Shown: in pieces, positions 1 to 64,000 of the stretch
Layout of the letters: every line of letters starts with the position of its first letter
Numbering within the stretch: the stretch's first letter is position 1
NCBI GenBank assembly: GCA_016649715.1
Contig: JAENXC010000009.1
Span: 1 to 64,000, forward strand
DNA from: Flavobacteriaceae bacterium
GTDB lineage: Bacteria; Bacteroidota; Bacteroidia; Flavobacteriales; Flavobacteriaceae
Length of the DNA: 64,000 nt
Direction of reading: 5' to 3'
Made by a program: the position numbers and the translations under genes
The notes under the pieces: model-generated
Databases searched by the model: none
Told to the model about the DNA's origin: nothing
The model's input: only the letters and a program-made list of their open reading frames with translations

Positions 1-139
1 GGCACAAAACGAACCGAGACAACTGGCACAAAACGAACCGTTATAGGTCCGGCTAAACAGCTGAAAGTGGCACAAATTGAACCGAAATGCCTGGCACTAA
101 CCGACCGAAATCACTGGCACCATTTGATCCGAGTTATCC
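1..139. repeat. Array of GGCAC-headed direct repeats resembling an IS21-type element end
   Basis: Five related units begin with GGCAC at 1, 25, 69, 93 and 116. Each reads roughly GGCAC-N5/6-GAACCG (later copies diverge to GACCG and GATCCG). The period is 23-24 bp except for one 44-bp interval. Multiple spaced terminal repeats of this kind are known at the ends of IS21-family elements (istA/istB), where transposase binds, and similar GGCAC...ACCG units occur in Bacteroidota members as far as I recall. No transposase gene is in view because the window begins inside the array, so the element would lie to the left. Positions 140-293 are AT-rich and show nothing further. Confidence 0.45.
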
Positions 140-293
140 AGACTTAAACATAGCATTGCTGTCTTGAGCGTATATACTTATGAAATTAAGGCAAAGAATT
201 ATTAATATGTGTGTTTTCATAATCACCGATAATTTATCTACCTAAAAAATATGCCCCTCAATCTTGGCTTCATTTATTAATGTTTGTCTGTTT

Positions 294-872
294 TTATTGT
301 CTAACTTGTTTTATACTCCATTTCACACAATAGATTAAATATCTGAGAATAAATGTGATGAAAATTAAAATATAAAGTAGATTGTATATTTTATCCCGAG
401 TAATATCTTTATTAAAAAATGATTTTTTAGTTTTTTCTAGCTCGTTTATTTGATTGAAATAAACATTTTGATTTGAACTTTCCGGTAATCCTTTATCCGT
501 AAAGCCAAATTCTGGAAATTTAGAATTTAAAATTAACTCATTTTTATATTTTTCACTCTTGACTGTTGCGACATAATCTTTTAAAGACTGTTCCTCGTAC
601 TTTTTTAACTCTGGAAATTCTGCCATTCGACTTTCCCAAGTTGAAGCCGCAAATATAGCGTCATCCTCCTCATAGGAATTAACAAATCTTTCCAAGGAAA
701 TAAATGGTTCCTTATTAAAAGTGTCAGAAACCTTAACTTCAATTCTATTTTCCTTTTCAATGTTAAAGCCATGTAATTGAAACCACATAAAATAGATAAT
801 AATAAATAAAATACCTGTTCCAATAAGTATCAAGAATTCCCTTGCAATTATTTTTTTTTGCTTTTTATTCAT
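294..872 (-). CDS. Hypothetical two-TM membrane protein
   Basis: A 192-residue protein I do not recognise. A hydrophobic segment near residues 13-31 and another near 163-184 flank a roughly 130-residue charged region with few hydrophobic stretches. The likely topology is therefore a central domain on one side of the membrane held by N- and C-terminal anchors. Codon use is AT-rich, like the DUF2971 gene just upstream (44 bp gap, same strand), and the two may be co-transcribed. Position next to an IS-like terminus suggests accessory DNA. No function can be assigned. Confidence 0.6.
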   Translation of the reverse strand: MNKKQKKIIAREFLILIGTGILFIIIYFMWFQLHGFNIEKENRIEVKVSDTFNKEPFISLERFVNSYEEDDAIFAASTWESRMAEFPELKKYEEQSLKDYVATVKSEKYKNELILNSKFPEFGFTDKGLPESSNQNVYFNQINELEKTKKSFFNKDITRDKIYNLLYILIFITFILRYLIYCVKWSIKQVRQ

Positions 873-916
873 TATAAGTTAATATATTAATCGGTTTGAT
901 TATCACTTTTCATTTA

Positions 917-1768
917 TTATGGAATTTTGAATTCTTGAATATTGTTTGAAATAGTAGAAGGGTACAGTTCTCTTTTTAACGAAATACCATCAGCTTTCCA
1001 ATTGATATATAATAAATCGATTTTTAAATCTTTCGAATACTCTACCAATCTCCTTCGTGAATATTCATTTATATGATGATGAGAAAAAATAATTCCTTTT
1101 ATACTTTTTTCTATGCAGATGGTGTCATATTCTTTTTCAGTTATAGTACAAATACGATATTCACTTTCATCCCTATAGTCCTTATGTTTCCTAAACATTA
1201 GCTTATCAAAATATCTATTTAAATTTCTTTTATGATTTTCACAGCCAATTCTCATAATTTCATTACGATCTATATTATTATCTCTCAGCATTAGACCTTC
1301 ATAGGGTAAATATTTTACATTATCTTTTAAGAGTATTTTTTGATTTTTTAATAACTCTCTCTTTGAAAAGGCCAAACAAACTCCTTTATAATTATCGCCA
1401 TATTGATCCCACATTCTTGGTTTTAAAAACCCGAAAAATTCTTTTGGGTAGTCAATTAAATTAGTTTTTCTTAAAATCTTGTTTTTGCAAAAACAAGCTT
1501 GTCGAATATTATCAATTCTTTCATTAATATCTTTTCTAATGTTCTCTACACAATCGTTTGTGCTCTTTTCAAGTTCTTCCGTGTCTTCGGGAGATGCTGC
1601 ACTTGGCTCAAATATATCAATGCTTTTATATTCAATAGGGTCATTAGATCCTTTTCGAGATGAGAGTCGTAATTGTCTTTCGAATAAAATATTTTCTATT
1701 GCGGTTGAAGTCTTGCAATAGTGAAAAATAGTGTCTTGGTTATGAAAAATATCTGGGATATCACTCAT
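917..1768 (-). CDS. DUF2971 family protein
   Basis: A 283-residue protein with features of the DUF2971 family: an N-terminal FHYCKTSTAIENIL segment, an FCKNK stretch, then MWDQYGDNYKGVCLAFSK near the middle and a late RDESEYRI motif. The family's biochemical role is unknown; members are common in accessory and defence-associated gene neighbourhoods. It is the upstream member of a leftward pair with the two-TM protein. AT content is higher than in the housekeeping genes to the right, consistent with transfer. Family assignment is by motif only. Confidence 0.75.
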   Translation of the reverse strand: MSDIPDIFHNQDTIFHYCKTSTAIENILFERQLRLSSRKGSNDPIEYKSIDIFEPSAASPEDTEELEKSTNDCVENIRKDINERIDNIRQACFCKNKILRKTNLIDYPKEFFGFLKPRMWDQYGDNYKGVCLAFSKRELLKNQKILLKDNVKYLPYEGLMLRDNNIDRNEIMRIGCENHKRNLNRYFDKLMFRKHKDYRDESEYRICTITEKEYDTICIEKSIKGIIFSHHHINEYSRRRLVEYSKDLKIDLLYINWKADGISLKRELYPSTISNNIQEFKIP

Positions 1769-1877
1769 TTTTTCTTAAATATAATTCGCTTTTATAATTT
1801 ATAATAATCAGTATATACACAACTCATCCTCACGAATATAACACAAATCCCCCAAATCCCCTCTTCCCCCATTCCCA

Positions 1878-1933
1878 AAAAAATAAAGCCACCTCCCCCG
1901 CAACCCTTAATTTATAAACGAAGGAGGGGCTTT
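1878..1933 (-). terminator. Hairpin terminator after the 1951-2679 gene
   Basis: AAAGCC-ACCTCC and GGAGGGGCTTT form an inverted repeat around a spacer of about 25 bases. On the minus strand the stem is followed by a T-rich run (TTTATTTTTTT), which fits intrinsic termination of the leftward gene that ends at 1951. Confidence 0.6.
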
Positions 1934-1950
1934 GGATTCTGGGGTGCAGA

Positions 1951-2679
1951 CTATTGTTTTATTCTTGTAAACTTAAGCCTCATTAGGGCTTCGTAATAGG
2001 GTCTGGCAATTGGGCCAAGCGAACGTACGTAGGCTTTTACTTTTAACATCAGGCCCACAACGTTTGAGGTGTTAAAGTAAACGGTTTTGTTACGCTCGGC
2101 GCGGGCGGTGATGAGGGCGTCGTCAGAAACGTGGGCACGGGCGTTGAGGGTGGCGAGTTCTGCGGTATACGCTTGCAGAGTTGCGATTTTGAGGTCGTCT
2201 TCATTGGGGGCGTACTCACTGAATACTTCCAGTTGGGCTATAAGCGTGTTGAAGTTTGCCACTTTGTTGTCAAAACTCTGGCGGCTGTTGGAAATAGATT
2301 TGTCATCGCCTTGTTCTGGGTTTGCGGGTGCCTTTTTTTTAGGGGCATCGCCACGAATCCTTCTTACTTGGCTGGCAATGTTTTCCTTTTCGTTGTCGGG
2401 CACGTCCAGCGATTTAAAGTAGTTGTTGATCTTGGTGGCCAGTTTGTCCATCTTTTTGATGGCGTTTTTCTTGTCTGCTACGTCTGCGCGATAGACTGCC
2501 ATGGCAGCGTCTATTCGGGATACTTGCGTGTTGAGGGTTGCCTTAATTGGGGTTAACACTCCAAGAGTGATACTGGAGTTTGAGGGATTGTAGAGGGGTC
2601 CCATTTCTTCTAAAACTGCGTAGGCTGTGCTAAAGTTAGCTACATTTTTGTTGTGACCTACTTCTGACGTTGAACTCAT
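1951..2679 (-). CDS. Hypothetical protein with two internal repeats
   Basis: A 242-residue soluble, Ala/Lys/Asn-rich protein with no signal peptide. The two halves align with each other: residues about 12-94 and about 139-228 each contain a VANFxT start, an LE......Y.P stretch, a central LN...D.A segment and a lysine-rich end with N-(Y/V)-x-K-(S/V). They are joined by a Lys/Pro/Ala linker around 112-122. This implies an ancient duplication of a helical unit. Family unknown; similar uncharacterised proteins occur in Bacteroidota as far as I recall. A T-rich terminator follows the stop. Confidence 0.65.
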   Translation of the reverse strand: MSSTSEVGHNKNVANFSTAYAVLEEMGPLYNPSNSSITLGVLTPIKATLNTQVSRIDAAMAVYRADVADKKNAIKKMDKLATKINNYFKSLDVPDNEKENIASQVRRIRGDAPKKKAPANPEQGDDKSISNSRQSFDNKVANFNTLIAQLEVFSEYAPNEDDLKIATLQAYTAELATLNARAHVSDDALITARAERNKTVYFNTSNVVGLMLKVKAYVRSLGPIARPYYEALMRLKFTRIKQ

Positions 2680-2800
2680 GATAATTTTGGTTTAAAAGTT
2701 AATAGACCAAATTTATGACGTGTTTTTGGGAGTTTTTTACGGTTTTCCGTAAAGGAGATGTTTTTTTTGATTTTTTTTTTGGAAACCTTTGGAAACGACT

Positions 2801-3286
2801 TTAAATGGGGGCGGAGTAGCGTTTTTTCACTTTTTTAAAATCAGTCGTTTCCGCGATTTCAAAAAAATAATCAAGCTGCCATTGCTGTGTTTTTTCAGCT
2901 TGTTTGTTGGTTGGCGTATCCCAAATAGGGTACACGCGGAAGCCTCTTTCGCCATCTTTTTTTTGGGTGGAAACGATTCCTTTGGCTATTAAAATTGATT
3001 TGGGAAAAACGAATTGCGCATTACGGTTTTCCTTATTTACGGTTATAACGTAAAAGTGGAAGTTGTCATTTTCAAAAAATGGTTGTGTAATTCCGTCTTT
3101 GTTCCGTTTCCAGAAAGTGACGAACTGGCCCACTTTCTTGGAGGTTATTTTTGCGTTTCTGCTTATTACTTTCTGGCCGTTCACTTCAAAATGGCAGGCT
3201 TCATATTCTTTGCTTTCGGGTTCGGTTTTGAAGTTGGAAATCTTTAGGTTACATTTTTGGTAAATTTCTGTGAAGGGTTTATTCAT
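2801..3286 (-). CDS. MepB family protein
   Basis: A 161-residue protein with MepB-family features: an N-terminal EAxxFEVNG-like segment (YEACHFEVNGQKVISRNAK), KxGQFVTFWKRN, FVFPKSILIAKGIVST and a GERGFRVYP motif before the C-terminal QLDYF. In Staphylococcus aureus mepB lies beside the mepRA efflux genes, but its biochemical role is unclear; no mepA or mepR is here. It stands alone between two hypothetical genes, transcribed leftward. No signal peptide, so cytoplasmic. Confidence 0.8.
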   Translation of the reverse strand: MNKPFTEIYQKCNLKISNFKTEPESKEYEACHFEVNGQKVISRNAKITSKKVGQFVTFWKRNKDGITQPFFENDNFHFYVITVNKENRNAQFVFPKSILIAKGIVSTQKKDGERGFRVYPIWDTPTNKQAEKTQQWQLDYFFEIAETTDFKKVKKRYSAPI

Positions 3287-3320
3287 TTATCAAGTTAAGG
3301 CGGAGGTTTTGCCTTTTCTG

Positions 3321-3710
3321 TTAAATGGGCTTAAAAACTTCCAGTTTCATACCTGTTCCTGTGAGCTCAAAAAATACGTTGTTGTTGCTTTTGGATGCTT
3401 TGATGTTCATGCTGCCTTTGCTGAGGTTTATGGTTTGGGTAGCGGCATTGTAGCTCCATTTGTAGTTTTTGAAGTTTTCTTCATATTCTGTGGAAGCTCC
3501 ATTGTTTTTTTGGGTCCTTAATTGAAAACTGTGGTCTGGGTAGAGATCAAAGTAGGCTGCGTTCATCTCATCTGCTTTTGCTGGGTTGGTGCCGGCATCT
3601 GTAATGGCGACAACCTGCCAAGTGCCGGTAAGGTCTTTTTCGGTAAGGGATTGGCTTTGGGCGGTAGAGGCAAGAAGCATGAAGGCGAAGAGGATGATTA
3701 GGTTTTTCAT
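3321..3710 (-). CDS. Small secreted lipocalin-like protein
   Basis: Starting at 3710 the product is about 129 residues with a clear signal peptide (MKNLIILFAFMLLASTAQSQ). The open frame extends to 3842, but that extension is low-complexity repeat DNA and would bury the signal peptide, so the shorter start is preferred. The mature part has the LTGTWQVVAI...G motif followed by short beta-strands (FQLRTQ, YKWSYN, INLSKG), typical of small lipocalin-like domain proteins of Bacteroidota. Periplasmic or surface; ligand unknown. Confidence 0.75.
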   Translation of the reverse strand: MKNLIILFAFMLLASTAQSQSLTEKDLTGTWQVVAITDAGTNPAKADEMNAAYFDLYPDHSFQLRTQKNNGASTEYEENFKNYKWSYNAATQTINLSKGSMNIKASKSNNNVFFELTGTGMKLEVFKPI

Positions 3711-4086
3711 TGGTATATTATTTATAGGGTTTTGTTTCTTTTTTAAATTTTGTGAAAGATAGGAATTTTTATGCTTTTTGATGCAGGATTGAAAAGGAAA
3801 CACGAAACAGGACTGAAGGGAGACAGGACTGAAGGGAAACAAGAATCAGGATTGTAAATAGAAAAAAGAATAGAGAATAGAGAAAAAAGAATAGAGAAAA
3901 AAAACAGCTGGTTGCGTATAAAAAAATGCCCCATATTTCAGGGGCATTTCCGGTTGGGTTTCAACCTTACAAGCTATTGAACGATCATTGTTTTATAATC
4001 CTTAAAGTGTTTGATCCTTCTTTAGCAGTTACATAAATACATCGTAAGGTTTTTGAATTGTCATCAGATTAACCAAAAAAGAATTT
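3711..4086. other. Intergenic region with short tandem repeats and a hairpin
   Basis: About 375 bases without a gene between divergent genes. At 3785-3850 there are degenerate repeats of AGGACTGAAGGGA/GAAACAGGA type, at 3857-3903 repeats of AGAATAGAGAAAA, and at about 3924-3949 a hairpin (ATGCCCC...GGGGCAT). The hairpin lacks a good T-run on either strand, so I do not call a terminator. Nothing coding is evident. Confidence 0.5.
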
Positions 4087-4094
4087 TACTTTTG
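4087..4094 (+). promoter_or_regulatory. Candidate TAnnTTTG promoter for mvaD
   Basis: TACTTTTG matches the Bacteroidota -7 consensus TAnnTTTG. It lies 19 bases before the ATG at 4113 and inside the longer upstream reading frame (from 4053), which argues that translation starts at 4113. TTG triplets at 4053-4060 are a weak, slightly distant -33 match. Confidence 0.5.
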
Positions 4095-4112
4095 TGGTCT
4101 ATCCTCAACGTT

Positions 4113-5189
4113 ATGCCAGAACACAAATTTATCGTTTGTAGCTATTCCCATAATTTATCCTCCGGAATCGTTTCTTGGCAATCGCCCAGCAACATAGCTT
4201 TGGTGAAATATTGGGGAAAGTATGGCGAGCAAATGCCAATGAATCCTTCTATCAGTTTTACTTTGAATAATTGCAATACCAAAACTTCTGTGTCTTTTAC
4301 GAAGAAAAGTTCTGAAGGATTCGAATTTGAAGTTTTTCTCGATGGAAAAAGAGAGGTTTCCTTTGATCCGAAAATCCGGAAATTTTTTGAAAGGATTGAA
4401 ACATATTTACCGTTTCTGAAAGAATTTAAATTTAAAATTGAAACTTCCAACAGTTTTCCGCACAGTAGCGGCATAGCTTCCTCCGCCAGCGGAATGAGTG
4501 CATTGGCGCTTTGTTTGATGGATATGGAAAGACAGATGCAATCTTCAATTACGGAGGATTATTTTAAAGAAAAAGCGTCATTTCTTGCACGTTTGGGCTC
4601 TGGCAGCGCTTGCCGAAGTTTGGAGGGACCATTAATTGTTTGGGGCGAACATATAGAAATTGATGGCAGTAGCAATCTCTTCGGAATAAAATATCCCTTT
4701 CAAGTTCATAAGAATTTTCAGCATTATCAAGACACTATTTTACTGGTCGATAAAGGCGAAAAACAAGTGAGCAGCACCCTTGGCCACGATCTGATGCTGG
4801 ACCATCCTTTTGCCGAACAGCGCTTTAGGCAGGCAAAGGAGAATCTCTCAAAATTGATTCCTGTTTTTAAAAACGGCATTCTTTCCGAATTTATAAGAAT
4901 AGTGGAAAGTGAAGCATTATCACTTCACGCAATGATGATGACCTCCATGCCCTATTTCATATTGATGAAACCAAACACCTTGGAAATAATCAACCGCATT
5001 TGGAAGTTTAGGGAAGAAAAGGGAAGCAACGTTTGCTTTACGTTGGATGCGGGCGCCAATGTGCACGTGCTATATCCAAAATCTGAAAAGAAGACCGTTT
5101 CAAAATTTATTGAAAAGGAACTTTTACAATTCTGTAAGAATGGGGAGTTTATTGTTGATGAGGTTGGTTTGGAAGCCTTTAAAATTTAA
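4113..5189 (+). CDS. mvaD: Diphosphomevalonate decarboxylase
   Basis: A 358-residue GHMP-superfamily enzyme that converts mevalonate diphosphate to isopentenyl diphosphate using ATP, the last step of the mevalonate pathway. The signature PSNIALVKYWGK near the N-terminus and the glycine/serine-rich ATP loop HSSGIASSASG are present, as is RLGSGSACRS, with the serine/arginine region expected for the decarboxylase. Length is slightly above the family's 320-350 residues. The ATG at 4113 is chosen over 4053 because a promoter-like box overlaps the longer form. It converges on the CHAT gene; mevalonate kinase is 5 kb to the right. Confidence 0.92.
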   Translation: MPEHKFIVCSYSHNLSSGIVSWQSPSNIALVKYWGKYGEQMPMNPSISFTLNNCNTKTSVSFTKKSSEGFEFEVFLDGKREVSFDPKIRKFFERIETYLPFLKEFKFKIETSNSFPHSSGIASSASGMSALALCLMDMERQMQSSITEDYFKEKASFLARLGSGSACRSLEGPLIVWGEHIEIDGSSNLFGIKYPFQVHKNFQHYQDTILLVDKGEKQVSSTLGHDLMLDHPFAEQRFRQAKENLSKLIPVFKNGILSEFIRIVESEALSLHAMMMTSMPYFILMKPNTLEIINRIWKFREEKGSNVCFTLDAGANVHVLYPKSEKKTVSKFIEKELLQFCKNGEFIVDEVGLEAFKI

Positions 5190-5206
5190 GATTCAAAATT
5201 CATGAT

Positions 5207-8200
5207 TCAAGATTCAAGATTAGGCTGTTTGTTACGTTTGTTTTGGATTATCAATATAAGAAGTGTAATTGCAACAACTCCCGCCAAAACATACCACCAC
5301 CAAGCCACACCACTGCTTAAATCTATGGGAGCGGTATCGCCAATCAAAACCAATCCCACCCAATATTGTGGCGCGGCCATTCTACCTTCGGCTGTGGCAA
5401 TGTAACTTAGTTTTGCCTTTCGCAAGGCTTCGTCTTTTGGCATGCCACCGGAAAGGTTGTTATAAAAAAGCTCAACAATCTTGGCACTGGATTCCTCATC
5501 AATTTCCCAAAGACTGGTCAAGATGCTTTCACTGCCCGCATAACTAAAGGCATGTGCCAAAGAGATCATCCCTTCTCCGGCTTGATAGGTGGGTTTGCCC
5601 GTTTCGCAAGCGGTTAGAATGGCGAGGTTGGAGGAAAGGTCTATGTTGTAAATTTCGTAGGAATACAGAGAATTTTCATCATAGTTTTCTTCGCCATCGG
5701 TCTTTTTTGCAAAAATAAGTCGGCTCAGTTCGGGGCTTATGTTGTTGCTTTCTGCGTGGGTGCCTATGTGGATTATCTTGTGCTCCTTCGCCCGATTGAT
5801 GAACAGCTCTTTGCTGGCGTTTTCATTTATAAAATAATCGCCGTTGAAAACCTTGGCATATTGCTTCACCAAATCTTCACTAAAGGGTTGGGGAAGCAAG
5901 GTTAAATAGGTTTTGTCCAGCTTTACGGAATCTTTGATGGCTACCTTGTATTCGTCTTTCATCTTAGTATTGAAACCAGGTGCAAAGGCAATGAATTCTG
6001 AAGAGTAATCTGCAACCTTCCCTTTGTCTTTATAAAGCAACAAACTGAAATTATAGGAAATATCATACTTAGCTAACAAACTATTGTTAGCCATTTCCTG
6101 AAAATTACGAATGGGTTTTGGGGTAAGTGTTTCAAAGCTGAGGTTAAAAAGATCTCGGTCGGGAATGATAACCACTTTTTGGGTATGCACGTATTTTTCC
6201 AGCGGAAACCAGAGCGAACGGTAAAGTTCATAGAGCAAAGGACTCATTTTTTCAACAGAAAATTCATCGTTTTGTAGTTTCGGGATATGATTTTTTACGG
6301 TTGAATAATTTAGTTTGACCATTTGTTTGAGCGAAGCCGAAACCACAAAAGCATATAGTTCGTCTTCAATAAAAATATAACGGACCACGGTGGTATTTTC
6401 AGGTATTTTCTGTTGCAGGTCGTTAATGGGTTCTTCCAGGGTTGCATAGCGCATTTTGTAGTATTTCGGGAAATTCTGTTTCAGGGAATCCAGAAATGCA
6501 TCCCAATTTTTTGAAGCTTCGAAAAAAGGCGAAATACTGCCATTTTCAGAGTCGTTCAAGGATGAAATCATCTTTTCCTTCAATGTGCTTTCTCTTAAAA
6601 CAACTTCCTTTGGAATATGCTGAAATGCCACATTGTCCCGAAGGTTCAAGCGGGACCGGATGCGGTTGTAGATACTGGATTCGTGAAGTGCAATGAGTTT
6701 GTTTAGATATATTTCATCTTTGGTAATTTGGAAAAGTTCGAGACGGAGTTTTTCAGCAAAATTTAAAAGTTCTTCATTTTCGGTTATCAGTAGCGTAACG
6801 TCTTCGCTATTGCTGACCACTTTTTTGCGTTGGTCCAAAATGCTGATGCCTTCTTCCACTTGATGCAATAGTCCTTTCAAAAAAGTTGGATTTTTGTTTT
6901 CCGTGGAATAGTATTTTGATTTTGCATTGATAAGCAAGGCTTGCGGTTTTCGGTATTGGCTAAGTATGGAATCGGTGGCGTTTATTTTTTCACCTTCTTT
7001 CAAAACATTGAAGCGAAGCGCTTCTTCACTGTATTTTTCTGCTTCTTTGTAATCTTTCAAAAGGTAATGTACCTGCGCCAGATTGATGGTGTGATAGAAT
7101 TCTTGAAGGGTGTTCTTGAAATCGCCCGTGTGTGTGAAATCATAGGTTTCTTTGGCGAGATAAATCGCTTTATCTCTTTTTTGGTTTTTTGCGGCGAAAA
7201 GGGAATATTCCAAAATATTGTCTAAGAAATCTTTGGTGTATGTATTACCCATAGATTTGCGGTACATGGTTTCGGCCATTTCATAATATTTTACCGCATT
7301 TTCAATATCGTCCATCGAGTCATAGATTGTGGCACGGGTGGAAAGGGCAGCGGCTTCCCAATATAGATTGGCTCCAGGACTGGATTTTAGCAGTTCCAAG
7401 GCTTCGTCCACATTTGTTGCCGCGCCCTCGAAATCGCGACTTGCCGTTTTGGCCTCAGCAAGGATTATGTTTGAAATAATAATATTAATATCATTCTTTT
7501 CAAAAAGCTTTTTTTTCTGATCAAAAGAATATTCAATCAGCTCCTGTGAACGTGAATATTCGCCCAGAGTATTGTAAAAAGTAGCCATATTGTCGATGGT
7601 CATACATTGAGAATTTTTTGCTTTATACGTTCGCGCTTCATCTGTGGACCGATTGATGTATTCCTGAAATCCCGCAATTGCCTCTTCGGAAATTTTAATT
7701 GCCTCTTGGTTTTTTCCCAAGGCATTCCACAAAACGGCAAGGTTCATTTTTACCAACGCTGGGCGAAAATATCGGTTCATAATATCGCTTTCATCAGTTT
7801 TTTCCAACACCTTTATGGCTTCTTGAAAATAGTACTTGGTACTGTCCAGTTTTGCTTCCTGCCACATTATTCCACCCAAAGCATTGTAGGCCTGGTTGTA
7901 AAAAACATAATCTGGTTTCCCAGTTTTTTTTAGGAGTCGCAGGGCTTTTCCATAGTGTTTTTTTGCCAATTGAAAATCGCCCATTTTGGAAGCGTAATAG
8001 CCTTGTCGATATTCCACACTTGCTACGTCCACATTATTTGGTTCTTTGTTGCGAAGCGCGAAGGGAATGGCTGTTTTTAGAAGATTATACGCTTTTTGAT
8101 GTTGACCGGCATCGTCATAAACCCAGCCTAATTCAGTAAATGCTTCAACAATAAAATGTGGACTAGCATTTTTTTGAATTTCCGCGGTGAGTGCTTCGGC

Positions 8201-8488
8201 TTTTGTGATGGCTCGTTTTTTGTCACCATTGTTCAGTTTGAAACTTCCCTCAAACTGAATGTAATTGTAGAGGCTGTCGTATATTTTTTCGGTGCGATAA
8301 AAAGCGAGATCTTTTGAAACTTCCGCACGGGCTTTTGCAAGCGAATCCTGTTCAATCAAGGTTTGGATTTCCTTTACTGTTGAAATTTTCTGTTGCGAAA
8401 AAACCGAACCAAAGTAAAGAGTAAAAAGTAACTGAAATACTAAAACGGATCTCCGGTTTTTAAATGACATAATTTTGAAAAGCTTCAA
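5207..8488 (-). CDS. TPR-CHAT domain protein, secreted with C-terminal TM
   Basis: A 1093-residue protein. Order: N-terminal signal peptide (ends near FSQQ; a start at 8470 would give a cleaner one), roughly 600 residues of TPR-like helical repeats (for example GRQ/YNALG and NTLGEYSRSQELIEYSF), then a C-terminal CHAT caspase-like domain and a final hydrophobic segment (WYVLAGVVAITLLILII) with a basic tail. The probable catalytic pair is His911 (HIGTHAES) and Cys961 (LTACETG), and the domain ends with YWVGLVLIGD. CHAT proteins are proteases in some systems (separase-like, or with gasdermins or type III-E CRISPR), but most Bacteroidota copies have no known role. Here no gasdermin or CRISPR genes are nearby. 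The CHAT domain would be extracytoplasmic if the signal peptide works. Confidence 0.85.
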   Translation of the reverse strand: MKLFKIMSFKNRRSVLVFQLLFTLYFGSVFSQQKISTVKEIQTLIEQDSLAKARAEVSKDLAFYRTEKIYDSLYNYIQFEGSFKLNNGDKKRAITKAEALTAEIQKNASPHFIVEAFTELGWVYDDAGQHQKAYNLLKTAIPFALRNKEPNNVDVASVEYRQGYYASKMGDFQLAKKHYGKALRLLKKTGKPDYVFYNQAYNALGGIMWQEAKLDSTKYYFQEAIKVLEKTDESDIMNRYFRPALVKMNLAVLWNALGKNQEAIKISEEAIAGFQEYINRSTDEARTYKAKNSQCMTIDNMATFYNTLGEYSRSQELIEYSFDQKKKLFEKNDINIIISNIILAEAKTASRDFEGAATNVDEALELLKSSPGANLYWEAAALSTRATIYDSMDDIENAVKYYEMAETMYRKSMGNTYTKDFLDNILEYSLFAAKNQKRDKAIYLAKETYDFTHTGDFKNTLQEFYHTINLAQVHYLLKDYKEAEKYSEEALRFNVLKEGEKINATDSILSQYRKPQALLINAKSKYYSTENKNPTFLKGLLHQVEEGISILDQRKKVVSNSEDVTLLITENEELLNFAEKLRLELFQITKDEIYLNKLIALHESSIYNRIRSRLNLRDNVAFQHIPKEVVLRESTLKEKMISSLNDSENGSISPFFEASKNWDAFLDSLKQNFPKYYKMRYATLEEPINDLQQKIPENTTVVRYIFIEDELYAFVVSASLKQMVKLNYSTVKNHIPKLQNDEFSVEKMSPLLYELYRSLWFPLEKYVHTQKVVIIPDRDLFNLSFETLTPKPIRNFQEMANNSLLAKYDISYNFSLLLYKDKGKVADYSSEFIAFAPGFNTKMKDEYKVAIKDSVKLDKTYLTLLPQPFSEDLVKQYAKVFNGDYFINENASKELFINRAKEHKIIHIGTHAESNNISPELSRLIFAKKTDGEENYDENSLYSYEIYNIDLSSNLAILTACETGKPTYQAGEGMISLAHAFSYAGSESILTSLWEIDEESSAKIVELFYNNLSGGMPKDEALRKAKLSYIATAEGRMAAPQYWVGLVLIGDTAPIDLSSGVAWWWYVLAGVVAITLLILIIQNKRNKQPNLES

Positions 8489-8583
8489 TAAATAATTTGT
8501 TTCCGGGGGATAATGTTAAGAAAGATACAAATTATTTTTGATTGTTGCATTTTCGTATGCAAATACCGGGTCAGCGAGTGATA

Positions 8584-9507
8584 TTAATTTTGCTCCTCGT
8601 ATTCCGTCCAAGTTTGGTTGTTGATATTGTCGTCTTGATTGGGATTATAATTGGAGTTATCGCTCTTTATGTATTCGCCATTGTTGTTCATCCAGTATTG
8701 ATCCGCACCTGCATCCACTTTATAGACCTGACCAGTGTTTGGGTCCACAACGTTGGTTCTTTCGTTTACGTAATCTAAAAATTGCTCTTGGTTTCTATCG
8801 CCAGCGGCTTGATTGGCCCGCCAGCTTTCCATGTTTTGGTCCATAGCGGCCATGCGCGCATTGTATCTTGCCGTATTGTTTGCTCCAAAAGCGCTAATAT
8901 CATTCATTCTGCCTTGATGTGCAGCGTTGCTGGCAATAGCTTTTTGTTGGTCTTGTTGGTTTACTGCCTGAACCCATTGTGGATTGGTCTGTTGGTTCAA
9001 GAGTCCGTTCATAAATTGCTTTTTCGTGGCTTCAAAGATTTCCCCTGGGGTTTCGAGCACGGAATAGCTAATGCCCCAGTAGCCACCCATTTGATCGTAC
9101 GATACAAAATGGTGCACCACGGTCAAGAACATTTTTCCGTCCGGATCGCGCCATTCCAAACCGTAAACGGTGAATGTTTTTTGGGATGGCATGCTTTTGT
9201 AAAGTTTGTCGTCAAACTGTTTGTCCCAGGCAGCAAACTGTGGCAACGGATATTTTTTTACCAATTTTCGGTTTATTTTATTGGCATATTCCATAAAACC
9301 TTCATTGATAACTTGGTCTATGGATTTTGGAAACTGCACTTGCATGCCGCTTTGTTGGTACATTTGGTTCATCTGCGGGTCGTTGGAAAACATAAAACTG
9401 CCGCCCCTCTCATTGTGTACCTTAATGCCATTTGGCCCCGTAAACATATAATCTCCGCCGGTCTCTTTTTTCCAATTTGAAGGAAAAGGGATGCGGGACA
9501 TCACCAT
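8584..9507 (-). CDS. Hypothetical Gln/Asn-rich protein
   Basis: A 307-residue protein of unknown family. The N-terminal half looks like a folded domain (IPFPSNWKKETGGDYMFTGPNG, later GLEWRDPDGKMFLTVVHH); the second half is rich in Gln, Asn, Ala and Met, and the C-terminus contains VVDPNTGQVYKVDAGADQYW followed by a polar Asn/Gln tail. No signal peptide or TM is evident. It directly follows the 69-residue lipoprotein gene on the same strand: the TGA of that gene abuts this ATG, so the two are translationally coupled and probably act together. Confidence 0.7.
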   Translation of the reverse strand: MVMSRIPFPSNWKKETGGDYMFTGPNGIKVHNERGGSFMFSNDPQMNQMYQQSGMQVQFPKSIDQVINEGFMEYANKINRKLVKKYPLPQFAAWDKQFDDKLYKSMPSQKTFTVYGLEWRDPDGKMFLTVVHHFVSYDQMGGYWGISYSVLETPGEIFEATKKQFMNGLLNQQTNPQWVQAVNQQDQQKAIASNAAHQGRMNDISAFGANNTARYNARMAAMDQNMESWRANQAAGDRNQEQFLDYVNERTNVVDPNTGQVYKVDAGADQYWMNNNGEYIKSDNSNYNPNQDDNINNQTWTEYEEQN

Positions 9508-9717
9508 TCAGTTTCTGGAATCTACAGTGTTGAAATATTTAATGGAAGCGTTCTGTGCCGTTTCGTTATTTCCGTTTTGATAATTTACGTCTTCACCGTA
9601 ACTGTCATCAAAATTGCCGTCCTCCCCGAAGTTTTGTTGTTCTCCATTGCGGTTGAGACAGGAAGTGAAAATGGCACAGACTAAAAGAAGGGGGAAAAGT
9701 GGTGTTGAAGATTTCAT
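9508..9717 (-). CDS. Small lipoprotein
   Basis: A 69-residue protein with a lipoprotein signal ending at Cys20 (AIFTSC), then a short polar Asn/Asp/Glu-rich tail. Probably exported and lipidated. It is the first gene of a two-gene leftward unit; its stop abuts the start of the 307-residue hypothetical protein. Function unknown. Confidence 0.65.
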   Translation of the reverse strand: MKSSTPLFPLLLVCAIFTSCLNRNGEQQNFGEDGNFDDSYGEDVNYQNGNNETAQNASIKYFNTVDSRN

Positions 9718-9867
9718 GGCACAGGGATTTTTTGGTTTATGACTTTACATCGAAAAATTTCTAAAATGTCATCAACAATTCTTTGGAATACTTCAATTCA
9801 GTTATTTAACTATACCCGAGTTCCTTTTCTTAAAAAGATTTTCTGTAACTATATTTGTTGAAATCTG

Positions 9868-9875
9868 TATCTTTG
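9868..9875 (+). promoter_or_regulatory. Candidate TAnnTTTG promoter for mevalonate kinase
   Basis: TATCTTTG is an exact match to the Bacteroidota -7 consensus, 61 bases before the mevalonate kinase ATG in the divergent intergenic region. I see no convincing -33 TTG at the usual distance. Confidence 0.5.
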
Positions 9876-9936
9876 CGCAGAAGTATCGTTTTTAAAATCA
9901 AAATGCCGTACTTTTATAATTACAATTTAACAGCTT

Positions 9937-10875
9937 ATGCGCGGCCCCCTCTTTTACTCAAAAATTCTTCTTTTCGGTGAATATGGAATTATAAAGGATT
10001 CCAGAGGACTTTCCATTCCGTACAATTTTTATAAGGGTGCTTTAAAAATTGATAAACATCACACCATTTCCACCCATAAATCAAACGCAGGCCTAAAAAG
10101 GTTTACGGCGTATTTGGAAACCCTTCAAATAGAAAATCCGAAACTGGTTTCCTTTGATATGGAGGCTTTGAAAGCTGATGCAGAAAACGGGCTGTATTTT
10201 GACAGCAGCATTCCGCAAGGCTATGGCGTAGGGAGTAGCGGGGCTTTGGTGGCGGCTATTTACGACAAATATGCAAAGGATAAAATAACCGTCCTTGAAA
10301 ATCTTACACGAGAGAAATTACTTACGTTAAAAGCCATTTTTGCTGAAATGGAATCTTTTTTCCACGGGAAATCCTCAGGCCTGGATCCGCTTAATAGTTA
10401 TTTGAGTCTTCCCATTTTAATCAATTCCAAAGACAATATTGAACCTGCAGGTATTCCTTCGCAAACCGAGAATGGCAAAGGAGCCGTGTTTTTATTAGAC
10501 AGCGGAAGTACTGGCGAAACCGCGCCGATGGTACAGATTTTTATGGAAAATATGAAGCAGGAAGGTTTTCGCAATATGCTGAAGGACCAATTCGTGAAAC
10601 ATACCGATGCTTGCGTTGAGGATTTTCTGCAAGGCGATGTAAAATCTCTTTTCGGGAACATCAAGCAACTTTCAAAAGTAGTTTTGGACAATTTCAAACC
10701 GATGATTCCCGTCCATTTCCACAAGCTTTGGAAGAAGGGAATTGACAGCAATGCCTATTACCTAAAACTTTGCGGCTCCGGCGGTGGTGGCTATATGCTT
10801 GGTTTTACGGAAGATATTGACAAAGCTCGCAAAGCCTTGAAAGATTATAAACTGGAAGTGGTTTATAGTTTTTAG
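9937..10875 (+). CDS. Mevalonate kinase (GHMP kinase)
   Basis: A 312-residue GHMP kinase that would phosphorylate mevalonate to 5-phosphomevalonate. Evidence: the N-terminal SKILLFGEYGI motif, the ATP loop GYGVGSSGALVAA near residue 95, the FHGKSSGLDPLNSY segment (family HG..SG.D motif with the catalytic Asp), and a C-terminal KLCGSGGGGYMLGF motif. The other mevalonate gene, mvaD, is 5 kb left; a UbiA prenyltransferase begins 50 bp downstream on the same strand, so the kinase and prenyltransferase probably form an operon. Confidence 0.88.
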   Translation: MRGPLFYSKILLFGEYGIIKDSRGLSIPYNFYKGALKIDKHHTISTHKSNAGLKRFTAYLETLQIENPKLVSFDMEALKADAENGLYFDSSIPQGYGVGSSGALVAAIYDKYAKDKITVLENLTREKLLTLKAIFAEMESFFHGKSSGLDPLNSYLSLPILINSKDNIEPAGIPSQTENGKGAVFLLDSGSTGETAPMVQIFMENMKQEGFRNMLKDQFVKHTDACVEDFLQGDVKSLFGNIKQLSKVVLDNFKPMIPVHFHKLWKKGIDSNAYYLKLCGSGGGGYMLGFTEDIDKARKALKDYKLEVVYSF

Positions 10876-10925
10876 CAAGAGCTTTTTCTGAAATTTCTTT
10901 CAGTTTTTTTCAACTTTAAAATTTT

Positions 10926-11837
10926 ATGCTGAACCGAAAACAAAAACTCTTCCTCCTAAAGTTTTTCAGCTTGTTTTCTGTGGTTCGCGGCTACAACATC
11001 CTCATTATTGTAATTGCACAATACCTAACGAGTATTTACATTTTGGCGCCGGACTTGCCCGTTCGGAAGGTTTTGTTCGATGTAAATTTGCTCATGCTCG
11101 TGTTGGCTTCATCTTCCGCCATCGCGGGAGGATATATAATAAACAGTTTTTACGATAGCGAAAAAGATTTGATAAACCGTCCACACAAAACAATGTTGGA
11201 TAAGCTCGTTAGCCAACGCACTAAACTTTCAGCCTATTTTGTCCTCAACTTTCTGTCGGTGGTTTTTGCGAGTTATGTTTCCTTTCGGGCCGTGCTTTTT
11301 TTCTCGATTTATATTTTCTTTCTTTGGTTTTATTCACATAAACTCAAGAAATATCCTTTCATTGGCAATATAACCGCGGCAATTCTTGCGGTGGTTCCTT
11401 TCTTTGCCATTTTTGTGCATTACGGCAATTTCGAAATTGTGATTTTTGTGCATGCCACTTTCCTTTTTTTGTTGATTGCTATGCGCGAATTGGTAAAAGA
11501 TCTCGAAAACTTAAAAGGCGATTTAACCCACGGTTACAATACAATTCCTGTAGTTTATGGCGAAAAAACTTCAAAAAGAATGCTTACTGTTCTAAGCGTT
11601 TTAACGCTTGCGCCAATCATTTTGCTCATCACAAAATTTAAGGAAGAGATAGGTTATATGGATTACTATTTTTATGCAAGCATTGCCGGATTGGCGGTGT
11701 TTCTGGCGGTTTTATGGTATTCAAGAAACAAAATCCATTATATTATTTTACACAATATTTTGAAGTTTGCCATCGTCATCGGTGTTTTCAGCATCGTCCT
11801 CATTCACGTGAATTTATTGCTTTATCGTTTTTTTTGA
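10926..11837 (+). CDS. UbiA family prenyltransferase
   Basis: A 303-residue membrane protein with about eight or nine TM helices. The two Asp-rich motifs of the UbiA superfamily are visible: NSFYDSEKD near residue 75 and RELVKDLENLKGD near 188, which bind Mg-prenyl diphosphate. It follows mevalonate kinase by 50 bp. Flavobacterial homologues with this context are often named geranylgeranylglycerol-phosphate geranylgeranyltransferase, which would make an ether-linked isoprenoid lipid. Heme O synthase or MenA-type activity cannot be excluded from sequence, but their signatures are not obvious. Confidence 0.85.
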   Translation: MLNRKQKLFLLKFFSLFSVVRGYNILIIVIAQYLTSIYILAPDLPVRKVLFDVNLLMLVLASSSAIAGGYIINSFYDSEKDLINRPHKTMLDKLVSQRTKLSAYFVLNFLSVVFASYVSFRAVLFFSIYIFFLWFYSHKLKKYPFIGNITAAILAVVPFFAIFVHYGNFEIVIFVHATFLFLLIAMRELVKDLENLKGDLTHGYNTIPVVYGEKTSKRMLTVLSVLTLAPIILLITKFKEEIGYMDYYFYASIAGLAVFLAVLWYSRNKIHYIILHNILKFAIVIGVFSIVLIHVNLLLYRFF

Positions 11838-11864
11838 AACTTACTTTTTTCTACCCTCTACCCA

Positions 11865-12413
11865 CTAAAGTCTACCAACTTTTCCAAGCTTCACAAACAA
11901 ATCCCAAACCACAACGCCCACGCTCACTGAAATATTCAATGAATGTTTTGTTCCGAATTGCGGAATTTCAATTACCGCATCGCTGGCAGTAACTACTTTT
12001 TGCTGTACGCCTTTTACTTCATTTCCAAAAATAACTGCGTAAGTCATTTCTTTTTGTACAGAAAAATCGTTTAAGTTTACGGCGAGTTCCGCTTGTTCAA
12101 TGGAAGCTACAAAAACACCTTCACTTTGTAGTTTTGAAACCACTTCCATTACATTTTCAGCATATTCCCAATCCACACTATCAGTCGCTCCCAAAGCGGT
12201 TTTTTGGATGTCTTTGTGCGGGGGTTGGGCGGTAATGCCACAGAGGTAGATTTTTTTTACTAAAAAAGCATCCGCCGTGCGGAAAACAGAACCTATATTA
12301 TTCAAACTTCTAATATTGTCAAGAACAATTATCAATGGCGTTTTATCCGAAGCTTTGTATTCTTCGGGATTGATGCGGTCCAGCTCACTGTTTTTTAGTT
12401 TTCGGTATTTCAT
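11865..12413 (-). CDS. TrmH/SpoU-family RNA 2'-O-methyltransferase
   Basis: A 182-residue SPOUT methyltransferase. All three SpoU motifs are present: motif 1 LDNIRSLNNIGSVFRTADAF, motif 2 VIFGNEVKGV, and motif 3 IPQFGTKHSLNISVSVGVVVWD, forming the trefoil-knot SAM site. It would methylate a ribose 2'-OH in tRNA or rRNA; the substrate is not evident from sequence. Convergent with the UbiA gene. Confidence 0.88.
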   Translation of the reverse strand: MKYRKLKNSELDRINPEEYKASDKTPLIIVLDNIRSLNNIGSVFRTADAFLVKKIYLCGITAQPPHKDIQKTALGATDSVDWEYAENVMEVVSKLQSEGVFVASIEQAELAVNLNDFSVQKEMTYAVIFGNEVKGVQQKVVTASDAVIEIPQFGTKHSLNISVSVGVVVWDLFVKLGKVGRL

Positions 12414-12612
12414 AGCGGGGCAAAGTTAAAAGTTAAAAGTTAATAGTTATTGAGTTATTAGGTTATTTCTCTGTGCAACTCTGTGGTCCTTTGTTGCAAC
12501 TCTGTGTAATAGCTTCGACAGAATTGTTGATAAAACACAATAATTCACAATCACTTCATTTTAAAGAAAACAGCTTTTTGGTTACATTTATCGATTAAAG
12601 AATTTATGAGAT

Positions 12613-15228
12613 ATGGCGACGAAGGAAACCCCGTTGATGAAGCAGTACAACACGATTAAAGCAAAGTATCCCGACGCTTTGCTGCTCTTTCGTGTGGGCG
12701 ATTTCTACGAAACTTTTGGGGAAGATGCCGTGCGTGCTGCGGGAATTTTAAATATTACACTCACCGCCCGAAATAACGGTGGCGATAATGTGGAACTCGC
12801 TGGTTTTCCGCACCATTCAATAAATACTTATTTGCCAAAATTAGTTATGGCTGGCTGTCGCGTTGCTATTTGCGATCAGCTGGAAGACCCAAAAATGACT
12901 AAAACCATCGTTAAGCGCGGCGTTACCGAATTGATCACTCCAGGAGTTGCTTTTAATGATGATATTTTAAAATCGAAGTCGAACAACTTTTTAGCAGCGG
13001 TTCATTTTGGTTCAAAAAATTTGGGTGTTTCCTTTTTGGATGTCTCCACTGGCGAATTTTTGGTTTCGGAAGGTTCTGCAGAATATGTCGATAAATTATT
13101 GCAAAATTTCAACCCTTCGGAAGTTCTTTTTTCAAAACAAAAAAGAAAACTTTTTTCCGAAACTTTCGGGAATGAATACCACGTTTTTCATCTCGAGGAT
13201 TGGATTTTTCAAACAGATTACGCCTTTGAAACACTTACGAAACATTTCGACACAAAGAATCTAAAAGGTTTTGGCATTGACCATTTGGAAGACGGTATTA
13301 TTGCTGCTGGTGCTGCACTTCATTATTTGAGTGAAACGCGACACACAAAATTGCAACACATTTCACGATTGTCGCGAATTGCCGAAGACGAATACGTTTG
13401 GATGGACCGTTTCACCATTCGAAATTTGGAATTGTACCATTCCAATCAGCCCAATGCCGTTACGCTTTTGGATGTTATTGACAAAACCATTTCGCCAATG
13501 GGCGGACGGCTTTTGAAACGGTGGATGGCACTCCCTCTCAAAAATGCTGAGAAAATAAACCGCCGGCACGAGGTTGTGAGTTTTCTGCTGGACAATTCGG
13601 TTACTTTGGAAAAAACGCGCCAATACACCAAGCGCATTGGCGATTTGGAGCGACTTATTTCAAAAGTAGCGACCGGAAAAGTGAACCCTCGGGAGGTAAT
13701 TCAGCTTAAAAATTCGCTGGAAGCAGTGGTTCCGATAAAATTGTTGGCTTTAAATTCAAAAAACGAATCGCTCAAAATTATTGGCGAACAGTTGCACGAC
13801 TGTGAATTGCTTCGGAACAAAATAAAGGAAACCCTTTTTGAGGAAGCCCCCGTAAATATTTTGAAAGGGAATTCAATCGCCGAAGGTTTTTCTGAAACAC
13901 TTGACGAGCTTCGGAATATTTTAGCAAACGGAAAAGGATACTTGGACGAAATGCTGGAACGCGAAACCAGACGCACGGGAATTTCTTCGCTTAAAATAGC
14001 CTCAAACAACGTTTTCGGATATTATATAGAAGTCCGAAATACCCATAAAGACAAGGTTCCTGCGGAATGGATTCGCAAGCAAACACTTGTAAGTGCGGAA
14101 CGTTATATTACTGAAGAACTGAAAGAATACGAAACCAAAATTCTCGGAGCCGAAGAAAAAATCCTCGCTTTGGAGCAGGAAATTTTTGGAAAATTGGTGG
14201 AATGGATGCTTCAATATATAAGTTCGGTTCAGCAAAATGCGGCATTAATTGCACAGTTGGATTGTTTGTGTTCCTTCGCAACACAGGCAAAAGAGGCGAA
14301 TTACACGCGCCCGTTGCTCGATGATACTTTCGATTTGGATATAAAAGAGGGCCGCCATCCTGTAATTGAAAAACAACTTTCACCAGATGCGCCTTATATA
14401 GCGAATGACGTTTTCTTGGACCGCGATAACCAACAAATCATTATGATTACCGGGCCGAACATGAGCGGTAAATCGGCCATTCTTCGGCAAACGGCGCTGA
14501 TTGTTTTGTTGGCGCAGATGGGCAGTTTTGTTCCAGCTTCGGCAGTGCGAATGGGTTATGTGGACAAGATTTTTACGCGAGTAGGAGCGAGTGACAATAT
14601 CTCGATGGGCGAATCTACTTTTATGGTTGAGATGAATGAGACAGCGAGTATTCTCAACAATCTTTCGGAAAGAAGTTTGATTCTTTTGGATGAAATTGGC
14701 CGTGGAACAAGTACCTATGATGGAATTTCAATTGCCTGGGCCATCAGCGAATATTTGCACGAACATCCTTCCCGCGGGAAAACGCTTTTTGCGACCCACT
14801 ATCACGAGTTGAACGAAATGACCGAAACTTTTGCGCGAATCAAAAATTATAATGTTTCGGTGAAGGAGTTGAAGGATAATGTTCTTTTCCTTCGAAAATT
14901 GGTACCGGGTGGAAGTCACCACAGTTTCGGGATTCACGTGGCGAAAATGGCCGGAATGCCGCAAGCGGTACTTCAACGGGCCAATAAAATTTTAAAGAGA
15001 CTTGAAAAAAGCCATGCTTCCGAAGAATTGACGGAGGAAATGAAGGCAGTTTCAAAAGAAGAGATACAATTAAGTTTTTTCAAACTTGACGATCCGCTGC
15101 TGGAAGAACTTCGCGAAGAAATCTTGGGCATTGATATTGACACGCTTACGCCGGTGGAAGCATTGATGAAGCTCAACGAGATTAGGCGCATGTTGCAACG
15201 GAATGCTTCGGTGAAATTGAAAAAGTAA
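12613..15228 (+). CDS. mutS: DNA mismatch repair protein MutS
   Basis: An 871-residue MutS, the usual length. The N-terminal mismatch-binding domain has [14 protein letters not shown] (Phe-x-Glu motif at FYE). The C-terminal ATPase has Walker [16 protein letters not shown], the SxxMVEMNE signature ([10 protein letters not shown]), Walker [17 protein letters not shown] and the HYHEL motif. It recognises base mismatches and starts repair with MutL. Monocistronic, followed by a tRNA pair. Confidence 0.97.
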
Positions 15229-15327
15229 GATTCAGCAATAATTTATCAAAAAAGACTTTGCTTTTGAAGTAAAATTTTTAAATTTGCTCCCGCTTTGAAT
15301 GTGAAGCGATGTTCATTAAAATATAAT

Positions 15328-15400
15328 GCGAAAATAGCTCAGTTGGTAGAGCGCCACCTTGCCAAGGTGGAGGTCGCGGGTTCGAATCCCGTTTTTCGCT
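15328..15400 (+). tRNA. tRNA-Gly (GCC)
   Basis: A 73-nt cloverleaf: acceptor GCGAAAA paired with TTTTCGC, D-arm AGCTCAGTTGGTAGAGC, anticodon stem-loop CACCTTGCCAAGGTG with anticodon GCC, and T-arm GGGTTCGAATCCC. The discriminator base is T. CCA is not encoded. Confidence 0.95.
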
Positions 15401-15469
15401 CAACCTTAAATGCCGATGCAATTCGGCATTTTTTGTTAAGTCCCGGATGCAAATTGGCAGCCGAATTAA

Positions 15470-15553
15470 GCTGATGTGGTGGAATTGGTAGACACGCCGG
15501 ACTTAAAATCCTGTGACCATTTGGTCGTGCGGGTTCAAGTCCCGCCATCAGTA
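15470..15553 (+). tRNA. tRNA-Leu (TAA)
   Basis: An 84-nt class II tRNA: acceptor GCTGATG with CATCAGT, leucine-type D-arm (TGGTGGAATTGGTAGACAC), anticodon loop CTTAAAA giving TAA, a long variable arm (GTGACCATTTGGTCGT) and T-arm CGGGTTCAAGTCCCG. One C-T mismatch sits in the anticodon stem (CCGGA/TCCTG). A terminator follows. Confidence 0.93.
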
Positions 15554-15554
15554 C

Positions 15555-15589
15555 TAAAAGCTTCTTCTTTAATGAAGGAGCTTTTTTTT
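15555..15589 (+). terminator. Terminator of the tRNA-Gly/tRNA-Leu unit
   Basis: AGCTTCTTC and GAAGGAGCT form a 9-bp stem (one G-T pair) around TTTAAT, followed by a run of Ts. This fits an intrinsic terminator for the tRNA transcript. Confidence 0.8.
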
Positions 15590-15615
15590 ATATAGATATT
15601 TTGATTTTTTTCAAT

Positions 15616-15647
15616 AAAAAAGCCCTTTCAAATTTGAAAGGGCTTTT
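15616..15647 (-). terminator. Symmetric hairpin, probably bidirectional terminator
   Basis: A perfect inverted repeat: AAAAAGCCCTTTCAAA followed by its complement. A-rich and T-rich flanks make it work on both strands, terminating the leftward lipoprotein gene and backing up the tRNA terminator. Confidence 0.8.
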
Positions 15648-15669
15648 TGTTTTTTAGCAAAAGAATTGC

Positions 15670-15930
15670 TTATTGACCGTTAGTAGCGTCTTTTGCAGCT
15701 TCTTTAGTGTCATCAGCAGCTTTTTCAACAGCTTCGCCTGCATCTTCTACAGCGTCTTGAGTTGCATCGGCAGCGTTATCAACAGCTTCAGCAGCATTGT
15801 CCATAGCGTTTTCAGCGTCAGTTTGAACTGATTCAGCAGTTTCTTCAGCATTTTCTTTTGTAGTCTCTCTGCAAGAGTAAACTGAAGCAACCAATGCAAG
15901 AGCGGCAAGTGATAAAAATAATTTTTTCAT
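15670..15930 (-). CDS. Small Ala-rich lipoprotein
   Basis: 86 residues. A lipoprotein signal ends at the Cys of SVYSC; the mature part is a run of short Ala/Glu/Asp repeats of the type DNAADATQDAVEDAGEA, predicted as one long amphipathic helix, reminiscent of Lpp-like or LEA-like small lipoproteins. Two further short lipoproteins with the same SCRxx start lie at 16907 and 17190. Function unknown. Confidence 0.75.
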   Translation of the reverse strand: MKKLFLSLAALALVASVYSCRETTKENAEETAESVQTDAENAMDNAAEAVDNAADATQDAVEDAGEAVEKAADDTKEAAKDATNGQ

Positions 15931-16031
15931 GTGGAATAGATTAGTGATTAATAGTGCGCAAAAGTAATTAAAATTTTGATTGTGTATCTTTTATACGATA
16001 AATATTTTTAAATTTTGTTAATTTTTTTTAA

Positions 16032-16081
16032 GGAAAATATCCAATATATAGTTGGAATATTTCCAAAATTTAGTACTTTTA
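16032..16081 (+). promoter_or_regulatory. Paired operators and promoter of the XRE/S24 regulator
   Basis: Two near-palindromes, GGAAAATATCC at 16032-16042 and GGAATATTTCC (inside TTGGAATATTTCCAA) at 16054-16064, have centres 22 bp apart, two helical turns. A TACTTTTA box at 16074-16081, one base off TAnnTTTG, follows directly, just before the ATG at 16086. The layout suggests dimers of the encoded regulator bind side by side and repress their own gene. The promoter start would leave almost no leader. Confidence 0.5.
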
Positions 16082-16085
16082 GTGC

Positions 16086-16853
16086 ATGGAAAAAAAGATT
16101 TCTATTGAAGCAACACGCTTTAAAGCTATACGCGAAGAGCTTAGACATACGCAACAATCGTTTGCTGAACTGCTCGATATTGGTGCGACAACCGCAGATA
16201 TTGAAAGAGGGAAAACCAAAATCACAGGCAAAATTGTAATGGAACTTATGGCCCAGTTTAACATTAATCCGTTGTGGCTCTATGGCAAAAGTTTAGAGAA
16301 ATACATTGATACCTCTCGCGGTGATGTGAGCCCAAAGGTAATAACCTTGGATGCTTCGGGCGAAGACAGTATTTTGCTGGTAAACCAGAAAGCAGCAGCC
16401 GGATACCCTAATAATATTCACGATTTGGGCTGGTACCAAACGTTACCCGCTTTCAATATTCCTTTACCTGAGTATAGAAATGCCTCTTACCGTGGTTTTC
16501 AGGTGGAAGGCGACAGTATGTTGCCAAACATAAAACCAAACGAATGGGTTTTAGGCCGCGCAGTGCCAAGTGTCAACGAGGCTACTGACAGCAAGATTTA
16601 TATCGTGGTTTTAAGGGATTCGGTTTTGGTGAAAAAACTTCAAAAAATCCCGAACAACCCACAAAGCATCAGACTCATTTCCCTAAATGACGAATACTTG
16701 CCCATAGATGTGAAAGTGAAGGATATACAGGAGTTGTGGATGGTAAACAGTAAGTTGAGTTTTGGTGTGGACGAGCCTTCGGAAAGCAATTTGTTGCGAC
16801 AACTGCAGCAATCTATGGATGAACTGAAAGGACAGATAAGCAGTTTGAAATAA
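16086..16853 (+). CDS. XRE-family regulator with S24 (LexA-like) peptidase domain
   Basis: 255 residues: an N-terminal helix-turn-helix (about 10-60, TQQSFAELLDIGATTADIERGK), a hinge, and a C-terminal S24 domain. The self-cleavage Ala-Gly bond is in KAAAGYPN, the nucleophile Ser in VEGDSMLPN and the general-base Lys in VLVKKLQ. The architecture is that of RecA-responsive repressors such as LexA and phage CI, and it could be the SOS regulator here. No phage genes surround it, unlike the second S24 protein at 47523. A coiled C-terminal tail (LLRQLQQSMDELKGQISSLK) is unusual. Confidence 0.85.
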   Translation: MEKKISIEATRFKAIREELRHTQQSFAELLDIGATTADIERGKTKITGKIVMELMAQFNINPLWLYGKSLEKYIDTSRGDVSPKVITLDASGEDSILLVNQKAAAGYPNNIHDLGWYQTLPAFNIPLPEYRNASYRGFQVEGDSMLPNIKPNEWVLGRAVPSVNEATDSKIYIVVLRDSVLVKKLQKIPNNPQSIRLISLNDEYLPIDVKVKDIQELWMVNSKLSFGVDEPSESNLLRQLQQSMDELKGQISSLK

Positions 16854-16854
16854 A

Positions 16855-16888
16855 AAAGGGATAATCCTTTCGGACCATCCCTTTTTGT
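16855..16888 (+). terminator. Terminator after the XRE/S24 gene
   Basis: AAAAGGGAT ... ATCCCTTTTT inverted repeat just past the stop codon, with a T-run on the plus strand and A-run on the other side, so it may also serve the leftward lipoprotein gene at 16907. Confidence 0.75.
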
Positions 16889-16906
16889 TTATAAAAGGCT
16901 AAGAGT

Positions 16907-17158
16907 TTAGTCTTTGTCTTTTACTTTTATTTTAACATTGCCATCATCATCGGTTTTGATTTTAGCCTTTTGGTCATCGGTTTCCATTTTTATTTTATCG
17001 CCGTCGTCTTTTACTTTAATTTCGGCACCTTTGTCCTGCATATCATCAATAACCTCTTCTTTAATATCCTTTTCCTTTTCGGTTTTTTGATCTCTACAGG
17101 AAGTAAGAGAGAGGGTTAAAAATCCTGCAAATAACGCAATCATTGTTAGCTTTTTCAT
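16907..17158 (-). CDS. Small acidic/basic repeat lipoprotein
   Basis: About 83 residues from the start at 17158; the longer frame to 17308 overlaps the neighbouring lipoprotein gene and is rejected. The lipoprotein signal ends at SLTSC, followed by RDQKTEKEKD and a highly charged Lys/Asp tail with repeating KIKxKDD units (GDKIKMETDDQKAKIKTDDD). Exported and probably anchored; function unknown. Confidence 0.7.
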   Translation of the reverse strand: MKKLTMIALFAGFLTLSLTSCRDQKTEKEKDIKEEVIDDMQDKGAEIKVKDDGDKIKMETDDQKAKIKTDDDGNVKIKVKDKD

Positions 17159-17189
17159 TGTTTTTAGATTTTGAGTTAGTGTTTGTAAA

Positions 17190-17408
17190 TTATTTATCGT
17201 TCCCGATTTCGTCAATTTTTTTATCGATTTCTTGGTTAACCTCTTTGTCCACTTCTTTTGCGGTACGTTCCAGAATGCCTTCTTTTTGATCGGCTTCGGG
17301 AGTTTCAACTTTCACTTCGCGTATCACTTCTTTGGTTTCCGTCGTTGTTTCACGACAAGAAGCCAAAGCTAAAGTAGCAATGGAAATCAGTATAAATAGT
17401 TTTTTCAT
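17190..17408 (-). CDS. Small charged lipoprotein
   Basis: 72 residues, lipoprotein signal MKKLFILISIATLALASC, then RETTTETKEV and a Lys/Glu-rich tail. The first residues after the Cys (RETT) match the lipoprotein at 15670, so the two are probably paralogues. It lies 31 bp upstream of the 16907 gene on the same strand and may be co-transcribed with it. Confidence 0.7.
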   Translation of the reverse strand: MKKLFILISIATLALASCRETTTETKEVIREVKVETPEADQKEGILERTAKEVDKEVNQEIDKKIDEIGNDK

Positions 17409-17551
17409 AATTAGATTGCTTTAATCGTTTAAGCAAATCTAACTTTTAAAAGATGAAGAATTAATAATTATATCCCAAAAAATGTGAAAAAAATATTAAT
17501 TTCGTGTTATTTTTATAAAAATACTTCGATTTTTATAAAAAGAAGAAAGAG

Positions 17552-18793
17552 TTATTTTGAAATAGTCGTGATGTAATTGACTATTTTTTTTGTGGCTCCG
17601 GTATTTTTGTTCACGAAATGGCCGCAGATCATTCCGGTTTTGTTTCTGAAACTGGCGTTATTTTCCATTTTATTTAGAATCTCACCGCATTCTGCAGAAT
17701 TTTTTACCGAGTATAAACCTGCTAAGTCTTGTAGGCGGATTGCTTCGGGGAATCCGTCATAATTTTTTCCAATAACGATCGGCACTCCAAAAGTGGCCGC
17801 TTCCAAAATGTTGTGAAGTCCTGTTTTGCCCATTGCACCGCCAATATATGCAATATCGGCATAACTGTAAAGTTTGCTCAACAACCCGATGCAATCAATA
17901 ATCAAAACGGAATATTCAGAGATGTTTACTTCTTCTTTAGCGGAATGAAGCACTGTTTTTTTAATAATTTTTTTTCGGAAATCTTCAATTTTATCTGTTT
18001 CGATTTTATGCGGGGCAATGATGAATTTCACATTTTCGGGCGAAGAATTTATATAATCTAAAAGCACCGCTTCATCTTCGGGCCAAGTACTTCCGCAGAC
18101 AATGCAGAGTGAATTTCCCTTGAATTCTTCGGCAAATTTCAAAGTATTGTCTATTTCAATTTGGTGCGAAACCCTGTCAAAACGCGTATCGCCGCTTACT
18201 GTAATAGTATTGAAACCGATACTTTTTAAAAGTGCTTCTGAATTTTCATCTTGCACAAAAAAGTGTTCAAAAGCAGCAAGTGCTTTTCGCATAAAGCCTC
18301 CGTAACTTTTGAAGAAGATTTGGTTCTCCCGAAAAATACAGGAAACCAATAGTGTTGGAATGTTTTTTCTCTCAAGTTCAAAAAGATAATTCGGCCAAAA
18401 TTCATATTTCACAAAAAATGCAAGCGAGGGATGAATTGCAGCTATAAATTTCTTTGCATTAGAGACAGTGTCCATCGGCAAATAAACTACAACATCGGCT
18501 AAAGGAGTGTTTTTCTTAATTTCAAACCCCGATGGCGAAAAAAAACTGACCACAATTTTATGGTCAGGTTTTAGTTTTTTCATTGCTTCCATAATTGGAA
18601 CGCCCTGTTCAAATTCGCCCAAGGATGCACAATGGAACCATATAGTTTTATCGGAAGCTGAAATTTTTTGCTGAAGAATTTCAAAAACATCTTTTCTGCC
18701 ATTGACGAAAAGCTTCATTTTGTTGTTGAACGGCGCAACAATCCTTAAGCCGAAGGAAGCGAAATGAATTAATAAATTATAGATTGTCTGCAT
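17552..18793 (-). CDS. kdtA: 3-deoxy-D-manno-octulosonic acid (Kdo) transferase
   Basis: About 413 residues from the ATG at 18793 (MQTIYNLLIHFASFGLRI), preferred over 18811 because it begins with the usual N-terminal anchor helix. WFHCASLGEFEQG, VVYLPMDT, KYEFWPNY, CGSTWPEDE and GGAMGKTGLHNILEAATFG..V are all hallmarks of WaaA/KdtA (glycosyltransferase family 30). It adds Kdo from CMP-Kdo to lipid A at the inner membrane. Divergent from the DegT gene. Confidence 0.93.
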   Translation of the reverse strand: MQTIYNLLIHFASFGLRIVAPFNNKMKLFVNGRKDVFEILQQKISASDKTIWFHCASLGEFEQGVPIMEAMKKLKPDHKIVVSFFSPSGFEIKKNTPLADVVVYLPMDTVSNAKKFIAAIHPSLAFFVKYEFWPNYLFELERKNIPTLLVSCIFRENQIFFKSYGGFMRKALAAFEHFFVQDENSEALLKSIGFNTITVSGDTRFDRVSHQIEIDNTLKFAEEFKGNSLCIVCGSTWPEDEAVLLDYINSSPENVKFIIAPHKIETDKIEDFRKKIIKKTVLHSAKEEVNISEYSVLIIDCIGLLSKLYSYADIAYIGGAMGKTGLHNILEAATFGVPIVIGKNYDGFPEAIRLQDLAGLYSVKNSAECGEILNKMENNASFRNKTGMICGHFVNKNTGATKKIVNYITTISK

Positions 18794-18898
18794 CGAGTGT
18801 AAAAATACCAAATTTCAAGTACCAAATTCCAAATGTGAGCCCAATAACTTAATAACCCAATATCTCATTAACTTGAACACAAACAAATATCATTTTCG

Positions 18899-18906
18899 TA
18901 ATTTTG
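18899..18906 (+). promoter_or_regulatory. Candidate promoter of the DegT-galE operon
   Basis: TAATTTTG matches TAnnTTTG. A TTG at 18873-18875 is 23 bp upstream, within the known -33 spacing. The first gene starts 26 bases later. Confidence 0.6.
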
Positions 18907-18931
18907 CCGAATTCAATATTATTTCCAAGAG

Positions 18932-20080
18932 ATGAGAAAAATACAAATGGTTGACCTTAAAGGTCAGTATAAAAATATAAAAGAGCGCGTGGATAGTTCC
19001 ATAATGAACGTGATTGAAACCACCGCTTTTGTAAACGGACCGGAAGTTCACGAATTCCAAAAGGAACTTGAGGAATATTTGGACGTAAAACACGTAATTC
19101 CCTGCGCCAATGGAACCGATGCACTTCAAATAGCGATGATGGCTCTCAATCTAAAACCCGGCGATGAGGTTATTACGGCCGATTTTACCTTTGCCGCAAC
19201 GGTTGAAGTAATTGCACTTTTACAGCTCACTCCCGTTTTGGTAGATGTTGACCCAATCAATTTTAATATTGATATTGAAGCCATTAAAAAAGCAATTACG
19301 CCAAAAACCAAGGCAATAGTTCCCGTACATCTTTTTGGCCTTGCGGCGAATATGGACGAAATTATGGCCATTGCCAAAGAACACAATCTATACGTAATTG
19401 AAGATAACGCCCAAGGAATTGGTGCAGATTATACTTCAAAAGATGGTTCAAAGAAAAAGACAGGAACCATTGGTCATGTGGCTTCCACTTCTTTTTTTCC
19501 TTCAAAAAACCTGGGATGTTACGGTGATGGCGGGGCGATTTTCACGAATGATGATGATTTGGCACACACCATCCGCGGCATTGTAAATCATGGAATGTAC
19601 GTGCGCTACCATCACGATGTGGTGGGTGTGAACAGCAGGTTGGATTCCATTCAAGCTGCCGTACTTCGCGCAAAGCTTCCGCATTTGGACAATTACAATA
19701 AAGCCAGAATTGAGGCGGCTAATAAATATACCGTTGCATTTAAAGGGATTGAAAATATAATGACTCCCGGTGGATTTGACACTGAAAGAAATATTTCAGA
19801 AAGAAGTCACGTTTTTCACCAATATACCTTGAAAATCCTAAATGGGAAACGTGATGCATTGGTAAACCATTTGAACGAAAAAGGGATTCCCTGCGGTGTT
19901 TATTATCCAATTCCGTTGCATCTTCAAAAGGCGTATAAAGATGAACGTTATAAAGAAGAAGATTTTGCGGTAACCAATCAGTTGATAAATGAAGTGATTT
20001 CTTTGCCAATGCACACTGAACTTGACGATGAGCAGATAAAATACATTACCGAAACTATTATAAATTTCGTCACGAAATAA
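18932..20080 (+). CDS. DegT/DnrJ/EryC1/StrS family aminotransferase
   Basis: A 382-residue PLP-dependent sugar aminotransferase. Seen: the VNGPEVHEFQKELEEYL start, CANGTDALQIAM, the Asp that contacts the PLP pyridine in IEDNAQGIGA, and the Lys that forms the Schiff base in STSFFPSKNLGCYGDGGA. Such enzymes transaminate nucleotide-linked keto sugars for LPS or surface polysaccharide. The exact sugar is not evident. Its stop overlaps the galE start (TAATG), so the two are translationally coupled and may act in the same sugar pathway. Confidence 0.9.
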   Translation: MRKIQMVDLKGQYKNIKERVDSSIMNVIETTAFVNGPEVHEFQKELEEYLDVKHVIPCANGTDALQIAMMALNLKPGDEVITADFTFAATVEVIALLQLTPVLVDVDPINFNIDIEAIKKAITPKTKAIVPVHLFGLAANMDEIMAIAKEHNLYVIEDNAQGIGADYTSKDGSKKKTGTIGHVASTSFFPSKNLGCYGDGGAIFTNDDDLAHTIRGIVNHGMYVRYHHDVVGVNSRLDSIQAAVLRAKLPHLDNYNKARIEAANKYTVAFKGIENIMTPGGFDTERNISERSHVFHQYTLKILNGKRDALVNHLNEKGIPCGVYYPIPLHLQKAYKDERYKEEDFAVTNQLINEVISLPMHTELDDEQIKYITETIINFVTK

Positions 20081-21102
20081 TGAAAAAAATTCTAGTTACA
20101 GGCGGTTTGGGCTATATTGGAAGTCACACCGTTGTTGAACTTCAAAATTCAGGGTATCAGGTTATCATTATTGATAATCTTTCCAATTCGTCTCTCGATG
20201 CTTTGGAAGGCATTACCAATATTTCCAAAACACCTCCAGCTTTTGAAAGGCTGGATCTTCGTATAAAAGCAGATGTTATAGATTTTTTCAAAAGAAATCA
20301 AGATATCGAAGGTATAATTCATTTCGCTGCCAGCAAAGCTGTGGGCGAAAGTGTTGAAAATCCGTTGCTTTATTATGAAAACAATCTGAACACGATTATT
20401 TATCTACTTCAAGAATGCAATGCCTACGGAATTGAAAACTTTATTTTCAGTTCTTCGTGTACTGTTTATGGCGAACCGAATTCGCTTCCTATATCAGAGG
20501 ATGCTCCTGTAAAACCAGCCACTTCACCTTACGGAAATACGAAACAGATAAGTGAAGAAATCTTAAAAGATACTTGCTCAATTTCGCCTTTAAAAGTGAT
20601 TGCCTTGCGTTATTTCAACCCAGTTGGAGCCCATGAAACGGCTGAAATTGGTGAACTTCCCGCTGGCGTTCCACAAAATCTCGTACCATTTATTACGCAA
20701 ACCGCTGCCGGAATTCGGGAGCAACTTTCAGTTTTTGGAGACGATTATCCAACCGAAGACGGTAGCTGCATCCGCGATTATATTCACGTGGTAGATTTAG
20801 CAAAGGCGCACGTTATTGCATTGCAGCGATTACTTTCAGAAAAAAATCAGTCAAATTATGAAGTTTTCAATTTGGGAACTGGCAGAGGTAGTTCTGTTTT
20901 AGAAGTTGTTAATTCATTCGAAAAAACAACAGGTGAAAAATTGAATTATAAAATCGTAGCACGTCGTCCCGGGGATGTGATTTCTGTTTACGCAGATACC
21001 AAAAAAGCAAACGAAGTTTTAGGTTGGAAAGCTGAAAAAACAATGGAAGATGCTTTGGAATCAGCTTGGAAGTGGGAGAAGAAAGTGCGCGGTATTCAAT
21101 AA
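20080..21102 (+). CDS. galE: UDP-glucose 4-epimerase
   Basis: 340 residues, standard GalE length. The NAD-binding GGLGYIGSHT motif is at the N-terminus, followed by HFAASKAVGES, the catalytic SSSCTVYG and YGNTK (Tyr/Lys) and ALRYFNPVGAH. It interconverts UDP-glucose and UDP-galactose and supplies surface-polysaccharide precursors. Overlaps the upstream aminotransferase gene by one base. Confidence 0.93.
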   Translation: MKKILVTGGLGYIGSHTVVELQNSGYQVIIIDNLSNSSLDALEGITNISKTPPAFERLDLRIKADVIDFFKRNQDIEGIIHFAASKAVGESVENPLLYYENNLNTIIYLLQECNAYGIENFIFSSSCTVYGEPNSLPISEDAPVKPATSPYGNTKQISEEILKDTCSISPLKVIALRYFNPVGAHETAEIGELPAGVPQNLVPFITQTAAGIREQLSVFGDDYPTEDGSCIRDYIHVVDLAKAHVIALQRLLSEKNQSNYEVFNLGTGRGSSVLEVVNSFEKTTGEKLNYKIVARRPGDVISVYADTKKANEVLGWKAEKTMEDALESAWKWEKKVRGIQ

Positions 21103-21282
21103 GTAAGTACGCGGGAATTCTGTATTTTCATAACTCATAACTCAATAAAGGTTTAACCCAGGTTTAACGCTAATAGTTTGGATTTGGCCATTGAGACCTG
21201 TTTCTTTGCCATCGAACAGTACTCTGGACTTTTGCTTTGAAAGACACTATTTTACGAGCAAAAGGGAGTAAAAAAAACAAGG

Positions 21283-21474
21283 ATGAAGTTAGTTTCAGTG
21301 AAACGACAAACAAAAACAGAAAAACGATTTACAGAAAAAATGGGAATGTTCACCACAAGCGTGATCTACATTAAAAAAACATTTTTAAGCATTCCTTTTA
21401 AAACCCTGCATAAATACCGCGAAACCTACTATGGCGAAGTGAAAGATTGTGAAGATTGCAGAATCAGCGCTTGA
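21283..21474 (+). CDS. Small conserved-looking hypothetical protein
   Basis: 63 residues, strongly basic at the N-terminus (VKRQTKTEKRF), with a short hydrophobic stretch and a LHKYRETYYGEVKDCEDC end carrying a Cys-x2-Cys pair. It has a plausible purine-rich leader and is followed by a strong terminator, which supports a real transcription unit. Family and function unknown. Confidence 0.5.
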   Translation: MKLVSVKRQTKTEKRFTEKMGMFTTSVIYIKKTFLSIPFKTLHKYRETYYGEVKDCEDCRISA

Positions 21475-21512
21475 TTTATTCAATATTGAAATAGACTCTT
21501 AATAGTTGCCAA

Positions 21513-21546
21513 AACACCGAATGAAAATTTTCATTCGGTGTTTTTT
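21513..21546 (+). terminator. Perfect hairpin terminator
   Basis: AACACCGAATGAAAA followed by its exact complement and a T-run (TTTTTT). It ends the 21283 gene and, on the other strand, is placed to end the hemerythrin gene. Confidence 0.85.
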
Positions 21547-21565
21547 ATTTGAATAATTTCTAAAT

Positions 21566-22042
21566 TTAATCTGTGGAAGAAACCCAGAATCGGTCTTTCC
21601 AATCATCATCAATAAACTTTAATTGTTGATGTCTCTTCTCAATTTCTTCCATTTGTTGCGGACTGGCAACAGTTCGGATTTCGTTATATAAAACGCGTTC
21701 TTCAAACCCGATATAACTGCTTAATTCTTCCTCTATTTTGTTCAGCACTGTATTTAGTTCAGAAGTTTCTTCGAACAGACGGTTCAGTCGTCTGTGGTTT
21801 GCCAAAGCTCTTTTTACGCGTACATTACTAATTCCAAGAATGGGAAAGATATATTTCTTCTCTATTTCAAAGTGAGGATCTAAATAATTTGTCTTAAACC
21901 AATCAATGTATTTTTTGATTCGTTTGGTTTCAGTTTTGTTTCGCAGTCCTTCTCTAATCCGTTCGCAAAGAAGAATAACCTCATTGTGCTCATCAATTAA
22001 TGGCATTAGAACTATAGGTTGATTCTTAATTTGTTTCTTCAT
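21566..22042 (-). CDS. Hemerythrin HHE-domain protein
   Basis: 158 residues. Iron-binding His/Glu positions typical of the HHE cation-binding domain are visible in order: IDEHNEVI, a DPHFEIEKKYIFPIL (His-x3-Glu), LANHRRL, FEERVLYNEI and KRHQQL. Likely binds a non-heme di-iron centre and handles O2, NO or iron. Cytoplasmic. The gene stands alone. Confidence 0.85.
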   Translation of the reverse strand: MKKQIKNQPIVLMPLIDEHNEVILLCERIREGLRNKTETKRIKKYIDWFKTNYLDPHFEIEKKYIFPILGISNVRVKRALANHRRLNRLFEETSELNTVLNKIEEELSSYIGFEERVLYNEIRTVASPQQMEEIEKRHQQLKFIDDDWKDRFWVSSTD

Positions 22043-22236
22043 ATTTATTCAATACGGTTTTCAACGTAACCCAATGGACCTTAATCAGGGAAGTTACAAA
22101 TTTCAACAAATTGATTATCACTTGCTATGAGCTAAATCATAATCCGAAAACTTTATAGAAAGGTTGGTAGTCTATGATATAAATATTCACTAATTTTGAA
22201 TCATTCTAAATAATAAAATTTAAAACGAAAATAAAT

Positions 22237-22581
22237 ATGAAAGTAGCATCATTGATCAACGGTCTTCAATATCATGAAACCAGACCAACCATCCAAGTTT
22301 TAATGGAAACCGAAACTGGAAAGGAAATCAGGATTGCCTTTAAAAAGGGTCAAGTTATGAAAGAACACAAAACTCCATTTCCGATTGTTGTGGAAATATT
22401 TGAAGGTGTCATTGACTTTGGAGTAAATGGAACTATCCACAGTTTGAAAAAAGGAGATATGGTCGCACTTGAAGGTGGCATTCCTCACGACCTAAACGCT
22501 TTGGAAATAAGTACGGTAAGATTAAGTCTTAACAAGGCAGATTCCGTGAAACGGGTGGAAGATGTTGCAAAAAATTCATGA
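22237..22581 (+). CDS. Cupin-domain protein
   Basis: 114 residues forming one cupin barrel. The conserved motifs are FKKGQVMKEHKTPFPIVVEIFEG (first motif with His and Glu) and KKGDMVALEGGIPHDLNAL (second motif with Pro-His). Probably a metal-binding small-molecule sensor or enzyme. It lies near hemerythrin, OsmC and D-serine dehydratase genes, suggesting a stress or redox setting, but the substrate is unknown. Confidence 0.8.
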   Translation: MKVASLINGLQYHETRPTIQVLMETETGKEIRIAFKKGQVMKEHKTPFPIVVEIFEGVIDFGVNGTIHSLKKGDMVALEGGIPHDLNALEISTVRLSLNKADSVKRVEDVAKNS

Positions 22582-22676
22582 TAGGCAAGAATTCTTAATC
22601 ATTATGTTATGACCGAGTTAATGACTTTTAATTTGGCCATAAACACAAACAGAAAAATAATTTAAAAACAAAAAAA

Positions 22677-23096
22677 ATGAAACGTACAGCAAATGCCGTT
22701 TGGAACGGCTCCATTAAAGAAGGAAACGGAGAAATAACCACACAAAGCAAGGTGCTGGACAAGAGCCCATACTCTTTCAAAACCCGATTTGGGGATGCTA
22801 AAGGTACTAACCCCGACGAATTGCTCGCAGCAGCGCATGCGGGATGTTTTGTAATGGCACTTAGCCTTATTTTGGGCAAGGAGGGATACACTCCCGATTC
22901 TTTGGAAGCCACTTCCGAAGTGACAATGGACGCAGATAAGCTTGAACTTACAGGCTCGCACTTAACACTAAAAGCTCGTATTCCAAACATCAGTAAAGAC
23001 AAATTTATGGAATGTGCCAAAGCCGCCAAACAAAACTGTCCTGTTAGTAAAGCGTTGAGTCTTAAGATTACTTTAGACGCTACCTTGGTATCGTAG
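22677..23096 (+). CDS. OsmC family peroxiredoxin
   Basis: 139 residues. The two conserved peroxidatic/resolving cysteines of the OsmC/Ohr family appear in AAHAGCFVMALSLIL and KQNCPVSKALSL, with the family's N-terminal WNGSIKEGNG. It reduces organic hydroperoxides. Starts 95 bp after the cupin gene and could be in the same unit. The following 243 bp (23097-23339) hold only degenerate ATAAGACG-type repeats. Confidence 0.88.
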   Translation: MKRTANAVWNGSIKEGNGEITTQSKVLDKSPYSFKTRFGDAKGTNPDELLAAAHAGCFVMALSLILGKEGYTPDSLEATSEVTMDADKLELTGSHLTLKARIPNISKDKFMECAKAAKQNCPVSKALSLKITLDATLVS

Positions 23097-23339
23097 TTTT
23101 ATTTTGCTTTGAAATTGCACTAAAACATTCAGATTTGTATTGTTCGCACTTAAAATAAAATGATTATTCGTAAAATGCCTAATTAGTAGTCTTGACATAA
23201 GACGAATGAACATAAGACGTATGACTAATTGCGTTGTAAATAAATACTTCTTTTTAAATTGAGCGTATTTGGTCTTACGTCTTACAGTCCTAAGTCAGAA
23301 CTTGGTCTTTAAACGGATAAGCATTTAAAATTATACAAA

Positions 23340-24671
23340 ATGTATTCAAAAAATAGAATAGATTCTTTCGTAAAACACGCTCCAGTTTTAAAGGAAATTA
23401 TGGATTTAAAACCAGTGATCTGGCTTAATCCCAACAAAAAATCGAAGGCAGAAATGCCTGCTTTTCCAATTAAAAAGGAAGATATGGAAGCTGCCGCCCA
23501 GTTATGGGAACGGTTTGCGCCATTTTTTGTGAAAGCTTTTCCCGAAACTACTGAAGCAAACGGCTTTCTTGAATCACCGCTAAAGGAAATTCAAAATATG
23601 AAGTTGCTTTTAAATAAGGAAAGTGAACAAATACAAGGGCGGTTCTTTTTAAAATGCGACAACGCCCTTCCCATCGCTGGTTCCATAAAAGCGCGGGGCG
23701 GGTTTTTTGAAGTGTTGCACTATGCCGAAGAGTTGGCACTGAAAGCAGGTATTTTAAAAAAGAATGATGATTACGCTGTTTTTACGACGGAAAAATTCAA
23801 ACAATTCTTCAACAAATACAAGATCGGAGTGGGTTCTACCGGAAACCTTGGACTTAGCATTGGTATTATAAGTGCTAAAATAGGTTTTCAGGCTACGGTG
23901 TATGTTTCTGCAGATGCCAAGAAGTGGAAAAAAGATCTGTTGCGTTCCAAAGGAGTGGAAGTAATTGAGTTTGCTGGCGATTTCAGTGAGGCAATTCTGG
24001 CGGGAAGACAAAAAACAAATGCCGACCCAATGGCGTATTTTGTGGATGATGAAAATTCGCACGAACTATTTTTAGGTTACACCGTGGGTGCACTCAGATT
24101 GGCAAAACAATTAGAAGAAGCAAATATTAAAGTTGATTCCAAACATCCATTGTTCGTGTATTCCCCCTGTGGCGTTGGCGGTTCTCCCGGCGGAACGGCT
24201 TTTGGCTTAAAACAAATCTACGGTGATAATGTGCATTGTCTTTTTGTAGAGCCAACACATTCCCCAGCGGTATTAACGGGCTTGGTTACTGGCGAAATGA
24301 GCAATATAAGCGTACAGGATATTGGAATAGACAATAAAACCGAAGCCGATGGTTTGGCGGTTGGCCGTCCTTCCCATTTTGCAACGACTGTAAGCGGCCA
24401 TTTAATCAGTGGCATTTACACCATTGAAGATGAGCATCTTTTCAAGCTCTTGGCACAACTGATGGACACAGAAAAAATATTTTTGGAACCTTCAGCCACC
24501 GCTGCAGGATTAGTAGGTCCACAGATGGTTGCTAAAACAGATTACGCCACAAAAAACAACCTTAAAATGGAAAACGCTACCCATATTATCTGGGCCACTG
24601 GAGGAGATTTAGTTCCTAATGAAGAGCGAAAGATGTTTTATGAAAGGGGCAGAAGTGAAGTGGCTAATTGA
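23340..24671 (+). CDS. dsdA: D-serine dehydratase (ammonia-lyase)
   Basis: 443 residues, the usual DsdA length. PLP-binding Lys in PIAGSIKARGGFFEVL, the Gly-rich phosphate loop in GVGSTGNLGLSIG, then FVYSPCGVGGSPGGTAFGL and the C-terminal LEPSATAAGL. It converts D-serine to pyruvate and ammonia. No dsdX or dsdC neighbours, so it stands alone. Confidence 0.92.
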   Translation: MYSKNRIDSFVKHAPVLKEIMDLKPVIWLNPNKKSKAEMPAFPIKKEDMEAAAQLWERFAPFFVKAFPETTEANGFLESPLKEIQNMKLLLNKESEQIQGRFFLKCDNALPIAGSIKARGGFFEVLHYAEELALKAGILKKNDDYAVFTTEKFKQFFNKYKIGVGSTGNLGLSIGIISAKIGFQATVYVSADAKKWKKDLLRSKGVEVIEFAGDFSEAILAGRQKTNADPMAYFVDDENSHELFLGYTVGALRLAKQLEEANIKVDSKHPLFVYSPCGVGGSPGGTAFGLKQIYGDNVHCLFVEPTHSPAVLTGLVTGEMSNISVQDIGIDNKTEADGLAVGRPSHFATTVSGHLISGIYTIEDEHLFKLLAQLMDTEKIFLEPSATAAGLVGPQMVAKTDYATKNNLKMENATHIIWATGGDLVPNEERKMFYERGRSEVAN

Positions 24672-24697
24672 ATCAATATTAGATTTTTCGAAATAAA

Positions 24698-24733
24698 AAA
24701 CTCCGAACGAAGCTGCTTCGTTCGGAGTTTTTC
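24698..24733 (+). terminator. Terminator after dsdA
   Basis: ACTCCGAACGAAGC and its complement GCTTCGTTCGGAGT form a long stem around a single T (a few stem bases would open as the loop), followed by TTTTT. Usable from both strands. Confidence 0.8.
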
Positions 24734-24742
24734 AATTTTCAA

Positions 24743-24768
24743 ACCTGCCTGCCTGCCGGCAGGCAGGT
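24743..24768. repeat. Palindromic GCCTGCCGGCAGGC element, copy 1
   Basis: A G/C-rich palindrome with core GCCTGCCGGCAGGC (24751-24764) flanked by ACCTGCCT and AGGCAGGT, in an AT-rich convergent gap between dsdA and fabD. The same core recurs at 33671-33684 inside a coding region. Confidence 0.75.
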
Positions 24769-24791
24769 CAACCAATTTTCAAATCATCAAA

Positions 24792-25673
24792 TCAAATTTC
24801 TGCCTTTTCAGTTTCCACTGAAGCATCAATCTTTTTCACCAATCCTTGCAAAACATTCCCAGGACCGACTTCAATAAATCTGGTTGCGCCATCCTTTATC
24901 ATATTTTGAATACTCTGCGTCCATTTAACGGGAGCGGTAAGTTGAAAGATGAGGTTTTCCTTTATTTCCGAAGGATCTGTAACCGCGAAGGTTGAAACAT
25001 TTTGGTAGATTGGGCAAGCTGGTTCTGTGAATTGTGTGGCTTCAATGGCAGCCGCCAACTCTTCACGCGCAGGTTCCATCAACGGGCTGTGGAAAGCGCC
25101 GCCAACGGGCAGAATCAAAGCTCTCCGTGCTCCTGCTTCCTTCAAACTTTCACAAGCTTTTCCCACGGCTTCTATATCTCCCGAAATTACGAGTTGACCG
25201 GGGCAGTTGTAATTTGCTGCAACCACTATTCCGGATGTATTTGCGCATATTTCTTCCACTAAATGGTCTTCCAAACCGAGAACCGCGGCCATTGTTGAAG
25301 GTGTCAATTCGCAAGCGTGTTGCATCGCTAAGGCGCGTTTGTAAACCAGTTGTAGGCCATCGCTAAAAGCAAGTGTTCTATTGGCGACCAATGCTGAAAT
25401 TTCTCCCAATGAATGCCCTGCAACCATATCTGGCTGAAATTTATTGCCCATCACTTTCGCCAAAATTGTGGAGTGAAGGAAGATCGCTGGTTGGGTAACT
25501 TTCGTTTCTTTCAATTCATCGGCGGTGCCTTCAAACATTATCTTGGTGATATCGAAGCCCAAAACTTCATTTGCTTGCTGAAATAACTCTTTTGCTTTTG
25601 ATGAGTTTTCGTATAAATCTTTGCCCATTCCAGTGAATTGCGCACCCTGTCCGGGGAATATATATGCTTTCAT
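24792..25673 (-). CDS. fabD: Malonyl-CoA:ACP transacylase
   Basis: 293 residues. N-terminal FPGQGAQFTGMG, the active-site serine in VAGHSLGEISAL and the partner His in GGAFHSPLM. It moves malonyl groups from CoA to acyl carrier protein to start fatty-acid synthesis. Not clustered with other fab genes here; followed by folA on the same strand (35 bp upstream). Confidence 0.95.
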   Translation of the reverse strand: MKAYIFPGQGAQFTGMGKDLYENSSKAKELFQQANEVLGFDITKIMFEGTADELKETKVTQPAIFLHSTILAKVMGNKFQPDMVAGHSLGEISALVANRTLAFSDGLQLVYKRALAMQHACELTPSTMAAVLGLEDHLVEEICANTSGIVVAANYNCPGQLVISGDIEAVGKACESLKEAGARRALILPVGGAFHSPLMEPAREELAAAIEATQFTEPACPIYQNVSTFAVTDPSEIKENLIFQLTAPVKWTQSIQNMIKDGATRFIEVGPGNVLQGLVKKIDASVETEKAEI

Positions 25674-25708
25674 TTTTTATTTTTTTTCAGAGAATTAAAT
25701 ATAAAAAT

Positions 25709-26194
25709 TTAGTTGCGAACCCAAGTTTCATAAGTGAAAGAATAATCATGTCTTTCATCTTTTCCGTGTTTCGTTTCAGTGATAAGTTGCCATTCGCCCT
25801 TTGAAAATTCTGGAAAAAAAGTATCGGCATCATCAAAAGTTCCATATACGCGGGTAAGTTCAATTTTATCGGCAAATGGAAGCCCAATTTTATAGATTTC
25901 ACCACCGCCAATTATGAATGGCTGGGGGTCTTTTTGGGAAATTTTAAGTGCTTCTTCTATACTATGAACCACCACTGCGCCTTCCTTTTTGTAGTTTTTG
26001 TTTCGGGTAATAATGATGTGTGTTCTGTTGGGAAGGGGTTTAGGAAAGCTTTCAAAAGTCTTTCTTCCCATTATGATGTGATGGCCGGTTGTCAGTTCCT
26101 TAAACCGTTTAAAATCATCTGGTAAATGCCAAAGTAGGCCGTTGTCCTTTCCCAGTTCGTTGTTTTCGCCAGCGGCGGCAATCATCGAAATCAT
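25709..26194 (-). CDS. folA: Dihydrofolate reductase
   Basis: 161 residues. MIAAAGENNELGKDNGLLWHLPDDFKRFKELT is the typical start (Trp and Asp of the folate site), followed by GRKTFESFPKPLPNR and IIGGGEIY. It reduces dihydrofolate to tetrahydrofolate; thyA, which makes dihydrofolate, is 5 kb away. Overlaps the upstream 2TM gene by 4 bp. Confidence 0.95.
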   Translation of the reverse strand: MISMIAAAGENNELGKDNGLLWHLPDDFKRFKELTTGHHIIMGRKTFESFPKPLPNRTHIIITRNKNYKKEGAVVVHSIEEALKISQKDPQPFIIGGGEIYKIGLPFADKIELTRVYGTFDDADTFFPEFSKGEWQLITETKHGKDERHDYSFTYETWVRN

Positions 26195-26628
26195 TCTACG
26201 TCGGGCGGTAAAGGGTTGTTCAATTGGTTTTTTTTTAGTTCTTCGGAAGGGATTTTAGGCAGTTGAAGTTCTGTATCCACTTTTTTCTGAAGTTCCGCCA
26301 TGCGTTCGGCCTGTCTTGCTTTCAGTTTTTCGAGTTGGCGGTCTTCCCATTCCTTGTCCATGAATTTATTCATCACAAAAACGTTGAAAAGATGCACAAG
26401 AAAGATGAATGTCCAAATTAAAATAGCCCAAATGAACCAATTTTTAATAAAGAAATCATTGCCGTAACCCAAAAGCGGATTGATTATAATGAGCAATACC
26501 GAACCCACCAAAAATAATATGAAATGGCGCATCAGGTTTTTTTTCTGCTTTATCCGGCTGCGTGCATACTCGTATTGTTCGCGCTGTTCGGAATCAATTC
26601 TTTCGGTTTTTTTAGCTTTTGAAAACAT
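26191..26628 (-). CDS. 2TM-domain protein
   Basis: 145 residues with the conserved motif of the 2TM family (ARSRIKQKKNLMRHFILFL, then GNDFFIKNWFIWAILIWTF, then a WEDRQLEKL coil). Two TM helices with a basic N-terminus and a charged C-terminal coiled segment. Common in Flavobacteriia, function unknown. The start of folA overlaps its stop. Confidence 0.8.
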   Translation of the reverse strand: MFSKAKKTERIDSEQREQYEYARSRIKQKKNLMRHFILFLVGSVLLIIINPLLGYGNDFFIKNWFIWAILIWTFIFLVHLFNVFVMNKFMDKEWEDRQLEKLKARQAERMAELQKKVDTELQLPKIPSEELKKNQLNNPLPPDVE

Positions 26629-26716
26629 AGTTGGTTACTTTCGTTGGAATTCAAAAATTTCTTAAAATTTCAGTCTTGTAAAAATACCTAAAATTCGCCA
26701 TTTTGGCCACCCACTT

Positions 26717-27796
26717 ATGGAAGATTTAATAAAACACTTTCCGGCTTTGGAAACCTGTACCTATCTAAATACCGCTTCAAACGGCGTAATACCGAAACCA
26801 GTGATTGAATGGCGGCGGCAGCACGATTTGGATTTGATGAATCACGCTAGCGTTTTTAGAGATAAACACAAAAGTCATATTGAACAAATTAGGCACACAG
26901 TTGCTGGTTTTTTTGATGCTTCCGCGAATGAAACTGCACTGGTTCCAAATTTTTCCTTCGGAATGAATACAGTGCTCGAAGGACTTCCGGAGGGACAAAA
27001 AATCCTGCTTCTTAAAAACGATTATCCCTCCGTAAACTGGCCCGTGGAAACGCGTGATTTTAATGTTTGCTATGCCGAAATAGATGAAAATCTGGAAAAA
27101 AATATTGAAGATGCGGTCGCTAAACACAAACCGGATGTTTTTATGTTCAGCATCGTGCAATGGCTCACCGGCATAAAAATAGATTTCGAATTTTTGAAGC
27201 GGTTAAAAAGCTATCATCCCAATTTATTGCTCATCGCTGATGGCACCCAATATTTGGGAACGGAAGTTTTCAGTTTTGCTGACAATGCCATCGACGTTGT
27301 AGGTGCAAGCGCCTATAAATGGCTAACGGCAGGCTACGGCAACGGATTTATAATGGTGAAGGAATCTGCACGGGAACGTATTTTTTTAAAAACCATCGGT
27401 TTCAATTCCGCAGAACGGTTTGAAAGTTTGGCTTCCGACACCGCCTTTATGAAACATTTTGAACCAGGCCACCAAGACACTTTAAATTACGGAAGTTTGG
27501 AGCAGGCAATGTTGTTTCAAGAAAAGCTGGGGAAGGAAAATTTGTATCAAAGAATTGATTCACTTTCAGCAAAAGCAAAAGAACGTTTCGTCGAATTGGG
27601 CTTACTAAAAAATGATACACTGCATCGCGAAAAGCATTCTTCTATTTTTAATTTGAAGGGCGATATGATATTATTTCAAAAATTACGAGAGAACGATATT
27701 ATTTGTTCCCCGCGTGGAGGCGGAATTCGCGTAAGTTTTCATTATTACAACACGGAAGTGGAACTGGATAAACTTACTGAAGTGTTATGCAGTTGA
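26717..27796 (+). CDS. Class V aminotransferase
   Basis: 359 residues, fold type I PLP enzyme of the NifS/SufS-like class V group. The PLP lysine is in DVVGASAYKWLTAGYGNGF, the Asp in LLIADGTQYLG, and the end has RGGGIRVSFHYYNTEVELDKL. It lacks the active-site Cys loop of true cysteine desulfurases as far as I can see, so the substrate is unclear. Monocistronic, divergent from the 2TM gene. Confidence 0.85.
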   Translation: MEDLIKHFPALETCTYLNTASNGVIPKPVIEWRRQHDLDLMNHASVFRDKHKSHIEQIRHTVAGFFDASANETALVPNFSFGMNTVLEGLPEGQKILLLKNDYPSVNWPVETRDFNVCYAEIDENLEKNIEDAVAKHKPDVFMFSIVQWLTGIKIDFEFLKRLKSYHPNLLLIADGTQYLGTEVFSFADNAIDVVGASAYKWLTAGYGNGFIMVKESARERIFLKTIGFNSAERFESLASDTAFMKHFEPGHQDTLNYGSLEQAMLFQEKLGKENLYQRIDSLSAKAKERFVELGLLKNDTLHREKHSSIFNLKGDMILFQKLRENDIICSPRGGGIRVSFHYYNTEVELDKLTEVLCS

Positions 27797-27853
27797 GACG
27801 GTTCGCTGAGAAGTCTATTTTTTAGTATTTTAACGATCATTGATCATCCAATT

Positions 27854-28825
27854 TCAAGATTTCTTAAAGGCAAAATTTTTATAATACCCCTTTTCATCCG
27901 TAAAGGAAGTTTCAATTTCCAGTCCTGCTTCTTCTGCCAGCAAACACACTATTTTGTCATCATATTTTTGTGATATTTCGGTATGGATGGTTTCCCATTG
28001 GTCAAAATTTACCGTTAGGTTTATTGCTTTAACCGTTACTTCCATAGCTTCCGTAGCTACGAGAAAACTTTTTGCAGTACCGGTTTCAGGGTTGTACATT
28101 TCCCAATGTTTAAATTTTTCGACCTCAAAATTTCCGTCGAGTTCACGGTTTATTCGTGTCAGAATATTTTTGTTGAAAGCTGCTGTTATTCCTGCTTCGT
28201 CATTGTAAGCATCAAGAATGGTTTTTGGATTCTTTTTTTGATCGAAACCCACGAAAAGTATATCTTCGGGAAGCATGGCATCATTCAATTTTGTAAGAAA
28301 TTCAATAGCTTTCGGGTGGAGTAGGTTGCCAATATTACTTCCCAAAACCATAATCACTTTTTTGCGTTTGTTGAAGCCTTTCAATCTTTCCAAAACTTCA
28401 AAATATTCTCCCACCTCAGCATCTACGCTTAGTGCGGGCATTTCTTTCGCTAAATTATTCGAAAGTAGTTTCACAGCATTTTCACTTATGTCAATGGGTT
28501 TATAGACGAAGTTGAAATTATTTTCGGCCATATATTTCAACAACACTTTGGTTTTTTTGCCATCGCCAGCACCCAATTCTATTAAGTCCAAACCATTTTC
28601 GCGGTCGCGAAAAAGCTCGCCAATAGTTTCAGTATGAGTGGATAATATCTGAAACTCACAGTCAGTGAGATAATATTCCGGCATTGACATAATGTCCTTA
28701 AACAGCTGATCGCCTGCTTTATCGTAAAAATATTTAGAGGAAAGTTGTTTCGGGAAACTGGAGAGCCCTTCAAAAACTTCATTCTTATAGGCGGTGCTCA
28801 GTTTCAGTGGTATTTTTATGTCCAT
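27854..28825 (-). CDS. egtD: L-histidine N-alpha-methyltransferase EgtD
   Basis: 323 residues, the usual EgtD length. N-terminal KYFYDKAGDQLFKDIMSMPEYY, the SAM-binding motif DLIELGAGDGKKTKVLL, KKVIMVLGSNIGNL, and the C-terminal tail of the DUF2260/EgtD fold. It trimethylates histidine to hercynine in ergothioneine biosynthesis. egtB is directly upstream on the same strand, 16 bp away, forming an operon. Confidence 0.93.
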   Translation of the reverse strand: MDIKIPLKLSTAYKNEVFEGLSSFPKQLSSKYFYDKAGDQLFKDIMSMPEYYLTDCEFQILSTHTETIGELFRDRENGLDLIELGAGDGKKTKVLLKYMAENNFNFVYKPIDISENAVKLLSNNLAKEMPALSVDAEVGEYFEVLERLKGFNKRKKVIMVLGSNIGNLLHPKAIEFLTKLNDAMLPEDILFVGFDQKKNPKTILDAYNDEAGITAAFNKNILTRINRELDGNFEVEKFKHWEMYNPETGTAKSFLVATEAMEVTVKAINLTVNFDQWETIHTEISQKYDDKIVCLLAEEAGLEIETSFTDEKGYYKNFAFKKS

Positions 28826-28841
28826 AGGTTTATAGTCGTAA

Positions 28842-30026
28842 TTATTTTGCCAACCTTAAACCCGTGAACTGCCACCGCAAGTTGGTCTGGAAAAAATTGC
28901 GATACGTGTGCCGTGTGTGTTTGGCAGGAGTTGCCACGGAACCACCGCGGAGCACTTTTTGGTTTACCATAAATTTGCCGTTGTACTCGCCGATGGCACC
29001 GGGAGCTTTGGCGTAAGCGGGGTAGGGCAAATAGGCACTTTCGGTCCACTCCCAGCGGCTGCCCCATTCAAAGTTTTTTTGTGCGGCTTCCCATTCAAAT
29101 TCAGTGGGCAGGCGGCAACCTCTCCATTGTGCATAAGCGAATGCTTCAAAATAGGAAATGTGTGATACAGGAGCTTCGACATTTAGTTTTTGTAAACCTT
29201 GTAATGTATATTGGTGCCATTCACCGTCAATATTGTGCCAATACATTGGTGCTTCAATTTGGTTTTGCTTTACCCAATCCCAACCCTCGGCGTGCCAAAG
29301 GTTGAAATCTTTGTATCCCCCTGCATTTATAAATTCGAGATATTCGAAATTGGAAACGAGTTTGTTCGAAATTTTATAATCGTGTAGATAAACTTTGTGG
29401 CGGCCCAATTCATTGTCATAACAGAATTCGTCGGGATTGTTGTGGCCAATTTCGTAAATGCCTTCCTTCATTGAAATCCATTGCTGTTTAAAATCCTGAA
29501 CAGGGTTTTCTGAAAAGGAATCGTTGTATTTTGGAAGCAGCGGGTTGTTGCCCAGAATGTATTTAATGTCTGTAACAAGCAACTCTTGGTGCTGTTTTTC
29601 GTGATGAATTCCTATCAAAAGAATTTCTTTCAATGCTTCGGATATTCCTTCCGCCGAATTGGCGGACAGGTCCAAAAGGAAATCCCTCATTTCGTTGGTA
29701 ATGTAAAGACGATAATCATAAACCTGTGACACGCCAGGCCTAGAAAGGTTTCCTCGGTCATTTCGAACTACTCGTTTCCCTACATTTTCGTAATAACTAT
29801 TGAAAACAAAAGCGAAGTCTTTGTGGAAAAGACGATAACCGGGCTTGTGTGGTTTTAAAATGAATTCCTCAAAAAACCAAGTGGTATGGCCCAGATGCCA
29901 TTTTGGGGGTGAAACATCTATAGTAGGCTGAACAACGTAGTCTTCAATTTCCAGCGGTTTGCAAATATTTTCGGTATGTTGGCGGGTTTCGAGAAAGAAC
30001 GAAACCAAAGTTTCAGTAGCAATCAT
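28842..30026 (-). CDS. egtB: Ergothioneine biosynthesis sulfoxide synthase EgtB
   Basis: 394 residues from the ATG at 30026 (the frame opens at 30053 but the extra nine residues lack support). The N-terminal DinB-like domain carries the iron-binding HHEKQHQE motif (His-x3-His-x-Glu) and VSPPKWHLGHTTWFFE; the C-terminal FGE-sulfatase-like domain has GCRLPTEFEWEAA and VLRGGSVAT. It joins hercynine to a thiol with O2. egtC and egtE are not here, so the C-S lyase must be elsewhere. Confidence 0.93.
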   Translation of the reverse strand: MIATETLVSFFLETRQHTENICKPLEIEDYVVQPTIDVSPPKWHLGHTTWFFEEFILKPHKPGYRLFHKDFAFVFNSYYENVGKRVVRNDRGNLSRPGVSQVYDYRLYITNEMRDFLLDLSANSAEGISEALKEILLIGIHHEKQHQELLVTDIKYILGNNPLLPKYNDSFSENPVQDFKQQWISMKEGIYEIGHNNPDEFCYDNELGRHKVYLHDYKISNKLVSNFEYLEFINAGGYKDFNLWHAEGWDWVKQNQIEAPMYWHNIDGEWHQYTLQGLQKLNVEAPVSHISYFEAFAYAQWRGCRLPTEFEWEAAQKNFEWGSRWEWTESAYLPYPAYAKAPGAIGEYNGKFMVNQKVLRGGSVATPAKHTRHTYRNFFQTNLRWQFTGLRLAK

Positions 30027-30124
30027 AAAAAAAGTGTCGAAATTTTTTTTCACGACACTTTAAATATAATTATTAAAATCGTTTGAGACTATTTAACTGG
30101 CGTTAAACAGTTGTTAAACTGATT

Positions 30125-30637
30125 TTAGTTAGCTTTTTGTTTTTTGTTTTTTACTTTTTTCTCGACTCTTTTTGGAGGTTCCACTTTGAAAATAATAGGA
30201 AGAGAATATAATACCCCAACTTCTTGGCCTCTTTGCTTACCAGGTTTCATTCGGGGAAGATTGCTTACAACACGAACGGCTTCCTGTTCAATTTCAGGAT
30301 AATCTGCACGTGCCCTAACATCTACAATGTTCCCTTGTTTGTCAATTTTAAATTGCACCGCGGATCTATATATCCTCGGAGGCAAATTCATTGCATCGAT
30401 TTTTTTCATGTCAAAATGTTTTTTTACAAACTCGGTAATTTTATCTGACATGCATTTTTTCAACTCTTCGTTACTGTTTCCATCGCAGCCGGGATATACA
30501 GGAACATTATCAATTACAGCAAAAGCTACATCTGCTTTTATCATTTCAGATTCAGAATCCTTGGCATTGGTATTTTCCTGTGCAAAAGTGATGGAAGCGA
30601 AAGTTATAGAAAGAAGAAATATGATTTTTTTAATCAT
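30125..30637 (-). CDS. TonB C-terminal-domain-like secreted protein
   Basis: 170 residues: signal peptide ending at ITFAQ, then a TonB-type C-terminal domain (VYPGCDGNSNEELKKCMSDKI..FVKKHFD.., YRSAVQFKIDKQGNIVDVRARA, EAVRVVSNLPRMKPGKQRGQ). It lacks an N-terminal membrane anchor, so it is not a classical energy transducer; it may be a periplasmic relative. Same-strand paralogue lies directly upstream with only a base between stop and start. Confidence 0.8.
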   Translation of the reverse strand: MIKKIIFLLSITFASITFAQENTNAKDSESEMIKADVAFAVIDNVPVYPGCDGNSNEELKKCMSDKITEFVKKHFDMKKIDAMNLPPRIYRSAVQFKIDKQGNIVDVRARADYPEIEQEAVRVVSNLPRMKPGKQRGQEVGVLYSLPIIFKVEPPKRVEKKVKNKKQKAN

Positions 30638-30638
30638 A

Positions 30639-31073
30639 TTATTTCCCTGTTTTAAAAGTAAAAGGAACGGTCATTTTAATTGCACGCGGTTTTCCGCCCA
30701 TCATTCCGGGCTTTGCCATTTTTGGGATGGACATAATGTTGCGCTTTGCTTCATCTTGAAGTTCCTTGGTTCCTCCAGAAACTTTCTGAACCTCTACCAT
30801 TCCTTTTTCGTCAATTATAAATTCAACTATCACTTTGCCTTGGTCATTTTTTTTATACGCTTCCGCTGGATATCTGAAATTTTTGGAGATATGCGCAGAT
30901 AATTTCTGGTTGAAACAATTGTCGCGTTCGGCAGCATTTCCACCTTCACAGCCAGACCATATTGGGGCTATTTCTTTAAGGGTTACCGTGTTTTTATTTA
31001 CGTCGCCCCATTCCTGTTGTGCAAAAATAGTAGAGGAGAATAGTATGCAAACTGCAATAAATAAGTTTTTCAT
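30639..31073 (-). CDS. TonB C-terminal-domain-like secreted protein (paralogue)
   Basis: 144 residues: signal peptide (ends TIFAQQE), then WSGCEGGNAAERDNCFNQKLSAHISKNFRYP and GKVIVEFIIDEKGMVEVQKVSGG, the TonB C-terminal fold. Clearly a paralogue of the adjacent 170-residue protein; a tandem duplication is likely. Both have a Cys-containing N-terminal segment seen in many Bacteroidota TonB-like proteins. Confidence 0.8.
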   Translation of the reverse strand: MKNLFIAVCILFSSTIFAQQEWGDVNKNTVTLKEIAPIWSGCEGGNAAERDNCFNQKLSAHISKNFRYPAEAYKKNDQGKVIVEFIIDEKGMVEVQKVSGGTKELQDEAKRNIMSIPKMAKPGMMGGKPRAIKMTVPFTFKTGK

Positions 31074-31093
31074 TGGGGGAATTTTGTTTTAGG

Positions 31094-31945
31094 TTAAATG
31101 GCAACAGCACCTTTGATGTGTGGATATGGATTGTAGTCCACAAGTGTGAAGTCCTCAAAAGTGAAGCCAAATATATCTTTTACATCTGGATTGAGCAACA
31201 TTTTTGGCAAAGGTCGCGGTTCGCGGGAGAGTTGAAGCTCCACTTGTTCAAAATGGTTGCTGTAAATATGGGCGTCGCCAAAGGTGTGGACAAAATCGCC
31301 TGGTTGGTAGCCGCAAACCTGCGCCATCATCATTGTCAACAGCGCATAGGAAGCGATGTTGAAAGGAACCCCCAAAAATATATCGGCACTGCGTTGATAA
31401 AGCTGGCAAGATAATTTCCGCGTATTTTCTCCTCCTTCGGGGGCTGGTGGGCTTACGTAAAACTGAAAAAAAGCATGGCAGGGCGGAAGTGCTGCTTTTC
31501 CGTTTGCAACATTTTCAGAAAACGATTTTGAAGTATCTGGCAAAACACTTGGATTCCATGCGCTTACGAGCATTCGACGACTGTCCGGGTTTGTTTTAAG
31601 GGTTTGGATTATTTCAGAAATCTGATCTATTTCCTCACTGTTCCAATTTCGCCATTGATGGCCGTAAACGGGACCGAGATTGCCATTTTCATCTGCCCAT
31701 TCGTTCCAAATGCGCACACCGTTTTCTTGAAGGTACTTAATGTTTGTGTCGCCATTCAAAAACCATAGAAGTTCGTATATGATTGATTTTAAATGAAGTT
31801 TTTTGGTGGTAATCATTGGGAAACCTTCGCTGAGGTCAAAACGCATTTGATAGCCAAAAACACTTTTGGTGCCTGTGCCCGTGCGGTCTTCCTTTTTGGC
31901 GCCGTTTTCAATCACATGTTTTAAAAGGTCGTGGTATTGCTTCAT
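31094..31945 (-). CDS. thyA: Thymidylate synthase
   Basis: 283 residues. The catalytic Cys is in [12 protein letters not shown] and the dUMP-phosphate Arg region in [40 protein letters not shown] and the final [11 protein letters not shown] are diagnostic. It is about 19 residues longer than the E. coli enzyme, largely from an insert after FQFYV ([11 protein letters not shown]). Makes dTMP, giving dihydrofolate for folA. Confidence 0.96.
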
Positions 31946-32045
31946 TTTCCTTCGCTTTTTTGAGTTTTCTAAAATAGAGAAATCGCTTTAAGGGAACGAA
32001 CGGAGATGCTATATTATTTCAAAAGTTATTAACCAAAGCTGAAAG

Positions 32046-33779
32046 CTACCCGATGATCATTCCCGCAATAGTTGCCGAAACAAGCGAGGCAATGGTCCCG
32101 CCAATCAGAGCTTTCATTCCAAATTTTGAAAGTGTTTTACGCTGTCCCGGGGCCAAAGAGCCAATTCCGCCAATCTGAATCCCGATAGAGGCGAAATTTG
32201 CAAAGCCACAAAGCATATATGTTGCCATAATAATACTTTTTTCGTAGTTGAGGTGAAGCTCGTTCGATACGTTTTTGAGGTCTGCCAATTGAATATAGCC
32301 CACAAACTCACTGGCAACGAGTTTGATGCCCAATAGTTGGCCCATCATGGAAATATCTTCTTTGGCAACCCCAATGAGCCACATTAAGGGTGCGAAAACA
32401 GTTCCGAGAATTGCTTCCATAGAAAGGCTTTTATAAGCTGAATTTGCAGCGACCCATTCATTGATGGTTGTAACATCGCCAACCCATCCAAGAATTCCGT
32501 TGAACAATGCAATAAATGCAACAAAAACCAGAAGCATGGCGCCCACGTTAACGGCAAGACGCAGACCTTCAGTAGTTCCGTTTGCAATGGCGTCCAAAAA
32601 GTTGGAGCCTATTTTATCAGCGGAAACGTGCACGTTTGTATCTATAGGTTCGGTCTGAGGAAATAATATTTTTGAAATTACAACTGCCCCAGGAGCTGCC
32701 ATAACGGAAGCTGCCAAAAGGTGTTTGGCGAACATCAATCTCATGGCTGGATCGTCCCCACCCAAAAACCCTATGTACGCAGCAAGAACCGCACCTGCAA
32801 CGGTTGCCATTCCACCAATCATTACCAAAAGCATTTCAGATTTGTTCATTCTTTCCAAATAGGCTTTTATGAGAAGTGGTGCTTCGGTCTGACCCAAAAA
32901 GATGTTTCCGGCCACACTTAAACTCTCGGCACCGGAAATACGCAATAATTTTGTGAGCAACCAGCCCATTCCTTTTACAACAACCTGAATAATTCCGAAG
33001 TAAAAAAGAATCGAGGTCAGTGCGGAGAAAAAGATAATGGTTGGCAGAACCTGAAAAGCGAAAATAAAGCCGAAGGAATTGATGTCCAGCATACCGCCGA
33101 AAAGAAATTCACTTCCCGCGCGGGTATATTCCAAAACGTTCACGAAAAGTTGACCCACGGCTTCGAAAGCATTTTTTATAAAACCCACTTTCAGTACCCC
33201 AATGGCGATCAACATTTGGAATGCAAGACCAATTCCGACTGTTCTCCAGTTAATGGCTTTTCTGTTTGCACTGAAAAGAAATGCTATTATAAGTAGCGAA
33301 ACCATCCCCAATATTCCACGCCATAAACTTTGAAATGAAAACCCCTTGCTTGGGATAATTTCTGCTGAATTTGCCGTATTGGCGAGTACTGGTGAAACTT
33401 CGTTTTTGGGCGTTTTCAGTAGGTATTTATAATTGTTCTCGAAAAGCGCAAGTGTGCTATCGGTAACTTCCTCAACGCGAAACCTTCTTATGCTGTCGCT
33501 GGGCTTGTTGAAGAAAAGGACCAGTAAATTATTCTGAAAAATATAGTCGCCTGTAGATTTTAGGCTGTCGTTTGGAGGCAGTTGGTATTCGAAAGAACCG
33601 TTTTCGAGTTTTAAATAATCCTTTTCAGGAGTTGTGTTTGGGATAGAAAGACCATTTTTATCTTTCACCTGCCTGCCGGCAGGCACGGCTTCTGAAAATT
33701 GCCAGTTTTTCTCAATGCTTTGCGCAAAACCAGTTCCGAAGAAAAACAGCGCAATGACTGTGATTATAAATTTCCGCAT
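32046..33779 (-). CDS. Concentrative nucleoside transporter with lipocalin-like N-terminus
   Basis: 577 residues from the ATG at 33779, which begins a signal peptide (MRKFIITVIALFFFGTGFAQ). Residues about 20-130 form a small lipocalin-like domain; the rest is a CNT/NupC transporter with about ten TM helices and the conserved GQTEAPLLIKAYLERMNKSEML, IGGMATVAGAVLAAYI and CGFANFASIGIQIGG motifs. It imports nucleosides with Na+ or H+. An in-frame VPAGRQ segment near residue 33 comes from a palindromic repeat (33671-33684). The fusion is typical for Bacteroidota. Confidence 0.9.
   Translation of the reverse strand: MRKFIITVIALFFFGTGFAQSIEKNWQFSEAVPAGRQVKDKNGLSIPNTTPEKDYLKLENGSFEYQLPPNDSLKSTGDYIFQNNLLVLFFNKPSDSIRRFRVEEVTDSTLALFENNYKYLLKTPKNEVSPVLANTANSAEIIPSKGFSFQSLWRGILGMVSLLIIAFLFSANRKAINWRTVGIGLAFQMLIAIGVLKVGFIKNAFEAVGQLFVNVLEYTRAGSEFLFGGMLDINSFGFIFAFQVLPTIIFFSALTSILFYFGIIQVVVKGMGWLLTKLLRISGAESLSVAGNIFLGQTEAPLLIKAYLERMNKSEMLLVMIGGMATVAGAVLAAYIGFLGGDDPAMRLMFAKHLLAASVMAAPGAVVISKILFPQTEPIDTNVHVSADKIGSNFLDAIANGTTEGLRLAVNVGAMLLVFVAFIALFNGILGWVGDVTTINEWVAANSAYKSLSMEAILGTVFAPLMWLIGVAKEDISMMGQLLGIKLVASEFVGYIQLADLKNVSNELHLNYEKSIIMATYMLCGFANFASIGIQIGGIGSLAPGQRKTLSKFGMKALIGGTIASLVSATIAGMIIG
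33671..33684. repeat. Palindromic GCCTGCCGGCAGGC element, copy 2 (in a CDS)
   Basis: Exact copy of the 14-bp core found at 24751-24764, here within the nucleoside transporter reading frame where it encodes PAGRQ. The flank CACCT on one side is shared with copy 1, the other flank diverges. Confidence 0.75.
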
Positions 33780-33809
33780 AAATTTATTATAAATCTTACC
33801 CTTCGACAC

Positions 33810-33881
33810 TTCAACTGCGCTCAGTGCAGGCTTACTTAGGGTGACAATAATTCAAAATCTAACCCTTCAACTGCGCTCAGA
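33810..33881. repeat. Two copies of an intergenic CTTCAACTGCGCTCAG repeat
   Basis: The 16-mer CTTCAACTGCGCTCAG occurs at 33810-33825 and 33866-33881, each preceded by ACCC-TTC. The arrangement resembles the dispersed 'CTTCGACTGCGCTCAG' type repeats that I recall from Bacteroidota intergenic regions. It sits between the nucleoside transporter and bifunctional nuclease genes. Confidence 0.6.
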
Positions 33882-33916
33882 ACGACAAACAGACAACCGA
33901 AAACAGACAACCGAAA

Positions 33917-34540
33917 TCATTGTCTTTTCGATATTTCATCCCGCACGCTTGCTGCCTTTTCATAATTTTCATTTTTCACGGCCTCATCCAGCATTTTGTT
34001 CAGTTCAATAAGGCTAAACTTGCTGTAATCCTCTCTTGCGGGTTTTACGGATTCTTTGTCTTCCTCTAAAATTAAATTTTCTATAACCGTTTCTTCTTTT
34101 TGGGAAAGGGTTTTTTTGGAGGTGGATGTTTTCAGATAAATTCCAGCTTTGTCCAGAATATTTTTATAGGTAAAAATAGGAGCTTTAAACCGAAGTGCCA
34201 ACGCAATGGCATCGCTGGTCCGGGCATCGATTATTTCTTCAATTTTGTCGCGTTCACAAATTATGCTGGAGTAGAAAACACCGTCCACCAATTTGTGGAT
34301 TATTACCTGTTTTACCACAATTTCAAAACGGTCTGCAAAGTTTTTAAAAAGGTCGTGCGTCAATGGGCGCGGAGGTGTTATCTCTTTTTCGAGCGCAATG
34401 GCAATGGACTGTGCCTCAAAAGCGCCAATGACTATGGGCAGTTTGCGTTCGCCGTCCACTTCGTTTAATATAAGGGCATACGCGCCATTTTGGGTTTGGC
34501 TGTAGGATATTCCTTTTATGGTTAGTTTTACTAAACTCAT
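33917..34540 (-). CDS. Bifunctional nuclease family protein with UVR motif
   Basis: 207 residues. The N-terminal BFN domain has the LILNEVDGERKLPIVIGAFEAQSIAIALE and ARTSDAIALALRFKAPIF motifs of the DUF151 family; the C-terminal 35 residues form a UvrB/UvrC-type helix pair (LIELNKMLDEAVKNENYEKAA). BFN proteins have RNase/DNase activity in plants and are widespread in bacteria with unclear role. Monocistronic. Confidence 0.88.
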   Translation of the reverse strand: MSLVKLTIKGISYSQTQNGAYALILNEVDGERKLPIVIGAFEAQSIAIALEKEITPPRPLTHDLFKNFADRFEIVVKQVIIHKLVDGVFYSSIICERDKIEEIIDARTSDAIALALRFKAPIFTYKNILDKAGIYLKTSTSKKTLSQKEETVIENLILEEDKESVKPAREDYSKFSLIELNKMLDEAVKNENYEKAASVRDEISKRQ

Positions 34541-34621
34541 TTTCAGTATTCAGTGGTCAGTATTCAGTAATCATTGTTTGGTGGAACAATGAATTATAAA
34601 AGTAACGAATAAAAAACAATA

Positions 34622-34668
34622 AAAAAAGCTGTTTAAATTTGGATGCTTCCTAATCTAAACAGCCCTTT
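34622..34668 (-). terminator. Terminator after etfA
   Basis: GCTGTTTA and TAAACAGC form a stem around an interrupted loop; on the minus strand a run of seven Ts follows. It is placed 24-70 bases past the etfA stop. Confidence 0.75.
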
Positions 34669-34691
34669 TCAAGGCACAAATTAATAAAAAA

Positions 34692-35657
34692 TTATGCGTT
34701 CTGTGCTTTAAATTCTTTTAATTTTTCAGTGAGTTTTGGCACGATTTCAAAAGCATCACCCACGATACCGTAATCTGCAGCTTTAAAGAAAGGTGCTTCG
34801 GGATCGTTGTTTATTACCACTTTTACTTTTGAAGCATTGATTCCGGCTAAATGTTGTATTGCACCAGAAATACCAATGGCAATATAAAGGTTGGAAGCAA
34901 CTGGTTTTCCAGTTTGTCCCACGTGCTCGCTGTGGGGTCTCCAGCCCATATCGCTCACGGGTTTTGAACAAGCGGTGGCTGCGCCCAAAACTTTTGCGAG
35001 GTCTTCTATCATTCCCCAGTTTTCTGGGCCTTTAAGTCCGCGGCCAGCGGAAACAACTATTTCTGCATCTGCGATTGTTACTTTATCGGTTGCTTTATCT
35101 ACGGAAACTATTTCCATGTCAAAATCGTGTGCGTCAAGGTTTGGTGAGAATGCTTCGCTTGCTGCGGAAGTTTCATTTTCTTTTAAACCATAAGAGTTTT
35201 TACCCAATCCGATTATTTTGATATCGGTTTTGATTTCGGTTGAAGCAAAAGCTTTATTGGTAAAAACACTGTGCTTCACCTTAAAAGGCGAAGTGCTTTC
35301 GGGAAGGCCAATTACATTGGGAACGAAACCTGCTTCCATATTAACGGCCAGGGTTGGCGATAGAAACTTGCTGTTGGCACTGGACGAAAGCACGATTACT
35401 TTTGCGCCTTCATTTTTAGCGGCTTGTCCAATTACATCTGCATAAGCTTCACCATTGAAATTGTTCAATTTGTCATTGGAAACCTGCAAGATTTTTGAAG
35501 CGCCGTATTTGCCCAATTCTGAAGTGTCCTTTGCATTGATGCTAACCGCGGTAACAGTAGTTCCCATTTGGTCTGCGATTCCCTTTGCATACGAAACAGC
35601 TTCCAAAGCTATTTTCTTGATTTTTCCTTCTTCTGATTCTGTATAAACTAATATCAT
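34692..35657 (-). CDS. etfA: Electron transfer flavoprotein alpha subunit
   Basis: 321 residues, the usual EtfA size. FAD-binding region is clear in the C-terminal half: GRGLKGPENWGMI, ACSKPVSDMGWRP, HVGQTGKPVASNLYIAIGISGAIQHLAGI. With EtfB it carries electrons from acyl-CoA and other dehydrogenases to the respiratory chain. Same strand as etfB, 208 bp apart; the gap holds only degenerate CAAATTCCAA-type repeats. Confidence 0.95.
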   Translation of the reverse strand: MILVYTESEEGKIKKIALEAVSYAKGIADQMGTTVTAVSINAKDTSELGKYGASKILQVSNDKLNNFNGEAYADVIGQAAKNEGAKVIVLSSSANSKFLSPTLAVNMEAGFVPNVIGLPESTSPFKVKHSVFTNKAFASTEIKTDIKIIGLGKNSYGLKENETSAASEAFSPNLDAHDFDMEIVSVDKATDKVTIADAEIVVSAGRGLKGPENWGMIEDLAKVLGAATACSKPVSDMGWRPHSEHVGQTGKPVASNLYIAIGISGAIQHLAGINASKVKVVINNDPEAPFFKAADYGIVGDAFEIVPKLTEKLKEFKAQNA

Positions 35658-35865
35658 TTTAATGTTATTTTGAGATTAATAAGTAAGATTTGGAGTTTGA
35701 ATTTACTTTTCAAAAATTCCAAATCTCAAGTTCTAAGTTCCAAATAACTTCCAATTTTCAAAAATTCAAAAATCAAAGTGGGATTGTTTTAAAACTACTT
35801 TGAATATTGCTTTTTGTATTTTGAGATTTATTTGTGATTTGCCTTTTTGTGATTTGTTTTTTTAA

Positions 35866-36606
35866 TTAAATTACCTTCGCTTCATTGTGAAGCAAGTTTA
35901 TCAATTCATCAACGTTGTCAACCAATTTCACTGCACCTCTTGGGGCTGGTTTTTCAAAGGAAACCGTGCTGGTTTCGGCATTTGAAGCTACAGGTTCTTT
36001 AACGTTCAGTGGTTTTGTGCGGGCTTGCATAATGCCGCGCATGTTCGGGATGCGAAGATCGCTTTCTTGCACGATACCTTTTTGGCCACCGATAACAAGT
36101 GGCAATGAAGTTTTCAAAGTTTCTTTTCCACCGTCTATTTCACGGATTGCGATGGCTTTATCGCCTTCCACTTCAAGGCCGATGCAAGTGTTTACAAAGT
36201 TTACCCCAATGAGTTTTGCTAACATTCCGGGAACCATTCCACCGTTGTAATCGATAGATTCCCGGCCGCAGATAATTAAATCGTAACCGCCATCCTTTGC
36301 GACGTTTGCAAGTTGTTTTGCTACTGAGAAACCGTCGGTTGCTGGCGTATTTACTCGTATGGCTTCATCGGCACCAATGGCCAGAGCTTTGCGGAGTGTA
36401 GGCTCTGTTTCTGGGCCACCAACATTTATAACGTGTACGGTTGCGCTTTGTTTTTCCTTGAACCACATGGCTCGGGTAAGCCCAAATTCATCGTTTGGGT
36501 TTATTACAAATTGAACACCGTTAGTATCAAATTTGGTATCACCGTCAGTAAAATTGATTTTTGAAGTTGTGTCCGGTACGTGACTTATACAGACTAATAT
36601 TTTCAT
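35866..36606 (-). CDS. etfB: Electron transfer flavoprotein beta subunit
   Basis: 246 residues from the ATG at 36606 (MKILVCISHVPDTTSKI); the frame extends to 36645 but the added residues are not conserved-looking. The AMP/ETF motif IKFVINPNDEFGL-like segment, VHVINVGGPETEPTLRKALAIGADEAIRV and LIICGRESIDYNGGMVPGMLA are typical. First gene of the etfBA unit. Confidence 0.94.
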   Translation of the reverse strand: MKILVCISHVPDTTSKINFTDGDTKFDTNGVQFVINPNDEFGLTRAMWFKEKQSATVHVINVGGPETEPTLRKALAIGADEAIRVNTPATDGFSVAKQLANVAKDGGYDLIICGRESIDYNGGMVPGMLAKLIGVNFVNTCIGLEVEGDKAIAIREIDGGKETLKTSLPLVIGGQKGIVQESDLRIPNMRGIMQARTKPLNVKEPVASNAETSTVSFEKPAPRGAVKLVDNVDELINLLHNEAKVI

Positions 36607-37035
36607 TTTTGAAGTGTTTTTGGATTGTAAAATATTGTTCAACAATCCTTCGCCGTAGGCTTCGGATTGAGTAGGTAATCCTTCGCTCTTCGAGCTTCGG
36701 ACTACGCAGGTGCGAAGTTACGGATATATTTCTTTTTTTTGTTATGCACGCATAATAAATTTTGGTTAAATATGGAGAATGAAAAAACCACACCGCTGAA
36801 CAACTCCCCAATTGTTCGTGGTGTGGTTTTGGGTAAAACGGTTTTGAAAAATTATTCTTTTATGAATTTCTTGGTTATTGTGCCTTTGTTTGTTTTTATT
36901 TGAGATTATAACCACATTCTAATAATCCTCCTAGAGACTTTAACTATGAAGGACTTCAAAAAAACCTCACAGGTTAGATTGCTTCGTGCATCGCAATGAC
37001 CCCTATGAGATTTTTAAAACACTCAAAAAAATGAT
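36607..37035. other. Intergenic region with repeats and a terminator
   Basis: About 430 bases without a gene. It holds an imperfect inverted/direct repeat CAATCCTTCG...GGCTTCGGATTG (36648-36676) followed by further TCCTTCGC/CTTCGGA motifs up to 36720, a strong hairpin at 36783-36831, and an AGATTGCTTCGTGCATCGCAATGACC-like segment near 36976-37000 that resembles dispersed repeats common in Bacteroidota intergenic DNA. I see no gene or RNA here. Confidence 0.6.
36783..36831. terminator. Long hairpin, possibly a terminator
   Basis: AAAACCACACC...GGTGTGGTTTT with inner GAACAA/TTGTTC pairing. A-rich and T-rich edges on both sides. It is not adjacent to a stop codon, being about 250 bases from the 37036 gene and upstream of etfB, so its role is uncertain. 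Confidence 0.5.
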
Positions 37036-37698
37036 TTAATTGAAAAAGTAGCCTATTGAAACTTGGAAAGCATTGTTTTTTCGTTTATTTAGTTTTTCTG
37101 TATATTCAAATTCGCCGTATGTTTCTGTGATTGTATCCTCATTTATATTACTAAGACCGGCAACATAGCGCATACTAAAGAAGAGTCCGAAGTCCAATTT
37201 ATAACTTGCGCCAATGCCGAGACCGATATTTAAGGATTTTCTATAGTTTTCTTTTTTTAGATCATAGCTGTAATCTTCGCTATGACCGTTTTCTACAATG
37301 GTTCCTTCTTGCTTTGAAGAAAGCAGATAACTTATTTGCGGACCTGCCTCAAGACTCAATCCTTTAACAATGTAGTATTTAGCCATTACAGGAAGGCTTA
37401 AGTAATCATCCTTGATTGTACTTTCATCTATACCTTCGTAAAAATCTTCATCATAGCGTTCTTCATACTTTGCTCCTAATTGATTATAGAGTAGTTCTAT
37501 TTGTAAGCCAAGAGCATCGGTGAACATAATTTCTCCTATAGCACCTAAGTGGAAGGCGGTTCGTCCTTTCAGAAATTGATCTTCATCACCTTTTTGATTA
37601 GCAAAATTAGCTCCTGCCTTGGCACCAATATGGAAGCCTTGCGAAAAGCCGAGAGAGGTAATGAGTAAGATTGCGAGTGTGATTGTTGTTGTTTTCAT
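37036..37698 (-). CDS. Outer-membrane beta-barrel protein (porin/PorT-like)
   Basis: 220 residues: signal peptide (ends LGFSQG), then FHIGAKAGANFANQKGD, a typical start of the outer-membrane beta-barrel family, with alternating amphipathic strands (LGLQIELLYNQLGAKY, LSLPVMAKYYIVKGLSLEAGPQIS, NIGLGIGASYKL) and terminal FQVSIGYFFN. Likely an 8-strand barrel in the outer membrane; ligand unknown. Confidence 0.88.
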   Translation of the reverse strand: MKTTTITLAILLITSLGFSQGFHIGAKAGANFANQKGDEDQFLKGRTAFHLGAIGEIMFTDALGLQIELLYNQLGAKYEERYDEDFYEGIDESTIKDDYLSLPVMAKYYIVKGLSLEAGPQISYLLSSKQEGTIVENGHSEDYSYDLKKENYRKSLNIGLGIGASYKLDFGLFFSMRYVAGLSNINEDTITETYGEFEYTEKLNKRKNNAFQVSIGYFFN

Positions 37699-37740
37699 AA
37701 TGTGGTTTGTTTTGGTTTAAATTGTTAAGTGAACTTTTTT

Positions 37741-38295
37741 TTATTCTATCACGCTAAACAAATAAGCATCCCGGGATTCTTTTTCGCCCAAAAAGAAGGC
37801 ATATTCGCCCACATCCAGATTGGATACTTCGATCAAATAGGAATTTTCACCATATTTTTTTCCTTTATAGGAAATTAGGTTTAATTCTCCTGCTGTAGTC
37901 TGGCCAGTTACGTTGCTGGCGTTGATGTACATGTATTCCCGAGTTTTTTTTTCGGGTGTAAACCGTAATAACTGTGCGACTTTTGTGGGGACAATACTGT
38001 TATCACCGTTGTTATAGACAAAATGGATGACGTCGGTTTTTTTTATTTCCATGGGGCTATGGTTGCCTTTTACCACTACCATTCCCTTTACTTTTCCCAC
38101 GCCGGTTATCATTCTTCCTGCGGATGCACCTTGCCTGTAAGTTGCAGTCTGCATTTCCAGGTCTTGTGGGATGTTTTCATCATTTACATAAACTATTTGA
38201 CCGATGAATTCCGGTTCGGGGATGTTGATTACCTGGGCTGATGCAAATTGTGCAAAAACGCTGAGGAATATTGAGAATAATATTAAGTTTTTCAT
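37741..38295 (-). CDS. Hypothetical secreted protein
   Basis: 184 residues from the ATG at 38295 (signal MKNLILFSIFLSVFAQFASAQ); the frame to 38361 includes an intergenic repeat and is rejected. The mature part begins VINIPEPEFIGQIVYVND and has GKVKGMVVVKGNHSPMEIKKTDVIHFVYN and a late YLIEVSNLDVGEYAFFLGEKES segment, which read like beta-rich domains. I do not recognise a family. The preceding leader carries a repeat shared with the next gene. Confidence 0.7.
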   Translation of the reverse strand: MKNLILFSIFLSVFAQFASAQVINIPEPEFIGQIVYVNDENIPQDLEMQTATYRQGASAGRMITGVGKVKGMVVVKGNHSPMEIKKTDVIHFVYNNGDNSIVPTKVAQLLRFTPEKKTREYMYINASNVTGQTTAGELNLISYKGKKYGENSYLIEVSNLDVGEYAFFLGEKESRDAYLFSVIE

Positions 38296-38319
38296 TTTAA
38301 TGGTATTATAAAATTTTTC

Positions 38320-38767
38320 GTCTACTCCCATATTTTCGTTGGTGTTTCGGCTTGTTCCCAACTGTTGTATTTATTTTTTCTTCCTAAAAATCATATTGAT
38401 CCAAATAGGTCCAGAGTTGCTTGGTTGAGAGCTATTACGATCGAAAAGAAACCATCCTTTTTTATCCAATACTGAAAAAAGTTCCGCAGTATTTTCAATT
38501 TTGTTTATTTCTGCTTCGTCCAGACCAGCTTCTTGGCTCATACTGTTTAAATAAATGGTTTTCACGTCTGACTGGCCATTGTTTACTTTTTGCAAAACCA
38601 ATATCTCGGCATATTCGTAGTGTTGATCTGTTTGTGCGGTAAGCGCCAATGATGAAAAAAGAATTAGGAATACGAGTATTGGGAATTTTTGAAGTGCTTT
38701 CATTGTATTGTATTTTTTATTTTTAGCCTACTCCCATATTTCTATTGGTGTTTCGGCTTATTACCAA
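38320..38767 (-). repeat. Two copies of a roughly 40-bp leader repeat
   Basis: On the minus strand, a shared sequence of about 40 bases (core AAGCCGAAACACCAA, then AAATATGGGAGTAG) occurs at about 38320-38360 and 38727-38767. The copies differ at about eight positions and each ends 24 bases before the start codon of the downstream gene (38295 and 38703). The stretch between, including the 38371-38703 gene, is unique. Confidence 0.7.
38371..38703 (-). CDS. Small secreted hypothetical protein
   Basis: 110 residues with a signal peptide (MKALQKFPILVFLILFSSLALTAQ). The mature part is mixed, with EYAEILVLQKVNNGQSDVKTIYLN and ELFSVLDKKGWFLFDR. No family recognised. It sits between two other exported proteins of the same strand and shares the leader repeat with the 37741 gene, so they may be co-regulated. 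Confidence 0.65.
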   Translation of the reverse strand: MKALQKFPILVFLILFSSLALTAQTDQHYEYAEILVLQKVNNGQSDVKTIYLNSMSQEAGLDEAEINKIENTAELFSVLDKKGWFLFDRNSSQPSNSGPIWINMIFRKKK

Positions 38768-38776
38768 TATAGTTTT

Positions 38777-39337
38777 TTAAAATTTTAATGAAATCCCAAC
38801 TTTCAAAATGGCTACGCCATATCCCAGTTCCGCATTGGCGGCAAAGGCATTGGTAAAAAAGTAGCGGCCGCCCACGTGAGCACCGGCCAACACGCCGGAT
38901 CCTCGGGCACTCAAGGCATCCACTTCGCCATGCTTAAATTCGTCCTCGTCATATTTTAGGCTCAAGTTTACATAACCTAATCGAGCACCGGCATAGACAT
39001 CAAATTTTTCTTGGTTCACAAAGTGATAATTCCCCATTAAACCAATGTTGAAATAGGTATAACTTAGTGTTTCATAATCATTGTAGCCTGGAACCTTCAA
39101 TTCGTATTCGCTTTTGGATCCACCAATGAAACCTCCAACAGAAAGATTTTCCATTACAAAATATTCACCGGATAGTTCTATAGGTGGGATTTTTGTGGAA
39201 TAGCCGCTGCCCATGGCATAATATCCACCAACCCCAACCCCAAAGTTGGCTACTATATCGCCCTCTTCAAATTGGGCGGAAGCAATTGTGATTGAAAACA
39301 ATGCACATACAAGGGATAGTTTTTTAATTAAGCACAT
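38777..39337 (-). CDS. Outer-membrane beta-barrel protein
   Basis: 186 residues with a signal peptide (ends SITIASAQ) and repeated amphipathic strands ending in FKFxx-type aromatic (VGISLKF), for example IVANFGVGVGGYYAMGSGY, YFVMENLSVGGFIGGSKSEY and FDVYAGARLGYVNLSLKY. Terminal Phe fits an outer-membrane barrel. Ligand unknown. Confidence 0.85.
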   Translation of the reverse strand: MCLIKKLSLVCALFSITIASAQFEEGDIVANFGVGVGGYYAMGSGYSTKIPPIELSGEYFVMENLSVGGFIGGSKSEYELKVPGYNDYETLSYTYFNIGLMGNYHFVNQEKFDVYAGARLGYVNLSLKYDEDEFKHGEVDALSARGSGVLAGAHVGGRYFFTNAFAANAELGYGVAILKVGISLKF

Positions 39338-39437
39338 AATATTTCAGTTTTAGCGTTAATGATGCCGCTAAAATGAACAATAAGAATAGCTTAAGAAACT
39401 AAAAATGAAAATCTGCCTAGATAGGATGAAAATCTGC

Positions 39438-40277
39438 TTATTTAAACTTTTGGTACAGCAACTCAAAGCGTTTTTCCACTTCGGTTTTATAGGTTTTGGA
39501 GATATGACAGATTTGATCACCTATTTTCAACCACGCCCCGTTTATGCGGCCGTCCAGGATGTGCTCGCTTATGTTTACGATCTCGCTTTCGTTGATGCGC
39601 ACAAAATAGTTGGGCAATTTCCCCAAAATCTCTGAAAGCGAAACAGGAAGGTAGAATGATTTGCCGTTAAAGGTCTCTATGCGCACATAATTGGCCTTCA
39701 GCTTTAGAAACTCAGGTTTACCAGTCCGGTTGTTTTTCTCTGTGTCCGGTTGGGTGGAATTTGTGGTGACTAGGGCAATATTCACAAATAGCACTGGCTC
39801 TTCCGATACCGTTTGGCGGCCACTGTTTTTTACGTCGGCTATATAGTTTGTGAAACATAGGAGGGCATCTTTCAATATGGGGGCAGGCTGTTTCATATTT
39901 TTTGATAGGGCAGTTTGGATGGCACGAACCACTTGTTTGGTTTCCAAATGGGGTTTGGTCTTTATCAAAAAGCTGTCGTGTTTGGTCTGGAGCCCTTTAA
40001 AAAATGTTTCATTGTCGTCATAGTCGGTTACATAGATAAAAGGGATGTTGTATTGTGAATGGAGTATATTGCCCAGATCTATTCCCGTTTGTTCGCCTTC
40101 TAGGTCTATGTCCAGCAACGCAATGTCCGGCGTTTTGGATTGGATTCTTTCCAAAGCTTTTTCAACACTGGGCGTAAAGCCGTCCACGCTGTAGTTTTCC
40201 TCCGAAAGTGCCATAGATAGGCGTTTGTAGAGTATGGCTTTGTCTTCAACGATCAGGATGTGGGCTTTGGGTTTCAT
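39438..40277 (-). CDS. LytTR-type response regulator
   Basis: 279 residues. Receiver domain (ILIVEDKAILYKRLSMALSEENY, phospho-acceptor Asp in DIALLDIDLEG, and Lys in FLIKTKP); C-terminal LytTR DNA-binding domain (KLKANYVRIETFNGKSFYLPVSLSEILGKL, FVRINESEIVNI). Upstream lies a TPR-histidine kinase, 190 bp away on the same strand, that probably phosphorylates it. The intervening DNA carries a TTCAAC-type microsatellite. Confidence 0.9.
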   Translation of the reverse strand: MKPKAHILIVEDKAILYKRLSMALSEENYSVDGFTPSVEKALERIQSKTPDIALLDIDLEGEQTGIDLGNILHSQYNIPFIYVTDYDDNETFFKGLQTKHDSFLIKTKPHLETKQVVRAIQTALSKNMKQPAPILKDALLCFTNYIADVKNSGRQTVSEEPVLFVNIALVTTNSTQPDTEKNNRTGKPEFLKLKANYVRIETFNGKSFYLPVSLSEILGKLPNYFVRINESEIVNISEHILDGRINGAWLKIGDQICHISKTYKTEVEKRFELLYQKFK

Positions 40278-40420
40278 ATTAGACGTGAGATTTGAGATGT
40301 TAGACGTTAGACTTTATATTTTTTGACTTAGGACTGTATGACGTATGTTATAGGACTAAAAAGGATTTTTTAATTAACCTCGATTTCAAAAATTAAGGTT
40401 GCTGAGCGTAGTCAAAGTAC

Positions 40421-40470
40421 GATTTCAACTTTAACTTCAACTTCAACTTCGATTTCATTTTCGATTTCAT
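40421..40470. repeat. Hexameric microsatellite (TTCAAC-like)
   Basis: Tandem hexamers TTCAAC/TTTAAC/TTCGAT with related TTTCATTTTCGA units, running up to the stop codon of the histidine kinase gene at 40467. Such arrays are variable-length in many bacteria. Confidence 0.6.
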
Positions 40471-42407
40471 TTCGGAAAGGTTATATCCATTCTCGTTCCG
40501 TTTGTACCGTCCAGTGCGAATGTGCCTTTGTATTCCTGGGTCAATAATTTTATGGTTTCCATTCCAAAGGAATTCAGGCTATCAATGTCAAAATCTTTTG
40601 GTAATCCTTTGCCGTTGTCCGCCAATTGCAAATGGTATTGATTGTTTTCCTCTTTCAAATTTATGGAAACAATGCCGTTTTCGTTATTAGGGAATGCGTA
40701 TTTATAGCTGTTGGTAACAAATTCATTTACAATCAATCCTATAGGAAATGATGTATCTGCCCTTAAGTTGGTGTCCGCTACATTTTCTTCCAAAGTAATG
40801 TTTGGTGCGGCATAAGCTTTTTTCACGTTTTCAACCAATGCCGAAATATACGTTTTGGCGTTTACGCTAGTAACATCCTCTTTTTTGAATAGCTGTTTGT
40901 GTACCTCGAACATGCTGTTTATACGGTTCTGCAGTTCGTCCAGTTTTGCACGATAGGCGGGGTCGTGGAACTTCCCTTTTGCCAATGTAATAAAGAAATC
41001 TATAAACGAAAGGTTGTTCTTTAGGCGGTGGTGTAGTTCGCGCTGCAGTTTCTCCACCAAATCCTTCTGCTTTTCTATCACCTTTTTTTGTTTTTGGTTT
41101 TTGCGGAAAACGATAAAGAAAACACCAAGAGCCGCAAGCGAAATCGCCAGTCCGCTGCCGATAGCCCATTTTTGAAACCTTTCGGCACGGATGATTTTTT
41201 GTTGCTCGTCTTGGGTGATGCGCAACGATTTGTTTTCGGTTTCCTTTAATTGGGTTTCATACTGGATTCTTGTAAAACTCTCTCGGGTTTTCAGTTGTGA
41301 CAAATCTAGGCTGTCGCGAATATTAATATATTTCTCAAAATGTGCTTTTGCTTCCTCATTGTCATAGAGGCTTGCCATTAACGCAAGAGATTCCATATAA
41401 TCTCTATAATTGTGGGTGATCCTGGATGTTTTTTCGGCAAACTTCGCATATTCAAGGGCCTTAGTTTTATTATTTTTTTCTGCATAAAACTCCGCCAAAT
41501 GGATAGCACTTATTATCTGACCATCATAATCATTTATGCTGTCCATTAGGGAAAAAGCTTCTTTAAGTTTGGCTTCCACATCTGCTTTTGGATTTTGCAA
41601 AAATAGGGCATAAGCATAATTATCCAGTACCATGGCATTAAAACTGGCATTGTTTTTTAATACATCAGGAAATAAAAAAATTTGTTTAAAAGAAGCTAAT
41701 GCTTGATTATATTGGCCGTAATCTCTATACACCTTCCCTATGTTGTTCAGTGAATGTAAATAATACAATTTATCTGGAAGTTCCTCGCGCAATATCATCG
41801 CTTTGGTATGATATTTCAATGCATTTTCCTTATCGTCCAATTGGTTGTAAATAATTCCAAGATTATTATAGATAGAGGAGACTTGTCGGGAGTCTTGTTT
41901 TTCATTAAAAAAAGATAGGGCTTTATATGAATCCGTCTCGCTACCTCGGTAATCACTACTGTTCTTCTTTAATATTGAAATGTTCAATAATGTTTCGCCT
42001 GCGGAAACAGAATCCTTTAGTGCGGCATATATATTGAAACTCTTTAAATAATAGAAATAGGCACTGTCTGGTTTTTGAATTTTATTGAAATAAGCACCCG
42101 AATAATAAAGTGTTTTTGCCAGGACTGCAGAATCCTTGGTTTTGGTCGTTAATTTTAAAAGCACTGCTCGGGCATTGTTAAAGGCATCCCAGTCTTTTTT
42201 TTTGAAATAGAATTTTATTTCTTGGGCCAAGAAGATACTATTCAAACTGTCATTGTTTGGGGTTGTAACAGTAGAGATATTCTTGCCAATAGATAGCGTG
42301 TCTTTTTGAAGGGAAGCAATTTTTCCATTATTATTTTGGGCAGTGCAAAGCAAGCCCGCAATAAAAAAGAGGAGATAGAAGAGTAAAAAAGAAGCAGAAA
42401 ATCTCAC
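40467..42407 (-). CDS. TPR-type sensor histidine kinase (HisKA_2 family)
   Basis: 646 residues: signal peptide, about eight TPR-like repeats (for example NNLGIIYNQLDDKENALKYHTKAM), one TM helix near residue 420 (AIGSGLAISLAALGVFFIVF), coiled coil, then the kinase core: the phospho-acceptor His in LQRELHHRLKNNLSF (HisKA_2-type), ATPase N-box NEFVTNSYKYAFPN and G-box DNGKGLP. The arrangement (periplasmic TPRs, cytoplasmic kinase) is common in Bacteroidota. The LytTR regulator is downstream. Confidence 0.9.
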   Translation of the reverse strand: MRFSASFLLFYLLFFIAGLLCTAQNNNGKIASLQKDTLSIGKNISTVTTPNNDSLNSIFLAQEIKFYFKKKDWDAFNNARAVLLKLTTKTKDSAVLAKTLYYSGAYFNKIQKPDSAYFYYLKSFNIYAALKDSVSAGETLLNISILKKNSSDYRGSETDSYKALSFFNEKQDSRQVSSIYNNLGIIYNQLDDKENALKYHTKAMILREELPDKLYYLHSLNNIGKVYRDYGQYNQALASFKQIFLFPDVLKNNASFNAMVLDNYAYALFLQNPKADVEAKLKEAFSLMDSINDYDGQIISAIHLAEFYAEKNNKTKALEYAKFAEKTSRITHNYRDYMESLALMASLYDNEEAKAHFEKYINIRDSLDLSQLKTRESFTRIQYETQLKETENKSLRITQDEQQKIIRAERFQKWAIGSGLAISLAALGVFFIVFRKNQKQKKVIEKQKDLVEKLQRELHHRLKNNLSFIDFFITLAKGKFHDPAYRAKLDELQNRINSMFEVHKQLFKKEDVTSVNAKTYISALVENVKKAYAAPNITLEENVADTNLRADTSFPIGLIVNEFVTNSYKYAFPNNENGIVSINLKEENNQYHLQLADNGKGLPKDFDIDSLNSFGMETIKLLTQEYKGTFALDGTNGTRMDITFPK

Positions 42408-42448
42408 TGCTAAAATAGATATTGGGTTAGGTGTTTCAAATATAAAGA

Positions 42449-42476
42449 TAAACCCCCGTTTTAAATCAGGGGTTTA
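42449..42476 (-). terminator. Terminator after the 43-residue lipoprotein gene
   Basis: TAAACCCC and GGGGTTTA pair around a short loop; on the minus strand the tail is TTTATCTTTATATTT. It is 22 bases past the stop of the small lipoprotein gene. Confidence 0.65.
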
Positions 42477-42497
42477 CATTTTAAAAAATTAAACTTC

Positions 42498-42629
42498 TCA
42501 ATTCGGATCAATGGTGTCATCCGCTTCACCGCCAGTGGCTTGTACTGTGTTTTCCAGTGGCTGTGGCGTGCAGGACACATAATTGAGGCTTACCATGATT
42601 ATGGCACAAATAAACAATACTCTTTTCAT
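42498..42629 (-). CDS. 43-residue lipoprotein (micro-gene)
   Basis: ATG at 42629, TGA at 42498-42500. The product starts MKRVLFICAIIMVSLNYVSC, a clear lipoprotein signal with Cys20, then a 23-residue acidic tail ending GGEADDTIDPN. The ATG is preceded by an A/G-rich stretch (AAAAAGAG) and a hairpin follows the stop, supporting a real gene. It lies between two kinase/regulator modules; it might be a surface peptide or signal. Function unknown; no homologue recalled with confidence. Confidence 0.6.
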   Translation of the reverse strand: MKRVLFICAIIMVSLNYVSCTPQPLENTVQATGGEADDTIDPN

Positions 42630-42831
42630 CTCTTTTTAATTTAGAGGTTAAACAAAGTATCCTTGTGCCGCGCGGCTTTAACGTGAGTGGAAGGGAACCA
42701 TCGGATTTTTTCGCAACGTTCTCACAGCGTTGCTGATTCTCTTCCTTGTGTACGATGTAAAATTAAGTTGATGGAAAAGAAAAAAGGTTCCAATTTTGGA
42801 ACCTCGGAGTGGAAATTTTGGAACGCTATGT

Positions 42832-43497
42832 TTAAATTATGGCGAGTTGCTGCAGTTTTAAGAGCAATTGTTTTTCATTGGTAACGTCCATTTTTTCATA
42901 AATTTTCTGTAGACGTTTTTGAACAGATTTATATCCTATTGTTATCTTTTTAGCTTCATATAGATCGTCCCAATCTGTAATGCAATTAGTTGTTGGCAAG
43001 TAATAAAGAATGAGTTTATCTATTTCTTCCAGCTGAAATGCATATTCAAACCTTTCTCGTTGACTGATGTGTACTTCTTGGCTATAGTAGGTTGCGCCGT
43101 TCACTATTTTTGAAATAGCCAAAAGCAATTCATTCGTGCTATCTCTTGCCTTTAATACATAGCCTTCTGGTTGCATGTTTTTCATTATAGGAAAGATGAA
43201 TTTTAGCTCATCGTGGGAGGAATAAACAATGCGAGGAATGTTGAAGTGGAGTTCTTTTAATTTATACAATAATGATAAGCCGTCTTTTAAAATGCGCGAT
43301 TCTGGTTGTCTTCTGAAGGTTAGATCGGTTATTAACAACGTTACAGGACATTCAACTTTAGATGAATTTAATATCCTAAAACCCTCATCACAATCAAAGG
43401 CCGAAGAAATTTTAAAATCCGGAAACGCGATGCCCAATCTGTGCAACAGATTTTCCAATGTGTCCTGTTCGTCTTCAATAATTAGTATATGGTTCAT
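42832..43497 (-). CDS. Two-component response regulator, atypical HTH output
   Basis: 221 residues. Receiver domain (ILIIEDEQDTLENLLHRLGIAFP; Asp in TLLITDLTFRR), then a C-terminal helical DNA-binding region near 160-215 (KKITIGYKSVQKRLQKIYEKM) like LuxR-type HTH. One base pair downstream of the TPR histidine kinase gene, so it is the partner. Both are transcribed leftward. Confidence 0.85.
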   Translation of the reverse strand: MNHILIIEDEQDTLENLLHRLGIAFPDFKISSAFDCDEGFRILNSSKVECPVTLLITDLTFRRQPESRILKDGLSLLYKLKELHFNIPRIVYSSHDELKFIFPIMKNMQPEGYVLKARDSTNELLLAISKIVNGATYYSQEVHISQRERFEYAFQLEEIDKLILYYLPTTNCITDWDDLYEAKKITIGYKSVQKRLQKIYEKMDVTNEKQLLLKLQQLAII

Positions 43498-43498
43498 T

Positions 43499-45502
43499 TT
43501 AAAATGCAGTTATAAAAATGCCGATTTTACTTCCTTTATTTTTTAGAGCATCAAATTTAATGGTTCCATTAATTTCGTTTATGCGCATCCGCATATTGCC
43601 AATGCCGTGACCTTTTTTTAAATCGTCTTCCGTAAATCCAATTCCGTTGTCTGTTATGGTAACCGATATTGTTTTGTTTCTTCTTTCAAATTCGAACTTC
43701 GCGGCCGTAGCCTGAGAATGGTTTTTTATGTTTGAAACGGCTTCACTCACAATTAAATACAGATTTCTTTTAATGCTGTTATCTACTTTGGGCCAATCTA
43801 TGGATTTAATACCTTCGTGTTTTATGCTTAAACTAGTACTATTATATTGAAATAACAAGTCAATAATCTGATCGTCAAATTCTTCTTGTGAAAAAGGTAT
43901 TTGGAAAAGTTCGTGGGAAAGCAACCTAATCTTATCTTTTATTTCTCGAACCTTATTGGAAGTTTCCAAGTCACCTTTTAACGCTAAATTGTCAGCAATC
44001 TGTTCTAAGTCTTTAGCTTTTGTGGAATGTAAGTCGGCACCTATTTTTTCGTGTTCCTTTTGTTTTGCTCGGGCAATATTGATAATGTGCTCGTCTCGCA
44101 ATTTGCGCCTGCGGTTTTTGGAGTAATAAAAGATACCGATAAGTCCAAGAATGGCGGCGGCGGCGAAGATTCCATAAGTTAAATTGAGATTTGTAGCACG
44201 CTGCACGGCAAGTTCTTGCACTGCATTTTGTTGTTTTAGGGCGAGGTTTTCTTTTTCCTTTTTTTCGGTTTGGTATTTTGTGGAAATATCAACAATCATT
44301 TCTTTGGTTTTGGCGGATTTTATGGAATCGGTTATCGTTTTATACGCCATGATATTGTTATAAGCATCTTTATAATCAGCTTCACTTGCATTTATTTCGG
44401 ACAGCAATAACAAAGCTTCGCCGTAATCTTCCATAAAGCTATGTTCTTTTGCGATTGAAATGGATCGGTTGATATGCTGTTTTGCTTTTTGATAATTATT
44501 TTCCTTGAACTCTATTTCTCCCAAATTAGTTAGGGAACGCACCAATTCATCTGGATTGTCCAATCTTTCTGAAAGATAAAGGGATTTGTTGATGTAAAAA
44601 CGAGCAGAATCAAGTTTTTCGATTTGGATGAAATTACGGCCAATGTTGCCTATGGCCACTAAACTGTTTATTGAATCGCCGATTTTATTGTAATTAAAAA
44701 CGGCTTTTCTATAAAGATTGATGGCCGTGAGATAGTCTTTGTCTCTTTCGTTATGGAGTTTTCCGAGGTTCACATATTGTTGTGCCAAGCCCCAAGCGTC
44801 CTCAATTTCGGCAAAATCATTTTCAGCCTTTAATAAATATTTTTCAGCCTCATTGTACATTTCCTGCTCCATATATAAAATTCCTATCATTGAATTGCAA
44901 TAAGCAATATATCTTTTGTTCTTCGTTTTTTCGGCATACTTTAAAGCATTGAGGATGCTGGCTATTGCATCTTCTGAATTGTTTTGGTTGCTTTCCGCTA
45001 TGCCCAAATTGTAATAATTGAAGAACAGGTTGGTGTCGAATCCATTTTTCTTGTTAATGACAATGGCTTTGTTAAGAAAATGACGCAAAGAATCCATGCT
45101 GTTATTGTCCACATACAGTGTGGCAATATTTCCGTAGGCCTTGGCTATGCCACTTTGATCATTGTTTTTTTGGTATTGGCGCAAAGCCTTTAGGTATTCT
45201 TGTTTTGACTTTTCGTCATCACCAGCTTGATGGAAAAAGCGTCCCCGAGCATTGTGGCCATCCGCGATATATTTGCCGTTATTTGTTTTTTTTGCTAGTG
45301 TCAATAGGCTGTCGGCGACGTTTATATAGATTTTGGAATCAATGTAGAACGCTTCCTCTGCTATTTTTTTTAGAAGATTTAGTTTTGTGGTATCATTACT
45401 TGCCAATTTAAACTCTGCCCTTAAACTATCAATCTTTCCCTGCTGTGCAAACAGAAAAGAACTAAAGAATAAAATAAATAGGTGAGAAATTAGGGGTTTC
45501 AT
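43499..45502 (-). CDS. TPR-type sensor histidine kinase (HisKA_3-like)
   Basis: 667 residues: signal peptide, six to eight TPR repeats (for example GNIATLYVDNNSMDSLRHFL), one TM helix near residue 445 (LTYGIFAAAAILGLIGIFYYS), then a short dimerization region with the His in KEHEKIGADLHSTKAKDLEQ (family motif is RIA-x-DLHD; the Asp after His is here a Ser), and the ATPase with N-box NIKNHSQA and G-box DNGIGF. Paired with the downstream regulator, 1 bp apart. Confidence 0.88.
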   Translation of the reverse strand: MKPLISHLFILFFSSFLFAQQGKIDSLRAEFKLASNDTTKLNLLKKIAEEAFYIDSKIYINVADSLLTLAKKTNNGKYIADGHNARGRFFHQAGDDEKSKQEYLKALRQYQKNNDQSGIAKAYGNIATLYVDNNSMDSLRHFLNKAIVINKKNGFDTNLFFNYYNLGIAESNQNNSEDAIASILNALKYAEKTKNKRYIAYCNSMIGILYMEQEMYNEAEKYLLKAENDFAEIEDAWGLAQQYVNLGKLHNERDKDYLTAINLYRKAVFNYNKIGDSINSLVAIGNIGRNFIQIEKLDSARFYINKSLYLSERLDNPDELVRSLTNLGEIEFKENNYQKAKQHINRSISIAKEHSFMEDYGEALLLLSEINASEADYKDAYNNIMAYKTITDSIKSAKTKEMIVDISTKYQTEKKEKENLALKQQNAVQELAVQRATNLNLTYGIFAAAAILGLIGIFYYSKNRRRKLRDEHIINIARAKQKEHEKIGADLHSTKAKDLEQIADNLALKGDLETSNKVREIKDKIRLLSHELFQIPFSQEEFDDQIIDLLFQYNSTSLSIKHEGIKSIDWPKVDNSIKRNLYLIVSEAVSNIKNHSQATAAKFEFERRNKTISVTITDNGIGFTEDDLKKGHGIGNMRMRINEINGTIKFDALKNKGSKIGIFITAF

Positions 45503-45790
45503 TAGTAGGGTTGTTAGATGCTTAAAAATAAAGGTTAAAACTTTGTTAATCTAATATTTTTAAAAAAAACTAAAATATCCTAATTTTCATATTTATGTAA
45601 TTGGTAAAAGGTTGATTGTAAATTTTATAAAACCTACTCAAAAATTAAATAATGAAATTTTAAGCCTATAAGTTTTCGGCTAAGTTTTTAAAGAATGGCA
45701 AAACAAAAAAAGGCAAAATGCAAAAACCCATAATTATCTTTTTTGCCCAAATGCATATCCCTACTTTTACAGCTTGAAAAAAAACAAACC

Positions 45791-47095
45791 ATGAAAAAAA
45801 TTATTCTCAATACTTTCATAACGCTATTAACTTGTGCTTTTGCAATTGCCCAAGACTACACAACCCCAAACACGGGCGTAATATGGACTTTGAGCGATAT
45901 TGCCACGGCAAGCCCATCAACCATCACTATTTCTGGAAGTGATTATACCCTTTTGGGAAATTTGACCATTTCAGAAAACGATACCGTACTCATCAATTCC
46001 GACTTAACCCTTTTAATAGATGCTGATAAATTAATTACCGTTTTCGGAACTTTCACAGTAAGTCCCAACGCCGTAACGATTACCGCATTGGACGAAAACG
46101 TGCCCTACAATGGGTTTCGTTTTGAAGAATTTTCAGCAATAAATATCCAGAATGCAACCATTCAATACGGCGGTGGGCTTCGGGTTTTGACCGAAACTTT
46201 CTCCATAGATAATTGTACACTTACCAATAATGTTTCTGGAGCTACCACAAGTGCGGTAATCCAACTTTCCCGCGGTATGCCGCAAATAACCAACAATATC
46301 ATTTCTTTCAATAAAAATCCAGCCATTGGTTCAGCGGCAAATTCTGAAGTGTCGGGTTATATTTTCAATAATATAATTGAAGGCAATACTACAGATAATG
46401 CCAATCGGCCACAAATAAATATGGGTACAACGATGGCCAATGAGCCTTTGCAGATTATCCAAAACACAATAATCGGCGACCCAGCTTTGACCAAAGTTGG
46501 GGGTATTGCCATTGCTAACTTTGTGGGCGGTAATATCAATACGGTTGTAGATAATAACACCATACGGGGCAATCGTTATGGTATCACAATTCTTGGGCCT
46601 GTAAATTCGGCAGGGATTACCAACAATATCATTGAAGACAACAATACCCAAGGCGACCCCAATCTGGGCGGAAGCGGTATCAACCTAAATACTTCAACCG
46701 TTGGTGCGGAAGTGATTGCCTCTGGAAACCAGATACGAAGAAACCTTTGGGGTATTACCCTGCAGGATCAAGCGTTGATTAATTTGGGCGATGATGGGGC
46801 AAACATTGGGCAAAATATATTTGCCGAAAACGGAAACGGGGGCGAAATCTTTGCGCTATACAACAATACTCCAAATCCTGTTTTAGCAAAACACAACTGC
46901 TGGATTGAAGACCAACAAAGCACACCCGAACAAGTGGAAGACGTTATTTTTCACAGTGTGGACGACCCAACTTTGGGTGAAGTTACTTTTGAACCTTTCC
47001 TTTGTGGCGTTTTGGGGATTGCGGAAAATACAATTGAAAACTTCAGCTTTTACCCCCCAAAAAACAAAACACCCAAAAAAATAAAAGATTATTAA
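45791..47095 (+). CDS. Secreted beta-helix protein truncated at its T9SS sorting domain
   Basis: 435 residues from the ATG at 45791 (signal MKKIILNTFITLLTCAFAIAQ). The body is a right-handed parallel beta-helix of pectin-lyase type, seen as repeating N-(N/T)-I/V-x units (NTIIGDPALT, DNNTIRGNRYGIT, TNNIIEDNN). The end is GIAENTIENFSFYP, which is how Bacteroidota T9SS C-terminal domains begin (usually followed by NPxxD), but after FSFYP it reads PKNKTPKKIKDY and stops. About 75 residues of sorting domain are missing and no other frame restores them. The prophage that starts here is the likely cause. Confidence 0.8.
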   Translation: MKKIILNTFITLLTCAFAIAQDYTTPNTGVIWTLSDIATASPSTITISGSDYTLLGNLTISENDTVLINSDLTLLIDADKLITVFGTFTVSPNAVTITALDENVPYNGFRFEEFSAINIQNATIQYGGGLRVLTETFSIDNCTLTNNVSGATTSAVIQLSRGMPQITNNIISFNKNPAIGSAANSEVSGYIFNNIIEGNTTDNANRPQINMGTTMANEPLQIIQNTIIGDPALTKVGGIAIANFVGGNINTVVDNNTIRGNRYGITILGPVNSAGITNNIIEDNNTQGDPNLGGSGINLNTSTVGAEVIASGNQIRRNLWGITLQDQALINLGDDGANIGQNIFAENGNGGEIFALYNNTPNPVLAKHNCWIEDQQSTPEQVEDVIFHSVDDPTLGEVTFEPFLCGVLGIAENTIENFSFYPPKNKTPKKIKDY

Positions 47096-47211
47096 GCCAT
47101 CAAAGTATAATAAAATCAATACTTCACAGCTATTCAAGTGGTGTACCACCAAAATTTCCAAAAGACCACATTGCGTTAGATGCCGCTGAAATACCGCCTT
47201 TTTAAAATTTG

Positions 47212-47381
47212 TTTAAGGTCCATTTAAACATTATACCGACATTTCTTGTAAAGCTCCGATAAACGTGGGCTAATTCGGTGCCATTCAACTTAAAAGTAGG
47301 CTCACTTTAAACCTATCTTAAACAACTTTTAAAACCTCTTTAAATTACAACAGGTGCATAACGGGTGCAATTACAGGTGCA
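47212..47381. promoter_or_regulatory. Repeated sites near the phage left end
   Basis: Three 17-bp near-dyads, TTTAAGGTCCATTTAAA (47212-47228), TTTAAACCTATCTTAAA (47306-47322) and TTTAAAACCTCTTTAAA (47328-47344); the last two are 22 bp apart, two turns. Then three GGTGCA copies at 47353, 47364 and 47376 with 11-12 bp spacing. In Mu, several transposase-binding sites lie in attL, so these are candidate binding sites for this transposase. The whole region 47096-47522 has no gene. Confidence 0.45.
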
Positions 47382-47457
47382 AGATTCTTGCGCTAAAGCT
47401 ATAGGCAAATGACCCCCTAATGACTAAAAAACCACAAAATGAGGTAAAATAAGTAAC

Positions 47458-47496
47458 AAAAAGACCCCGTAATTACCATTATTACGAGGTCTTTTT
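47458..47496 (-). terminator. Terminator after the phage repressor gene
   Basis: AAAAAGACC-CCGTAAT / ATTACG-AGGTCTTTTT hairpin, 27 bases past the repressor stop. T-rich tails on both strands, so it may also block host transcription from the left. Confidence 0.8.
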
Positions 47497-47522
47497 GTGC
47501 TAATATACTGTAAAGCAGTTTA

Positions 47523-48296
47523 TTAATTCATTGTATTGATCCTAACACTTCCTTTTATCAACGCCAGGGCACGAATTTTACTAATTTTTATATCCTTATC
47601 CTGATGGTGCCGGTTCTCTGAAACCAGTGTTACATAGTCATCGCCTTTTGGAGAACGTTGAATGTATTTTACCATAACATACTCATCCCCGTTTGAGGCC
47701 AAGCTTACTAAATACATTTGTCCCCAAAAAATATCATTCTTAATGTCATGCACTTGTTTATACATCACAATATCGCCACTCTTCAATAATGGGTACATAC
47801 TATCACCGGCAACAAATACCGCTCCATCACATTTAGGAAGATTCGGTATGTGAATAGTATCTATTGGTTGAATGTCATTGTGCTCCTGAAACAATTCAAC
47901 CAATCCTGCCGCGGCTTCCAAACTATAAAGCGGGATAGCCTGGTCATCATAATTTGCATCTGTCCGAAGTTTGAAAACTCTGGGCTCATTAACGGAAAAA
48001 GGGGTTTTTCCTGTTTCAAAATAGGATTTTTCCTGTTTAACACTTTCTGGGTCGTTTACCTGCATATTTTTTATAAACATCTGATCTAATTCAGCATTTT
48101 CATTAAAAAGCCAACCGGGATTTAAATCATCAAAAAACAATAGAAACTTTTCTAAAGTATCGGTCTTTATTTCCTTACCTCCTTTAAAGGGTTTTTGAAG
48201 GGTGCCATTACCTACGCCAATCATAGACTCGGCAGCGCTTACCTTAATATTTTTTACCGATAAAAATTGCTCTAATTTCTCTACTACTTTACTCAT
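47523..48296 (-). CDS. Phage repressor (HTH plus S24 peptidase)
   Basis: 257 residues from the ATG at 48296 (MSKVVEKLEQFLSVKNIKVSAAE); the frame extends to 48359 but runs through the operators. N-terminal HTH (about 15-60), C-terminal S24 domain with the cleavage site EAAAGLVE, nucleophile Ser in VAGDSMYPLL and Lys in VMVKYIQ. It should keep the prophage silent and be inactivated by RecA-stimulated self-cleavage after DNA damage, unlike the Clp-controlled repressor of Mu. Divergent from the early operon. Confidence 0.9.
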   Translation of the reverse strand: MSKVVEKLEQFLSVKNIKVSAAESMIGVGNGTLQKPFKGGKEIKTDTLEKFLLFFDDLNPGWLFNENAELDQMFIKNMQVNDPESVKQEKSYFETGKTPFSVNEPRVFKLRTDANYDDQAIPLYSLEAAAGLVELFQEHNDIQPIDTIHIPNLPKCDGAVFVAGDSMYPLLKSGDIVMYKQVHDIKNDIFWGQMYLVSLASNGDEYVMVKYIQRSPKGDDYVTLVSENRHHQDKDIKISKIRALALIKGSVRINTMN

Positions 48297-48299
48297 AAA

Positions 48300-48352
48300 A
48301 GAAAGTTTTCTCAGAAAGTTTTGGGTATATAGAAAACTTTCTATTATATTTG
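48300..48352 (+). promoter_or_regulatory. Main operator and early promoter
   Basis: AGAAAGTTTTCT at 48300-48311, AGAAAGTTTTGG at 48313-48324 and AGAAAACTTTCT at 48332-48343: repeated half-sites AGAAAGTTTT on both strands. A -7 box TATATTTG lies at 48345-48352, with a TTG at 48321-48323 as -33 (21 bp spacer). The third operator sits between the two boxes, so repressor bound there would block RNA polymerase. The same AGAAAACTTTCT recurs at 60491. Confidence 0.75.
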
Positions 48353-48379
48353 TTCGCACAAACGCACAATATCAAATAT

Positions 48380-48586
48380 ATGAATGTTTCTGAAATATCC
48401 GCACTAAAGCAAATTATAGACCCAAAAATTGAAAAAGGCGATTATATCACTTTGGGTAAAATGTTGAACGTTCCTCAAGGAACTGCAAGAATGCAATACC
48501 ATCGCGATAGCGAAGAGGCAGTAACCGCAATGAAAAAAATAGTAGAGGCACGCGAGGACCTAATCACTTCACATCAACAGCAATAA
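48380..48586 (+). CDS. Ner-like small DNA-binding protein
   Basis: 68 residues from the ATG at 48380. First gene of the early operon, 28 bp after the predicted promoter and divergent from the repressor, exactly the place of Ner in Mu. The helical pattern KGDYITLGKMLNVPQGTARMQYHRD reads as a helix-turn-helix. Function inferred from position; the sequence has no diagnostic motif. Stops one base before the transposase start. Confidence 0.6.
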   Translation: MNVSEISALKQIIDPKIEKGDYITLGKMLNVPQGTARMQYHRDSEEAVTAMKKIVEAREDLITSHQQQ

Positions 48587-48587
48587 C

Positions 48588-50660
48588 ATGGAGAGCCCCT
48601 TTGAATATTACGGCGGTAAACTTGGTGTGAAAATTTCCTACCTCACAACAAACAAATCCCACCACTCCGAAAGCATTAAGGCAGTTCCATACCGCACATT
48701 GCGCTATAGAATGAACTCCGAAAACTTCACCGAAAAGCAACTGCGCAAGCCCGCGCTAAATATGGACGCGTTGATTTTGTTTTCCTCACTTTCCCGCGAA
48801 ATCAAAGACCGCCTTACCACAAAATTCGGCCACCCAAAGGAGGCCATAAAAACATCTTGGTTTGCCCAACACTACACCGCAGATCGGAAGGCGTTTGATT
48901 TTTACGTAGGCCACCGGTACGGCCAAAACAACCAAGAGAAGCTTGACCTCAAGCTTGTGGAACAATACACCTACAACGCCTCGGTACTCAACACCGTTTT
49001 GGAAATGAAAACCAACCGCAAGGCATACGCAAAAGCGTTGGGCGGGGTGAGTATTGACATTTGGGAGTCGCTCAGCAATGACGTGAACGCCTTCCGCGAA
49101 ATTGAGCACAACCTACCCGCCACCCGCGACGGCCTGCGCCGAAAAGCTTCAAAATACCAAAAGGAAGGTTACAAGTCCCTTATCTCCGGCAAGCTTCAAA
49201 ACAGCAACGCCAAAAAAGTGACCGAAAAAGAACAAATGGCATTACTGGATGAACTTCTCGCCAAACACACCAACCTTGACAATGAATTGATCGCCACGCT
49301 CTACAATGTGGTTGCAGATAAAATGAACTGGCCTGAAATTACGGCCATGACGGTTTCAAACCGAAACACAAAATCAAAGCTTGTTACCCACGCAGGCCGC
49401 AACGGTGTAAAATCCCTTAAAAGCAATGTGTTGATGCAGGTTAAACGTAAAAGACCATCTGCGCCAATGCTTTATTGGACCTTAGACGGTTGGGATGTTG
49501 AATTACTGTACCAAAGCACTGCAACCGATAAAAAAGGCCACAGCGTTACCACCTACCACAACCGCTTAACGATGGTCGTGGTTCTGGACGCCTTCAACAA
49601 TTACCCGGTCGGTTATGCAATCGGCACCCACGAAACGCCGGAACTTATTAAAAATGCAGTTCAAAACGCAATGCAACACGCGCGGCAATTATTTGGCCAT
49701 TATTACCAGCCCTACCAGTTACAATCAGATAACTACTCAATAAAGGCATTGCGCCCAATGTATGAGGCCGTAACGCCACACTTTACGCCTGCCGAGGTAG
49801 GTAACGCCAAAGCCAAGGTAATTGAGCCTTATTTCAACGCTTTGAACAAGAAATACTGCAAACTTCTGGACAATTGGAGCGGCCATAACACAGATAGCGG
49901 TTCAAAAAACCAACCAAACAGTGAGTTCCTTCAGAAAATCAAAAAGAACTTTCCAGACCAAGACGGTTGTATTGCACAAATAAAAGCAATGATGGCGAAG
50001 GAAATGACCATAAAACGCCCAGAATTTGCCGAAAACTGGATCAATACCAAGCCACAACACCGCCAAATAATGACCACAGAAGCCTATTTATTGACCTTTG
50101 GCAGTATTACCGGAATGACCAACAAACTGACTGGCGAAGGCCTTGTCATCAAGTTGGATGGCGAAAAAAGATACTTTGACAGCTTTGACTTAAACTTTAG
50201 AAACCAATCACACCAGGACTGGCAAATTCATTTTGATGCCAACGACCTCTCCCACGTGCTGGCAGTTTCCAAAGATGGCAGTGAGCGCCACATCCTTCAG
50301 GAAAAATATGTACAGCCAATGGCCTTGGCAGATCGCACCGAGGAGGACCCATTTCACCTCAAGCAAATTCGCGACTTCAATAAAAATGCAGTTGCAATGA
50401 TCATCGAGACCCGCGCGGAAAACTCCCGCATCCTCGAGCCATTTTTAAACCAACCCGCACTTAACGACACCCTCGCAAAACATTTGCTTACCGATAGCCT
50501 CGGCCAACACAAAAACCACAAAAGCGCTGAGCGCATTGCAGCCAACAAACAAGCCTTGAAAATTGAGGCGAAAGAAACCAAAAAAGAGGCAAAAACCTTC
50601 CTGCAACAACAGGAGGAGTATTACGCCACCAAAGTAGATGTTAATCAATATATAGATTAA
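48588..50660 (+). CDS. DDE transposase (MuA-like)
   Basis: 690 residues, close to MuA (663). The catalytic triad reads Asp300 (TLDGWDVELLY), Asp381 (LQSDNYSIKA) and Glu413 (AKVIEPYFNALNKKYCK), followed by a C-terminal Mu-transposase-type domain and a basic, Glu/Lys/Gln-rich tail that could contact the MuB-like ATPase. The N-terminal 280 residues should bind the phage ends. It catalyses strand transfer in integration and replicative transposition. Followed by a small protein and the ATPase gene. Confidence 0.92.
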   Translation: MESPFEYYGGKLGVKISYLTTNKSHHSESIKAVPYRTLRYRMNSENFTEKQLRKPALNMDALILFSSLSREIKDRLTTKFGHPKEAIKTSWFAQHYTADRKAFDFYVGHRYGQNNQEKLDLKLVEQYTYNASVLNTVLEMKTNRKAYAKALGGVSIDIWESLSNDVNAFREIEHNLPATRDGLRRKASKYQKEGYKSLISGKLQNSNAKKVTEKEQMALLDELLAKHTNLDNELIATLYNVVADKMNWPEITAMTVSNRNTKSKLVTHAGRNGVKSLKSNVLMQVKRKRPSAPMLYWTLDGWDVELLYQSTATDKKGHSVTTYHNRLTMVVVLDAFNNYPVGYAIGTHETPELIKNAVQNAMQHARQLFGHYYQPYQLQSDNYSIKALRPMYEAVTPHFTPAEVGNAKAKVIEPYFNALNKKYCKLLDNWSGHNTDSGSKNQPNSEFLQKIKKNFPDQDGCIAQIKAMMAKEMTIKRPEFAENWINTKPQHRQIMTTEAYLLTFGSITGMTNKLTGEGLVIKLDGEKRYFDSFDLNFRNQSHQDWQIHFDANDLSHVLAVSKDGSERHILQEKYVQPMALADRTEEDPFHLKQIRDFNKNAVAMIIETRAENSRILEPFLNQPALNDTLAKHLLTDSLGQHKNHKSAERIAANKQALKIEAKETKKEAKTFLQQQEEYYATKVDVNQYID

Positions 50661-50665
50661 GACTT

Positions 50666-50950
50666 ATGGAATCAAGACACACAAAAGGAGATTGGCAAGT
50701 TCGTACACATTCATATAACCCGCAACATAGCTCTGCCATTGTTTCAAATCACACAATATTGGTGGCGGATATATATATAAATAGCCACTCCAATTGTAAT
50801 GAGGCAGAGGCCAACGCCAAACTAATAGCCGCCGCACCCGACCTGTTAGAAACCCTACAAAATATTATTGGGGTTTTAGAGGCCATAGGCTCAGGAGATA
50901 CAATAATAGCAAAAGCAGCTAAAGAAGCAATCGAAAAAGCAACCAAATAA
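50666..50950 (+). CDS. Small phage protein (EAEANAKLIAAAPDLLE type)
   Basis: 94 residues. The segment NEAEANAKLIAAAPDLLETLQNII is a signature seen in many phage-encoded small proteins of unknown role. The N-terminal half reads KGDWQVR...VADIYINSHS, a beta-rich part. Sits between the transposase and the MuB-like gene, six bases after the former. Confidence 0.7.
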   Translation: MESRHTKGDWQVRTHSYNPQHSSAIVSNHTILVADIYINSHSNCNEAEANAKLIAAAPDLLETLQNIIGVLEAIGSGDTIIAKAAKEAIEKATK

Positions 50951-50972
50951 TCAATTAACCCAAATAATCAAA

Positions 50973-51911
50973 ATGAAAACATCCCTAAAAAAAGAAATCA
51001 CCGCCGCTGCCAAAAACTACATGGACGCGCACAAAATGCGCCAATCAGATTTTGGAAACAAAGTAGGCCTTAACAGCTCACTCCTTACCCACATTTTCCG
51101 CTTAAACTCAAACTTTACAATTCCAACGGGCGGAGACAAGGACACCGTGATAGCCGACAAGTACTTTATGAAAATGGCCAACTTCATTGGCTTCGAACTT
51201 ACAAAGTCCTATTGGGACATAAAGGCAACCCCACAATTAACAGCAATCTTGGCAACGTTGGAAGACGCCAAGCAGCACGGAACCACCGCCGTCATCGTTG
51301 GCGAAACAGGCGCAGGAAAAACCCACGCCCTACGCCTTTTCCAACGCAAAAACCCAATGGACACCCTTATAGTTACTGTAGGCTCGAATGACAACATCAC
51401 TGACCTAATAGAACGCATCTGCGATGTGCTGCACATAACCTCCGGCAAAACCCGAAGCCGCAAGCTTCGCAATATTTACTGGCGTTTGCAGGAACTTCGC
51501 GAAAACGGCCATAACCCGCAGTTAATATTGGACGAGGCGGAGTATATGAAACAACCCGCCCTTTCCGCAATAAAGGAAATCTATGACCACGTAAACGACC
51601 ACGCAAGCCTCGTGCTCGTGGGCACCCAGCAACTCATCGAGAATATAGATCAGTTGCGAAAAAAGAACCGCCCCGGAATGCCGCAGTTTTACCGCCGTAT
51701 CAAATTCGGGATTAGAACACTTCCAGCCGTTGACCGCCGCTACAGCCTGTTTATTGACGGCCTTAGCAAAGAAGTGGTGCAGTACCTACAAATCATTTGC
51801 GATAACTACGGTGAACTGCATGACGTACTGGTTCCTGTTCGAAGGGAAGCCGAAAGGACCGAGCAGGAAATAACCGTGAACCTAATAAAAACAGTGTTAA
51901 ACCTAAGATAG
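50973..51911 (+). CDS. MuB-like AAA ATPase (transposition target protein)
   Basis: 312 residues, same length as MuB. N-terminal Cro-like helix-turn-helix (QSDFGNKVGLNSSLLTHIFR) then an AAA domain with Walker A GETGAGKT at residues 110-117 and Walker B with Asp187 (LILDEAEYMK). It should pick target DNA and stimulate the transposase. Gene order transposase, small protein, MuB-like matches Mu. Confidence 0.92.
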   Translation: MKTSLKKEITAAAKNYMDAHKMRQSDFGNKVGLNSSLLTHIFRLNSNFTIPTGGDKDTVIADKYFMKMANFIGFELTKSYWDIKATPQLTAILATLEDAKQHGTTAVIVGETGAGKTHALRLFQRKNPMDTLIVTVGSNDNITDLIERICDVLHITSGKTRSRKLRNIYWRLQELRENGHNPQLILDEAEYMKQPALSAIKEIYDHVNDHASLVLVGTQQLIENIDQLRKKNRPGMPQFYRRIKFGIRTLPAVDRRYSLFIDGLSKEVVQYLQIICDNYGELHDVLVPVRREAERTEQEITVNLIKTVLNLR

Positions 51912-51920
51912 AAACCAATA

Positions 51921-52583
51921 ATGCCGGAATCCCCAGCCAAGGCCATAAAGCTTAAAAAAGTATTAACAGTTGCCAATGTCCAGAACCAAACCATACAGCG
52001 CATCCCTTTTGAGGGCGAATGGTATGAAGCCTTCAAACAGCCTCAAGATCGTGGTGTGTGGTTTATTTGGGGCAGTTCTGGCGGCGGTAAAAGTACGTTC
52101 ACTATGAAACTGGCAAAGGAACTGGCGCGTACCGAAAAAACGCTGTACAACGTCTTGGAAGAAGAACCGAGTGATAGCGATTACATAGAGCGCACGGAGT
52201 TGTGCGGAATGAATGAAGTGGAGGACAATTTCTTTACCCAAAGTTATGACCACGAGCAGCTTCTGGAATATTTAGATAAAAAAGGAAGCCCAAAAGTAGT
52301 AGTCATTGACTCCATCATCTATTTAACCAAGCGGTTTGAGGATTATTTGAACCTAAAAAACCGCTACAAGGATAAGCTGATAATCATTACCGGCCACGCC
52401 CAGGGGAAAGACCCCCGGAGTGAGTTTGAAAAATCGGTGATGTTTGATGCAAAAATGAAAATATACATAGAAGGATACGCAGCCTATTGCAAAGGCCGAA
52501 CCATCGGACCAAACGGAGGCATATTCACAATATGGAAAGAAGGATTTGAAAAACTAAACGGTGCCGGCGCACTAAACAACTAA
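51921..52583 (+). CDS. RecA/KaiC-like P-loop ATPase
   Basis: 220 residues. Walker A GSSGGGKS at 51-58 within VWFIWGSSGGGKSTFTMKLA, Walker B ending in Asp130 (KVVVIDSIIYLT), and IIITGHAQGKDPRSEFEK later, resembling the RecA/DnaB superfamily. Ten bp after the MuB-like gene, so co-expressed. Mu itself has no second ATPase at this position. It may act as a helicase loader or single-strand binder in transposition or replication; not tested. Confidence 0.8.
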   Translation: MPESPAKAIKLKKVLTVANVQNQTIQRIPFEGEWYEAFKQPQDRGVWFIWGSSGGGKSTFTMKLAKELARTEKTLYNVLEEEPSDSDYIERTELCGMNEVEDNFFTQSYDHEQLLEYLDKKGSPKVVVIDSIIYLTKRFEDYLNLKNRYKDKLIIITGHAQGKDPRSEFEKSVMFDAKMKIYIEGYAAYCKGRTIGPNGGIFTIWKEGFEKLNGAGALNN

Positions 52584-52588
52584 ACATT

Positions 52589-52897
52589 ATGGAAACAACA
52601 ATCTACAACCGCCTGTTAATGACGCAAGATGACTACGAAATGATGGTAATGCAAATCTGGCTAAACTGGTGTGGCGAAAAAAGCAAAAACCACAAGACCC
52701 TCCAAAAAGTACTTACCTGCGTGCCGCTCTTCAACTGGTGGCAGCGTGAACTCCAAAAACTGGAGGCTCAATTTCTTATTGAAACCCAGCCATTTTTAAA
52801 CCAAATCCATGCAAAGCGCATGTATGCTGAATGGACCATTGAAATATTCAGCAAATTCTCTAAACCACTTTTAAAAACAGCCCTTAAAAATGAGTAG
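52589..52897 (+). CDS. Hypothetical phage protein
   Basis: 102 residues, rich in Trp and Leu at the N-terminus (MMVMQIWLNWCGEKSKNH), helical. No family recognised. Five bp after the ATPase gene and overlapping the next small gene by 8 bp, so translationally coupled. Confidence 0.7.
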   Translation: METTIYNRLLMTQDDYEMMVMQIWLNWCGEKSKNHKTLQKVLTCVPLFNWWQRELQKLEAQFLIETQPFLNQIHAKRMYAEWTIEIFSKFSKPLLKTALKNE

Positions 52898-53033
52898 TAC
52901 ACAACTTCAAAACCAAATAGCCGACTTGAATTTTTGGCTAAAGCACAATCAGAACCACCCGGACTATTGCCTAAAGCATCAAAAGCGGGAAAACCTAAAA
53001 CGAGAACTAATTAAACCCAGAGTAAAGCTATGA
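52890..53033 (+). CDS. 47-residue phage micro-protein
   Basis: ATG at 52890, TGA at 53031-53033. It overlaps the upstream gene by 8 bp and the next gene by 4 bp (ATGA). The product is helical with a basic C-terminus (KRENLKRELIKPRVK). The tight overlaps on both sides, typical of this operon, support translation. Function unknown. Confidence 0.6.
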   Translation: MSSTQLQNQIADLNFWLKHNQNHPDYCLKHQKRENLKRELIKPRVKL

Positions 53034-53233
53034 CCACCCAAGCAATTAGAAATTTTAATGAGGTGATCACCCGCCTTCGGTCTGCGGTTATTGCGAAAGA
53101 TACGGATAGAATTAACTCCGCAATTGCAAGAGCCAAAGACCTGCCCTGGCATTTAATCAATGACGAGCAACTTGAGGCCGACTTCCAAGAATTGGAAACT
53201 CAAGCAAAATCAATTTTAAACCCTAATAAATAA
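53030..53233 (+). CDS. Hypothetical phage protein
   Basis: 67 residues, helical, with RNFNEVITRLRSAVIAKDTDRINSAI. Overlaps the micro-gene upstream by 4 bp. No family recognised. Confidence 0.65.
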   Translation: MTTQAIRNFNEVITRLRSAVIAKDTDRINSAIARAKDLPWHLINDEQLEADFQELETQAKSILNPNK

Positions 53234-53236
53234 CAA

Positions 53237-53494
53237 ATGAAAAAAGTACACAGCAAGGTTGGCGAGGCCACCGAAACCCCACCAACACCGTTCCTCCACT
53301 TCAAGTTAGAAATAATTGAGGAAAAAGCCAACATCGAACTCCACGGAAAAGTGAAACAAATGGTGCAGGCCATTTGTAGCGCAATGGAACAAAAGCCGGA
53401 CTTAGCCCAAGTTCTAACAACGGCGGTCTTTGAATACAGCCAAGACAATGAATTAATACTAACAATCCCTCAAACCCAACAAGAAAATGGATAA
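53237..53494 (+). CDS. Hypothetical phage protein
   Basis: 85 residues with EKANIELHGKVKQMVQAICSAMEQKPDLAQVLTTA in the centre, an alpha/beta pattern. Overlaps the DUF3164 gene by 8 bp. No family recognised. Confidence 0.65.
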   Translation: MKKVHSKVGEATETPPTPFLHFKLEIIEEKANIELHGKVKQMVQAICSAMEQKPDLAQVLTTAVFEYSQDNELILTIPQTQQENG

Positions 53495-54176
53495 TGCAAT
53501 CACCCTCGACAAATTAACGCCCGAGCAAAGGGCACAGCTGGCCGCCGAGTACCAAGCAGAACAGGAAGCGGCAAAAAAGAAACAAGCAAACGACCGCGTG
53601 GCCTACAAACAACTTTCCACGGAAATGGTACCGCCCATTTTCAGCATCCTCGAAAAGCAGAGCGAACAGCTGGCTGTAACTAAGCAACGGGTTTTTGAGG
53701 CCGCGCGCGACCTTATCAAAATGAAGGAAGACGCATACGGCGTAAAGGAAGGCCAGCAGAGCCACACCTTCAGCAATGAAAAAGGGACGCAGTCCATCAC
53801 CATTGGTTACCGCGTTGTGGACGGTTGGGATGACACCCTTCCGGCCGGAATGGAAAAGGTAAAGAAATTTATTGAAGGCCGCGCAAAGGACAAATACACC
53901 CAAGAACTGGTTGACGGTATCAACCTGCTCCTGAAAAAGGATAAGAACGGAAACCTAAAAAGTAGCCGCATACTCGAGCTACAGCAATGGGCTTCAAAAA
54001 TTGGCAATAGCCTTTTGATGGACGGCGTGGCCATAATAATGGATGCCTACAAGCCGGTTAAAACCTGCTACTTCATAGATGCACGATTTGTGGACGGCAC
54101 TGGTAAGATGCAAAGCCTCCCGCTAAGCATTTCGGCGGTAGATTTTCCAATGGGAACTGAAATAAACTTCCTGTAA
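53487..54176 (+). CDS. DUF3164 family protein
   Basis: 229 residues. The family pattern is visible: an N-terminal Ala/Glu-rich helix, REARxLIxMKEDxY-like RDLIKMKEDAYGV, then SHTFSNEKGTQSITIGYRVVDGWDD, DGINLLLKKDKNGNLKSSRI and YFIDARF. DUF3164 is typical of Mu-like early regions, role unknown. Overlaps both neighbours (8 bp upstream, 1 bp downstream). Confidence 0.85.
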   Translation: MDNAITLDKLTPEQRAQLAAEYQAEQEAAKKKQANDRVAYKQLSTEMVPPIFSILEKQSEQLAVTKQRVFEAARDLIKMKEDAYGVKEGQQSHTFSNEKGTQSITIGYRVVDGWDDTLPAGMEKVKKFIEGRAKDKYTQELVDGINLLLKKDKNGNLKSSRILELQQWASKIGNSLLMDGVAIIMDAYKPVKTCYFIDARFVDGTGKMQSLPLSISAVDFPMGTEINFL

Positions 54177-54385
54177 TGGCCACACACATCCGCTGCCTTT
54201 TTTCAGATAAAGAAAACGTCATCCTCGTGAACGGCAAGTCCGTTCACAAGGATATGGACGGTGCCTGGAAAGCCCGTGAAGAGTTAACGGTACCAGAGGC
54301 AAAAGCCTTTGACGCCTTCCGCGAAACTGTAGAGAACCACTCCAAGCTTGGGGTTGAATTTGCCGAATATGCGCTTAAAAGCTAA
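54176..54385 (+). CDS. Hypothetical phage protein
   Basis: 69 residues; starts inside the stop of DUF3164 (TAATG). Acidic and helical, with CLFSDKENVILVNGKSVHKDMDGAW. No family recognised. Confidence 0.6.
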   Translation: MATHIRCLFSDKENVILVNGKSVHKDMDGAWKAREELTVPEAKAFDAFRETVENHSKLGVEFAEYALKS

Positions 54386-54397
54386 TAAATACCACTT

Positions 54398-54706
54398 ATG
54401 AGTGAAATCGCTAATAAACCCGAAACCCCAAAAACAGACCGCCGAAAGCTGTGGTCATTCTTTGACCCAAAGATAAATAAGCACATGTATATCCTGAGCC
54501 TTTGCATCCAGTACGGATGGAGCAAGACACACCCGCGCACAGGGCGAGAGGTGGCCGATCTTGGCAAACTGGACAGATGGCTGCGCGGCAAACGCAAAAG
54601 CGGCCAAAGCCCCGTTAAAAAGCCTTTAAAGGAAATGGAAAAGGGTGAACTAAGCCAAGTAATAACCGCACTTGAAAATATGGTGCTCAAAGCAAATAGC
54701 AAATGA
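54398..54706 (+). CDS. GemA-like (Mu gp16/DUF1018-like) protein
   Basis: 102 residues. The KLWSFFDPKINKHMYILSLCIQYGW start and the final SPVKKPLKEMEKGELSQVITALENMV resemble the ends of Mu GemA, which modulates host gene expression. Position in the early operon, two genes after DUF3164, also fits. Sequence match is partial, so the call is moderate. Overlaps the next gene by 4 bp. Confidence 0.55.
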   Translation: MSEIANKPETPKTDRRKLWSFFDPKINKHMYILSLCIQYGWSKTHPRTGREVADLGKLDRWLRGKRKSGQSPVKKPLKEMEKGELSQVITALENMVLKANSK

Positions 54707-54894
54707 CAATTTTCACAAATTACGCCATTGGCGATATTGTTTACTTGGTCTGTGATACCAACGCAACTCCCAGAATCATTCTTGAGATTCTTATAAAGCC
54801 AAGTGGTATTGAATATTGCCTCGGCAATGGACTGGACAATAACTGGAACTACGAAATAGAATTTTCCAAAAAAACAAAAACAAAAAATGCCTGA
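54703..54894 (+). CDS. Hypothetical phage protein
   Basis: 63 residues, beta-rich (YAIGDIVYLVCDTNATPRIILEILI), possibly an SH3-like or KOW-like barrel. Overlaps the upstream gene by 4 bp and the next by 8 bp. Confidence 0.6.
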   Translation: MTIFTNYAIGDIVYLVCDTNATPRIILEILIKPSGIEYCLGNGLDNNWNYEIEFSKKTKTKNA

Positions 54895-54988
54895 AATAAT
54901 AATAATGGCCGGCGCAATAGTGCTACTGGCGTGGATATTCCAACCCGACAATAATGATGACAACGAAGACGGATTGTCCCCAATGTAA
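54887..54988 (+). CDS. 33-residue single-TM micro-protein
   Basis: ATG at 54887, TAA at 54986-54988. Hydrophobic MPEIIIMAGAIVLLAWIFQ then an acidic tail NNDDNEDGLSP. It overlaps the upstream gene by 8 bp and the zinc-ribbon gene by 32 bp. Single TM with acidic tail; no function known. Confidence 0.5.
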   Translation: MPEIIIMAGAIVLLAWIFQPDNNDDNEDGLSPM

Positions 54989-55106
54989 CAAGTTGGTAGC
55001 CCCAATACTAAAAACCACGGGCGGTTCCGTAAACTGTGAGGAAACCGCCCTCTTTTGCCCAACGTGCAAAACCCAATTAACCGAACCCGAAATGGATTGT
55101 AGATAA
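54957..55106 (+). CDS. Zinc-ribbon micro-protein (49 residues)
   Basis: ATG at 54957 (an in-frame ATG also at 54954), TAA at 55104-55106. Two Cys-x2-Cys pairs, CPQC and CPTC, 25 residues apart, form a typical zinc ribbon. A third and fourth Cys flank them. Nucleic-acid or protein binding is likely. It overlaps the TM micro-gene in another frame. Confidence 0.6.
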   Translation: MTTKTDCPQCNKLVAPILKTTGGSVNCEETALFCPTCKTQLTEPEMDCR

Positions 55107-55118
55107 CAACTTTAAACT

Positions 55119-55370
55119 ATGGAAAATACAGAAATACATTACGAAATGACCATCTCATGCGTCCTTGCCCAATGGAATGAAAAGATTACTGGTTACAGAA
55201 CCCGAGATGGCGAGGTTCCGGAACCTCAAACAGACGCCGAGGCTTTAGACGTCGCAAAAAAAACTATTGAACGGTTTAATTCAACGCTGCGTCCCGGTGA
55301 AATAGAAAGAGAGTTACGGTGCGTACAACGCGTCGAAACCAAAGTAATTGATTTAATGGAATATAACTAA
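55119..55370 (+). CDS. Hypothetical phage protein
   Basis: 83 residues, mostly helical with EALDVAKKTIERFNSTLRPGEIERELRCV. No family recognised. Ten bp before the acyl carrier protein gene. Confidence 0.65.
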   Translation: MENTEIHYEMTISCVLAQWNEKITGYRTRDGEVPEPQTDAEALDVAKKTIERFNSTLRPGEIERELRCVQRVETKVIDLMEYN

Positions 55371-55380
55371 ACAAACCCTT

Positions 55381-55647
55381 ATGAAAACAACAAAATACGA
55401 TTTAGAACAATTTATCTACCACCACATTGTCGATGAATATAATGTTCACCCCGCCACGGTTTCCAAAGACGCAAAGCTTCAAGATGAACTTGGCATTGAC
55501 TCTTTGGACAAAGTAGAAATAAGCTGCGATATTGAAAAAAAGTTCAGCGTAACCCTCGATGATGAAGCCATAGATAACGCCACCACTTTCGGTGAATTAG
55601 TGGATGCCGCTTTTTCCTCATTTCAAAATACTGAAGATGAAAATTAA
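55381..55647 (+). CDS. Phage-encoded acyl carrier protein
   Basis: 88 residues. The phosphopantetheine site GIDSLDKVEI is clear, with Ser41 as the attachment residue, and the following IEKKFSVTLDDEAIDNATTFGELVDA matches ACP helices II-III. It is shorter at the N-terminus than chromosomal ACPs only slightly, and the acidic character is kept. It sits in the phage early operon, overlapping the MazG-like gene by 11 bp. The role, perhaps cofactor diversion, lipid modification or altered ACP-dependent enzymes, is unknown. Confidence 0.88.
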   Translation: MKTTKYDLEQFIYHHIVDEYNVHPATVSKDAKLQDELGIDSLDKVEISCDIEKKFSVTLDDEAIDNATTFGELVDAAFSSFQNTEDEN

Positions 55648-56011
55648 CGAACTATCAAAACAAATTCACGCCAACAACGTGCAAAAAGGTTTTTACGAAG
55701 GCGAAAAGAACATAGGCGAAATGCTTGCACTTGTTCATTCAGAAGTAAGCGAGGCTTTGGAGTGTGACCGAAAAGAAGAATATTTTAAGAAATATCAATA
55801 CCCATTATCAAACCTTAAACAATTACCGGACTTAACCTTTCAAATTCAGTTTTTTAATGACGTTAAGGACACTTTTGAAGATGAATTGGCGGATATAATG
55901 ATTCGAGTAATGGCTTTGGCCGCTTTTAAGAATATTGACTTAGAGTCGCATATATCCGCAAAAATGCGCTACAACTCACTTCGTGAATTTAAGCACGGCA
56001 AGAAGTACTAA
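55637..56011 (+). CDS. MazG-like NTP pyrophosphohydrolase
   Basis: 124 residues from the ATG at 55637 (MKINELSKQIHANN); the frame to 55604 lies inside the ACP gene. The metal-binding helices EMLALVHSEVSEALE and DELADIMIRVMALAAF carry the E-x2-x-E and D/E-x2-D pattern of all-alpha NTP pyrophosphohydrolases, which clear altered or alarmone nucleotides. Overlaps ACP by 11 bp. Confidence 0.75.
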   Translation: MKINELSKQIHANNVQKGFYEGEKNIGEMLALVHSEVSEALECDRKEEYFKKYQYPLSNLKQLPDLTFQIQFFNDVKDTFEDELADIMIRVMALAAFKNIDLESHISAKMRYNSLREFKHGKKY

Positions 56012-56013
56012 CA

Positions 56014-56583
56014 ATGACCCCAAAAACAACCCAATACCATATAATCTCCCACAAAACAGATGTGACGCTAAAGCTTTCCTACCGCGGCGGTTCGTTCTTT
56101 CGGATCGAGCGCGTAAAAGGGAAGATTACAGAATTACACATCAAACATCTGGGGAAGCTTATCCCCCTAAATGAGTCTGACCTTCAGGCGCATTACGCAA
56201 GCTTCCCAGATGTTACTTTAAAACCCTTGGTAAAGGAGAAAAGCCAATTCAGCAAGTTCAATGATGCGTGGTTTTTGTTTTATCAAAACTATGCCGGCAT
56301 TCCGCCAAAGTTTACCGGAACGGATGCCAATCACTTAAAACAAATCATTGCCTACCTAACCCAGATTGAAGGCTCTGAGAGCGGCGCGCTCGACCTTTGG
56401 TTTGTGCTGCTGCACAACTGGAAAAACCTTGGCGAATTTCATCAGAAAAACACCGATCTAAAATACATTAATTCATCTTTAAACAAGATTTTAAATGAAC
56501 TTAAAACCCGCAACAACGACCCCGCAGACGCATTCAAAAATGCTATGCAGAGCGACAGCGCAAGAAACTTTAAGTTTAAGTAA
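56014..56583 (+). CDS. Hypothetical phage protein
   Basis: 189 residues. A two-part protein: beta-rich start (YHIISHKTDVTLKLSYRGGSFFRIERV) then a helical half (YLTQIEGSESGALDLWFVLLHNWKNL). No family recognised; it may be involved in replication by position. The downstream gene starts before this one ends. Confidence 0.65.
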   Translation: MTPKTTQYHIISHKTDVTLKLSYRGGSFFRIERVKGKITELHIKHLGKLIPLNESDLQAHYASFPDVTLKPLVKEKSQFSKFNDAWFLFYQNYAGIPPKFTGTDANHLKQIIAYLTQIEGSESGALDLWFVLLHNWKNLGEFHQKNTDLKYINSSLNKILNELKTRNNDPADAFKNAMQSDSARNFKFK

Positions 56584-57199
56584 GGCCATCGCCACCGGTG
56601 ATGTTTCCCTTATAACCTTAGAGCGCGAGGTAAGCCTTAAAATGGCCATCAACACGCCAACCATTCGTTCCGCCTTTCGCGGTAATGACGAGGTGGCCTA
56701 TAGCGTAGCGCACGTGCTTTGCAAAAGGTTTCTTGGCTCCTTCACCTTCAGCACAAAATTAGAACCCGCACAGATTGAAGTTTTCACGATTGACACGCTC
56801 GATAAATTTCAGTACGAAAGTCTTGACGATATGGTTTTGTTTTTCAAGATGGCACGTTCCGGCACCTTCGGAACCGCAAAAAAAGGAATAGACTCAAACC
56901 TTGTTTATGGCGAATGGTTTCCAAAGTATTTGGAACTGAAAGCCATTGAGCGCGAAAAAGCTGTACAGGCCGCCCAAAAAGCCCACAGCGCAATTACCGT
57001 AAGTGAGGAAGACCTGAAAAAAGCCTACGCAAAGAAGATAGAACGCCAACGATGGGAGGCCAGAAGGGCAATGATAGACAAGCTGACCAGAAATATGGAC
57101 CGCCAAATGCTCGAGGACACAATCACCAGTTGGGAAAATGACCCCACCCGCCAAAACCTCGTCCAACTGCTTAAAATGAAACGCAAATCAATTAAATAA
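56540..57199 (+). CDS. Hypothetical phage protein
   Basis: About 219 residues from the ATG at 56540; the frame opens at 56495 but that start adds 15 low-value residues and overlaps the neighbour by 89 bp (44 bp from 56540). The middle is KRFLGSFTFSTKLEPAQIEVFTID followed by an FGTAKKGIDSNLVYGEWF stretch, and the end is a long basic helix (KAYAKKIERQRWEARRAMIDKL). I do not recognise the family. Confidence 0.65.
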   Translation: MLCRATAQETLSLSKAIATGDVSLITLEREVSLKMAINTPTIRSAFRGNDEVAYSVAHVLCKRFLGSFTFSTKLEPAQIEVFTIDTLDKFQYESLDDMVLFFKMARSGTFGTAKKGIDSNLVYGEWFPKYLELKAIEREKAVQAAQKAHSAITVSEEDLKKAYAKKIERQRWEARRAMIDKLTRNMDRQMLEDTITSWENDPTRQNLVQLLKMKRKSIK

Positions 57200-57206
57200 A
57201 ACCATT

Positions 57207-57497
57207 ATGAAAAAGTACTTCTTTAAAATAGGGATTACCTATACCGATAAAAACAAGCTATATGCCGCCGTTGGCGAATATATGAATTCAATGGACGCGC
57301 ATTTGATATTTGAAGATGTCGGCCTCACAACCTTTATTGAATTGTTGCAAGTGCACATGGCCCATTTCAACAAAGAACATTCCAGGTGTAAACCGCTTAC
57401 CCTTGACGTATGGAAATTTGACGATGAAAGCGACACGCAAGTGCAGGTTTCCGGTTGCTTCTCAGCTACAATTTACAGTGTTAAAAATGAATGGTAA
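57207..57497 (+). CDS. Hypothetical phage protein
   Basis: 96 residues, alpha/beta (KKYFFKIGITYTDKNKLYAAVGEYMNSM and FIELLQVHMAHFNKEH). No family recognised. Confidence 0.6.
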   Translation: MKKYFFKIGITYTDKNKLYAAVGEYMNSMDAHLIFEDVGLTTFIELLQVHMAHFNKEHSRCKPLTLDVWKFDDESDTQVQVSGCFSATIYSVKNEW

Positions 57498-57521
57498 AAT
57501 CTAAAATCTAATAACTATACT

Positions 57522-57848
57522 ATGAACTACTTCAAATTAAAGAGATCAACAGACAAACAGTATTACTTCGTGCTTCTGTCAAGAAACAACAAGGTAATAC
57601 TCACCTCAGAACTTTACAAAACTGAGCAGGGATTGCGAACAGGAATTAATTCCGTTCGCGCCAACGCCGGCAACCGGAACAATTATGAAATACGAAAAGC
57701 CATCAACGGGCAACCGTATTTTTTACTAAAAGCCCAAAATGGCGAAATAATAGGGAGCAGTGAAACCTACTCCAGTTCGCAACAATTAGAGAACGGCATT
57801 AAAAGCGTTCGCTTTCACGCGGGCTTGGCAAACACCGTAAAGGAATAA
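57522..57848 (+). CDS. DUF1508 (YegP-like) tandem-domain protein
   Basis: 108 residues with two DUF1508 repeats, each of the type YYFVLLSRNNKVILTSELY / YFLLKAQNGEIIGSSETY followed by a GI.SVRxxAG segment (INSVRANAG and IKSVRFHAG). Host YegP-like proteins have unknown function; a copy in a phage early operon is unusual. The 24-bp gap upstream is without feature. Confidence 0.85.
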   Translation: MNYFKLKRSTDKQYYFVLLSRNNKVILTSELYKTEQGLRTGINSVRANAGNRNNYEIRKAINGQPYFLLKAQNGEIIGSSETYSSSQQLENGIKSVRFHAGLANTVKE

Positions 57849-57850
57849 CG

Positions 57851-58024
57851 ATGGCAAACCTTCCCCTTAAACAAATAAAGGAACGCGCCACCGCCGTGAA
57901 TGCCACCTTATTGGAAATGGAATTTTCAGAATTGGAAATCCTCGACTTTTGGCAGGACTGCCTCAAAGAGGTTGACCCGGATAACAAAACGAATTTTAAA
58001 AAAATACAGCTATGCAAACAATAG
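57851..58024 (+). CDS. 57-residue phage micro-protein
   Basis: ATG at 57851, TAG at 58022-58024, two bp after the DUF1508 stop and overlapping the next gene by 13 bp. Helical, amphipathic with MANLPLKQIKERATAVNATL and EILDFWQDCLKEV. No family recognised. Confidence 0.6.
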   Translation: MANLPLKQIKERATAVNATLLEMEFSELEILDFWQDCLKEVDPDNKTNFKKIQLCKQ

Positions 58025-58215
58025 AAATACACCCATTCATTTTAATACTTGGCGCGCTTTGTATTATAGTAATGCTCGGCATATTCGTGGGCGTAATACT
58101 CTTTATGCGCGATGCAAAGTTTAAGGGCACCTTCGAGCCTCGGGACTATGATGAGGGCGATTGGCCAGAAACTTTAAAGAAGATTAAAAGGGACTTTAAA
58201 AAGGGGAAATTATGA
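58012..58215 (+). CDS. Single-TM phage protein
   Basis: 67 residues; hydrophobic helix PFILILGALCIIVMLGIFVG near the N-terminus, acidic and basic tail. Overlaps neighbours on both sides (13 and 4 bp). Could be a holin-like or superinfection-exclusion protein, but nothing proves it. Confidence 0.6.
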   Translation: MQTIEIHPFILILGALCIIVMLGIFVGVILFMRDAKFKGTFEPRDYDEGDWPETLKKIKRDFKKGKL

Positions 58216-58394
58216 GTTTAAAAGTGAAATTTTGGGCGGGTTGGATAAAACCAGAAAATACAATTTCACCTGAATGGAGAAAAAGAGCGCGGGAGGCCGA
58301 GGCCAGAGAAAGTGTTTTATTGGTTTTTGAAGTACCCAAAAGCCAAGAAACCGCAATAGTGGAATTAGTTGAAAAGAAACTTCAAAATTTGTAA
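58212..58394 (+). CDS. Hypothetical phage protein
   Basis: 60 residues, beginning SLKVKFWAGWIKPENTISPEW, basic and Glu-rich C-terminus. Overlaps the upstream gene by 4 bp. No family recognised. Confidence 0.55.
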   Translation: MSLKVKFWAGWIKPENTISPEWRKRAREAEARESVLLVFEVPKSQETAIVELVEKKLQNL

Positions 58395-58396
58395 AA

Positions 58397-58609
58397 ATGC
58401 AAACAAAAAAACAATCCTTTATAGAAGCCTGTACCAATACCGCTGTTGGATTTGGTATTTCCTTATTGTCCATCTTTATCATTCTGCCAATTTTGGGCAT
58501 CCATAGCACCCCGGGGAAGAACGTGACAATTACCCTATATTTTACGGTAATAAGCATTGGGCGCAGTTATGTTTTGAGACGGTGGTTTAATAAGAAAAGA
58601 TCATTATGA
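58397..58609 (+). CDS. Two-TM phage protein (DUF7220-like)
   Basis: 70 residues with two TM segments. The pattern ACTNTAVGFGISLLSIFI ... SIGRSYVLRRWFN (an N-terminal NTAxGF and C-terminal SxxRSYxLRRxF) is typical of a small phage membrane protein family I know as DUF7220. Overlaps the next gene by 4 bp. Confidence 0.7.
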   Translation: MQTKKQSFIEACTNTAVGFGISLLSIFIILPILGIHSTPGKNVTITLYFTVISIGRSYVLRRWFNKKRSL

Positions 58610-58791
58610 TTAAGTGGGAATATACAACGCGTTATCGTGGCAATCACGAGGTTTCTATTTCAACAATGGGAGAATTTCTAAACCAAATGGGCGCACAAGG
58701 TTGGGAATTGGTGCAAGTAATATCGAAACCCGCCCGAAATGACCCGTTTGAATTTGCTAATCATACTTTTGTATTTAAAAGAGCTAAATGA
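58606..58791 (+). CDS. DUF4177-like small protein
   Basis: 61 residues. WEYTTRYRG at the start, then MGAQGWELVQVIS and FVFKRAK at the end, the DUF4177 pattern. Role unknown; widespread in small chromosomal and phage proteins. Confidence 0.75.
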   Translation: MIKWEYTTRYRGNHEVSISTMGEFLNQMGAQGWELVQVISKPARNDPFEFANHTFVFKRAK

Positions 58792-58821
58792 TTATATTTG
58801 GTTTAAAATAATCAAAATTAA

Positions 58822-59457
58822 ATGGGCTTTTTCTTCATCTTTATTAGTCTTTTGCTATTTTTAATTGTCATTTTTCAAAGGCAAAGAAAGAAAAAAGGAA
58901 TAGATAGAAAAACCCCCGTTTTTACTTCTAAGGTAAGGCCGCCGAGTTATGACTCCAGATTTGTTCAAAACCCTATTTTTCAACTTTTGGAAAGTATGGA
59001 AATAATGACAACCACTAAAAATATTGATATTGTAATTGGTCGTTACGGGAACTGTTTAACCTTTGCATCCAAATTAGAGGCATATTGTGAAAACCCGCGT
59101 TACCCAACTGATATTTATGCGGCTTCAGATAGGTATAAAGAAATGTATTATGATAAACTGGTTACTTATGAACAGGCATATGTTTGCCAACACCCCAAAG
59201 ATCATAAATATCTTGAAGAGTTTTACCGCGCTTCACTTTTGCGATGCTTAAAAGATTCCGCAGATTTGCACCTTGGTTCTATTGATGGAATGAAGCAAAA
59301 AAAGGCCATCAATAACAGATACTCGAAAATACTCGAATTAATTCAAATGGTTGAAGATGCAATGCCTCCCTTTCGAGATGAAGATTTAAAAAAGGAATAT
59401 GAAATTGGAATGCGGAAGTTTAGAAAAGAAATCACTAACTTTATGGAAACAAATTAA
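58822..59457 (+). CDS. Membrane-anchored hypothetical phage protein
   Basis: 211 residues: TM helix (FFFIFISLLLFLIVIF) at the N-terminus with no cleavage site, basic linker (QRQRKKKGIDRK), then an approximately 140-residue helical domain including EDAMPPFRDEDLKKEYEIGM. Preceded by an AT-rich 30-bp gap and followed by a small gene. Not recognised. Confidence 0.65.
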   Translation: MGFFFIFISLLLFLIVIFQRQRKKKGIDRKTPVFTSKVRPPSYDSRFVQNPIFQLLESMEIMTTTKNIDIVIGRYGNCLTFASKLEAYCENPRYPTDIYAASDRYKEMYYDKLVTYEQAYVCQHPKDHKYLEEFYRASLLRCLKDSADLHLGSIDGMKQKKAINNRYSKILELIQMVEDAMPPFRDEDLKKEYEIGMRKFRKEITNFMETN

Positions 59458-59467
59458 AAACTCAACT

Positions 59468-59653
59468 ATGTTCAAATTAACCAAAACTCGCGAAACCAAT
59501 TTAGAGGTATTAATTAATATTGATAAAATCGATTGCTTGTTACAGCTTGAGGATGGAGATACTATGGTACTGTTGTCATCTCAAAAGAAAATATATTTAA
59601 AAGGAGATATCGAATCCAATATGGCAATATTAGGCTTAAAATCGGGTGAATAA
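59468..59653 (+). CDS. Small hypothetical phage protein
   Basis: 61 residues from the ATG at 59468; the frame to 59399 overlaps the upstream gene. Beta-rich (NLEVLINIDKIDCLLQLEDGDTMVLLSS). Its stop overlaps the start of the secreted protein gene (TAATG). Confidence 0.55.
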   Translation: MFKLTKTRETNLEVLINIDKIDCLLQLEDGDTMVLLSSQKKIYLKGDIESNMAILGLKSGE

Positions 59654-60168
59654 TGAAAAACCTACTCCTAATCCTCACCGTCCTAATTACCGCCCTAACC
59701 TTCGCCCAGGACGGCTATAAACAAACCCCGGAAACCTACCAAGCCATCACCGCCAAAGTGAGCCAACTGGATACAACAAGCGCACGGGCGTTTGCCGACA
59801 GACTGGCGGGAACCACAGACACGCAATTTGCATATCTGCAAACCAAAACCACAGCCAAGGCCACAAAGATTTACTACACCCGCACAGACTTGACCCAAAA
59901 AGAGCAAGTTGATCAAGCCGAAATGGGGTGCAGTGATTGTTTGGTGGTTTATTTCAGAAATCAACCTACAGGTTTAGTCTTTTGGCAAGTGTCTGGAGAC
60001 TTTAATGAACTCCTCCCAATGTGGCAAACCGAGTTTTTGGATACCGCCACCGCCGAAAACGCAAAAGAAAGCTACAAATACCGCGAATTGAAAGACAAAA
60101 CCACAGGCCTCGACATACGCTTTGACCACCCAAACGGAACTTGGCAAATTTATAACTGGACGAAATGA
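59653..60168 (+). CDS. Secreted phage-encoded protein
   Basis: 171 residues with a cleavable signal peptide (MKNLLLILTVLITALTFAQD). The mature part has a compact fold with KIYYTRTDLTQKEQVDQAEMGCSDCLVVYF, including Cys-x2-Cys. Expressed with the early genes, it would be a moron-like secreted product: superinfection exclusion, surface modification or host interaction are possible. No family recognised. Confidence 0.65.
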   Translation: MKNLLLILTVLITALTFAQDGYKQTPETYQAITAKVSQLDTTSARAFADRLAGTTDTQFAYLQTKTTAKATKIYYTRTDLTQKEQVDQAEMGCSDCLVVYFRNQPTGLVFWQVSGDFNELLPMWQTEFLDTATAENAKESYKYRELKDKTTGLDIRFDHPNGTWQIYNWTK

Positions 60169-60446
60169 GCAATATTAGAGAGAACGAAACGGAAAAAAAG
60201 GTTGCAGAATTATTGACTAAATTTAAGGACAGTAAAGTTAGATATAACCATTACGCCTTATTTACTAAGGTAATAGACTCCCTTGCAAATGGCGCTGACC
60301 CATATCAAATAATTGATCATCTTTTAGGAACAATTGAGGGATTAACTGAAACTTTAAATGAACAACTTCAAAAAGGAAGTTTCCCAAAAATAGCGATGAC
60401 TTTAGAAGAATTTGAGGAATTTAATAAAAATTTCCCGAATAAGTAA
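60165..60446 (+). CDS. Hypothetical phage protein
   Basis: 93 residues, helical, acidic with ENETEKKVAELLTKFKDSK and a late LEEFEEFNKNFP. Overlaps the secreted protein gene by 4 bp. Followed by the operon terminator. No family recognised. Confidence 0.6.
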   Translation: MSNIRENETEKKVAELLTKFKDSKVRYNHYALFTKVIDSLANGADPYQIIDHLLGTIEGLTETLNEQLQKGSFPKIAMTLEEFEEFNKNFPNK

Positions 60447-60455
60447 CTCCCCAGA

Positions 60456-60487
60456 AAAGAGCCACCCCCAACAGGGTGGCTTTTTTA
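60456..60487 (+). terminator. Early operon terminator
   Basis: AGCCACCC and GGGTGGCT form a stem around CCAACA, followed by a run of Ts. It lies 14 bp after the last early stop and should end the early transcript. Confidence 0.85.
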
Positions 60488-60490
60488 TTT

Positions 60491-60540
60491 AGAAAACTTT
60501 CTATGGAACTGACAATATGGCACGAAATTTTATATATTTG
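60491..60540 (+). promoter_or_regulatory. Second repressor-operator promoter
   Basis: AGAAAACTTTCT at 60491-60502 is identical to the operator at 48332-48343. A TATATTTG -7 box follows at 60533-60540, so the operator would lie near -45 to -55 relative to the start. No good TTG -33 is evident. This promoter would be controlled by the same repressor as the early operon and drives the small gene below. Confidence 0.6.
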
Positions 60541-60814
60541 TCAGGTGCGCCCCAACAAACAAAAAAACATACAACGAGGTATTCAGAAAAACAAGTTACT
60601 GCGGTACCAAAGCATTCTCGACCTGTATCTTGAAAAGAAAACCGAGGACATCCCAGATACTGTAATTTGGCGCAAATACATTTATCCTACTTTCCACATC
60701 AGCCGCCGCACATTGGTAACCATCCTCGGCACTCCCGTAAACAAAGAATTGAAAGAAATTAAGGCGGTTGAGGATGCACAAATAAGCCTTTTCCCGTCAG
60801 ATGGCACCCCCTAA
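60503..60814 (+). CDS. Small phage protein with HTH-like C-terminus, possible middle regulator
   Basis: 103 residues from ATG 60503, or about 89 from an in-frame GTG at 60545 that coincides with the predicted transcript start (a leaderless start). The frame to 60476 begins inside the terminator and is rejected. The segment YIYPTFHISRRTLVTILGTPV reads as a helix-turn-helix. It has its own repressor-controlled promoter and precedes the late genes, as Mor and C do in Mu. The role is speculative. The last codons fall in a G/C-rich repeat. Confidence 0.5.
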   Translation: MELTIWHEILYICQVRPNKQKNIQRGIQKNKLLRYQSILDLYLEKKTEDIPDTVIWRKYIYPTFHISRRTLVTILGTPVNKELKEIKAVEDAQISLFPSDGTP

Positions 60815-60867
60815 CCCCCTAAAGGGCGAACTGCAAGTCCTCATTTCCCCCTTTAGGGGGCAGGGGG
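60806..60867. repeat. CCCCCTAA/CCCTTTAGGGGG inverted repeat between convergent modules
   Basis: CCCCCTAACCCCCTAAAGGG (60807-60826) and CCCTTTAGGGGGCAGGGGG pair with 20 bases between, giving a strong hairpin. It separates the rightward small gene from the leftward late genes and could terminate both. The CCCCCTAAAGGGG core is like a dispersed repeat I recall from Bacteroidota genomes. Confidence 0.6.
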
Positions 60868-60873
60868 AAAATA

Positions 60874-61323
60874 CTAAACGTCCGTCATTCCAAAGCCGTA
60901 AAGAATGGTGTATTCCTGCACGCCATCGTCGCGCTTGGTTCTGCGCATTCCACGGCGCAATAAAGCCCCTGCGTTTGGCACAGGCCTAAAGCCTTGCACG
61001 GCCTCGTGCACTTCCTGCATCAAATCCCAAATAGACCAACCCGCATCTTTTTGCGTTTGTGGCGCACGGCCAGAAGTATTGGTAAGTTTCAAATTTGCGA
61101 TCGTAATACTCACCATTGCCTCGCCCGTTTGTGGGTGGGTGTTGGTGGTTCTATCCCAACCTCTATCTTCAAAGCTTGCGCCAGTAATATCTATTAACGC
61201 ACACGGCCATTTAACGGGCGGGTTTTGGCTGTAATAATCCAATTGCCCCCAATCTTCGTCAACGTATTTTAAAGTTGACACAGCGGCTAATTTGGCCTGT
61301 ATATTTTTAATTACTTCTTTCAT
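60874..61323 (-). CDS. Tail terminator-like phage protein
   Basis: 149 residues. The IKNIQAKLAAVSTLKYVDEDWGQLDYY start with WPCALIDITGASFEDRG and SIWDLMQEVHEAVQGF resembles small tail terminator/completion proteins of Mu-like and other myo/siphophages. Overlaps the upstream morphogenesis gene by 17 bp. Last late gene before the convergent boundary. Call rests on position plus fold-like pattern. Confidence 0.6.
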   Translation of the reverse strand: MKEVIKNIQAKLAAVSTLKYVDEDWGQLDYYSQNPPVKWPCALIDITGASFEDRGWDRTTNTHPQTGEAMVSITIANLKLTNTSGRAPQTQKDAGWSIWDLMQEVHEAVQGFRPVPNAGALLRRGMRRTKRDDGVQEYTILYGFGMTDV

Positions 61324-61852
61324 CTTTCAACTTGTTTTTGAGGATGTCGTTATATTTTATCATATTGTCCGCCACCACATTATTTATTTCAGAATTCACG
61401 CGTTCGTGCCAGCCAATGAATTGTTTCTGCTCCACTTTCATCTTTGTGCCTGCTTTCATAAGTGCCATATACTTCCACTTTTCGGCCTCCTTGGTCAATT
61501 TATCAACGCGGGTTTTCCCGCCGCCTCCGCTTGCGCCTCCGCTGGCTTTGTAATACATAGCCCAAAAGAAGCTTTTCATTGCCTCAGTAACTTCCATTTC
61601 GCCGCCTTCGTTGTGGATGGTGGCGTAGGGCAAGGAACTGCGCCAGTTAATTTGGCCACCACTCACGCGGTGGTTTTCGCTTTTTCGCAATTTACCACTT
61701 CGCAACATTTGGCTGCCGCGGCTATTGGCGTGCTTTTCCGTTGGCCACTTCTGGTCAAAAAAGGCTTTCCGTTCAAAGTTGCGGTCAAACTCCTCAGTGA
61801 GCGAGACGGCAGTTTCATTGATGATATTTTTAACAAGGTCCTCTAAATTCAT
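61307..61852 (-). CDS. Phage virion morphogenesis protein (gpG-like)
   Basis: 181 residues. The FERKAFFDQKWPTEKH and MLRSGKLRKSENHRVSGGQINWRSSLPYATIHNEGGEM stretches fit Mu-type virion morphogenesis proteins (gpG family; tail completion). It overlaps both neighbours (17 bp with the tail gene, 4 bp with the head gene). Confidence 0.8.
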   Translation of the reverse strand: MNLEDLVKNIINETAVSLTEEFDRNFERKAFFDQKWPTEKHANSRGSQMLRSGKLRKSENHRVSGGQINWRSSLPYATIHNEGGEMEVTEAMKSFFWAMYYKASGGASGGGGKTRVDKLTKEAEKWKYMALMKAGTKMKVEQKQFIGWHERVNSEINNVVADNMIKYNDILKNKLKDERSN

Positions 61853-62691
61853 TTTTTAATCTTGTTTGCCCCAGCTACTTTTCGGTATGGATGACCAGGA
61901 GGAAAAACAACCTTTTCCTTCCCGGGATTAAAGCGGAAAATTTCCAATTGGTTCTTTCCGTTTTTGCCTTCTTTAGTGGTTGCCTTTTCGCCATTTGTAT
62001 TTGAAGCTTCACTATCGCTCTGCTCATATTTTCGCGCTAACACTTCCACAGTGGTACAACGGCACCTCCAACCATTCGGAGGAAAGTATTTATCCCAAAA
62101 CGGATCTTCTTTTGGAAGTGTGGTTTCGTCAAGTAATTGGTGGCTTGCGCGAACCTTGTCATCCTTCGCGGTTCTGTACTGCAATAGAAAGTTTTCTCCG
62201 CCTTTAAAGTTATCCCAACGCTCGGCCATCAAAACACTACCAACGCCAAAATCATACTCGGCCTCGAGATAATTCTGGTTATAGTCCGTTTTGATTTTTG
62301 AAACATCATTGCTGAAGGTTTCAAAGCTTTTTATTTTCTTGTTGTCATCCAGTAACAATTGTGAGGCCTCAAATAGTTCAGAATGTGTGCGCAGCTGTGA
62401 AAAATAGAAAATATCATTTTCCAACGCGTTTAGCATTTCCTTTGAAAGCTTGTTATCTTCCAGCGAACCGTTTAAGATGCCATTGGTGGCTCTAATTACA
62501 TCGCGGTATTCCTTCACTTTTATCAAATCCTCAGGCTTGTAACTTCCTGTTTTATGAAGTTTTTTAAAGGCTTTTTCAACGGTCGTTAAAAGTCCTTTAA
62601 ATTTCCCTTTAAGTGAAAGGGTAAAGGTTTCGCCCTGATGATTGCAGTCGCCACATTTGCAGTCGTACAAATGTGTCAAGCGGTTATGCAA
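61849..62691 (-). CDS. Minor head protein (Mu gpF-like)
   Basis: 280 residues. The C-terminal RTAKDDKVRASHQLLDETTLP, DPFWDKYFPPNGWRCRCTTVEVLA is the classical gpF (SPP1 gp7-like) motif with two Cys, and HLYDCKCGDCNHQG opens the protein. Helps build the head around the portal. Overlaps the morphogenesis gene by 4 bp. Confidence 0.92.
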   Translation of the reverse strand: MHNRLTHLYDCKCGDCNHQGETFTLSLKGKFKGLLTTVEKAFKKLHKTGSYKPEDLIKVKEYRDVIRATNGILNGSLEDNKLSKEMLNALENDIFYFSQLRTHSELFEASQLLLDDNKKIKSFETFSNDVSKIKTDYNQNYLEAEYDFGVGSVLMAERWDNFKGGENFLLQYRTAKDDKVRASHQLLDETTLPKEDPFWDKYFPPNGWRCRCTTVEVLARKYEQSDSEASNTNGEKATTKEGKNGKNQLEIFRFNPGKEKVVFPPGHPYRKVAGANKIKK

Positions 62692-62714
62692 TGCCCCGAA
62701 ATAGGTATCGGGGC

Positions 62715-63959
62715 TTAGACGAAAAAATCGGCTCCGAATGTTAAGTTTTGGTTGGGCAGCACTTTATCGCCGGTAACTTTAACGCCAAACTTTTCCTCAA
62801 GCCATTTGTCATCTACATTCTTTCCGGCTGTTAAAAGGTCTTTTGTAAAAGTGAACAGCTGGCCGATATCTTCGGTTTGTTCGTAGGCATAAACTAAATC
62901 GCCTTTTAAAACACCAAGAGCCTGTAAAGCCGGAATAACGTCACTGTTCCAGTATTTTTCAATAACGTCAAGGTCGTTATCAATCAATACTTGCAGCATA
63001 TCCTGCGCGCTTTCGTCTTTGGAGCGGGAACCGTTCTTTGTATCCTGCCCAATAATGGCACCGGTAATTAATAACGAAATTTCATTATTACACAAGTTGA
63101 TCAACTTGCTATAAACCTCACCATCTTGAACGGCTGCCTTTGCCCACTCAAAGCTTTCAGATTCGTCAATAATAAACCAAGCCGCTGCGCCCATATCGCG
63201 CATCATTCTTTCTGCTCGATTAACCATTACCGGGTCTTGTGTGTTAGTTTTCATTACCCGCGGTGGTATTCCATTGATTTCGCACAGTTCACTCCAACAA
63301 GACTCCGCAAATCGCTTAAAAAGTACGTGCGGAACCGCCGAGTTAAACAATCCCTCATTTCCTTTTTCGTGAAACTCTAAAAGCCAAGTTCCAAATTCTG
63401 AAGCTTCGCGGTAAGGTATCTTTTTGTCTTCAGTATAGTCTGGGTAAAAGTAGCCGTTAACAGGGTCTAAGTTTTCACGAGGAATTATGTCCACTTGCAA
63501 CTCGCCTAAATCATCAAACGAGAATTCCACAAGCGAAACAATGAGGTAATTACTGTCCAGAATATGGCGGTTAATTTCTTTAGTGAAAAGCGCATTTTGT
63601 AAAAGCGCTGTTTGGTCCTTGTCAACTTCACCTGATGGTTTTTTAAGTACTGGACGTTCAGCCAATGCTTTTAAAAGACGGTTTTTATATTGACTTTGCA
63701 AAAGCGCATCCATCCGCACCTCGTCAAACAGCTGTTGAATTTTAAACCACTTCGGGTTTTCCAAAAGCTTCGTCATTTTCTGCCCCTGCCCCCATGTGGC
63801 AATATCCTGCCTTGTTTTTGCCACAGATTTTGGCGCAATGATGGCGCGGTAGCCTGTACCTTTACCTTTGGCTTTTTTAACTTTGCCGTCCGCGCTTGCG
63901 AGGTTCACCTTTTGTTGGGGTATAAAACCCACTTGAACGTGTTTTTTCTTCTTTGCCAT
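62715..63959 (-). CDS. Phage portal protein (DUF935, Mu gp29-like)
   Basis: 414 residues from the ATG at 63959 (MAKKKKHVQVGFIPQQ); the frame goes to 63998, at the edge of the window, but the internal ATG is preferred. DUF935 features: an N-terminal basic segment, WFKIQQLFDEVRMDALLQSQYKNRLLKALAE, RFAESCWSELCEINGIPPRVM and MMRDMGAAAWFIIDESESFEW. It forms the portal through which DNA enters the head. Upstream of it, outside the window, terminase genes are expected. Confidence 0.9.
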   Translation of the reverse strand: MAKKKKHVQVGFIPQQKVNLASADGKVKKAKGKGTGYRAIIAPKSVAKTRQDIATWGQGQKMTKLLENPKWFKIQQLFDEVRMDALLQSQYKNRLLKALAERPVLKKPSGEVDKDQTALLQNALFTKEINRHILDSNYLIVSLVEFSFDDLGELQVDIIPRENLDPVNGYFYPDYTEDKKIPYREASEFGTWLLEFHEKGNEGLFNSAVPHVLFKRFAESCWSELCEINGIPPRVMKTNTQDPVMVNRAERMMRDMGAAAWFIIDESESFEWAKAAVQDGEVYSKLINLCNNEISLLITGAIIGQDTKNGSRSKDESAQDMLQVLIDNDLDVIEKYWNSDVIPALQALGVLKGDLVYAYEQTEDIGQLFTFTKDLLTAGKNVDDKWLEEKFGVKVTGDKVLPNQNLTFGADFFV

Positions 63960-64000
63960 CTTAATCGATATCGTGGTTAAACTTTTTTCTACTTCCAAAG

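Follow-up and report, generated by a model that had tools for sequence, protein, structure and literature searches.

An acyl carrier protein gene in the early operon of a Mu-like prophage of a Flavobacteriaceae bacterium is probably an accessory gene independent of its MazG-type neighbour

The early operon of a Mu-like transposable prophage in a Flavobacteriaceae bacterium contains a gene for an acyl carrier protein (ACP) that, judging from comparison with related loci, is probably a functional and independent cargo gene. It would be an accessory gene in a variable segment of this operon, and the MazG-type gene that it overlaps would be a second cargo gene, separately acquired and adjoining the first by chance. 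The present case contributes a Mu-like prophage with an ACP, and one relative that keeps the gene; phage ACPs as such have been published before (PMC5463345, PMC8224337, PMC10152775, PMC11705849, PMC3037559). They occur in many phages, and the available portions of this literature call their function unclear (PMC5463345) or only predict it. Separating the ACP from MazG confines the question to the ACP and removes an attractive lead, a joint action of the two proteins on stringent signalling.

The window, that is, the whole 64-kb stretch of DNA analysed, holds the following phage landmarks.

48588..50660, plus strand: transposase in the MuA-like position (weak rve match of 16.9 bits, under its cut-off; homologs in 91 of 96 surveyed loci)
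50973..51911, plus strand: MuB-like AAA ATPase (AAA_22, 59.8 bits; relatives in other prophages)
53487..54176, plus strand: DUF3164 protein (41.2 bits against a cut-off of 23.7)
61849..62691, minus strand: Mu F-like head protein (Phage_Mu_F, 39.4 bits against a cut-off of 29.6)
62715..63998, minus strand: Mu-type portal protein (Portal_Mu, 198 bits; the listed start is 2 bases from the window end and the true start may lie beyond it)

The early operon runs rightward, with a divergent ORF upstream that we take for a putative repressor, followed by the transposase, the MuB-like ATPase, a second ATPase and the DUF3164 gene and then by the ACP and MazG-type genes. The late genes, encoding the Mu portal, the Mu F protein and a minor tail or tape measure protein, run on past the window. 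The arrangement agrees with that described for fF4-like transposable prophages of Bacteroidetes (PMC7761591). The combination of a transposase, a MuB-type ATPase, a Mu-type portal and an F protein is that of a Mu-like transposable phage; the Mu-like surroundings attributed to the ACP and MazG-type genes in the preliminary description are thus borne out by the portal, the head protein and the ATPase with its prophage relatives. Further along the same contig, some 18.8-20 kb beyond the window (L166, 18839-19968), we observed two adjoining ORFs in different frames. One matches the ABC-type ATPases (Pfam ABC_tran, 29.5 bits, over the cut-off of 25) and the other is GNAT acetyltransferase-like (24.9 against 27 and 20.2 against 20.7 bits, both under cut-off). 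Their position near the right end of the prophage recalls that of the Mom DNA-modification gene of Mu.

Related loci were surveyed in both directions, found from MazG and from MuB and scanned for ACP and MazG. The MuB search matched 4 of 397 family genomes (own genome included), and in IMG/VR a single query gave 14 loci, with an ACP in 1 of the 14 records. An alignment search with MuB extended this to 57 viral loci (the earlier 14 included) and 38 genome loci, hence 95 MuB-related loci with 86 distinct MuB proteins; 85 of the loci (76 distinct) reach at least 8 kb past MuB. The surveyed loci are stretches and not whole prophages, and absences apply to the stretch read. An ACP was found in 1 of the 95, in locus L058, which is also the nearest relative (MuB 84% identical); its ACP gene (4865-5125) occupies the same place in the operon and its product is 76% identical at the amino acid level. 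A scan of IMG/VR with the single ACP sequence recovered no relative, as did one with DUF3164, and a scan with the alignment of the two phage ACPs returned only the L058 contig again; as a control for sensitivity, a profile trained without these two ACPs still recovered both. Within the family, 189 of 199 genomes matched the ACP, and no phage copy was present among the 29 listed matches that were read as loci (L006-L034), 28 of which were AcpP-like and one (L013) of another ACP type.

The ACP gene is located in a segment of the operon whose content differs between relatives:

54398..54706, plus strand: predicted ORF, 102 aa, left edge of the variable segment (g54398; homologs in 31 of 96 surveyed loci)
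54954..55106, plus strand: cysteine-rich ORF, 50 aa (similar ORFs in 6 of 96 surveyed loci by BLAST; no Pfam cut-off reached)
55119..55370, plus strand: ORF of 83 aa directly upstream of the ACP gene (g55119; adjoins the ACP gene in L058 too, 72% identity; no Pfam match)
55381..55647, plus strand: ACP, 88 aa (Pfam and PHROG match; Ser41 in GIDSLD)
55637..56011, plus strand: MazG-type nucleotide pyrophosphohydrolase, 124 aa, EXXE/EXXD intact, probably a separate cargo gene (assigned by PHROG, motif and predicted fold)
56014..56583, plus strand: predicted ORF, 189 aa, right edge of the variable segment (g56014; homologs in 17 of 96 surveyed loci)

Homologs of both edges were recognised in 13 of the 95 loci (12 after dropping L152, whose MuB is the same as that of L102), and what lies between them varies from locus to locus: little, small cysteine-rich proteins, a thioredoxin-like protein, a DnaQ-like protein or an ACP. 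By eye, we noted a thioredoxin-like protein in L059 (5827-6108), DnaQ-like exonucleases in L098 (6300-6857), L099 (6177-6734) and L158 (13956-14579), and more small cysteine-rich ORFs than the six loci given by BLAST. MazG genes are also found at differing places: in a Neptunitalea prophage (L077) MazG likewise lies downstream of the g54398 homolog, and in L049, an additional Mu-like locus obtained by searching with MazG, it precedes the transposase. From these differing positions and the changing content of the segment it follows that both genes behave as cargo. The ORF upstream of the ACP gene was found only together with an ACP (1 of 1), a co-occurrence that says little because four other genes (g53030, g53237, g57522 and g58012) are likewise confined to this nearest relative.

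The assignment of the ACP rests on a Pfam PP-binding match (PF00550, 34.4 bits against a cut-off of 20.8) and on the PHROG family phrog_5934 'acyl carrier protein' (49.4 bits), which PHROGs classes as moron/auxiliary metabolic gene. The phosphopantetheine-accepting serine of the DSL motif is present in both phage ACPs, and the serine and its neighbourhood are invariant between them. The best match among solved structures by sequence is an ACP (6lvt, E 4.8e-10); the AlphaFold model, computed with an alignment of 2 sequences, has a pLDDT of 52, too low for use in judging the four-helix fold. With Pfam PP-binding, an acidic character (pI 4.19 versus 4.05 for the host AcpP) and the helix II start DSLDxVE, the protein resembles bacterial AcpP; however, it is only 29-32% identical to host AcpP and does not reach the AcpP equivalog TIGR00517 (41.5 versus 70.45 bits), and it is therefore not filed as the AcpP of fatty acid synthesis. 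The host genome has three other PP-binding matches and one phosphopantetheinyl transferase match. In both phage ACPs helix II begins with DSLDKVE, as in AcpP, and goes on with ISC, the position at which 30 of the 32 sampled ACPs have LIM and two have LVV. In E. coli the corresponding positions (LVM) are important for contacts with SpoT, FabA, FabZ and PlsX, and mutating them weakened contacts with enzymes of fatty acid synthesis while the mutants still grew, according to the available text of that study (PMC3340395). The ISC residues hint at a narrowed or changed set of partners for the phage ACP, and ordinary service in fatty acid synthesis may be poor.

The preferred reading is that the ACP would be expressed early from the operon, that the apo-protein would receive its phosphopantetheine from the host phosphopantetheinyl transferase, and that the holo-ACP would then take part in some of the host's acyl-ACP exchange, supplementing or redirecting acyl flux in favour of the phage. 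This specific mechanism is tentative, and we would sooner expect its details to be wrong than right; towards the explanation as a whole, comprising a functional ACP cargo gene, an independent MazG and a role in acyl flux, we lean slightly. A different possibility, which we consider rather unlikely, is that the ACP works as a decoy or regulator that uses up phosphopantetheine or CoA, or blocks one ACP-binding host protein, with no acyl shuttling at all. Such a role would suit the absence of a visible fatty acid synthesis gene from the segment in both the window and L058, and also the recognition residues of helix II, which differ from those of the host AcpP in both phages, but the intact serine and the acidic character suit a working carrier equally well.

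That the ACP gene does something for its carrier is suggested by its divergence from the L058 gene. By the NG86 method dN was 0.157 and dS 1.02, with a dN/dS of 0.155, and YN00 gave a ratio of 0.151 at a dS of 2.51, so that, with dS near saturation, dN/dS is only a rough figure. It falls within the range of the neighbouring genes: among 12 other genes compared by NG86, 11 lay between 0.07 and 0.26 and the remaining one, 50 codons long, at about 1. This one pair with its near-saturated dS suggests purifying selection on the ACP. Compared with 32 sampled ACPs, of which 30 share at least 90% identity with host AcpP, the protein reached 32-39% identity, and from this low identity to AcpP-like ACPs it follows that the phage gene is no recent copy of host acpP. 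We therefore regard it as improbable that the ACP gene is a neutral passenger, a captured bacterial gene drifting in the prophage with no function; the rarity of the gene (1 of 95 related loci) and the turnover of the segment would agree with a passenger, whereas the open and conserved reading frame, the low dN/dS and the distance to the sampled ACPs speak against it. Decayed host DNA was rejected as well, the gene being intact and conserved in L058. The earlier view that the ACP is functional and not decayed host DNA accordingly holds as regards its intactness, its distinctness from the host's own ACPs and its retention in one related phage, but not where it leaned on functional coupling with MazG. 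More elaborate still, and very improbable, is a dedicated phage carrier with ISC-changed partners that would hand acyl or aminoacyl groups to a phage enzyme, for example the GNAT-type ORF, outside fatty acid synthesis.

The product of the overlapping gene was assigned to the MazG type by its PHROG match, its motifs and its predicted fold. It is under both Pfam cut-offs (MazG and MazG-like, 14.1 versus 22 and 18.5 versus 27 bits), has no match in NCBIfam and, by sequence, finds among solved structures only two unrelated chains and no MazG. The PHROG family 'pyrophosphatase' matches at 113 bits, and E36xxE39 and E83xxD86 are invariant in all 15 aligned MazG sequences (that of the window included); we take EXXE and EXXD to be the metal-binding motif of MazG. 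The predicted structure (pLDDT 90.1) has the all-alpha NTP-PPase fold, and its best PDB match in Foldseek is iMazG (2q73, probability 1.00, TM 0.75 by target), with an E value of only 5.4e-3 and no PDB match at 0.001 or better. An alternative start at 55604 would lengthen the protein to 135 aa, while the relatives align from the ATG at 55637. Matches to this protein occur in 196 of 50,697 phage records. The enzyme would act separately from the ACP, hydrolysing what are presumably (deoxy)nucleotides during replication.

The 11-bp overlap between the ACP ORF (55381-55647) and the MazG-type ORF (55637-56011) was confirmed. Overlapping junctions are ordinary in this early operon (11 of 29), and the overlap is thus no sign of a special bond. 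A search with MazG matched 2 of 395 genomes of the order, the window's own and a second one (G509), and 14 loci in IMG/VR with 51-67% identity. None of these 14 viral records contained an ACP, and when 15 MazG records were searched the one match was G509, whose ACPs lie on contigs other than that of its MazG. Among the 95 MuB-related loci, a close MazG was present in one (L129, Neptunitalea chrysea, 61% identity), and ACP and MazG together in none; a single weak MazG-type match in L103 (E 0.0084, 15.8 bits) was left out of the close-MazG count. The Mu-like loci with a close MazG, the Neptunitalea prophage and L049, had no ACP in the stretches read (21 kb for Neptunitalea). Conversely, MazG was absent from the whole 25.8-kb contig of L058, in which a different ORF lacking a Pfam match begins 4 bp after the ACP gene. 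A separate observation is a MazG-type gene (36%) near a homolog (36%) of the window ORF 54703-54894 in another bacterium of the same order (L036, 1252-1815 and 2570-2770). The ACP-MazG pair, proposed earlier as a functional couple to be sought in related prophages, was therefore absent from every related locus examined, and a conserved pair was rejected. Searched by title and start of abstract, the open literature, a scope mostly outside subscription journals, likewise gave no report of such a pair.

Barely credible, finally, is the earlier suggestion that ACP and MazG act jointly, for example on stringent signalling via SpoT or Rel: the genes adjoin and overlap in one operon and E. coli ACP binds SpoT (PMC3340395), but the pair recurs in no relative examined, overlaps are common at early junctions, SpoT is described as confined to beta- and gammaproteobacteria and as contacted through helix II LVM, where the phage ACP has ISC (PMC3340395), the host genome gives one match in a search restricted to the RelA/SpoT synthetase domain PF04607, and a purified cyanophage MazG shows, in the available text, a preference for dGTP and dCTP, with no binding or hydrolysis of (p)ppGpp (PMC6850273). 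For Flavobacteria the listed enzyme is Rel, in some of them together with a small hydrolase (PMC3153485, as far as accessible).

Among known systems, phage fF4 of Flavobacterium columnare and related Bacteroidetes prophages share with this prophage the transposase, one or two ATPases, DUF3164 and a Mu-type portal; in the main text of that paper neither 'acyl carrier' nor 'MazG' occurs (PMC7761591). Phage MazG proteins (PHROG 9236/3301, cyanophage MazG and S-2L MazG) are alike in EXXE/EXXD and the all-helical fold, whereas the window protein has a long stretch between the two motifs and stays under the Pfam MazG cut-offs. Host AcpP matched 74 of 50,697 phage records, a number of which are short, lack annotation and may be bacterial; two candidates, MT837021 and MT838921, were dropped as relatives of the phage ACP, the host AcpP matching them better (55.8% and 50.7%) and the records being unverified and unannotated. 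The phages of PHROG 5934, namely Cellulophaga phage Nekkels_1 (L168), Olleya phage Harreka_1 (L169), Flavobacterium phage FL-1 (L170) and Prochlorococcus phage P-HM2, encode a small ACP with the DSL serine as found here and have no annotated fatty acid synthesis gene in the stretches opened, but all four are assigned to other taxa. With the ACPs of the three flavobacterial phages the window ACP shares 22-33% identity, and it differs by ISC in helix II. In each of these three the ACP gene, annotated in FL-1 only as hypothetical, is followed by a different ORF of unknown type. Considered as possible MazG partners, these ORFs were rejected for want of a MazG match, and no MazG lay within ~4 kb of the three ACP genes. 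Erythrobacter phage R6L also has an ACP in its genome (PMC5463345, in the part available). In P-HM2 the ACP gene and mazG are not adjacent within 3 kb, and mazG is given as core to all 16 cyanophages compared in the accessible text of PMC3037559; phages with both genes, non-adjacent, therefore have precedent. Cyanophages of the P-HM2 type additionally have an ACP synthase, shared by P-HM2 and a co-isolated phage (same source), and three putative Rhodobacteraceae prophages are described with the arrangement fabG-acpP-fabF (PMC8224337, available portion), unlike the solo ACP gene of the Mu-like prophage presented here.
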